From a virus: a stretch of 30,403 bases of DNA. The translations under genes and the position numbers were made by a program. The notes beneath the pieces were generated by a model. The model saw nothing but the letters and a program-made list of their open reading frames with translations, searched no databases and was not told where the DNA came from. Shown here one piece after another: positions 1 to 30,403 of this stretch. Numbering within the stretch: position 1 is the stretch's first letter; every line of letters begins with the position of its first letter. The stretch covers positions 1-30,403 of IMG/VR virus record IMGVR_UViG_3300025669_000140, one strand, 5' to 3'.

Positions 1-89
1 TAGCGGTTGATATAACCCCCAAAGAGAATTTAGTTAAAATTACAGGCAAAAATGAGAGATCGGTTTTTATATTGAAGATGGGGAGGTGA
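1..89 (+). pseudogene. ATPase remnant (SMC/RecF/SbcC type), partial copy
   Basis: The open frame enters from the left edge and stops at TGA 87-89. It reads AVDITPKENLVKITGKN and then ERSVFILKMGR. The first part matches the beta strand and loop that lead into the Walker A motif of RecF/SbcC-like phage ATPases, where GKNGAGKSS would be expected. The sequence leaves that reading right after GKN. In the next frame the end reads GFYIEDGEVK, like the C-terminus of the same kind of ATPase. I infer an internal deletion that removed almost the whole gene. It is the same junction as in the complete remnant at 1093-1224. Confidence 0.6.
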
Positions 90-91
90 AA
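1..91 (+). repeat. 91-bp exact direct repeat, copy 1
   Basis: Identical base for base to 1136-1226. The copies diverge at base 92 (A here, T in the other). The copy begins exactly at the window edge, so its left limit is unknown. It carries the end of an ATPase remnant and supplies the GGAGGTG ribosome-binding site of the nuclease gene at 93. It could be a true duplication flanking the nuclease gene or an assembly overlap, since a repeat at a contig tip is a known k-mer artefact. Confidence 0.9.
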
Positions 92-92
92 A

Positions 93-824
93 ATGAAAAC
101 TAAAAAAATTGATAAATTAATTAGTTTGTTCAAGGAATATAAATCAGATAATTTTGATAAATATTCATGGCAATCTCCACATTCTTTAACTAAATTAATA
201 ACAAAACCTTTTGATGCTAATGGTATTTCTGCTAAGGTTGCAAAAAAAAGAGGAGTTAGTCAGCAATCACTTCTAGATGAATGGAGAATGGAGGGAGCTG
301 TTGCACTTGAAAAGGGTAATATTGTTCACAATGCAATTGGTAATAAGTTTAAACGAAAAATGACGGGGAAATATATTACAAACGATATTGCAGATAGGTT
401 AATTTCTTATGCTGAGGGTTATATCAAAGATACAAAATCAAAATGTATTACAAAGGAGAAGCTTTTAACATACAAAGATAAGAGGCTTTTTGGATTCTTA
501 GATTATTTAGCTTGGTCAGAAAAAGATGATAAATTAATTTTAGTTGACTGGAAAACAAATAAAAAAATTGATCGAGTTAATGTTTTTGAAAATTTCAAAA
601 AACCGTTGTCATCAATAGATGCAAGTAGGTTAAATATTTATTCATTACAGATGAGTTTTTACAAGTATCTTATTCTTAATGTTTTTGGCATTGACGTTGA
701 TGAGATGCATATAGTTTGGCTCAATGAAAAAAATTCAAATTATGAGGTGATCAAGGCCTCAAATATGACAAAGTCTATTGATAAGGTATTACAATTTTAT
801 AAACATAATATATCCATTAAATGA
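93..824 (+). CDS. PD-(D/E)XK nuclease, RecB/Cas4-like
   Basis: A 243-residue protein with the motifs of the RecB-type PD-(D/E)XK fold in order: KGNIVHNAIG (G75, H79) on the first helix, GFLDYLAW with D137, VDWKTNK with D152 and K154 of the D-x-K catalytic pair, and the QxxxY motif at Q186-Y190. I see no four-cysteine iron-sulphur cluster as in Cas4. The family cuts DNA ends exonucleolytically in repair, recombination or phage replication. The start has a strong GGAGGTG site, rare in this window. The ATPase remnant just upstream suggests that the ancestral locus was an ATPase-nuclease pair, of which only the nuclease is intact here. Confidence 0.85.
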   Translation: MKTKKIDKLISLFKEYKSDNFDKYSWQSPHSLTKLITKPFDANGISAKVAKKRGVSQQSLLDEWRMEGAVALEKGNIVHNAIGNKFKRKMTGKYITNDIADRLISYAEGYIKDTKSKCITKEKLLTYKDKRLFGFLDYLAWSEKDDKLILVDWKTNKKIDRVNVFENFKKPLSSIDASRLNIYSLQMSFYKYLILNVFGIDVDEMHIVWLNEKNSNYEVIKASNMTKSIDKVLQFYKHNISIK

Positions 825-829
825 TTTAA

Positions 830-1084
830 ATGGAAAGTGAAAGATTGCGAATAGGAGTCAAAAGACTTGCTTATAATGCTACTATGAGACAAGCAAGGTA
901 TAAAAAAAACATAACACAAAAAGGTCTATCGGAGGAGTCAACACTGGAGGAGGTTTGGATAAGTACAGACAGAAAAAAAACTCTTTTAAAGTATTTAAAA
1001 AAAATACCTGAAAGAGAACAAAAGGTTTTAGAATTTTTAAAAATATATAAACAAAAACTAAAAGAACTTAATATTAATTTATAA
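830..1084 (+). CDS. Small basic helical protein of unknown function
   Basis: 84 residues, lysine/arginine/glutamate-rich and predicted mainly helical from composition. It begins six bases after the nuclease stop without a Shine-Dalgarno. The C-terminal half (KTLLKYLKKIPEREQKVLEF and onwards) could form an amphipathic or coiled-coil helix. No family is recognised. Tight spacing suggests co-transcription with the nuclease. The opposite strand also carries an open frame here, but the + strand continues the operon and is preferred. Confidence 0.55.
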   Translation: MESERLRIGVKRLAYNATMRQARYKKNITQKGLSEESTLEEVWISTDRKKTLLKYLKKIPEREQKVLEFLKIYKQKLKELNINL

Positions 1085-1092
1085 AAAACACT

Positions 1093-1224
1093 ATGAAAAT
1101 TATCCAATTACAAGCAGAGAATATCAAAAAGTTGGTAGCGGTTGATATAACCCCCAAAGAGAATTTAGTTAAAATTACAGGCAAAAATGAGAGATCGGTT
1201 TTTATATTGAAGATGGGGAGGTGA
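1093..1224 (+). pseudogene. Internally deleted RecF/SbcC-type ATPase remnant
   Basis: A 43-codon open frame from ATG 1093 to TGA 1222-1224. Residues 1-32 (MKIIQLQAENIKKL, then VAVDITPKENLVKITGKN) are a textbook N-terminus of an SMC/RecF/SbcC-like phage ATPase, running up to the first residues of Walker A. The GAGKS part and the rest of the protein are absent. The frame then reads ERSVFILKMGR and stops. In the +1 frame the same bases read GFYIEDGEVK, resembling the C-terminus of such ATPases. I infer a large out-of-frame internal deletion. The 3' part lies in the 91-bp repeat also found at 1-91. Confidence 0.65.
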
Positions 1225-1226
1225 AA
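1136..1226 (+). repeat. 91-bp exact direct repeat, copy 2
   Basis: Exact match to 1-91 at an offset of 1135 bases. This copy keeps the complete upstream start of the ATPase remnant. After base 1226 it continues into a short non-coding stretch (1227-1277) leading to the NinB-like gene. The segment between the two copies holds the nuclease and the small gene at 830. Confidence 0.9.
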
Positions 1227-1277
1227 TAACGAATAGGATTACAAAAAAATCATGAAAATGTTATTTGTTAATTAAAA

Positions 1278-1691
1278 ATGCGAAAATTTAAAACAAAACA
1301 CAAAATAACTGTAAAAAACGGTAAATGCATTTTTGAAAATAAAGAAGCGTTTTTAAATGATTTACGAAGATATGAGGATAAAAATGCATGGATTATTTTA
1401 GGTAGTCAAAAAGAGGCTCGAAGTAACAGACAAAACAGGTATTACTGGGGAGTAATTATAAATATTTTGAGTAACGAGATAGGATATGAACCAGAAGAAA
1501 TACATGAAATATTAAAGTATAAATTTATTGAGGAAAAGAATATTGTTTTTAAGGCAGAAGAGATTAAATACAGGTCTTCATCTACAGTATTATCAACTGG
1601 AGAATTTGAAGATTATGCAAAAAAGATACGCACATGGGCAAGTAGTGAGATGAATACTTACATACCACTGCCCAATGAGGTTAGTTTTTAA
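1278..1691 (+). CDS. NinB-like phage recombination protein
   Basis: 137 residues. The core signature is SNRQNRYYWGVIINILSNE at about 49-67, followed by EEIHEILKYKFI and a later STVLSTGEFEDYAKKIRTWA block ending in PLPNEV. This arrangement (R-x-N-x-Y-Y-W-G, a helix with EIH..LK, then an S-T-x-E-F segment) is what I associate with NinB/Orf-type proteins, which bind single-stranded DNA and assist recombinase loading. The start ATG follows an A/T-rich leader with no Shine-Dalgarno. It sits with other DNA-metabolism genes, consistent with a recombination role. Less likely, it is an unrelated phage family with a similar core. Confidence 0.65.
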   Translation: MRKFKTKHKITVKNGKCIFENKEAFLNDLRRYEDKNAWIILGSQKEARSNRQNRYYWGVIINILSNEIGYEPEEIHEILKYKFIEEKNIVFKAEEIKYRSSSTVLSTGEFEDYAKKIRTWASSEMNTYIPLPNEVSF

Positions 1692-1699
1692 AAGTTGTT

Positions 1700-1927
1700 A
1701 TGAAAATAAAAATACAAGAATTAAAAACAGAAGAGTTGGAGAGCCTGAAACTACTTGCAATAGAAGAGCAAAAAAGACGTAAAAGCAAGGACATGACGAC
1801 TTTAATTTTTCTGTTGCCTATTGAGCTAAGAGACTGGTTCAGAGATTATGCAGGGGGGAAGGGTAGACATATGTCAGAATTTTTGAGAGATTATATTTAT
1901 TATTTAAGAAAGCGAGATGAAACTTAA
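1700..1927 (+). CDS. Ribbon-helix-helix-like small protein
   Basis: 75 residues. The N-terminal 25 are a charged helix. Residues 33-70 read TTLIFLLPIELRDWFRDYA, then GRHMSEFLRDYIYYLRK: a short beta strand followed by two helices separated by a glycine turn. This is the order of a ribbon-helix-helix (Arc/CopG) DNA-binding fold, and the second helix begins in the usual way (MSEFLRDYI). Such proteins are dimeric regulators. No target site can be assigned. It overlaps the next small gene by 11 bases, indicating translational coupling. Confidence 0.55.
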   Translation: MKIKIQELKTEELESLKLLAIEEQKRRKSKDMTTLIFLLPIELRDWFRDYAGGKGRHMSEFLRDYIYYLRKRDET

Positions 1928-2069
1928 AGAAATAGAACGCAAAACTATAAAGGAGGTTAAGAAGCAGTTGCAGGACAGAGTGTTTTTAGAAACTGTTGCA
2001 GAGAAGGTGGGGCATACACCAGAGTTAATAGAATTTATAATTATGAAATATATTATTGAATCTATATGA
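1917..2069 (+). CDS. 50-residue helical protein, unknown
   Basis: ATG 1917 lies inside the end of the ribbon-helix-helix gene. The product begins MKLKEIERKTIKEVKKQL and ends FIIMKYIIESI with TGA 2067-2069. It is charged and helical in its first half. The second half, VAEKVGHTPELIEFIIMKYI, could be a small helix-turn-helix or dimerisation helix. No family is recognised. The overlap with the upstream gene and the clean stop support real translation. Confidence 0.5.
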   Translation: MKLKEIERKTIKEVKKQLQDRVFLETVAEKVGHTPELIEFIIMKYIIESI

Positions 2070-2093
2070 AGAAAATAAGATTCACAAAGAAGA

Positions 2094-2570
2094 ATGATAT
2101 TCGCTAGACATGGGCATACTGAATATTTAGAATATACAACAGGTCAAGAATTTGATCTAACGGAGACAGGAGTCAATCAAGCAATAGAGTTATCAAGATT
2201 TTTACAAATAGAATCGCCTTTGATAGTTAGCAGTGAACAACACCGAGCTAGAGCTTTTGCTCAAGTTCTTTATGATATATTGGGTGGTAGTATAGCAATT
2301 GATTCCAGTCTTAATAGTTTTGTTGGTGAAGACACAAGAGGGTACAAGTCTAAAGTAGATGACATTAATGGGAGAATATATCAACTTTACAAAAACAATA
2401 AATTAAATGATGTACCTGAGATATTAGTTCCAAGGGAAGAGCTGCAGATGAAAAAAAAAGGATTCCTACAAAGGTATGCGGGGAATGTAATAGCAGTAAC
2501 ACATAGAGAGGTAATAGACCAATGGTTCGGGCATGATGTCGCAAGAGGTCAATCAGTAATTATTAATTAA
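2094..2570 (+). CDS. Histidine phosphatase superfamily protein
   Basis: 158 residues. FARHGHTE at 3-10 is the RHG signature of the phosphoglycerate-mutase-like (histidine phosphatase) superfamily, with H6 as the expected phospho-accepting histidine. LTETGVNQAIELSRFL (22-37) is the usual following helix. SSEQHRARAFAQ (46-57) holds the second conserved arginine, and VIAVTHREVI (132-141) supplies the second catalytic histidine H137. Family members remove phosphate from sugars, nucleotides or proteins. The substrate here cannot be deduced. The protein is shorter than typical 200-residue members and has no signal peptide. Such a gene is uncommon in small phage genomes. Confidence 0.8.
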   Translation: MIFARHGHTEYLEYTTGQEFDLTETGVNQAIELSRFLQIESPLIVSSEQHRARAFAQVLYDILGGSIAIDSSLNSFVGEDTRGYKSKVDDINGRIYQLYKNNKLNDVPEILVPREELQMKKKGFLQRYAGNVIAVTHREVIDQWFGHDVARGQSVIIN

Positions 2571-2585
2571 ATTGGTTTTCGATTT

Positions 2586-2840
2586 ATGAATACGACTAGT
2601 TTGTATCTTGGGAAGCAAAAATTAGAAAAGAGAAGTGAGGCTTTTTTTAACGAAATATCTTATCAGATAACAACGATAAAGGATGAAGATCACAGGCGGA
2701 AACTAAAAAAGCAGTTAACGAAGGAAAGGGTGGAAAGATATACAGAAATAAAACCAATTGAAAAGGTATATATTCAGAAAGGAGATCCTTATTTCCCAAA
2801 CAATATAAAAGCAGATTTAATTGTTAATTCGCAAAAATGA
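2586..2840 (+). CDS. Small unknown protein (84 aa)
   Basis: Charged, mainly helical in residues 8-52 (QKLEKRSEAFFNEISYQI followed by a lysine/arginine-rich stretch) with a less regular tail containing GDPYFPNN. No family is recognised. It follows the phosphatase gene by 15 bases and overlaps the next gene by ATGA at 2837-2840, so it belongs to the same transcription unit. Possible role only by context: an accessory early gene. Confidence 0.5.
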   Translation: MNTTSLYLGKQKLEKRSEAFFNEISYQITTIKDEDHRRKLKKQLTKERVERYTEIKPIEKVYIQKGDPYFPNNIKADLIVNSQK

Positions 2841-2914
2841 AGAATGTTGACAAAATATTTGAATTTCTTTTGGTGATAATATTTGTGGTACTTGGCGTGG
2901 TCGTTTCAATATAA
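2837..2914 (+). CDS. 25-residue single-pass membrane micro-protein
   Basis: ATG 2837 overlaps the preceding stop as ATGA. The product begins MKNVDKIFEF and is followed by an uninterrupted hydrophobic run, LLVIIFVVLGVVVSI, to TAA 2912-2914. This is an ideal single transmembrane helix with a positively charged N-terminus, so the N-terminus should face the cytoplasm. Start-stop coupling to the upstream gene argues for real translation. Phage membrane micro-proteins of this form can be lysis regulators, superinfection factors or host-protein modulators. None can be singled out. Confidence 0.5.
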   Translation: MKNVDKIFEFLLVIIFVVLGVVVSI

Positions 2915-2944
2915 TTAAGTAATTATTTGTCAACCCAACTAATT

Positions 2945-3085
2945 ATGAAAAATAAAATCTTCTCGGAAAGGTTAAGATCAGCTAGAAGAATGGCTGGTTT
3001 CTCTATGGATCAATTAATTGAAAAACAAATAGAAATTGACACAAATGAAGGATTAAAGAAGGTTGCAGAGCTTCGTGGTGAGTAG
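2945..3085 (+). pseudogene. N-terminal half of a split XRE-family repressor
   Basis: 46 codons. Residues 4-26 (KIFSERLRSARRMAGFSMDQ and LIEK) are helices 1-2 of an XRE helix-turn-helix protein. The recognition helix is missing. From residue 28 the sequence (QIEIDTNEGLKKVAELRGE) is unrelated. The missing half, beginning IDRAVSKNAISKYEKG, lies at 4375-4625 fused to a membrane segment. Both junctions carry the same eight bases, TTGAAAAA (3018-3025 and 4369-4376). I read this as one gene interrupted by a 1.35-kb segment. The fragment alone should not bind DNA. Confidence 0.7.
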
Positions 3086-3097
3086 ATAGCTATCTGT

Positions 3098-3202
3098 ATG
3101 GATCTTATAAGAAGTAGTGATTCGTTAATGAATAGTAATTATAATTATAGAATATTAGACTTGCAGGCAACTGAGAACAAGATTATTCTACAACACCACT
3201 AA
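3098..3202 (+). CDS. Possible 34-residue peptide
   Basis: ATG to TAA, starting MDLIRSSDSLMNSNYNYRIL. It has no recognised family, no Shine-Dalgarno and low-information composition. It is listed because it fills the gap between the broken repressor half and the gene at 3234. It may be chance. Confidence 0.2.
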   Translation: MDLIRSSDSLMNSNYNYRILDLQATENKIILQHH

Positions 3203-3233
3203 TTTAATTTAGTTTTAATTTTAAAAAAATACA

Positions 3234-3467
3234 ATGTCAGAGAAAAAGCAAAAAGAAGCAAGAAAAGATAATATTTATCAGAATTTAAGCAAAGATTATG
3301 AGAAATTGCTTGCTGGGTTCGCATTAAAGTTTAAATATATGCCAGTACCAACCATAAAATATTATCCTGATGGAATGGTTCCTAGGATGGACTTTTTAAA
3401 ACTAAGTGAGAAATCTTTAGCAGAGATTAAAAAAGAGTATAATATTATGAATGTTATAGTTACTTAA
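3234..3467 (+). CDS. Small unknown protein (77 aa)
   Basis: Starts MSEKKQKEARKDNIYQNL, lysine-rich and helical, then a more structured part KFKYMPVPTIKYYPDGMVP and a closing helix. It is preceded by an A/T-rich leader with no Shine-Dalgarno. No family is recognised. It lies inside the segment that interrupts the repressor gene, so it may have arrived with that segment. Confidence 0.45.
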   Translation: MSEKKQKEARKDNIYQNLSKDYEKLLAGFALKFKYMPVPTIKYYPDGMVPRMDFLKLSEKSLAEIKKEYNIMNVIVT

Positions 3468-3468
3468 T

Positions 3469-3617
3469 ATGAGAAAGAAGAGAGAAGTTAAGCGTTTTAG
3501 TATTGAAGTAGAGCTACGCATGAATGTTTGCATGTTGTCTCGGATCACTTCTCTAGTATAGGCTTTCCAAGACTTGAAACAAAAACAGAAGATGCTCTAA
3601 AGATTAAAATTAAATAA
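3469..3617 (+). pseudogene. Frameshifted small gene with HECLH motif
   Basis: ATG 3469 opens a 30-codon frame (MRKKREVKRFSIEVELRM and on) that stops at 3559-3561. From about 3507 a different frame carries the protein-like sequence SRATHECLHVVSDHF, SSIGFPRLETKTEDALKIK, to TAA 3615-3617. That second frame has no ATG/GTG start of its own. The simplest reading is one gene with a single-base indel between about 3500 and 3520. THECLHVV resembles the histidine/cysteine motif found in small phage proteins of unknown function and looks like an HExxH variant. It could be a mutation or a sequencing/assembly error. Confidence 0.5.
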
Positions 3618-3628
3618 GGATATATAAA

Positions 3629-3802
3629 ATGCTAAATTGGAAAACAGAAAAAAGAAAAGTAAGTGAAAAGAAAGAACATCATGATATAACTAAAAAAATT
3701 ATGAAAGGATGGTTGCTGATTGATGAATATCAAAGATTACATGAAGTAAGAAGAGGGATTAAGCAAAAAATGATGGAATTAATATCTACTTATGAAGATT
3801 AG
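3629..3802 (+). CDS. 57-residue charged helical protein, unknown
   Basis: ATG 3629 to TAG 3800-3802. The product is rich in lysine, glutamate and histidine (MLNWKTEKRKVSEKKEHHDI) and ends in a helix with QKMMELISTYED. There is no family match from memory. It follows the frameshifted gene by 11 bases and ends where a structured non-coding region begins. Confidence 0.4.
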   Translation: MLNWKTEKRKVSEKKEHHDITKKIMKGWLLIDEYQRLHEVRRGIKQKMMELISTYED

Positions 3803-3814
3803 TGGTTGACAGTA

Positions 3815-3859
3815 TCCTAGTGCTTTTAAGTATGGCAGTACTAGGGGTAAGCACTAGGA
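3815..3859. repeat. Perfect 9-bp inverted repeat (CCTAGTGC)
   Basis: TCCTAGTGC at 3815-3823 and its exact complement GCACTAGGA at 3851-3859 are separated by 27 bases. GTACTAGG at 3838-3845 repeats the right half with one change. Three related half-sites in 45 bases suit a repressor operator. As RNA the arms would form a stem with a large loop. Confidence 0.6.
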
Positions 3860-3910
3860 CAGTGTTAATTATTAGTTCCCTGCTTTTGGTTTTTGAACTG
3901 GATCGAAGGT

Positions 3911-3946
3911 TTAGTTATTGACTGAGGGTATGGAATTAATAACTAA
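3911..3946. repeat. Perfect 9-bp inverted repeat (TTAGTTATT)
   Basis: TTAGTTATT at 3911-3919 and AATAACTAA at 3938-3946 with an 18-base loop. It is AT-rich and not followed by a T-run, so it is not an intrinsic terminator. Confidence 0.55.
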
Positions 3947-4030
3947 TACGTTATAGGAATTGAGGGGCTGAGATCATAAATTAAATATCAACTTAACGGT
4001 TTGGATTGTAAGCCATCCGAATTAAATTAA

Positions 4031-4207
4031 ATGTCAAAGTTTGTTGCATCACTGGAGAATATGAATAAATTTGTAAAAGTATATAACAGTTATAGATCTA
4101 TGAAAGAAGATTCTGATAAGAAGCAACAGAAAGGTTATAAAATTGAGTCTATCAGTTATGAGGGTAAAACGATAGTTGTAATTTATTATAAAAAAGGGCA
4201 TGGGTGA
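4031..4207 (+). CDS. 58-residue unknown protein
   Basis: Begins MSKFVASLENMNKFVKVYNS. The first half is helical, and the C-terminal part (GYKIESISYEGKTIVVIYYK) looks like a beta hairpin. It has an A/T-rich leader (TTAAATTAA) directly before ATG. It overlaps the next gene by eight bases, so translation is probably coupled. No family is recognised. Confidence 0.45.
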   Translation: MSKFVASLENMNKFVKVYNSYRSMKEDSDKKQQKGYKIESISYEGKTIVVIYYKKGHG

Positions 4208-4625
4208 GTTAATTACGCTCAACACAAAAAGAGTAAATAGGGGAATTAATATTATTCTATTACTATTGTTTGCATTGTTTTTTTATACATTGGGAAGACA
4301 GGGTTCTCAGATAGAATATCAGACAATTGTGGAATACGTGCCGATTGAAAAGGTCGTAGAAAAGGTCGTTGAAAAAATTGATAGAGCAGTTTCTAAGAAT
4401 GCAATCTCAAAATACGAAAAGGGTGAGATGCTTCCTGATAGCTCTATACTTATAAAACTAGCTAATGCCCTATCTGTTAAGGTTGACTACTTCTTTAGAA
4501 CTACTAAGATTCAATTGAATGCAGCTGAGTATAGAAAGAAAAAATCAAAACTGTCAAAAAAGACTCAAGTATCAATAGTTAATGATATGATCAAAAAACT
4601 TAAAAATATTAAATCTGAACTTTAA
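4200..4625 (+). pseudogene. Membrane segment fused to C-terminal half of XRE repressor
   Basis: 141 codons. Residues 15-31 are one hydrophobic helix (INIILLLLFALFFYTLG), followed by a valine/glutamate coil (VEYVPIEKVVEKVVEK). From residue 60 the sequence is the second half of an XRE repressor: DRAVSKNAISKYEKGEMLPD, SSILIKLANALSVKVDYFFR. Helices 1 and 2 of the fold are missing here and lie at 2945-3020. The reading frame is open across the join, so a chimeric protein could be made, but the DNA-binding domain would be incomplete. An alternative is a genuine membrane-anchored fusion. Stop and next start overlap as TAATG. Confidence 0.65.
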
Positions 4626-5731
4626 TGAACATCTTTTTATATCAAGATAGGAAAAAAAACCATCAAGACTGGTGTGAGGTATGTAGTGATGTTGTAGGGC
4701 AGGATAATCTTGACCCACATCACATATATCGTAAAAGGTATGGTGATGAGTGTATTTGGGTATGCAGAAAATGCCATCAAAAGATAGAAAACCCAACTGC
4801 TTTTGGGCTTTCATCTTCATGGGCATATGATAATGGATACTTAGTTAGAAGAGGCAAAGGAGGAACTAAAAAGAAAAAAGATAAAAAGTGTAAACATGGC
4901 GCATATCTCTACAGTGAGGAATTGGGTTGTGAGATTTGTCAGTTTTGCAAAAAACCAGTTAAAAGGGTAGAGAAAAAACAGAAGAAAGAAAAAGTGTACA
5001 AAAAGAAGGATAAAAAGTGTAATTGTGTACCTATTTACAGCTCGGAGAAGGATTGTATGATATGTCAGTTTTGTAAAAAGCTGGTAACAAGTTTTGATAT
5101 TGGTAAGAAGAAAAAAGTAAAAACAAAAAGTGCTTCGCCACCAAAGGGTAAAATGGGCTATGAGCAACAAGACCCTCGCATTATAAAAGCCGAGAAATTT
5201 TTGAAAGAATGGAAAAAGAACCCTCGTACTATTACTAAAGAAAAATACGAGGATTTAAAAAAGACAATGGGAAAAATTAATAAACAAACAATACCAAAAA
5301 ATATAAATCGTGAAAAAAAACGTGGGAATATAGCTAATTTAACACCTTTTACGAGTGATTATCAACCTTCTCCTGAGGCTAAAAAGAAAGGTCAAAGAAA
5401 GTACTGGGATATTGAGAAGACAAAACGAAATATTATAGATGCATTTTCACAATTTAGTGAATTAAATTTTAAAGATATTAAAGAATTAACTGAAAAAATA
5501 GCTAATCAGGATTACACTAATAAAGATGGAAAGGAAATGACAGTAACACAAGTTAAAGCTATTAACTATATAATGAACTCTAAGCTAGATGTTGATTTTA
5601 TGAATAGGGGATTAGAATATGCAAAACAACAAATTGAACATACTGGCAATCTTGAATTAACTCAAATTCTTAAAGATTTAGATGGACAATCAGCTAGCTT
5701 ATCAAGAGATCAAAAAGAGACTAAAGGATAG
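4625..5731 (+). CDS. HNH-like/zinc-ribbon protein, possible small terminase end
   Basis: 368 residues in three parts. Residues 17-51 carry C17xxC20, H32-H33 and C47xxC50-H51, an HNH-type zinc-bound nuclease core. Residues 84-114 and 127-157 are two tandem copies of a zinc-ribbon-like unit, each starting KKDKKC and ending CxxCQFCKK. A lysine-rich linker leads to a helical C-terminal region (about 250-350: KYWDIEKTKRNIIDAFSQF, and later MTVTQVKAINYIMNSKLD). HNH proteins are common beside terminase genes, where some help DNA packaging. The C-terminal region overlaps the large terminase gene by 50 bases and is the only nearby candidate for a small terminase. The HNH part is fairly sure and the terminase role is inference. 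Confidence 0.65.
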   Translation: MNIFLYQDRKKNHQDWCEVCSDVVGQDNLDPHHIYRKRYGDECIWVCRKCHQKIENPTAFGLSSSWAYDNGYLVRRGKGGTKKKKDKKCKHGAYLYSEELGCEICQFCKKPVKRVEKKQKKEKVYKKKDKKCNCVPIYSSEKDCMICQFCKKLVTSFDIGKKKKVKTKSASPPKGKMGYEQQDPRIIKAEKFLKEWKKNPRTITKEKYEDLKKTMGKINKQTIPKNINREKKRGNIANLTPFTSDYQPSPEAKKKGQRKYWDIEKTKRNIIDAFSQFSELNFKDIKELTEKIANQDYTNKDGKEMTVTQVKAINYIMNSKLDVDFMNRGLEYAKQQIEHTGNLELTQILKDLDGQSASLSRDQKETKG

Positions 5732-7172
5732 AAATTGGAGACTTAATAACCTTTATTATATAATTGATAAGCAAGGTCACAGGGTTCAACTCAAGCTCAA
5801 TTATTTTCAAAAGTTTCTCTTAAACCACCTCTGGTTTTTAAACCTAATCCTCAAAGCAAGGCAGCTCGGAATGAGCACATTCGTTGTGATCTTCATGTTA
5901 GATGTTTGTTTATTCAACTCTAACAAGACAAGTGGAATAATCGACTACACGCTCAAGGATGCTAAAAAGAAACTTGCAAAGGCGAAGTTTGCTTATGATA
6001 GTTTACCGACCTCAATTCAGGAAATAGTTCAGCTGAGTACTGACAATGTTCAAGAGCTTAGATTTTCTAATGGAAGCTCTATGACTGCTGATACGTCTTT
6101 TCGTGGTGATACTGTTCAACTATTATTGATCTCAGAATACGCAAAGATCTGTAAACATGATCCCATAAGAGCGGAAGAGATTAAGACAGGAGCCTTAAAT
6201 GCGGTTGCTATTGGTCAATTTGTCTTCATAGAATCAACTTCTGAGGGTAGTGAGGGTCATTTCTATGACATAAGCAAGAACGCCGAGAATATGCAAATAG
6301 AGAATAAAGAACTCTCTAAACTGGATTATAAGTTTTTCTTCTTTCCTTGGTGGAAAAATCCTGAATATATTCTGAAATGTCCGAAGGACTTTACACTTGG
6401 AGATGAGCTAACAAAATACTTCAATAGGGTTGAAAGCAAAGAGGCGGTTAAGATTACAAGAGAACAGAAATTTTTCTATTTTAAGAAATACGAACTTTTA
6501 CAAGAAGACATTAAAAAAGAATTTCCCTCTGATTCAAAAGAGGCCTTTGAAGCCACTGATAAGGATAAGTATTATCAATCTATTATTCAAGAAATTAGAG
6601 CAAAGAATCAAATATCAGAATATCCAATAGAAAAGGGGATAGAGGTTTTGACCAGCTGGGATTTAGGAATTGATGACTATACTGCAATAACTTTTTATCA
6701 GATAGTGGGCAAAGAGATTCGGGTGGTGGATTACTTGGAAGGCTCAGGAGAAGAAATAGGTTTCTATGCAGAACAGTTAAAAAGAAAGGGTTATCTATAT
6801 GGTTACTGTTATCTTCCACATGATGCAAATACTAGAACCTTGTCAACTAAAAAAACTGTATATATACAACTAACGGCTTTAGGGTTTAAATGTCTTGTGA
6901 TTCCTGCAATGGGTGTGGAGATTGGGATTAATGAGGTTAGAAGGTTATTACCCAGAATGTGGTTTAGAAGATCGGCGACAACAAAGCTTATTGAACATTT
7001 GGAGAAATATGCTAAAAAGTGGAACAGGATTACCGGCCAGTTCTCAGGGCCTAAGCACGATGAACACTCGCACGGTGCTGACAGTGTCCGAACTTATGCC
7101 TCACAATTCATTGAGATAAAGACAAAAAGAAAACAAACGTATGCTAAACGTAGAAGCATTTATGATAGATAA
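5682..7172 (+). CDS. terL: Terminase large subunit
   Basis: 496 residues, the usual length. The ATPase part has a Walker A variant, KARQLGMST (58-66), a Walker B LLLISEYAK (147-155) with E152 as catalytic carboxylate, and a coupling motif IESTSEG (183-189). The RNase-H-like nuclease part has SWDLGIDD (D327), LPHDAN (D381) and HSHGADSVR (D467), the three-acidic-residue metal site. The enzyme pumps DNA into the prohead at the portal and cuts it into genome lengths. The start overlaps the preceding gene by 50 bases. The next in-frame ATG falls inside Walker A, so the early start is needed. Confidence 0.95.
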   Translation: MDNQLAYQEIKKRLKDRNWRLNNLYYIIDKQGHRVQLKLNYFQKFLLNHLWFLNLILKARQLGMSTFVVIFMLDVCLFNSNKTSGIIDYTLKDAKKKLAKAKFAYDSLPTSIQEIVQLSTDNVQELRFSNGSSMTADTSFRGDTVQLLLISEYAKICKHDPIRAEEIKTGALNAVAIGQFVFIESTSEGSEGHFYDISKNAENMQIENKELSKLDYKFFFFPWWKNPEYILKCPKDFTLGDELTKYFNRVESKEAVKITREQKFFYFKKYELLQEDIKKEFPSDSKEAFEATDKDKYYQSIIQEIRAKNQISEYPIEKGIEVLTSWDLGIDDYTAITFYQIVGKEIRVVDYLEGSGEEIGFYAEQLKRKGYLYGYCYLPHDANTRTLSTKKTVYIQLTALGFKCLVIPAMGVEIGINEVRRLLPRMWFRRSATTKLIEHLEKYAKKWNRITGQFSGPKHDEHSHGADSVRTYASQFIEIKTKRKQTYAKRRSIYDR

Positions 7173-7353
7173 CCCATAGTGGTGGTTGTTTTTAAGCAAT
7201 TATTATCAAAAAAGGCGAGGTTTTATCAAAACTTTCAACTTGGATCTGATTGATATAAAAAGGAAGTAACACAGTTAATAGCCTTCTCAGGGTTTCTCTT
7301 TTTTTCTTATAGCCTATAATACACAATTTTCTATTCTTTACTACATGCCCAAT

Positions 7354-7382
7354 TTGACTTTAACATTTTAAAGTACTATATT
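7354..7382 (+). promoter_or_regulatory. Late promoter upstream of portal gene
   Basis: TTGACT at 7354-7359, a 17-base spacer and TATATT at 7377-7382, 30 bases before the portal start. The whole element, including the spacer core TTTAAAGTA and the following TAT, is nearly identical to that at 10149-10177. The preceding 180 bases (7173-7353) hold no gene. A weak AACC/GGTT stem followed by GTTTTT at about 7173-7198 may terminate the terminase transcript. Confidence 0.8.
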
Positions 7383-7411
7383 TATATTGATAATTTTATC
7401 TCTACTATCCT

Positions 7412-9808
7412 ATGGCGAGTAAAAAATACGTTCCCCTAACTAAAAGCAACTGGAAAGGTAAATACCATAAGAGTTCAAGGTATAATAATAAAAGCGAGTT
7501 CACAAAAGTAGGTGACCTATCTGAGCGTTTAGACATCTTAAAAGCAGCAGTCCGGGGTGGTTGTTATTCTGGAAGGGATGGTGGGCCACGTCAAGATTGG
7601 CATGAACAATGGAAACATGACACAAAGGTTGTAGATATGTGGAGGGCTGCAGACGATCCAGATGACCCAAGACCGAATTTAAAATCTCCATTCGCTTATA
7701 ATGCCTGTGAGACTGCAATGACTGAGCTGTGGGATACAAACCCAATGCCCTCGGTTTATGGTTTGACTAAAAAAGGTGAGAAGTATGAAAAGGTTATAGA
7801 AAACATTATAAAATACCCCCTACTTAAATATTCACAGAATGACATATATATGGATGTGTTTCAAGAGGCTCTTTGGATTGGAAATTCATTTGTACAGGAT
7901 ACTTATAAGAAAGTTGTTCGGAAAGCTGAGTTTAAAAAATTAAAGGGTTTTGACAAAAAAGAATTGAAGAGAATGGAGAAGAACGACATTGCTATTTATG
8001 TTGATAAGGAATATATAGAATATAACGATACGACTAAGATTCACTTGTCACCTTTTGAGTACTATCCTGATAATATGGCGAAATATCAACATGATGTGAA
8101 CAAGGGGTCAGAAGATGGAATTAGGGAATATGAATTGAGTTATGATAAGTTTAGAAGATTGTATGATAATAGGCCAGAGTATAGAAATGTTGACAAGGTC
8201 ACACCAGGTGCATTTATGGAACGAAAAGAAAATACTATATTTCAATTCCCTGATAATTTTAATGGTAGTGATAATGTTCTAATGTGGGAGTGGGAGGACA
8301 GAACCCAGGATATTACAAGACACGTAGCAAATGGCATATGGCTTGGAGATATTCCCTTAGATAATCATAAACAATTAAGTGTTACCCATTTTGGCGCCAT
8401 TAAGATACCACATCAGTTTTATTATATGGGACTGGGGAGAGTTATTGAGGGCTTCAATGCGGAAGATGAAGTTATGAGAAATAAATTACTAGAGGTCTTA
8501 GAGTTGTCAATCACACCTCCAATTATAGCCTCTAATCAGGTAGCAGGGGAATTTAAAGATCAATATGATAGTGCTAAATATTCTCTAGGTGAGATTATAA
8601 GTATTTCAGGAAACCCAAATGAGATTAACTGGATGGTGCCACCGATCTCCAAATTGGCAGAAGTTTTCGGAATGCGGGCGCAGATTAAAGAAGATGCTAT
8701 GAGTGTTTCTTTGATTAATCCCTCAGCATCTAACATGCCAGCGAACGATCAAACAGCCACAGAAACAATTGCATTACAGACTGCAACGATGAAAGGTTTC
8801 GCTAAAACAATGAAGAGTTTTGCTAGGGGATTGAAAACAAGCTATAAGATACAATTTGCAACTCAAAGACAGGAGTATCCGTTACAGATGGAACCTGAGG
8901 CAATTAAAATTAGAGAAGGTGACTCAAAAAATTTACACAAATCAAGATCTTTCTATTCTCAGGATATTGAGATTTTTGATACATCTGGGAAAATAACGGT
9001 TGAAAAAAAACCAGGCAAAAAGTTTCCATTTATTGTCAAAGATGAATATTTAGATATTGATGACGACGATATCCAAATTGTAGTCAATGCGGAATCAATG
9101 CACCCTATGAGCAAGCTTAATAGAACTAGGAAGAGTGAGCAAGCACTTGCACAGCTAATGCCTTTATATATAGAAAATTTAAAAAACCCCGAACTATTAA
9201 AAGATCCAAGAATAGCAGCAATTCATCGTGATTATGTTTTGAGTCATGGATTTGACGAGAGTGATTATTTACAGAGCGAGACAGAAGATGAAGACGAAAT
9301 GGTCGAGAGAGCAATAAAGCAAGAAGCTATTATGTGGAAAAATAGTAAATTAAGGGATGGTGTGAATGATGATAAATATAAAATGGTAATAGGAGAGTAT
9401 GATGAACCAATAGAACATTTAAATCATCATCTGAGAAAGTTAAAAGAATTGAGACAGATGAAAGACGAAAAGATCGCTAAGCTTGAAGAGATAGCGGCAG
9501 AGGTAACACAGATGGCAATGGAAGGTGGGCGAGTTTCACCTGATTTATCAAAAGAGGCAAACCTGTTGAGCGATGAATTAGATATATTATTAGATTTTAT
9601 TGATCAGTTACAAGATCATTATAAAACAGATAGATTAACCAGGGCTGAGGCAGAGCAGGAAGAGTTAGCCCAGCAGACAGGCATGGAAGGTGGACAACAA
9701 TCATTGCAAAGTCCAGCAGGACAGCCAATGGGCCAACCAATGCAAGGTGGTAATATTCCGTCACCTGTAAATATGGGTAATACCGATCTGACGATGGCAA
9801 GTATGTAA
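7412..9808 (+). CDS. Portal protein
   Basis: 798 residues, in the size range of the large portal proteins of short-tailed phages. It follows terminase directly and precedes scaffold and capsid genes. Sequence features fit: a mixed alpha/beta body with FQEALWIGNSFVQDTYKK, an acidic/aromatic stem region, a long helical stretch with coiled-coil character (about 660-750: IEHLNHHLRKLKELRQMKDE), and a glutamine/glycine/proline-rich tail (GQPMGQPMQGG). The portal is the twelve-fold channel through which DNA enters and leaves. It has its own promoter at 7354. The assignment rests on position, length and general character rather than a catalytic motif. Confidence 0.8.
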   Translation: MASKKYVPLTKSNWKGKYHKSSRYNNKSEFTKVGDLSERLDILKAAVRGGCYSGRDGGPRQDWHEQWKHDTKVVDMWRAADDPDDPRPNLKSPFAYNACETAMTELWDTNPMPSVYGLTKKGEKYEKVIENIIKYPLLKYSQNDIYMDVFQEALWIGNSFVQDTYKKVVRKAEFKKLKGFDKKELKRMEKNDIAIYVDKEYIEYNDTTKIHLSPFEYYPDNMAKYQHDVNKGSEDGIREYELSYDKFRRLYDNRPEYRNVDKVTPGAFMERKENTIFQFPDNFNGSDNVLMWEWEDRTQDITRHVANGIWLGDIPLDNHKQLSVTHFGAIKIPHQFYYMGLGRVIEGFNAEDEVMRNKLLEVLELSITPPIIASNQVAGEFKDQYDSAKYSLGEIISISGNPNEINWMVPPISKLAEVFGMRAQIKEDAMSVSLINPSASNMPANDQTATETIALQTATMKGFAKTMKSFARGLKTSYKIQFATQRQEYPLQMEPEAIKIREGDSKNLHKSRSFYSQDIEIFDTSGKITVEKKPGKKFPFIVKDEYLDIDDDDIQIVVNAESMHPMSKLNRTRKSEQALAQLMPLYIENLKNPELLKDPRIAAIHRDYVLSHGFDESDYLQSETEDEDEMVERAIKQEAIMWKNSKLRDGVNDDKYKMVIGEYDEPIEHLNHHLRKLKELRQMKDEKIAKLEEIAAEVTQMAMEGGRVSPDLSKEANLLSDELDILLDFIDQLQDHYKTDRLTRAEAEQEELAQQTGMEGGQQSLQSPAGQPMGQPMQGGNIPSPVNMGNTDLTMASM

Positions 9809-9828
9809 TTTATTACGGAAGCCAAATG
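9809..9828 (+). promoter_or_regulatory. TTATTACGGAA leader motif before start codon
   Basis: TTATTACGGAAGCCAA stands directly before ATG 9826. Almost the same string precedes ATG 15631 (with two extra A), and TTACGGAG precedes ATG 15230. As most starts here have no Shine-Dalgarno, this recurring GGA-containing leader is a candidate phage ribosome-binding element. Confidence 0.4.
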
Positions 9829-10152
9829 GATAAATTAGAAGTAGAAAAACTTATAGGTTTCAATATGAAAGATTTAAAGAATGTTGAACTTTTGAATCTT
9901 GTCAAGGGCAATCAGTATTTTCAATTGGTAGCTGGATTATTTCAAGAAGTAGAGATTAACAGAACAAAAATGTTGTCACTTCAAAGAGTTAATCCCTCCA
10001 CGCTTGACATGTCTGATAAATTATCAAAGAACTCTGAGATACAATTTGCAAGGTTTAAATATACACTTGAACATCTAAAGGATGTTGCAGAGGTGGAGCT
10101 TAAAAAAAGGAAAAAGGTTAGAGAGAAAAAAGACAAAAAGAAAGAAAGTTGA
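9826..10152 (+). CDS. Small head-region protein, unknown
   Basis: 108 residues, mostly helical, ending in a very lysine-rich tail (KKRKKVREKKDKKKES). It lies between portal and scaffold, where phages often carry small head-assembly or connector-associated proteins. No family is recognised. The stop codon TGA (10150-10152) overlaps the -35 box of the promoter for the scaffold gene. Confidence 0.5.
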   Translation: MDKLEVEKLIGFNMKDLKNVELLNLVKGNQYFQLVAGLFQEVEINRTKMLSLQRVNPSTLDMSDKLSKNSEIQFARFKYTLEHLKDVAEVELKKRKKVREKKDKKKES

Positions 10153-10177
10153 CTATAATACTTTAAAGTATTATATT
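10149..10177 (+). promoter_or_regulatory. Late promoter upstream of scaffold gene
   Basis: TTGACT at 10149-10154, a 17-base spacer and TATATT at 10172-10177, 23 bases before ATG 10200. It matches the promoter at 7354-7382 in 27 of 31 aligned positions, including ten identical spacer bases around TTTAAAGTA. The spacer contains the palindrome ACTTTAAAGT, a possible site for a phage activator. Confidence 0.85.
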
Positions 10178-10199
10178 TATTTAAGATTAATTACAATCT

Positions 10200-11030
10200 A
10201 TGACAGACATAACGCAGACTCCTGCTGACCCTGTAGAGCCAAAAGCAGTTACTCCGCCAGAGCCTAGCACGTTAACCCCCGCGTCAAGCGGCAACGTTGA
10301 TCCCGAAATAAAAACTCCTGTCCCTTCCGAAAGAAGCTACACAGAAGATGGCCGAGACCTGAAGAGAGAAAGTGCAAAAATGGATAAATTGCAGAAAGAA
10401 TTAAATAAGGCTAGAAAGAAGAGTGAGGACTTGCAAACATCTATTACGAAAATAGACAGTTGGGCAAGTAGGAAACCAGCTGATTATTATGAGGCATTAA
10501 TTGAAGTGAATGGATGGACACCCGAACAAGCGATAACAAGGGTTAAACAACTCCATCCAGATTGGAGCCCTAAGAATCAGGCTCAAGATACGTCTCAAAA
10601 GCCTGTATTAGATCCTGAGAGTGTTTCGGCGCTCGAAAGGGTAAAGGAAAAACAGAGACAAGAGGATAGTGTTACTCAAGAGACCATTAGTGCTTTTGAG
10701 GAAAAAAACCCTGATCTTGATGAGGTTGATAAGAATGCGATTGCAGTAAATGCAAAAAGATTAATGGATAAAAAAGGTTTATCCATGTCAGACGCATTAG
10801 ATCAAGCTGGAATACTGGTATTGACACCAGAGAAATATAAAGAGGAGGGAATGGTTGAAGGAATGGCAAGAGCAAGATCGGGCAAGAGTGCCTCAAGTGG
10901 TGGTGGATCAGGTTCAGCGCTCTCAGAGCAGGGGAATCAATCTACCGACCTAGATCTTGAGATGAAGAAAAAATTTAATATGACTGATGATCAATACAAA
11001 ACTTATCAGAAATATCAAGAAGAGGACTAA
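10200..11030 (+). CDS. Scaffolding protein candidate
   Basis: 276 residues. The N-terminus is proline/threonine-rich and disordered (about 1-45). Residues 48-90 form a charged coiled coil (ESAKMDKLQKELNKARKKSE). The middle contains DYYEALIEVNGWTPEQAITR, and the C-terminus is acidic, glycine/serine-rich and helical (LDLEMKKKFNMTDDQYKTYQ). High charge, coiled coil and position between portal and capsid genes are the hallmarks of head scaffolds, which template the prohead and then leave. There is no sign of a protease domain, so release would not be by self-cleavage. It has its own promoter and is followed by a strong terminator. Confidence 0.7.
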   Translation: MTDITQTPADPVEPKAVTPPEPSTLTPASSGNVDPEIKTPVPSERSYTEDGRDLKRESAKMDKLQKELNKARKKSEDLQTSITKIDSWASRKPADYYEALIEVNGWTPEQAITRVKQLHPDWSPKNQAQDTSQKPVLDPESVSALERVKEKQRQEDSVTQETISAFEEKNPDLDEVDKNAIAVNAKRLMDKKGLSMSDALDQAGILVLTPEKYKEEGMVEGMARARSGKSASSGGGSGSALSEQGNQSTDLDLEMKKKFNMTDDQYKTYQKYQEED

Positions 11031-11065
11031 GGCCTTATTATACAATTTCAATTGATAAAACTGTT

Positions 11066-11097
11066 ATAGACACTGGGTTTTTCTAGTGTCTATTTTT
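11066..11097 (+). terminator. Intrinsic terminator after scaffold gene
   Basis: ATAGACACT (11066-11074) pairs perfectly with AGTGTCTAT (11085-11093). With the inner G-U and G-C the stem reaches 11 bp around a GTTTTT loop, and TTTT follows. It is a classic rho-independent terminator 36 bases after the scaffold stop. There is no obvious promoter between it and the capsid genes, so those would depend on readthrough. Confidence 0.85.
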
Positions 11098-11115
11098 ATA
11101 TATTAAATTAATTAG

Positions 11116-11649
11116 ATGACTAAAGAGTATAAAGCCGATGCAATGGGTCGTAACAAGAGAGCATACAGACTTATTAAAAATTCAGAGGTAATCAAGGTTG
11201 GTGACTGGATTGTTGACGAATCAACAGGAATGGCCAATGCAGATGGAACTAGCGAGCTTATTGCAGGATTTGCAACAGCAATCGTAACAATAGATAAAAG
11301 ATCATTAGAGGCTCTAAGTGTAGTCACTGGTGATTTAGGTGGAACATGGGCAGCCTCAACAAAATCATATACAGCAGCTTCAGATAATGAGACTGTTGAT
11401 GGTGTGATGGTCGAATACGTGCCAGCACGTGAAGGTGATCAGTTTATCGGAACTTTAGATGCTGATAAGGGAACAACAACAGGAAGCAACAAAGCGGGTT
11501 ATTGGATTTCAGTCTTAACAACAGATTCTTCATTATTAGACGAGTCTTCAGCAGCAGCTTCCGCAACACAATTTAGGATTGTGGATGCCTATAATCAGGG
11601 ATCAGATACTGAAATTATTGTTGAGGTTGTAATAAGAGGCAACGAATAG
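11116..11649 (+). CDS. Capsid decoration/stabilisation protein candidate
   Basis: 177 residues, beta-rich, rich in threonine, serine and alanine. VIKVGDWIVDESTGMANADG at about 24-43 and later GDQFIGTLDADKG resemble the beta-barrel decoration proteins encoded just before major capsid genes (GDhV...G, aGdxhxG patterns). It ends 29 bases before the capsid start, so the two are surely co-transcribed. The position and fold impression support a role on the capsid surface. Sequence identity to a named family is not claimed. Confidence 0.6.
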   Translation: MTKEYKADAMGRNKRAYRLIKNSEVIKVGDWIVDESTGMANADGTSELIAGFATAIVTIDKRSLEALSVVTGDLGGTWAASTKSYTAASDNETVDGVMVEYVPAREGDQFIGTLDADKGTTTGSNKAGYWISVLTTDSSLLDESSAAASATQFRIVDAYNQGSDTEIIVEVVIRGNE

Positions 11650-11678
11650 AGTTAATTTTTAGATTTTAAATTAAACAA

Positions 11679-12710
11679 ATGAGTAATATTGGAGTTACAA
11701 GTATGCCTAAGACATACAAGTCTTTCGCAAACGCAAACAAAGCTCTTGTAGATACCGCCTTCAAAAAGGGACAAGATTACCGAAAAGGGATCTTCTACAT
11801 GGATTCTACAGAGAATTGGGAAGATCGAATTGTTGAAATTGGTGGTATAGAGGACTATGGAGTTTGGGACGATGGCGATAGAGCCAAACAGTCAAGTATT
11901 TCAGAAGGTTATTCAAAGGTGTTCACACAGGTTCCTTTTGGAAATGAGGTGCCAATCGGTAGACTCATGAGAAAATTTCAAGGAAAAAGTGTAAATATAA
12001 CTAGGAGAGCTTCAATTCAACTTGGTAATAGAGCTTATAGATTAATGCAAAAAGCTGCATTTTCTATTCCTAGTTATGGCTTCTCAACAACAAACACATA
12101 TCTTACCGGAATAACAGGTACTACAGTTTCGGCATTGGGGCCAGATGGTGTTAACTTTTTTTCCTCGGCACATCCGTGTTCACCTACCAACTCAACAACT
12201 TTTAGTAATGTCGACACGACAAGTAAACCAGTTGGTGGTACAGGTCTTGATAATCTTTTGCAGGGTTTATTTGACCAGAAAGATGATCAAGGAGAAAAGG
12301 AGCATTTTGGAACGGGTGGAGTGATATGGGGTGTTGGTCGAGAAGGTTGGGCAACGGCTAAGAAGTTAGTAACAGGTGAATTAGCAGCAGAAACTTCTGA
12401 CAATGATCAGAATCCTTATAATAATTCTAAGACAGCTACAGGTGCTTACAATGGTTCAGATGTCGAGGTGAAATTGATTCCTTGGTTATCAGATGTATCA
12501 AGCACAGCACATTTCGTGGTGGCCAAAGAGGTTATCGATGAAAGAATGCCAGTGTGTGTTCTTACTAATGAACAGTTTTATGTTGATGACTATATGGACG
12601 ACTCAACAAAGACTGCTTATATCAGGGGACAGATGAATTTTTCAGTAGGTTTTGTTTCGGGTAGAGGTTATCATGGTTCAAATGGAACAGAGGTAACATA
12701 CTCAAGCTAA
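11679..12710 (+). CDS. Major capsid protein
   Basis: 343 residues. The long N-terminal helix and E-loop region (about 35-110) include YSKVFTQVPFGNEVPIGRLM. NFFSSAHPCSPTNSTTFSNV near 165-184 is a loop I recognise from Mu gpT-like HK97-fold capsid proteins (F-S-x-x-H-P, N-S-T-x-F-S-N). The C-terminal part (KLIPWLSDVSSTAHFVVAKE, RGQMNFSVGFVSG) fits the A-domain. It follows scaffold and decoration genes in standard order. There is no leader peptidase site or linked protease gene, so an uncleaved subunit with a separate scaffold is likely. Confidence 0.85.
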   Translation: MSNIGVTSMPKTYKSFANANKALVDTAFKKGQDYRKGIFYMDSTENWEDRIVEIGGIEDYGVWDDGDRAKQSSISEGYSKVFTQVPFGNEVPIGRLMRKFQGKSVNITRRASIQLGNRAYRLMQKAAFSIPSYGFSTTNTYLTGITGTTVSALGPDGVNFFSSAHPCSPTNSTTFSNVDTTSKPVGGTGLDNLLQGLFDQKDDQGEKEHFGTGGVIWGVGREGWATAKKLVTGELAAETSDNDQNPYNNSKTATGAYNGSDVEVKLIPWLSDVSSTAHFVVAKEVIDERMPVCVLTNEQFYVDDYMDDSTKTAYIRGQMNFSVGFVSGRGYHGSNGTEVTYSS

Positions 12711-12794
12711 GATTTGCTTTGATCTTTTAAAAAAACGGCCAGGCACAGATTAATAATATTTGTACGGGTTTGATTATTCGTTGAGTGTTCTATG

Positions 12795-12843
12795 ATTTCA
12801 CTAATTATAGGACTGTATCTAGCTTTTTAGTTTTTAGTGAAAT
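12795..12843 (+). repeat. 10-bp inverted repeat before fibre gene
   Basis: ATTTCACTAA (12795-12804) and TTAGTGAAAT (12834-12843) are exact complements with a 29-base loop. The right arm ends three bases before ATG 12847. In mRNA this stem would sit on the translation start. It lacks a T-run, so it is not a terminator. The rest of 12711-12794 shows nothing recognisable. Confidence 0.5.
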
Positions 12844-12846
12844 AAT

Positions 12847-15135
12847 ATGACAAATAGACTTCAGTCAGGATCGCCAAGGATAACCTCAAGGTTAACTGGG
12901 AGCGATGCTGAGATAGTAGGCTCTCTGGAAGTTGGTGTAAAAGCGGGAACGCAAACCACAACAGCCTATTTTAAGCTTCCAGTTCTAACTACTGCACAGA
13001 GAGTGGCCTTGACCGCAGAAGAGGGAATGCATGTTTATGATTCAAACTTAGGTAAGGATATGACTTATAGAGGTGCTGGATGGGGTGCTAGTGATGGAAC
13101 GGCAGCGGGTTCATTGGATGCAGCTTATAATGGTGGGGCAGAGATAGCTGTAGATGCAGGAGCAGTAACATTGACCGATACGCAGACTACTACAGGTGGT
13201 GGGTTGTTAATCACAAAATCAGGGAAAGTTACAAGTACACATGGCGCTTCTGTATTCCATATCAATTCGACAGGAGCACATGATACTTCTGGAGACTTGA
13301 AGATGCTTGAAATTAGCGTAGGTACAGAGACTATCTTAGGTTCTGTTTACGGTGTTGAGATAGAAATGAATGCTAATTCGGATAGTGGTTTAGAGATTAC
13401 AAAAGGTGCAGCGGTATTATCGGATGGTGCATTAACGCTAACAAGTGGTGCATTAACTATGACAAGTGGTAATTTTACAATGTCTTCAGGTAATGCAGAT
13501 ATTACTGGTACTCTTACAGTATCAGATGTTGCTGCTTTGGAAGAGATTACAGCCTCAGGAGCATATACAGGAGAGGGGAGAATGATTCTTGATGTTGATA
13601 ATGCAGAAGCACTTTTGATTAGAGAGAATAGTGATGCTGCAGATGTATTAACAGTTGATACAACCCAAGATGCAGGTGATACAACAATGTTGTTAACCAC
13701 TAAGGTTACAACTGGTAGTGGCTTCCATCTTGATGGATCTACCATTACAACAGGAGACGCTTTAAAAATCACAGTTGCGGCAGTAACAATGACAGCTGCA
13801 GGAGCAGCAATCTCAGTTGTAGCAGATGGTACAGAGGTTTTTGCAGTTAGAGATGACGGAACAGTTCTTTCTAAGGCAACTGCTGAGGGTACAACTGCGA
13901 TAGGAGTGACTACAGGTGACATAGTATTATCAGATGGAGATTTAACTTTATCGGGTGGTGAATTATCTGTTACAGATGGGGTTACAACATCGGGTTCGGG
14001 AGTAGCAATTATATCTAGTATGACAACAGCAGGTGCAGCAGCAGGTGCAGCAGGTGCATTAACAATAACTGCAGCAAGTGCAACAACTGGAACGGTTCTT
14101 GCAATAACTGCAGATGCGTTAACCTCAGGAGATATGCTTTATTTGGACAATGGTGGTGGAACACTAAACGGTGGATTCTATATTAATTGTAATGATGACA
14201 ATGCTTCAGACTTTACAGTTGGTAATTATGGAGCAACAGTTATTACAGGAACGGCAGCGGGTACAGCAGCTTTGACGCTTACAACTGGTGATGTAGTAGT
14301 TACAGACTCAGACGCATCTACAATTAGCTCTGTGAACGGCACAGGAACATTACTCACACTTGATAACGCAGGTGGAGTGATTGCCAGTGATACAGCAGTC
14401 CTATCAATTGATGCAGGTGGAGCAGTAGCTTCTGGCGGGAATCTTCTTAGAGTAGCAGCTACAGGAACACCAAATGCAGGAGCGATTGGGGTAGAGTTTG
14501 TAGGAGCTGGGAAGGCACTAACTGCACTATATATTGATGCAGATCCAACAGGATCAGATGTCGCAACAATTAATGGTGGTGGTGCTCTAACCAACGATAA
14601 TGCGGTGCTTACAGTGACTTCAGATGGAGCACTCGCAACGGGTGGTAACACATTTAGAGTAGAGACTGCAGGAACGCCAGCTTCGGGTGCAGTATATGCA
14701 GAGTTCGACTTTGCAGGATTGACAGATGCTAATGAAAATGTTGGTGTCCTTATTGATGCAACATCAAAGAAAGTACAAGCATTAAAAATTGATGCAGCTC
14801 CGTTAGCTGGGTCAACTGCTTTAGTTACTTCGACAGGTGCAATTGCAGCAGATAAGGCTACCTTAGAGGTGGTATCTAATGTAACGGCTTGTGATGCAGA
14901 TAGTGCGGTTGTAAGGATTGAACAGTCTCATACGACTGGTGTATCACCTTGTTTAGCACTTAAACAAGACGATGTTTCGCAAGCATTTATGAACTTTGAA
15001 GGTACAGCTACAGCGGATGCAGCTTCCTCAATTAGTACTCATGGAACAGCGGGTGCAACAACTGATTTTATAAGAATTGAATTAAATGGAACGGATGCGT
15101 GGATAGCAGTATCCACAAATGATCCTTCAGCTTAG
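12847..15135 (+). CDS. Large repetitive fibre-like structural protein
   Basis: 762 residues. The N-terminal 100 include YFKLPVLTTAQRVALTAEEG, then MHVYDSNLGKDMTYRGAGW, a small domain common near the start of phage fibre and appendage proteins. From about 190 the chain consists of short degenerate repeats of the type LTLTSGALTMTSGNFTMSSG and SDGDLTLSGGELSVT. The chain is mostly threonine, alanine, glycine, serine, aspartate and valine, as expected of a beta-helix or trimeric beta-prism shaft. The C-terminal tip (about 700-762) has two cysteines and less repetition. Location directly after the capsid gene suggests a head fibre or capsid-attached protein, but a tail fibre is equally possible. 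Confidence 0.6.
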   Translation: MTNRLQSGSPRITSRLTGSDAEIVGSLEVGVKAGTQTTTAYFKLPVLTTAQRVALTAEEGMHVYDSNLGKDMTYRGAGWGASDGTAAGSLDAAYNGGAEIAVDAGAVTLTDTQTTTGGGLLITKSGKVTSTHGASVFHINSTGAHDTSGDLKMLEISVGTETILGSVYGVEIEMNANSDSGLEITKGAAVLSDGALTLTSGALTMTSGNFTMSSGNADITGTLTVSDVAALEEITASGAYTGEGRMILDVDNAEALLIRENSDAADVLTVDTTQDAGDTTMLLTTKVTTGSGFHLDGSTITTGDALKITVAAVTMTAAGAAISVVADGTEVFAVRDDGTVLSKATAEGTTAIGVTTGDIVLSDGDLTLSGGELSVTDGVTTSGSGVAIISSMTTAGAAAGAAGALTITAASATTGTVLAITADALTSGDMLYLDNGGGTLNGGFYINCNDDNASDFTVGNYGATVITGTAAGTAALTLTTGDVVVTDSDASTISSVNGTGTLLTLDNAGGVIASDTAVLSIDAGGAVASGGNLLRVAATGTPNAGAIGVEFVGAGKALTALYIDADPTGSDVATINGGGALTNDNAVLTVTSDGALATGGNTFRVETAGTPASGAVYAEFDFAGLTDANENVGVLIDATSKKVQALKIDAAPLAGSTALVTSTGAIAADKATLEVVSNVTACDADSAVVRIEQSHTTGVSPCLALKQDDVSQAFMNFEGTATADAASSISTHGTAGATTDFIRIELNGTDAWIAVSTNDPSA

Positions 15136-15176
15136 GTTCTTAATTCGGTACGGGACGATTTGTTGAGAATAATTCT

Positions 15177-15212
15177 GGGGGGAGTCCCCGTAAACTCTCC
15201 CCATTATTTTAA
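15177..15212 (+). terminator. Probable terminator after fibre gene
   Basis: GGGGGGAGT (15177-15185) pairs with ACTCTCCCC (15194-15202) over nine positions, one a G-U, around the loop CCCCGTAA. It is followed by ATTATTTTAATT. The T-run is broken, so efficiency may be moderate. Confidence 0.65.
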
Positions 15213-15229
15213 TTGTTACGGAGTTTAAA

Positions 15230-15610
15230 ATGAAGATCAAAAATACAATCTTCGATCAAAATGGTAGGTTCATTCCTGCCCTTAATAATTTGTTGGGCGA
15301 AGTAATTCCTGTAAGAGAGGCGTATGAGTTACGCAAGTTTCAGAAGGAAGTCGTTGAAAAACAAACAGTTTTTGAGGAATCGAGGCTAGCAATGGCTAAG
15401 GATTTTTCTAAAAAGGATAAAGATGGAAAACCAGCAATGGAGGACGGTCATTTTGTTCTAAAGGACGTGAAGGGCTTCGGCAAGTCATATAATGAACTTG
15501 TAGAGATAGAAGAAAGTTATAAGATTAAAAAGATAACCTTACCTGAGAACATTGCCCTATCGGTTAAAGATCTTATGGCCTTAGAGCCCATTTTAAACAT
15601 TCCAGATTAA
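15230..15610 (+). CDS. Unknown structural-region protein (126 aa)
   Basis: Begins MKIKNTIFDQNGRFIPALNN. Residues 35-62 are a helix with QKEVVEKQTVFEESRLAMAK, then a variable charged loop (KKDKDGKPAMEDG) and a closing acidic region. The build, a helix with FEESRLA followed by a loop and a core strand region, resembles small phage proteins often encoded between capsid and tail genes (DUF1617-like), but I cannot confirm the family. A TTACGGAG leader stands just before the start. Confidence 0.45.
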   Translation: MKIKNTIFDQNGRFIPALNNLLGEVIPVREAYELRKFQKEVVEKQTVFEESRLAMAKDFSKKDKDGKPAMEDGHFVLKDVKGFGKSYNELVEIEESYKIKKITLPENIALSVKDLMALEPILNIPD

Positions 15611-15630
15611 CTTATTACGGAAAAGCCAAT

Positions 15631-16014
15631 ATGAAAATTTTACAATTACCTAAAACTGAAAAGTTCAGCATTAAAAATTGGGAGTCTAACGATAAACACA
15701 ACGTAAGTTTAAAACCTGGTGATACCGTTAGGCTTTCGGATTATAATTCAGAGGATATTATGAAGGTGTGGCCCCAATTAAGAGAGATTAAGAGTGTTGA
15801 GAAGAAACTTCAAGAGGTTAAGAATAAAAACAAAAAGCTAGAAGAAGAGATTAAAAAAACAGAAAAGGTTGTTGAAGAAACGGGTGGTTTGGGTCAAGAG
15901 GTAGAGAACTATGATAGGCCCAAACTTATGAAAATGGCCTCTGGTATGGGAATTAAGCACACCCAAAGTACAAAAGAGCTTAAAAAACAAATAAAAGAAA
16001 AATTGAAGGAATAA
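15631..16014 (+). CDS. Coiled-coil protein with HeH/LEM-like C-terminal domain
   Basis: 127 residues. The N-terminus is beta-like (SLKPGDTVRLSDYNSEDIMK). Residues 48-80 are a charged coiled coil (SVEKKLQEVKNKNKKLEEEI). Residues 92-127 (NYDRPKLMKMASGMGIKHTQ, STKELKKQIKEKLKE) have the helix-extended-loop-helix pattern seen in SAP/HeH/LEM and Rho-N-like domains of phage connector-region proteins. Such small domains bind DNA or partner proteins. It is encoded 20 bases after the preceding gene with a near-copy of the 9809 leader before its ATG. Confidence 0.5.
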   Translation: MKILQLPKTEKFSIKNWESNDKHNVSLKPGDTVRLSDYNSEDIMKVWPQLREIKSVEKKLQEVKNKNKKLEEEIKKTEKVVEETGGLGQEVENYDRPKLMKMASGMGIKHTQSTKELKKQIKEKLKE

Positions 16015-16041
16015 GCTATTTTTAGTTTTTAACAATTTAAC

Positions 16042-16728
16042 ATGAGTGGCGATAAGTTTAATCGACAAGATGCAAAGCAGGTTCTTGGAACTGCTGCCTC
16101 ACCTGTCACGTTGGCTGCCAGTTATACAGTAGAGGACAGTGGGGTAGTCATTATAGGGAAGGCTTCGGAGGTAATACTTTTGGTAAACTATACAATGGGA
16201 GCGTCTGAAACGGCCAACTCAATAGACCTTCAATATGCTGTTGCAGATGGAACAACTCCTAGCATAACAGGCGGTACAATAGCCTTCGTAGACAGTGCTT
16301 CGGATACTATTACAGATTCAGGCGGTGGGTTTTTAACTAATGGATTGAGTCCGGGTCAAGTTCTCCAAGTGAAAGGTTCGGGAAGTAATGATGGGTTTTT
16401 TACGGCAGAAACTGTCGTTGCAGGCACTATCACATTAATTTCAACTGATGAGCTAACCGATGAGACTGCAGCCAAGAATGTAACAATAGAAGCTAATTCG
16501 GGGCCATTTTATTTGTTGCAAAACGAATCAGAATCAAGTGGAACTACAACCAGATATAATCGAGGTGATCTTTTTACGGCTGCTTCAGCTGCAGGTGCTT
16601 ATGATAGATTTGCGATTAAGTTTTCTAGTCTAGGCTCTGCAGAGTTTTTGAGAGTTTATGTAAAAGAAACAGGGACGTCGTCGAATTTTGGTAACACTTG
16701 GATCGAAGCTATTACCCTAGGTCAATAA
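16042..16728 (+). CDS. Beta-rich structural protein, unknown
   Basis: 228 residues. The C-terminal part (RFAIKFSSLGSAEFLRVYVK, ETGTSSNFGNTWIEAI) and the N-terminal SGVVIIGKASEVILLVNYTM look like an outer beta sandwich. Inserted at about 80-150 is a glycine-rich beta domain (DTITDSGGGFLTNGLSPGQV, GSGSNDGFFTAETVVAGTIT). It probably belongs to the virion head or connector by position. No function is assigned. The inserted domain is different from, but of the same style as, the module in the next genes. Confidence 0.5.
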   Translation: MSGDKFNRQDAKQVLGTAASPVTLAASYTVEDSGVVIIGKASEVILLVNYTMGASETANSIDLQYAVADGTTPSITGGTIAFVDSASDTITDSGGGFLTNGLSPGQVLQVKGSGSNDGFFTAETVVAGTITLISTDELTDETAAKNVTIEANSGPFYLLQNESESSGTTTRYNRGDLFTAASAAGAYDRFAIKFSSLGSAEFLRVYVKETGTSSNFGNTWIEAITLGQ

Positions 16729-16745
16729 TTAATTAACAAAAGAAT

Positions 16746-17678
16746 ATGGAATTTTCAGAAATAAAACTACAGGTATTTGAAAATACTGGCTATGATGACG
16801 GTGCAGATGGATTGTTAGAAGACAAGGATTTAACGGAGTCAATGGTTGGAAGATTTGTAAATAATAGATATAAAAAGCTAATTGCAAAATTAGCCGCAAG
16901 GTATCCAAAGGATCACAAGCATAAAACAATTCCCGCAACATTTTATAAGATAACTGGAACAATCAGTACACAGTCGACTACAACATTAACAGCAACGGCC
17001 TCCATATTTAATTCTGCTATGATTGGGGATACTGTTTATAATTTAACTGATAGTGCTAGTGCAAAGATTCTTTCATACACCAGTGGAACAGTTGTAACAT
17101 TAGACGAATCGGTAACTTGGACAGCAGGTGCAACGATTTATGTTTTAGGAACTGAATTTGCAATTGGTGGCGATGCTGCCGATGACTTGAGATATGTAAC
17201 AGATATCGAGGTAAAATATACAGCCACAGAAGATTTGAAGATTTGTTCTAAAAGACAAAACAAAGAAACTGCATTGCAAAGTGGACAAGAAATTTATTCA
17301 ACTTCTAGTCCTATATGGTACCCCACAAATATAACCGTAAGCGATGTTCATGTTAAGGGTATTGGGATTCTTCCGGAGCCTACATTGCCATTGAGTAATG
17401 CTTTGATGGTTACTTATATAGAAATGCCTGACAACCTTTCAGATGATGATGATACACCTGATAGACTACCCCTAGGAAGCGAATTAACCTTGGTGTATTA
17501 TGGAACATTTGATGCACTAAAAAAATTAAGACGAAATGATGAAGCCCAGCAATGGTTAAAAGATGCCCAACGTGAAGAGAGGGACATGATAGGAGATTAT
17601 GCAAGAAGTACAGTAGGAGCAAAGCGTGGTAATTTAAGAGCTTATCGAGACTATGATATGAGGAGGAGAAATATATGA
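16746..17678 (+). CDS. Head-tail adaptor candidate with inserted beta module
   Basis: 310 residues. The outer parts fit an adaptor of the connector: an N-terminal helical region (SMVGRFVNNRYKKLIAKLAA) and a C-terminal LPLGSELTLVYYGTFDALKK followed by DEAQQWLKDAQREERDMIGD, the helix pair seen in gp4-like and related adaptors that bind under the portal. Between them, residues 68-135 carry a beta module (TLTATASIFNSAMIGDTVYN and VVTLDESVTWTAGATIYVL) also found in the tail hub gene at 19052. The start follows an A/T-rich leader, and the stop overlaps the next gene as ATGA. Confidence 0.6.
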   Translation: MEFSEIKLQVFENTGYDDGADGLLEDKDLTESMVGRFVNNRYKKLIAKLAARYPKDHKHKTIPATFYKITGTISTQSTTTLTATASIFNSAMIGDTVYNLTDSASAKILSYTSGTVVTLDESVTWTAGATIYVLGTEFAIGGDAADDLRYVTDIEVKYTATEDLKICSKRQNKETALQSGQEIYSTSSPIWYPTNITVSDVHVKGIGILPEPTLPLSNALMVTYIEMPDNLSDDDDTPDRLPLGSELTLVYYGTFDALKKLRRNDEAQQWLKDAQREERDMIGDYARSTVGAKRGNLRAYRDYDMRRRNI

Positions 17679-17899
17679 CCATAGATTTTACAGATGATAG
17701 TGGAGGATTGTTTTCTGTTCAAGATGAAGGTCAGGGTTTCGGGTTGTTATTAGAAAATGGATCAAGTCTATTATTGGAAAACGCAGTGGTTTCTCGGTTA
17801 TTATTAGAAATAGATAATTTAAAAAGCTTTACAGAAGATAGTGGGGGTGCGTTAAGCTTTACAGAAGATAGTGGTAGTTTTAAAGATTTTACAGATTAA
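17675..17899 (+). CDS. Small repeat-containing structural protein
   Basis: 74 residues, acidic. It contains near-repeats FGLLLENGSSLLLENAV and SRLLLEI, then SFTEDSGGALSFTEDSG and a related start, FTDDSGG. The LLLENG strings resemble the short beta-strand repeats seen in small phage tail-region proteins. The start overlaps the adaptor stop (ATGA). It is likely a virion or assembly component, function unknown. Confidence 0.5.
   Translation: MTIDFTDDSGGLFSVQDEGQGFGLLLENGSSLLLENAVVSRLLLEIDNLKSFTEDSGGALSFTEDSGSFKDFTD
17824..17874 (+). repeat. Tandem 21-bp repeat within small gene
   Basis: AAGCTTTACAGAAGATAGTGG occurs at 17824-17844 and again at 17854-17874, a period of 30 bases (ten codons). It encodes the two SFTEDSG units and keeps the frame. 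Confidence 0.8.
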
Positions 17900-17902
17900 A
17901 AA

Positions 17903-18793
17903 ATGTCCGATACAAAAATATCAAACTTAACAGCAGGTTCAACACTAGCAAGTGGTGATTTACTTCCTTTTGTTGACGTTAGCGACGAAACAATGGCAAC
18001 AAGTGGAACGAATAAGAGGATCACTTATGCGAATTTAGCTGTGGAGGTGTTTGCTGAAACTGCAACGCTTACAAATAAAACTATCGATGGAGATGCCAAT
18101 ACATTACAAGATATTGCTTATAGTTCAATAAAGTCAACTTCGAGGTCTGGAAGTGATGCAACGTTGATCACGGGAACTAAGGGGACAAGTGCTGACTTAT
18201 CAGTATGGAATGCTGATGGGGATTTGGTAGATGGGCCTACACCGCCAACTGGCACGATTGTTGGCACAAGCGATACCCAAACATTAATAAATAAAACATT
18301 AACAGCACCAGTTATTGAAAGTATTGTAGATTCAAATGCTGACAATGTGATTTCGGGTGGTGGTACAACTACTATTGGAGATGCTACCCAGTCAGAACAT
18401 ACAATAATAAAAGCTGGCCCCTCAAAACTTGTAAAGATTAAAATATTAAGACAGGATAATACCTCAGATAGTTATGAAGAAAATACTGTTTTGTTGTCAG
18501 GCTATGGGGTTATGGTTCCAAATGCAGTGGTAACAGCAGCGCAAGAGGCTGTAACTTTTGGTATTACCTTTGATCAAGCTCCGATTGTTGTTATAAGTGA
18601 AGCCTCAAGAAATAACGACGCATCGCCAACTTGGGGTTCAAACGAAAATGGCAATGTAAGAATTAGTGCAAGTGTAAGATCACCTACGACAGCCAACTTT
18701 AACGCACGATTGATTAGTTCTGATGGGACTGCATTTGGAGATAATTCGGATACTTATTTTTATAGTTGGTTAGCAGTTGGAGAGCTAGCATGA
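17903..18793 (+). CDS. Tail fibre/appendage with H-type-lectin-like tip
   Basis: 296 residues. MSDTKISNLTAGSTLASGDL and LLPFVDVSD at the N-terminus is the usual start of phage appendage proteins that dock to the baseplate or tail. TLTNKTIDGDANT and TLINKTLTAPVI are the repeated TLTNKT-type shaft motifs. The C-terminal 90 residues (VTFGITFDQAPIVVISEASR, then VRSPTTANFNARLISSDGTA and YFYSWLAVGELA) resemble an H-type lectin-like carbohydrate-binding tip. The protein probably recognises a host surface glycan. It is short for a tail fibre but complete. Confidence 0.75.
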   Translation: MSDTKISNLTAGSTLASGDLLPFVDVSDETMATSGTNKRITYANLAVEVFAETATLTNKTIDGDANTLQDIAYSSIKSTSRSGSDATLITGTKGTSADLSVWNADGDLVDGPTPPTGTIVGTSDTQTLINKTLTAPVIESIVDSNADNVISGGGTTTIGDATQSEHTIIKAGPSKLVKIKILRQDNTSDSYEENTVLLSGYGVMVPNAVVTAAQEAVTFGITFDQAPIVVISEASRNNDASPTWGSNENGNVRISASVRSPTTANFNARLISSDGTAFGDNSDTYFYSWLAVGELA

Positions 18794-19047
18794 TGAACTT
18801 AAAGAAATTAAAAACGCTTACAATCAAAAAGATTCCCCTTAGTTTGGTTGCAAGTCGTAAAAAAGTAGGTAAGCATTATGTGCTAGAAGAGCGATATACA
18901 CAAGCCACTGCTCTTCCTGGGTGGTGGAACCAAAACTATCATTTATTAAGAGAGGGAAGAATGATAGGAGGAATGGGATTAAAAAAATGGTGTGTCAATT
19001 GTGGTGCTTTGAGCGAAGCGGGGTGCAAACATAATATAAATAAATAA
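18790..19047 (+). CDS. Small cysteine-containing protein, unknown
   Basis: The chosen start is ATG 18790, which overlaps the fibre stop as ATGA. A second ATG follows at 18793, and an upstream TTG is less likely. The product is about 85 residues, basic, with LPGWWNQNYHLLREGRMIGG and a C-terminal WCVNCGALSEAGCKH, a CxxC plus C/H set that could bind zinc. The tryptophan-rich middle is compact. No family is recognised. It is co-translated with the fibre gene and may be a fibre-assembly or tail component. Confidence 0.5.
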   Translation: MMNLKKLKTLTIKKIPLSLVASRKKVGKHYVLEERYTQATALPGWWNQNYHLLREGRMIGGMGLKKWCVNCGALSEAGCKHNINK

Positions 19048-19051
19048 AACG

Positions 19052-20701
19052 ATGATAAAAACACATTGGTTTCAAAATTTAACAGAGGGAATGGATCAAT
19101 CCAGCAATCCTAGTATGACTGCTGGATCACCTCATCTTCAGAATATATCACAAGATAGACCTGGAGTCTGGGCAACCAGAAAAGGAAGCGAGATAGTGGG
19201 TGCTTCTATAGGAACTAATCCGGGATATGGATTATTTACTTATTTAGCCAATGATGGAACCAGAAAACTAGGAGCAGTAACAGATAGAGATTTATTTTTT
19301 TATGATGAAAGCGGTGAAACTTGGGGCAGTGCTGTTGATACAGATGAATGGACAGCAAGCAAGAGAGTTGATGGAATTAACTTTCTAAATAGGCTATATC
19401 TTGGATGTGAAGATGGTACAACTCCACTGGCATATACTACAGGAGGTGCAATAACAGATGTTACACCAACCATAGGTGGTTCAATTTTTGCGGTCAATAA
19501 GAATAGTTTATTAGTATGTGGAAATAACATAAAACCCAATATAGGATTTTACTCTGATCCTTATACAGATACTTTCCATAGCGCAACAGGAACGTGTGAA
19601 GCCAATGCAGATGTTGCTGGTGCTAATACAGTAACAGCAACTACTTCAATATTTCTTCCTGATATGATTGGTGCAGTTCTCTACAACACAACAGATGGAG
19701 AGATGAATATAATAACGGGTTGGACAAATGATACGGTGGTAACAACTGATACTGACACTTCGGGCTGGAATGATGATACTGTCTATGTTTTACAAAACAA
19801 TTTTAAAGCTGACAATGCAATAACTGGAGCTATAAGCTATCAAGAACAGTTTTTGGTATGGGATGAAAATCAGATGTATAGATTTGACCCCTTGTCTAAC
19901 TGGTCATCTGATATAGAAAATGCAGGGTGTGTAAATTACAGAACGGTTGGAATAGTTGAAGGAATAGCACTATGGGTTAATCGTGAAGGTGTGAAGCTTT
20001 GGGGAGGAGAGGGGAGACCCCAAGATATAACTCCGAAAATTAAAGACAGGGTGGGAGATTTGGGATTATGGGATTTAGTTAATCCTAGTAATTGGGATAG
20101 TATGTGTGCGGGTGTTGACACCCTGGATGGAAAGTATTCTCTATCTGTTGGAACGCTACAAACAGTGACGGGTGCTACAGCTTCAGCAATAGCAGATGTT
20201 GTTTTTGTATTTGATATTAAAAAGAATGCTTGGACTTTTAGAAACTATCAAGACAGGATATTAGCCATTACAAGTTTTGTTGATACTAATGGGGATAAAG
20301 GATTATATGCTATACATAATGATGATTCTTTTGTAACTAAACTTAATTCAGGGGCAACAGATGACAATGCGAGTGGAGTTGGACAAGATATTTCAGTTGA
20401 CTTCAGGACACCGCATCACCAACTGGGTGACCCCACTACAGATAATTCGATTCGTAATTATTTTATAAGATATACAGCAAATGCGGAGGTAGATGTTAGC
20501 GTTTCAATTAATCGAGGTAGTTATGCTTCGATTGGAACTCTTGCATCCTCTTCTAGCATACTGGCTAAAGAGATTAAACCCTTAGCTAATCAATTTGGCT
20601 ACTCTTTCAGTCTTAAATTTACTTGTACGGGAGATTTAAAAATAGAAGGATATGGCTTTACTGTAGAAGAGGGAAAAACTTTACGTAATTCATCGAAATA
20701 A
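19052..20701 (+). CDS. Tail hub/nozzle-like beta protein
   Basis: 549 residues, beta-rich from end to end. The start, WFQNLTEGMDQSSNPSMTAG with QDRPGVWATRKGSE, is typical of podoviral tail stabilisation/nozzle proteins. Repeated blade-like segments follow (LFTYLANDGTRKLGAVTDRD, LWVNREGVKLWGGEGRPQDI, VVFVFDIKKNAWTFRNYQDR). Residues about 170-248 hold the same beta module as the adaptor gene (TVTATTSIFLPDMIG, TVVTTDTD). The protein would form the short tail tube or its plug below the adaptor. No enzymatic motif is visible. Confidence is from architecture and position. Confidence 0.6.
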   Translation: MIKTHWFQNLTEGMDQSSNPSMTAGSPHLQNISQDRPGVWATRKGSEIVGASIGTNPGYGLFTYLANDGTRKLGAVTDRDLFFYDESGETWGSAVDTDEWTASKRVDGINFLNRLYLGCEDGTTPLAYTTGGAITDVTPTIGGSIFAVNKNSLLVCGNNIKPNIGFYSDPYTDTFHSATGTCEANADVAGANTVTATTSIFLPDMIGAVLYNTTDGEMNIITGWTNDTVVTTDTDTSGWNDDTVYVLQNNFKADNAITGAISYQEQFLVWDENQMYRFDPLSNWSSDIENAGCVNYRTVGIVEGIALWVNREGVKLWGGEGRPQDITPKIKDRVGDLGLWDLVNPSNWDSMCAGVDTLDGKYSLSVGTLQTVTGATASAIADVVFVFDIKKNAWTFRNYQDRILAITSFVDTNGDKGLYAIHNDDSFVTKLNSGATDDNASGVGQDISVDFRTPHHQLGDPTTDNSIRNYFIRYTANAEVDVSVSINRGSYASIGTLASSSSILAKEIKPLANQFGYSFSLKFTCTGDLKIEGYGFTVEEGKTLRNSSK

Positions 20702-20702
20702 C

Positions 20703-21551
20703 ATGGCAAAGAAAAAAATTAAAATAGATTCAAAAACAATAGAAGATACTGGACTTGATCAGTTTCAAAATCGTAATGAGTTTGGTAATGCTAGTGTGGC
20801 ACGGTATAGCACTGCAGCCAATTTGTCGGGCGGCACTATTGCAAAAACTACAAGTATCAAACTTGGTACAAGGTTTCTAAGACTTAATGGAGATAGGGGA
20901 ATCGTTATTAGCGATGGAACAAAAGATCGGTTAATTATTGGGAAAATACCAGAAACAACAGATGAAAATCCGTACGTTGGAATAAAACAATCAAAAGAAG
21001 GTTTTGACGTGAATGCAGCATCACCAGAAGAAATTATGTTCCAAAGTAATAGAATATATATACAACATCAATTTAATACTTTCACGGGCACACCAAATGG
21101 GGTTGTAAGTGATCCTGTTGGATTTGTGAATTTTTCAGATGCGATTGCGGGCGGTCAGAACAGAACTATACGTCTTGATTTTTATAAGTCTAGTGACATA
21201 ACCTACACCTCGGTTATTTTATATCAGCAATTATTTTGTGGATTAACATTTGCTGGAGCTACCGCCGATATGACTGGGTTAACTACATACCTTAACCCAG
21301 ACAAAACAAAAACAACAGGGCCAGTTAGTGGACATGAATATTATGTATTCAGCAATGGGGATATAATAAGAAATGGATATGATCAGACCGCAGACGATGA
21401 ACAAATATCAGATACCTTTGATTCAACAGAGATTGCAGCGGTCAATGATGGGTGGAATACCATCGCCGTCCAGAGTGTTGATAATGACGTTAACGCCTTT
21501 GGTTTTATCGTGTTAAATTTAGTTTGCACTGGTTATAAAACTTTTACTTAA
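20703..21551 (+). CDS. Structural tail-region protein, unknown
   Basis: 282 residues. It begins with a lysine-rich MAKKKIKIDSKTIEDTGLDQ, then beta-like segments (TRFLRLNGDRGIVISDGTKD). The C-terminal half, FTGTPNGVVSDPVGFVNFSD to FGFIVLNLVCTGYKTFT, looks like a beta sandwich. It follows the hub gene with one base between stop and start, so it is surely in the same operon. It is likely a minor tail or fibre-base protein. No family is recognised. Confidence 0.5.
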   Translation: MAKKKIKIDSKTIEDTGLDQFQNRNEFGNASVARYSTAANLSGGTIAKTTSIKLGTRFLRLNGDRGIVISDGTKDRLIIGKIPETTDENPYVGIKQSKEGFDVNAASPEEIMFQSNRIYIQHQFNTFTGTPNGVVSDPVGFVNFSDAIAGGQNRTIRLDFYKSSDITYTSVILYQQLFCGLTFAGATADMTGLTTYLNPDKTKTTGPVSGHEYYVFSNGDIIRNGYDQTADDEQISDTFDSTEIAAVNDGWNTIAVQSVDNDVNAFGFIVLNLVCTGYKTFT

Positions 21552-21565
21552 ATTAATAAAATAAA

Positions 21566-22243
21566 ATGACACTATCACAAGACATTATGAAAATCCCAGG
21601 GCTTTCAGGTTCATCATTTGAGAGACAAAAACAGTATTGGGATAAAATGGGCTATGGCGGTGGCTATCAAGGATCATACAATCAAAATATAAAACTCATA
21701 AATAGTTTGAAGAACTCAGGCCAAGGTGTGAATACCGCCGCACCTGCTACAACCAATCTAGCAGAGCAATATTCTGAGCAGGCAGGCGCAAATAAAACTT
21801 ATAAGGGACCAGTATTTAGTCAAGTTTTACCTTTTCAAAATGCTTGGAGTTCTTTATTGCCCACTGTTGAGGCGGAGGGCGCTTCACAGATTAATCCATT
21901 CATACAAAGAGACTTAAACGCACAGAGTAGGGGGTTTTTAAATCAATTAGCAAGTACAGGTGGTGGAAGGTTAGGACGTGCAACTGGAGGGCTTGGAGAG
22001 ATTCAGGCAGGTGCAGAGAGAGATAGAAAGGCTCAATTACTAGATTGGATTAACCAAAGAAAATCAGGCTTTGAAAATTTATTCTATAACCCGTCTAGGG
22101 ATGCTTTCAATAATGCAATTGAACTTGGCCAAACACCAACAACTCCAAAAATTCCAACTTATGGAGATTTTGCTAAAACTATGGGGGATACTATTACCAA
22201 CCAGCCCGCCCAAGGACTTAACTTTAGGCAATTTAACTTTTAA
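21566..22243 (+). CDS. Internal virion/ejection protein candidate 1
   Basis: 225 residues. Low-complexity and glycine/asparagine-rich at the N-terminus (MGYGGGYQGSYNQN), helical in the middle (INPFIQRDLNAQSRGFLNQL, GGLGEIQAGAERDRKAQLLD). It is the first of three consecutive genes of similar composition between the tail hub and the lysis module. In short-tailed phages this slot encodes internal proteins ejected with DNA to span the envelope. The assignment is by position and composition. Confidence 0.5.
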   Translation: MTLSQDIMKIPGLSGSSFERQKQYWDKMGYGGGYQGSYNQNIKLINSLKNSGQGVNTAAPATTNLAEQYSEQAGANKTYKGPVFSQVLPFQNAWSSLLPTVEAEGASQINPFIQRDLNAQSRGFLNQLASTGGGRLGRATGGLGEIQAGAERDRKAQLLDWINQRKSGFENLFYNPSRDAFNNAIELGQTPTTPKIPTYGDFAKTMGDTITNQPAQGLNFRQFNF

Positions 22244-22252
22244 TTATTAATT

Positions 22253-23041
22253 ATGGATTCAAACACAACGTACAATGAAATGATGGCGGCAGAGGGCAAT
22301 TTAAAACAGTATGAAGACCCGAACCTAACAACAAATATAAATAAGAATGTGATGTCACAATGGTCTCCGTTGTTGAAGAACTCTGCTCAAGCAACACAAG
22401 ATAAAATGTCTTCTTTTTTAAAAGACTTCTCTAATATAGGTTATGGAGCTTTAGAGGGTGGAACGGGTGCAGCAGATTTATCACCTCACCAAAAGATGCA
22501 AATGATGGGGGCGGGACTTGGCGAAATGGCTGGAAGTCTTAATTATTCAAGCAGTCTTTCATCAATATTAGGTGGAAAGGCAAGCGAAATGTCTAATAGG
22601 GCAATTCAGGCAATGCAACATGGAAACCAGACGGCAGCAAATTCATATAATAGGGCTTCTCAGAGATATCAACTAGCTATACAAGAAGAGGAGAGAAAAA
22701 AAGCAGCAGCAGCAGAAGTAGCATATCGACAACAGATGATGAATCAACAATCCGGTAGGGCTGATGACCTGATATTAGAAACAAATGATACCCCTACTTT
22801 TGTTAATCAGCAAGGTCAACAACAAGAATATAGACTAGGAGACGATGGTATGTATAGATCATGGGCGCCAGGTCAATTTGATAGAGGGGCTTCAGCAGGA
22901 AGGGCTGCAATGAGTTCTAACCCATTTGTCAGGTCTGCAAATAGGTTTGATAGTGCCTTGGGTCAAGATAATATTATTTCTAGTGTTCTAAAAGGCTATG
23001 GAGGTATCCCTAATGCAATAAAAAACCTGTTCGGGTTTTAA
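22253..23041 (+). CDS. Internal virion/ejection protein candidate 2
   Basis: 262 residues, rich in alanine, glutamine, methionine and serine. The middle is helical with LGGKASEMSNRAIQAMQHGN and a long polar helix (RYQLAIQEEERKKAAAAEVA). Glycine/alanine-rich patches such as GYGALEGGTGAADL are flexible. It has no membrane segment. Like its neighbours it lies in the ejection-protein slot. The composition fits an unfoldable, ejected protein. No enzymatic motif is seen. Confidence 0.5.
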   Translation: MDSNTTYNEMMAAEGNLKQYEDPNLTTNINKNVMSQWSPLLKNSAQATQDKMSSFLKDFSNIGYGALEGGTGAADLSPHQKMQMMGAGLGEMAGSLNYSSSLSSILGGKASEMSNRAIQAMQHGNQTAANSYNRASQRYQLAIQEEERKKAAAAEVAYRQQMMNQQSGRADDLILETNDTPTFVNQQGQQQEYRLGDDGMYRSWAPGQFDRGASAGRAAMSSNPFVRSANRFDSALGQDNIISSVLKGYGGIPNAIKNLFGF

Positions 23042-23064
23042 ATTTAAACTTTTAATTAATTGAT

Positions 23065-25191
23065 ATGGCTCAAATAGTAGGAAGGCAGGCAATACAAGAA
23101 TATTTGAAAAAAAACCCTAACGCAATGGGAACATTGAGAACATCGGGAGGTCAGGTAATACAGAGCAATTCAGCTCTTGGTGCGCCTGGTTCAAAGTTGA
23201 ATGCACCTATTCAGCAGCCTGAGCAAGCTGGTGGATTAATGGGGATTCTTCAGGGAATAGTTAATCCTTTTGTGAGAGGGGGGAGTAATCTAATTAATGA
23301 TCTGGGATATATAGGACAAGGAGCAATAGGTGCTTTATCGGGTGAAGATCTTTCTAAAAGTGAGGTAAGTCCAATTTTAGGTAATTTGAGTTTTGGAGGG
23401 GCTGATATTTATAAACAAAGATTATCAGGAGATCAGGGTAACTTATTAAAAGACACACTTCAAGATGCCGCCAGTGTTGGTTCTTTTGCAGTACCAGGAA
23501 TGGGGGCATTCACTGGTAGTTTACCAAAGGTGTTGGCAGGTGGTGCATTGGCAGGTGGAATGCAGGGTTTCGGAGGTTCTGATTTAGAATCAGGGGATAC
23601 TTTGAGTGATATAGTTACTGGTGCAGGATTCGGAGCAGGAACAGCGGGAGTGTTTCATGGATTGGGGAAGTTGATAAGTAAGGCTAAAGGCGTTACAGGT
23701 GCCATTGATGACGTAGGGGCTAAAGGAGCCGTACAGGCAGGAAATAAGGTACAGGAAGCTGGAAAAAATTTAAGACAGTCAATCCTTGAAGTTGATCCTA
23801 CAAAGCTAACTAAAAGCCGATCATACAAAGGCATCAGCGGTGCCAATAAACTCGTAGATGATACTTTTAATATTTTAGATGATCTGAAATTAAAAAGTGG
23901 GACAAGAACACAACTTGCCGAAAGTGTGGGAGTGGGTAATAAATTACTTGGTAAAAAACTAGAGTCACAATTATCTATGGCTGGTGAAGCCTTGAACCCA
24001 GAAAACATTGTGGGAAAGGTTGAAACGCTTTTTAAGGATAATTCGGGCTTGTTAAGGAACAGCAAAGGAGTTTTGAAACCTGATGTTCAAGAGTGGTTTA
24101 GCAAGATTAGAAGTACGGGGGGTAGTGTGAAGGGTTTATCTGGGATTAAGTCGGAACTAGACGGAATGATCAACTATGCAAGAGGTGGGCAAACTCCTAA
24201 ATTAGAAAGAATTTTTAGAGGGGTTAGGCAGGCAATAGATGGTGAAATTAAAAGTATTGCTCAAAAAACGGGTAATACTACACTAGGGAAAGAAATAGAG
24301 TCTACCTTAAGAAGAATGAGTATATTACATGAAGTAACACCATTTACTTTAAAAAATCTAAAAGATGGTACACAATTAGGAAGTTCACTACTCGGGACAA
24401 AACTTGATATATCTCCTGTAACTGACAGAATACGAACAAAGATAGGAGAAATTGTACAAAAAGGAGTTAATACTTCAGGAGTACAAAATGCTTTAGGAGG
24501 TGATTTGATGGGGACAGCTCAAGGGCTAGGCTCTAAGTATGGCTCGCCAATCGCTGCAAATTTATTTAATGGACAATCTGCGATCCAATCTCCTATGGGT
24601 TTTGGACAAACTGAAATACCGGAAACGACGATGGCAGGACTGGGGCAGACTGAAACATCGGGTGTGGATCAAGATCAAAGAACGCAAGTTGCGTTGCAAC
24701 TTCTAGGACAGGGCATGAAGCCAAGCGACGTAAAAACAACACTTGAGCTTGTTGGGCTCGGTGCTTCAAAGGCGGGCGGGCTTGAGAGCTTGAGCATGAA
24801 TGAACGAAAGACATACAGTCAAGCAGCATCTGGTTACCAAGCATTACAGAATATAGCTAATATGTTGAGTGATGAGGGAGCCTTTGGGGGTACTCAGCTT
24901 GGGGCATTGTTACCAGATTTTATGAGGCCGGGGGAGTCCAAACAGCTAGCAAGTGAAATTGAAAGGGCTGCTGAAATGTTCGGAAGGATGCAGTCAGGTG
25001 GTGCAATAAGTCAACAAGAGGAGGACAGGTTTAAGAGATTGCTTCCAGGGGTATCGGACGACCCTGAAACAAGACAGGCTAAACTTCAGGCACTAATGGA
25101 GCAATTTTCTGTAGTTCTGAACAGTGCTCAAATGGGCAATCCACAACAGCAGGTGTCAGCACAAAGCTTATCAGGACTTGGGATGTATTAA
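23065..25191 (+). CDS. Large internal virion/ejection or tape-measure-like protein
   Basis: 708 residues. The N-terminal third is glycine/alanine-rich with weakly hydrophobic stretches (AVPGMGAFTGSLPKVLAGGA, LAGGMQGFGG; IVTGAGFGAGTAGVFHGLG) that could insert in membranes. The central third is helical and charged (about 210-430), and the C-terminal third is glutamine/serine-rich helical (MNERKTYSQAASGYQALQNI, QLASEIERAAEMFGRMQSGG). It is the largest of the three-gene set. In a podovirus it would be the main ejected channel protein. In a long-tailed phage it would be tape measure, but no tail-tube gene is present. There is no lytic transglycosylase motif. Confidence 0.55.
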   Translation: MAQIVGRQAIQEYLKKNPNAMGTLRTSGGQVIQSNSALGAPGSKLNAPIQQPEQAGGLMGILQGIVNPFVRGGSNLINDLGYIGQGAIGALSGEDLSKSEVSPILGNLSFGGADIYKQRLSGDQGNLLKDTLQDAASVGSFAVPGMGAFTGSLPKVLAGGALAGGMQGFGGSDLESGDTLSDIVTGAGFGAGTAGVFHGLGKLISKAKGVTGAIDDVGAKGAVQAGNKVQEAGKNLRQSILEVDPTKLTKSRSYKGISGANKLVDDTFNILDDLKLKSGTRTQLAESVGVGNKLLGKKLESQLSMAGEALNPENIVGKVETLFKDNSGLLRNSKGVLKPDVQEWFSKIRSTGGSVKGLSGIKSELDGMINYARGGQTPKLERIFRGVRQAIDGEIKSIAQKTGNTTLGKEIESTLRRMSILHEVTPFTLKNLKDGTQLGSSLLGTKLDISPVTDRIRTKIGEIVQKGVNTSGVQNALGGDLMGTAQGLGSKYGSPIAANLFNGQSAIQSPMGFGQTEIPETTMAGLGQTETSGVDQDQRTQVALQLLGQGMKPSDVKTTLELVGLGASKAGGLESLSMNERKTYSQAASGYQALQNIANMLSDEGAFGGTQLGALLPDFMRPGESKQLASEIERAAEMFGRMQSGGAISQQEEDRFKRLLPGVSDDPETRQAKLQALMEQFSVVLNSAQMGNPQQQVSAQSLSGLGMY

Positions 25192-25216
25192 CCTGCCTTA
25201 ATTTTAAAAAGAATAA

Positions 25217-25363
25217 AAAGAGGGCTTTAACGTAGACGAAAAAAGCTTAAAACTTTGGAGAAAATCTAAGGGAATGTACTTTATATATAATGAAAACAGA
25301 TTCATTTTTGACAATTATCCTATTAACAAAGAAGATGTGAATGTTGATTCTATTTTGGTATGA
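25217..25363 (+). pseudogene. Small gene lacking a usual start codon
   Basis: An open frame from the stop at 25214-25216 to TGA 25361-25363 reads KEGFNVDEKSLKLWRKSKGM and then YFIYNENRFIFDNYPINKED. This looks like real protein, but the first ATG is at 25274 and there is no ATG/GTG/TTG before it. Either the 29-residue product from 25274 is made, or the gene lost its start or carries an upstream indel. No family is recognised. Confidence 0.4.
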
Positions 25364-25396
25364 TAATGATAATTAATTTCTAAATTTTGAGAATAA

Positions 25397-26134
25397 ATGA
25401 GAACTAAAAAATTCAGAGGTGATTATTCTGTAACCAGTCCTTTTGGCTGGAGAACTTGCCCTTTAACGGGTAAAAAAATTTTTCATTATGGTGTTGATTT
25501 TGGCTGCCCTGTTGGCACCGAGATATTAGGATTGGAACGGGGTGGTGTGGTAAGCGTTGACCATGCAATAGGTAAAATAAAAGTTAAACACGCAACATTC
25601 TATAATTGGGATTATCACCTGAGTGAGATTTATGTGAAAGTGGGAAGCAAGGTAACATCTGAAACCGTATTGGGATTGTCTGGGAAAAAAGGCAATGCAA
25701 CTGGCTACCATCTTCACACTACAATATCACCAGATTCTAACTATTACCATGCAGTTGATCCCATTCCTTATATAACTTATCAAGAAAATCCAATGACCCC
25801 AATAGAGATAGAAAAGGTTACAGCATATATTGAGCGTATGAGACCAGATGTTAAAAAGAATATTCCTAGAAGTAGAATAGTATCTGAGTGGCTTTCCAAG
25901 CATGGCCAATATGAAATGATGGCTAATGTGTTATCCAAGGCATTTAGTAGAAATATTACCAAAGACGAATGCAAGGATTTTGCTAAACTTCTACTAGCCC
26001 ATCGACATCAAATAGAAAACCCTTGGGGAGAGTTCAAAATGAACTGTTCACCATCACAAGATTGTGGGGAAATAGCACAAGAAAATAAAGATCTAAAAGC
26101 GAAAATCCAGTCAGTCAAAAATATTATTTGTTAA
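25397..26134 (+). CDS. M23 family peptidoglycan endopeptidase (endolysin)
   Basis: 245 residues. The zinc site of M23/LytM peptidases is complete: H30 and D34 in HYGVDF, and H107 in GYHLHTT, with H74 (DYHLSEI) and H105 as catalytic histidines. Conserved glycines occur in VKVGSKVTSETVLGLSGKKG. The family hydrolyses peptide cross-links in peptidoglycan. There is no signal peptide, so export would rely on the adjacent holin candidate. Residues 130-245 are an extra helical, cysteine-containing tail (KMNCSPSQDCGEIAQENKDL) that may be a cell-wall-binding or oligomerisation part. It is the first gene of the lysis module. Confidence 0.85.
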   Translation: MRTKKFRGDYSVTSPFGWRTCPLTGKKIFHYGVDFGCPVGTEILGLERGGVVSVDHAIGKIKVKHATFYNWDYHLSEIYVKVGSKVTSETVLGLSGKKGNATGYHLHTTISPDSNYYHAVDPIPYITYQENPMTPIEIEKVTAYIERMRPDVKKNIPRSRIVSEWLSKHGQYEMMANVLSKAFSRNITKDECKDFAKLLLAHRHQIENPWGEFKMNCSPSQDCGEIAQENKDLKAKIQSVKNIIC

Positions 26135-26229
26135 ACGTATAACATGAAAAAGTTTATAGCGTATTGTAGTTCCTTTAAAAAAAGACAATAATTCTCACGC
26201 AAAAGAGTATTAATTATTATTTACAAATT

Positions 26230-26451
26230 ATGGTAAAACAAAACGAGTCCCCTTGGGGTGAAGTCAAAAAGGCACTCAAGTATATGATTCGCTCAGGTGC
26301 TTTAACAGTAGGATTTTCCGTTATCATTGCCTTGCTTTCCCAGAAGGCTAATGGAGAGATCAATTGGGAGGTGTTCGGACTACTTCTAGGTGGTGCGGTA
26401 CTTCAGATTATAAATAATACAGCTATATATTGGAATGAAAAACGAAAATAG
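26230..26451 (+). CDS. Holin candidate
   Basis: 73 residues with two hydrophobic segments (about 22-39: GALTVGFSVIIALLSQ, and 48-64: VFGLLLGGAVLQIINNTA) joined by a short polar turn. The N-terminus is charged and the end basic (WNEKRK). Two short transmembrane segments in under 100 residues beside an endolysin fit a class II holin, which opens the inner membrane at a set time so that the M23 peptidase can reach the wall. It overlaps the next gene by 17 bases. Confidence 0.65.
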   Translation: MVKQNESPWGEVKKALKYMIRSGALTVGFSVIIALLSQKANGEINWEVFGLLLGGAVLQIINNTAIYWNEKRK

Positions 26452-26785
26452 CCCCTTTGATATACAAAAATTTAATGAGATGTGGCAAATGTTGCTTGAC
26501 ATATATAAGGCACTTCCCAATATGCGGAAGGATATTGAAATTCAACAGAACCAACTAATTGGATTGGCCAGTAAATTTGACAATTACAAGGCAACAAGTG
26601 ATCAGACCCATAGCAAATTTAATGGGAAGTTGGCAAGGTTAGAAAAAACGACAAGCGAACACATCATCGAACAAACTACCATCAAGAAACAAGGCGAAAA
26701 CATGTGGAAAAAGATTAGCATTATAGTGGGTATAGCATCCAGTGTTATTGGCTCTATATTTGGAATCTTAGGAAGTCGTTTATGA
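26435..26785 (+). CDS. Coiled-coil protein with C-terminal membrane anchor (XhlA-like)
   Basis: 116 residues. Residues 10-80 are helical with heptad character (IQQNQLIGLASKFDNYKATS, KLARLEKTTSEHIIEQ). Residues 94-114 are a single hydrophobic helix (ISIIVGIASSVIGSIFGILG). This order, coiled coil then C-terminal TM, is that of XhlA-type haemolysin/holin partners encoded with holins. It likely assists lysis at the membrane. An alternative is a spanin-like inner-membrane component, but no lipoprotein partner is visible. Confidence 0.6.
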   Translation: MKNENSPFDIQKFNEMWQMLLDIYKALPNMRKDIEIQQNQLIGLASKFDNYKATSDQTHSKFNGKLARLEKTTSEHIIEQTTIKKQGENMWKKISIIVGIASSVIGSIFGILGSRL

Positions 26786-27093
26786 AATGGTCAAATAAAA
26801 AATACTTTCATAATTGGGATGGAAAAACCTTCCAATATACTGCATATTCTGATGAGCCTACTCATATGTTTAGGAGTGAAGAAAACAAATTCAACACTGA
26901 GCAGGATGGCAAAATTCTTGCAGAGGCTAAAGAGATACTACATCACTACTACAACGCCAGAAAACTATCTCCTAAGGCGATTTTAGACACTGTTAAGTTC
27001 TGTCTAGAGAACACCCACCAGATAGAGAAGATACAGCGAGGTGACAAGGGTAGTGAATACTATGAGCCTGATGATATGGGACTTGGAGATTAA
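26782..27093 (+). CDS. Unknown protein at end of lysis operon
   Basis: 103 residues, acidic at the C-terminus (GSEYYEPDDMGLGD). It contains KYFHNWDGKTFQYTAYSDEP and a helical ILAEAKEILHHYYNARKLSP. The start overlaps the previous stop as ATGA. No family is recognised. It is the last gene before the control region, so it may mark the end of the late transcript. Confidence 0.5.
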   Translation: MKWSNKKYFHNWDGKTFQYTAYSDEPTHMFRSEENKFNTEQDGKILAEAKEILHHYYNARKLSPKAILDTVKFCLENTHQIEKIQRGDKGSEYYEPDDMGLGD

Positions 27094-27096
27094 ATA

Positions 27097-27105
27097 TGTT
27101 ATAAT
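27097..27105 (+). promoter_or_regulatory. Extended -10 promoter
   Basis: TGTTATAAT is a perfect extended -10 (TGnTATAAT). The -35 region (TGGGAC at 27077-27082) is poor, as is usual for this class. The downstream string TATATT is shared with the strong promoter at 30124. Transcription would begin near 27112, at the foot of a hairpin. Confidence 0.55.
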
Positions 27106-27110
27106 ATATT

Positions 27111-27167
27111 CACAAATTCTTGTGAGAGATCAGCAACAATCTTGACAGTATTGGGGGGCTGGTCTCT
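27111..27167 (+). promoter_or_regulatory. Structured 5' leader with two hairpins
   Basis: CACAA/TTGTG (27111-27115/27120-27124) forms a small hairpin at the expected RNA 5' end. Directly after it AGAGATCAGC (27125-27134) pairs with GCTGGTCTCT (27158-27167) over ten positions, one of them U-G, followed by TTTATGTT. The wobble pair suggests that the structure acts in + strand RNA. It could stabilise or attenuate the transcript of the small gene at 27224. Confidence 0.5.
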
Positions 27168-27205
27168 TTATGTTATTACAGGTGTTTGTGCTTGGTGTGG
27201 ATTTA

Positions 27206-27225
27206 ATTTAAGAAAATTCTTAAAT
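27206..27225. repeat. 20-bp palindrome on a start codon
   Basis: ATTTAAGAA-AA-TTCTTAAAT is perfect. Its last two bases are the first two of ATG 27224. It could be an operator or could hide the start codon in an mRNA hairpin. Confidence 0.6.
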
Positions 27226-27379
27226 GAAACAGAAGAAGATAGAAAAATTAGATGATCCAATTGTAATTAGTCAAGAAGACCCCTTCCGTGGAGTTCTGAA
27301 TGCTCTGTTAGATCATAAAGACAAAATCAGCGAAATAATAGATTATATTAATAACAATAAAGATGAAAAGGGATATTGA
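27224..27379 (+). CDS. 51-residue acidic protein, unknown
   Basis: ATG 27224 to TGA 27377-27379. The product starts MKQKKIEKLDDPIVISQEDP and has a helix FRGVLNALLDHKDKISEIID. It has its own promoter and a structured leader. No family is recognised. It could be a small regulator in the early control region. Confidence 0.5.
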   Translation: MKQKKIEKLDDPIVISQEDPFRGVLNALLDHKDKISEIIDYINNNKDEKGY

Positions 27380-27410
27380 CCTGGAAAATCTGGACCATTG
27401 TGTACAAGAT

Positions 27411-27440
27411 GCAGGTATAGCTCAACTGGTAGAGCATGTT
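27411..27440 (+). pseudogene. tRNA 5'-half fragment
   Basis: GCAGGTATAGCTCAACTGGT followed by AGAGCA (27411-27436) is the acceptor 5' strand and a complete D-arm (GCTC...GAGC with AACTGGTA loop) of a bacterial tRNA. Beyond 27437 no matching anticodon stem, T-arm (GGTTCGA) or acceptor 3' strand is found, so it is not a functional tRNA. It may be an attachment-site relic or a captured tRNA piece. A small frame across it would read AGIAQLVEH, the usual false translation of tRNA genes. Confidence 0.6.
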
Positions 27441-27475
27441 CAGAACTAGTTTAATTTATTAGACTTCACTGTTTT

Positions 27476-27504
27476 TTTACATCTTCCAGAAAATAGTGTA
27501 TAAT
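27476..27504 (+). promoter_or_regulatory. Sigma70-type promoter of small RNA/leader
   Basis: TTTACA (27476-27481), a 17-base spacer and TATAAT (27499-27504). One mismatch to the ideal -35 and a perfect -10. Start of transcription is expected near 27511. Confidence 0.8.
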
Positions 27505-27510
27505 GTACAC

Positions 27511-27606
27511 ATGAACAACCTAGACACAACAAAATTTCTAAGAAATTTGATATATGAGATGAGCCTCTTTGCCTTTCCGTCTAGGTTTTGCAAGGTGGCT
27601 CTTTTT
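27511..27606 (+). ncRNA. Candidate small RNA or attenuator leader with pseudoknot potential
   Basis: From the expected transcript start the RNA has AACCTAGAC (27517-27525), a local hairpin AAATTTCT-A-AGAAATTT (27532-27548), then a terminator stem (27561-27601). The 17-base terminator loop contains GTCTAGGTT (27579-27587), the exact complement of the upstream AACCTAGAC. The two can form a 9-bp loop-strand pairing that would either build a pseudoknot or compete with the terminator. The unit ends in TTTTT, giving an RNA of about 96 bases. It also contains a 34-codon frame (27511-27615, MNNLDTTKFLRNL...), which could be a leader peptide or chance. Confidence 0.6.
27561..27606 (+). terminator. Intrinsic terminator with functional-looking loop
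   Basis: GAGCC (27561-27565) pairs with GGCTC (27597-27601). After one T-T mismatch, CTTTGC (27567-27572) pairs with GCAAGG (27590-27595), one pair being U-G. A TTTTT run follows. This makes an 11-pair stem ahead of the gene at 27625. Confidence 0.75.
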
Positions 27607-27624
27607 ATTTATTAATTAATTAAA

Positions 27625-27843
27625 ATGGCAAACAAAAAAAGGTATAGGAAATTTATAATGGGGGTAGATCAGGCATTCGGCTATGGTGTAGCACATGCCA
27701 AGCTTCCCCTTACACCAAGGTGGAAATTGTTTGTTAAAATGGCAAACAAAAACAATAGTGGAGGCAAGAACAGCGGATATGGGATTAGCAGACATTCTAA
27801 TAGTGGAAATTGGAATAGCAGCTCTTTTAAACCATTCATGTGA
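27625..27843 (+). CDS. 72-residue basic protein with Asn/Ser/Gly tail
   Basis: The N-terminal half is MANKKRYRKFIMGVDQAFGY, then GVAHAKLPLTPRWKLFVKM. The second half is low-complexity (NNSGGKNSGYG, NSGNWNSSS). High basic charge could mean nucleic-acid binding. Expression would require readthrough of the terminator 20 bases upstream, so it is probably regulated by that leader. The stop overlaps the GTG start of the next gene. No family is recognised. Confidence 0.5.
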   Translation: MANKKRYRKFIMGVDQAFGYGVAHAKLPLTPRWKLFVKMANKNNSGGKNSGYGISRHSNSGNWNSSSFKPFM

Positions 27844-28064
27844 AAATCACAGAACTAATTAAAACAACAAGAGTTTCCGAGAAGAGAACACAAAAAAAGT
27901 TTGGTGTTGTGTTTGGCGTTGGGGGTGCGGCGGTTTCCTTGTGGGAGGCGGGAAAACGTGAAGCCCCGTATAGGGTTATAGAATATTGCTTACAGGATCA
28001 CAAACAAATTAAGAAAACTTGTCCAACTTGCAATGGTACTGGTAAGATTGTTTTAAACATTTAG
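27840..28064 (+). CDS. HTH protein with C-terminal zinc-knuckle motif
   Basis: 74 residues with a GTG start in the overlap GTGA. Residues 16-50 form a helix-turn-helix: RTQKKFGVVFGVGGAAVSLW, EAGKREAPYRVIEYCL, where the glycine turn and SLWEAGK follow the XRE pattern. At the end CPTCNGTGK (61-69) is a single CxxCxGxG unit like one repeat of the DnaJ zinc domain. It is probably a small DNA-binding regulator of the early region. The ATCGAT-type repeats just downstream are candidate binding sites. The CxxC pair might join another subunit to bind zinc. Confidence 0.65.
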   Translation: MKITELIKTTRVSEKRTQKKFGVVFGVGGAAVSLWEAGKREAPYRVIEYCLQDHKQIKKTCPTCNGTGKIVLNI

Positions 28065-28189
28065 TTAATATAATATTATTATAAAGCAATCGATTATAAA
28101 AAATTTCTTAAATAATAAATGTGGGGCAATTAGGTCTTTCTAATCGATTCGCCTAGTTGTCCTATATTTGTTATTTTAAGCAATTGATT
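28065..28189. promoter_or_regulatory. Replication-gene upstream region with repeats and RNA hairpin
   Basis: AATCGATT occurs at 28088-28095 and 28142-28149, and the variant AATTGATT at 28182-28189, next to ATG. AAGCAATCGATTAT (28085-28098) and AAGCAATTGATTAT (28178-28191) match at 13 of 14 positions. Between them GGGGCAATTAGG (28123-28134) pairs with CCTAGTTGTCCT (28152-28163) over 12 positions with three G-U pairs, so it folds better as + strand RNA. These are candidate operators or origin repeats for the HTH protein or replication protein. Confidence 0.5.
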
Positions 28190-29047
28190 ATGAAACAAAC
28201 AGCAATCTATAAAGAATTATGGAGGGATAGAGATTTTGTTTCTTTATCTCCTAATGAGCGTGAATTATTTTTATATTGTCTTACTTGTCCCAATTTATCT
28301 ATTATTCCAGCTTTTTTGCTTACAGATCGTGAAATATGTTTTGACACCTCACTTAAACCAGAAGATTTGCCTCAATTAAAACAGAAATTATCTAGCATGG
28401 ATATATATTTTATTGATGATTTTTGTATTGTAAAGAATAAATTTAAACCATTTACCTTTAAAGGTGATCGGTTAAAAAAAGCAAAGGATAATTTAATTTC
28501 TAAAATTCCTGAAAAAGTACTCCAGATAATGGAATCTAATAAAGTATCAATAGAGTATCAATATTCTATTGATACATCTAATAATAGTAATAGTAATAGT
28601 AATAGTAATAGTAATAATAGTAATAATAGTAAAAAAGAAGAAAAATATTTAAAAAAAGAAATTATTAAAAACTTTAAAGAGTTTTGGGAAATATATCCTA
28701 AAAAAATTGGCAAGAAAAAAGTAGAGGATATTTATTTCAATCTTCTTGAAAATGATAAAACAAATCAACTACACAAAAAGATTATCAGTGGTTTAAAAAA
28801 ACAGATTGAATATCGAGATAGTGTACGTGATGATACTACAGTTTTTATTCCTGAGTGGAAACATCCTGCTACGTGGCTCAATCAAGGGTGTTGGGAGGAT
28901 GAAATGCAGATGGAAAGGCAAAAGTTCAATATTAACCAGGTTCCTGAACAACACCAGGAGGAATTTAATTTTATTCTTTCTCATGAAGGTGAAAATTCTG
29001 CGAGAAAATTTCTAAAAAAACTAGGGTTAAACTATTCTAATTTTTAA
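28190..29047 (+). CDS. Replication initiation protein (O/DnaD-like)
   Basis: About 285 residues from ATG 28190. An upstream TTG at 28157 is less likely because the hairpin covers it. The N-terminal domain (1-128) has IYKELWRDRDFVSLSPNERE, LFLYCLTCPNL, a winged-helix-like region of phage replication initiators. Residues about 130-147 are an Asn-Ser linker. The C-terminal domain holds FKEFWEIYPKKIGKKKVEDI and FIPEWKHPATWLNQGCWED, the pair of motifs seen at the end of many phage O-type and DnaD-related replication proteins. It would bind the origin and recruit a helicase loader. No separate helicase gene lies in the window. Confidence 0.75.
   Translation: MKQTAIYKELWRDRDFVSLSPNERELFLYCLTCPNLSIIPAFLLTDREICFDTSLKPEDLPQLKQKLSSMDIYFIDDFCIVKNKFKPFTFKGDRLKKAKDNLISKIPEKVLQIMESNKVSIEYQYSIDTSNNSNSNSNSNSNNSNNSKKEEKYLKKEIIKNFKEFWEIYPKKIGKKKVEDIYFNLLENDKTNQLHKKIISGLKKQIEYRDSVRDDTTVFIPEWKHPATWLNQGCWEDEMQMERQKFNINQVPEQHQEEFNFILSHEGENSARKFLKKLGLNYSNF
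28583..28630 (+). repeat. AATAGT microsatellite in replication gene
   Basis: Five tandem AATAGT units (28583-28612) followed by two AATAATAGT units (28613-28630). They encode the Asn-Ser linker. Gain or loss of any unit keeps the frame and only alters linker length. Confidence 0.85.
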
Positions 29048-29056
29048 TTATATTTT

Positions 29057-29449
29057 ATGAAAATTAATTTTGAAAGGGCTATTTTTTCTCCAGTTCCTAA
29101 AGGTTTTGAAAAATGGTATCTAAAAAATTCAGGAACATTCTATCAAGACGGCGAATGGATTGTAGATAGAGAGGATTTTGTGGAATTTGTAAAAACAGCC
29201 ACGGCAGCTGGATGGAACCCAAGAAATGGTAAATTCAGAAAAGGAGAGAAAATTACAAAAAGAGTTCTCAGGGCTGCAAAATTCCAAGAAGACATCATTG
29301 AATCAAAAAAAATAATAACCAGTAAAATGGGGAAGAAAGGTGGATATATTATAGGCAATACAGAAGCTTTTGCACTAATGAGAGATAAAAAAGTTGTGGT
29401 TGACTATGAATACCAAGGACAAGAATATACTGAAAATATATCATTATGA
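29057..29449 (+). CDS. Unknown protein (130 aa)
   Basis: Compact alpha/beta look: RAIFSPVPKGFEKWYLKNSG, QDGEWIVDREDFVEFVKTAT, then a basic stretch (NGKFRKGEKITKRVLRAAKF) and a C-terminal beta part (VVVDYEYQGQEYTENISL). No family is recognised. The stop overlaps the ATG of the VRR-NUC gene (ATGA), so the two are co-translated and may work together in DNA processing. Confidence 0.5.
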   Translation: MKINFERAIFSPVPKGFEKWYLKNSGTFYQDGEWIVDREDFVEFVKTATAAGWNPRNGKFRKGEKITKRVLRAAKFQEDIIESKKIITSKMGKKGGYIIGNTEAFALMRDKKVVVDYEYQGQEYTENISL

Positions 29450-29850
29450 GGAGCGAACACACTGAGCAAAAAGCATTATTCCAATGGGCGAAACTCCAAG
29501 AAAATAAATACCCAGAATTAAAATTAATGTTTGCAATCCCGAATGTAAGCTATGGAGGTACACGTGCTGACATGCTTCGAGGAAAGAAGCTAAAAGCTGA
29601 AGGTAGAAAGCGAGGCATACCTGATATATGCTTGCCAATCCCCAGAGGGGGTAACTGCACTGATGAAGGGCAGGTCGATTGGTATCATGGGCTATTTATT
29701 GAGATGAAATTCGGTAAAAACAAATTAAGCAAAGAGCAGCAGTGGTGGGTGGATAACCTTGAACAGCAGGAGTATAGAGCTGTCGTGTGTTATTCGTTTG
29801 AAGAAGCCAAGAAAATCATTTTAGACTACCTGGTAATTAAATCGGTCTAG
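29446..29850 (+). CDS. VRR-NUC domain nuclease
   Basis: 134 residues, essentially one VRR-NUC domain. SEHTEQKALFQWA (3-15) is the N-terminal helix with the conserved glutamate. GRKRGIPDICLP (53-64) has the P-D of the PD-(D/E)XK core (P59, D60). GLFIEMKFGK (82-91) is the E-x-K strand (E86, K88), and LSKEQQWWVDNL the following helix with conserved Q. The family includes FAN1-type and stand-alone phage nucleases acting on branched DNA. A Holliday-junction or branch-resolving role is plausible for this phage. The start is ATGA-coupled to the gene before. Confidence 0.85.
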   Translation: MRSEHTEQKALFQWAKLQENKYPELKLMFAIPNVSYGGTRADMLRGKKLKAEGRKRGIPDICLPIPRGGNCTDEGQVDWYHGLFIEMKFGKNKLSKEQQWWVDNLEQQEYRAVVCYSFEEAKKIILDYLVIKSV

Positions 29851-29922
29851 GACACCCCCAGGAGCCTCGACAACAAAAAGACGACACATTGCCCAACCTT
29901 GCACACAAGATTAAATCTAGGT

Positions 29923-30021
29923 ATGTACTGGACAGGAAAAAACATAACAAAAAGATACTTGCCCAAAACAGAAATCGACCCACAATCAATTCTAAGAAAC
30001 AGGGGTACTATTATATTATAA
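29923..30021 (+). CDS. Possible 32-residue peptide
   Basis: ATG to TAA: MYWTGKNITKRYLPKTEIDP, QSILRNRGTIIL. There is no Shine-Dalgarno and no family, but the protein-like composition makes it worth noting. It may be chance. Confidence 0.25.
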   Translation: MYWTGKNITKRYLPKTEIDPQSILRNRGTIIL

Positions 30022-30100
30022 TATAAAATAACAACTTTTAACTTATGTTACAGCTCGATTTGTTTTTCTAGAGAAAGTGTAAAAAAAGTACATAAAATAC

Positions 30101-30129
30101 TTGACAAACATATTAATGATTGTTATAAT
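30101..30129 (+). promoter_or_regulatory. Consensus promoter with extended -10
   Basis: TTGACA (30101-30106), a 17-base spacer ending TGT, then TATAAT (30124-30129). It is a full match to the sigma70 consensus with the extended -10 TGn. It is the strongest promoter in the window and drives the gene at 30158. Confidence 0.9.
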
Positions 30130-30157
30130 ATATTAATAATTAATAAACCAATAACAA

Positions 30158-30403
30158 ATGAGAAAACAAATACAAAAATCTAAATTCTATAACAAAGAGT
30201 ATGACAATTACGATGCAAGGAGTGACGAAGCACTAGAAGAATTGAGGTCATTAGGGTTAGAAATTGGCGGAAAAGGAAAAGCAATTGAGATAGAAGCACT
30301 AATAGGCTTCTATCAGGACGATTCAGGATACGGAGGTAATCTTGATTACGCTAAGTCATATTCTGGATATAGAGCTGATTTATTGCAGATTACAATAAAA
30401 GAA
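30158..30403 (+). CDS. Unknown protein, cut by right edge
   Basis: 82 codons are present with no stop before the edge. It begins MRKQIQKSKFYNKEYDNYDA and continues LEELRSLGLEIGGKGKAIEI and FYQDDSGYGGNLDYAKSYSG. It is rich in tyrosine, aspartate and glycine. No family is recognised. A perfect promoter 29 bases upstream and no Shine-Dalgarno suggest an early gene with a short leader. Confidence 0.6.
   Translation, partial: MRKQIQKSKFYNKEYDNYDARSDEALEELRSLGLEIGGKGKAIEIEALIGFYQDDSGYGGNLDYAKSYSGYRADLLQITIKE

Follow-up and report, generated by a model that had tools for sequence, protein, structure and literature searches.

What is the role of the intergenic stretch at 27476-27624 of this phage record, where a strong promoter is followed by a strand complementary to the loop of the next terminator-like hairpin? 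The original prediction offered two answers, a small phage RNA of about 96 nt with a pseudoknot or an attenuator in which loop-strand pairing controls readthrough into the gene pair at 27625-28064. We analyzed the locus within the window, by which we mean the whole stretch of the IMG/VR record under study (30,403 bases, 36% G+C), and the sequence features claimed for 27476-27624 are all present where they had been placed. They are listed here together with their gene context; the promoter-proximal unit is referred to as element 1.

About 4.6-25 kb: structural gene block
25,397: M23 endolysin-like peptidase
27476..27504, + strand: sigma70-type promoter TTTACA-17-TATAAT, 11/12 (P27476); predicted start site about 27511
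27517..27525, + strand: upstream strand of element 1 (SA5'), AACCTAGAC, at about +7 of the transcript
27532..27548, + strand: local hairpin AAATTTC/GAAATTT of element 1, 7 pairs with a 3-nt loop, in the spacer that joins SA5' to SB
27561..27601, + strand: terminator stem of element 1 (SB), arms 27561-27572 / 27590-27601, 17-nt loop
27573..27578, + strand: pyrimidine linker CTTTCC of element 1, on the 5' side of the loop
27579..27587, + strand: loop strand of element 1 (SA3'), GTCTAGGTT, perfect complement of 27517-27525
27602..27606, + strand: U tract of the element 1 terminator, TTTTT
From 27.6 kb: replication region
27625..27843, + strand: gene for a 72-aa protein with no family match, 18 nt past the U tract of element 1
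27840..28064, + strand: gene for a 74-aa HTH protein with a CxxC zinc-ribbon-like tail; homologue in a relative phage (L130 943-1209)

A leader strand complementary to a terminator loop

P27476 (TTTACA at 27476-27481, a spacer of 17, and TATAAT at 27499-27504) ranks second among the sigma70-like matches on the window's + strand, behind a 12/12 site at 30101, and no promoter above 8/12 is found between the terminator and the ATG at 27625. At the sequence level this is the layout of an attenuator, with P27476, the terminator at 27561-27606, the ATG at 27625, and intervening promoters of at most 8/12. Because of their position and orientation and the lack of a second good promoter, the genes at 27625-28064, and probably the replication genes too, would be read from P27476; the 72-aa gene (27625..27843), whose product is without a Pfam or PHROGs match, is presumably expressed via read-through of element 1. 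The better-scoring site, at 30101-30129, matches the consensus perfectly (TTGACA-17-TATAAT) and is the window's best promoter. A short AT-rich leader separates it from the gene at 30158; a loop-strand element was not found in that leader.

The 11 pairs of the SB stem include one G.U, and a single T.T mismatch interrupts them. The stem was missed by a simple terminator scan because that scan was restricted to loops of 3-8 nt. Its loop reads CTTTCC, then GTCTAGGTT, then TT. The copy of AACCTAGAC at 27517-27525 is the only complement of GTCTAGGTT (27579-27587) in the window, and AACCTAG occurs in the whole window once per strand, at these same two strands. The 9-bp helix that they can form (SA, 27517-27525/27579-27587) has a predicted duplex energy of -11.9 kcal/mol. 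Folded without a pseudoknot, 27511-27606 has a minimum free energy (MFE) structure (-23.0 kcal/mol, z -2.4) whose helices are the terminator stem and the small hairpin, to which SA, which crosses the terminator stem topologically, could be added as a pseudoknot. Searches with Rfam 15 returned 0 matches in the whole window at the gathering threshold, and at E <= 5 only sub-threshold matches at chance level.

Trp-type and riboswitch attenuators are arranged as promoter, short leader, intrinsic terminator, and gene, and element 1 shares this order. It differs from them in that no comparably stable exclusive antiterminator is present and pairing of the upstream strand is limited to the loop. Since the pairing strand sits in the loop, SA and the terminator stem can coexist rather than compete, and a nested fold in which SA replaces the terminator stem is 6.8 kcal/mol worse (-16.2 versus -23.0 kcal/mol). 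We therefore rejected a classical attenuator with mutually exclusive folds, for which the antiterminator fold is lacking and the energies are unfavorable, and with it the proposal that loop-strand pairing excludes the terminator. The idea of readthrough control over 27625-28064 is retained in part: a role in cis is favored, with no intervening promoter above 8/12, but the mutually exclusive folds are not. In silico, SA leaves the accessibility of the 27625 AUG unaltered.

A 34-codon frame had also been proposed to couple translation to folding. The predicted start at 27511 is the A of the ATG of this frame, which would therefore be leaderless, and its codon score of 0.003 bits leaves coding unsupported, lying under nearly all genes of the phage (5th percentile, 0.06) and inside the out-of-frame range (95th percentile, 0.08). 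The same score makes leader-peptide attenuation through this frame less likely.

A second site before the replication-initiation gene

We scanned for hairpins whose stem had a net score of 9 or more and whose loop, at most 24 nt long, contained the exact complement of a strand at most 90 nt upstream. The + strand of the window contains exactly two such sites, each with a 9-nt complement, at 27517-27601 and 28088-28176. Both are intergenic and they lie 0.6 kb apart; they differ in the sequence of their pairing strands and agree in the linker and in 9-mer placement. The second site, element 2, precedes the gene for a replication-initiation protein (Rep).

28088..28096, + strand: upstream strand of element 2, AATCGATTA
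28110..28176, + strand: stem of element 2, 26 pairs with many G.U, arms 28110-28135 / 28151-28176, 15-nt loop
28136..28140, + strand: pyrimidine linker CTTTC of element 2, on the 5' side of the loop
28141..28149, + strand: loop strand of element 2, TAATCGATT, perfect complement of 28088-28096
28190..29047, + strand: replication-initiation gene (Rep), ATG at 28190, 13 nt past element 2

The loop of element 2 reads CTTTC, TAATCGATT, and C, and a gap of 13 nt separates the upstream strand from the stem. All 26 pairs of the stem form without a mismatch, but it is unbroken only through its G.U pairs, which points to an RNA read from the + strand. Element 2 is without a canonical terminator, its promoter is weak (9/12), and its SA duplex is predicted at -7.4 kcal/mol; by prediction, a 9-bp SA together with a 26-pair SB is possible directly before Rep. 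The Rep product matches replication-initiation families and not ssDNA-binding protein, and the mechanical start of its open reading frame is a TTG at 28157, within the element 2 stem. In the MFE fold, 28094-28099 closes over the Rep start codon, with a pairing probability of the AUG of 0.96-0.98; blocking 28088-28096, as the loop pairing would, lowers this value to 0.15-0.39. In silico, then, the pseudoknot state would expose the Rep start.

The same region contains a near-identical direct repeat (AAGCAATCGATTAT / AAGCAATTGATTAT) at 28084-28098 and 28178-28192, on either side of the 26-pair stem, and the second copy (28178-28192) runs into the Rep ATG. This repeat could serve as iterons as well as an RNA switch. 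More generally, the repeated sequences might act as DNA, as an operator or iteron for the adjoining HTH or Rep protein, the candidate sites being the AACCTAGAC inverted repeat and the AAGCAATCGATTAT / AAGCAATTGATTAT direct repeat with AATCGATT between. The HTH gene and the replication-initiation gene do adjoin, and AATCGATT is confined to the element 2 region, where it accounts for both of its occurrences in the window. However, the two site pairs are unrelated in sequence, one copy always occupies the same position within a long hairpin's loop, and the element 2 stem uses G.U pairs, which would be mismatches in a DNA hairpin, so that we regard an explanation through DNA sites as improbable. 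A DNA operator built on CTAG words was tried separately and rejected, CTAG words not being enriched.

Chance is the other explanation that these sites invite. The statistic used for shuffled sequence was a hairpin loop with an exact complement of at least 9 nt to an upstream strand, and dinucleotide-shuffled windows gave 7 matches in 150, or 0.047 (~0.05) per window strand; AT-matched real phage DNA, with any linker allowed, gave 3 matches in 664 kb, about 0.14 per window (both strands). One such match could be luck, and two adjacent intergenic matches in the sense orientation with a common linker could be so less easily.

A third case in a distant relative

Neither searches of bacterial genomes nor a similarity search against phage and plasmid DNA gave a match. 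Protein scans with five queries (the 26782 gene, the 27840 gene, the portal, the capsid protein, and the neighbor of the capsid protein) recovered one contig of the same phage with 99.98% identity and two distant relatives, L127 and L128, as well as one short match of 46% (L004) to the zinc-ribbon part. The near-identical contig is the only other one to carry elements 1 and 2, and its identity makes it uninformative on conservation and covariation. The search with the capsid protein identified L127 (54%, 12.6 kb) and L128 (58%, 43.1 kb record), and the latter contains a further element of the same plan.

L128 8351-8413, sense: element 3, between two genes, 52 nt before the ATG of a putative scaffold gene at 8466

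The promoter of element 3 (TTGACT-18-TATACA, 9/12) has a predicted start at about 8346, about 5 nt before the upstream strand AACCCTGC at L128 8351, which is followed by a small GAAT/ATTC hairpin. The stem is formed by ACTAGGCAGGG and CCCTGTTTAGT, and the loop reads TTTCCTT and then GCAGGGTT; with G.U pairs allowed, the loop pairing extends over 10 bp, with a predicted duplex energy of -14.9 kcal/mol. As in element 2, there is no canonical terminator. The 8-mer GCAGGGTT also occurs in the 5' stem arm, which makes the pairing of element 3 ambiguous because AACCCTGC has two partners, and element 3 is a weaker case than elements 1 and 2. Its position is not homologous to theirs, and no element was found at the corresponding genes of the window and L127. 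Likewise, the homologue of the HTH/zinc-ribbon gene at L130 943-1209 (32% to 27840-28064) has no element in front, and five more distant phages, reached through weak matches to the L128 capsid protein, contained no convincing member. All three elements are in the sense orientation and end 14-52 nt upstream of a gene. The original prediction of a pseudoknot-capable RNA is borne out to the extent that the plan recurs with a different sequence at 28088-28176 and in this relative.

Two unrelated features of the relatives were observed along the way. On the minus strand at L129 8004-10223, the terminase gene of a relative seems to contain an intein-like insert (CLKGDTIIKTTRG ... NNTLVSNC), and L130 1328-2026 encodes a protein with a long tandem run of GIEAGWGIEAG-type repeats.

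With a TTTC linker and a complement of at least 8 nt, 3 matches were found in 86 kb of the three-phage group versus no match across 1.27 Mb of DNA from other phages, and at 6 nt or more the counts were 3 and 3; the linker rule was drawn after both window sites had been seen, and these counts are partly post hoc, the third match alone being independent. A pattern search of IMG/VR (CCTAGACN{25,55}GTCTAGG) proved unspecific, with matches by chance, and was retained solely as control DNA.

These counts bear on the view that element 1 is an ordinary leader or early terminator with a coincidental 9-mer and that 28110-28176 is an unrelated hairpin near a repeated palindrome. Several observations fit it: the shuffle rate of 0.05 per window strand and the 0.14 per window in AT-rich real phage DNA; the many features inspected for the original prediction, which make a single match unsurprising; and the AATCGATT match of element 2, which is a palindrome and belongs to the direct repeat. 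It accounts poorly for a pair of intergenic matches that share a strand, are separated by 0.6 kb, and each combine a CTTTC linker with a 9-mer 5-6 nt into the loop, for a third case in the closest informative relative, and for the lack of any in control DNA at the same settings, and we consider coincidence a rather unlikely explanation.

The third case also bears on the proposal of a stand-alone small RNA of about 96 nt, made from a dedicated promoter and terminator, that would act in trans via an exposed 5' segment or loop. Such an RNA would suit the strong promoter, the compact unit, the U-tract terminator, and a codon score that gives no hint of translation. Elements 2 and 3, however, are built on the common plan but lack a canonical terminator, and their placement immediately ahead of genes points to a function in cis; the gene at 27625, moreover, lacks a good separate promoter. 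AACCTAG / CTAGGTT is found nowhere else in the window, leaving no evident phage target, and there is no Rfam match. An independent small RNA appears rather unlikely to us.

A possible mechanism and its known counterparts

We favor a reading in which the elements are a small set of cis-acting leader pseudoknots, with element 1 attenuating the downstream operon and element 2 perhaps switching Rep translation, and we put its probability at slightly under one half. From the features described above, we infer the folding in the cell, the termination, the direction of regulation, and its trigger as follows. Element 1 would be the 5' leader of the P27476 transcript and probably a pseudoknot, in which the 9 bp of SA form between the upstream strand, at about +7, and the loop closed by the terminator stem (SB), with SA spanned by a pyrimidine linker of 5-6 nt, CTTTCC in element 1. 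The terminator would pass part of the transcripts into 27625-28064 and the replication genes. Stacked on SB, SA may brace a terminator hairpin whose 17-nt loop is otherwise unfavorably large; if SA does so, occupancy of nt 7-15 by a ribosome, a protein, or an antisense RNA would weaken termination. Bracing would mean more termination when SA is formed; alternatively, SA may slow the folding of the hairpin, and our confidence in the direction is low. In element 2, formation of SA would engage the segment that in its absence closes over the Rep start and so would expose the AUG.

AA stands at the start of all three upstream strands, and the UUUC in the linkers runs parallel to these strands, an arrangement that suggests, as a model, U.A-U major-groove triples. 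A bolder proposal is that the elements represent an undescribed class of phage leader RNA, defined by pairing of a 5'-proximal strand with a long hairpin's loop across a UUUC linker and possibly by U.A-U triples with the initial AA of the upstream strands, in which one scaffold is reused with different sequences in several transcripts as a terminator switch or a start-codon switch. We hold this tentatively and consider it doubtful overall.

Few cases of phage leader pseudoknots are known. The gene 32 operator pseudoknot of T4 and RB69 is about 28 nt long, has UUAAA repeats after it, and binds gp32 (PMC535899). It occupies a phage mRNA leader 5' of a gene for a DNA-replication protein, and its structure is kept while the sequence diverges between phages (PMC535899); the putative pseudoknots described here would resemble it in kind. 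In contrast to gene 32, the predicted helices here measure 9 and 11-26 bp, SA5' is separated from the stem by 13-35 nt, a terminator is part of one copy, no UUAAA repeat series precedes the Rep ATG, and the Rep product is not an ssDNA-binding protein.

The HK022 put RNA is about 70 nt long and lies just downstream of a phage promoter, and putL forms two stem-loops with a short triplex (PMC9378689). Element 1 is likewise a predicted structured leader of similar size just past a phage promoter, but put, which has no terminator, makes RNA polymerase resistant to distant ones, whereas element 1 itself has an intrinsic-terminator-like stem and U tract; a 9-bp helix from loop to upstream strand is not seen in the descriptions of put consulted (PMC9378689). 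In type III toxin-antitoxin systems, tandem 36-nt ToxI repeats precede the gene for the ToxN endoribonuclease, and a pseudoknot RNA is followed, as is proposed for element 1, by a terminator that attenuates the downstream gene (PMC5772629). Here, in contrast, there is a single unit, followed by a 72-aa protein without a family match.

If the favored reading is true, a scaffold of constant geometry with variable pairing strands, present at more than one site in a single phage, would be a compact model for the control of termination and translation by loop-strand pairing, and uncultured phages could be searched for similar leaders with it as a template.

Several features of the window stand apart from the three elements. 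Just before P27476, GCAGGTATAGCTCAACTGGTAGAGCATGTTC at 27411-27448 is similar to a tRNA 5' half, with its acceptor and D arm; ARAGORN called no tRNA at 27411-27448, and a tRNA remnant or an attachment-site relic is possible. Two small overlapping frames of 51 and 28 codons (27224-27379 and 27363-27449) also precede the promoter, and the latter reads GIAQLVEH, the peptide that a tRNA D arm would encode. Two hairpins considered as further copies, at 27124-27168 and 3809-3865, have no upstream complement to their loops at the scan settings. The first (GAGAGATCAGC...GCTGGTCTCTT), with a T-rich tail and an inner CAAT/ATTG stem in its loop, follows the late genes and probably marks the end of the late operon. 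The second (CCTAGTGCTT...AAGCACTAGG) has few long open reading frames around it; the sequence of its 3' arm recurs in the loop (AGTACTAGGGG), so that two partners compete for pairing with the 5' arm.
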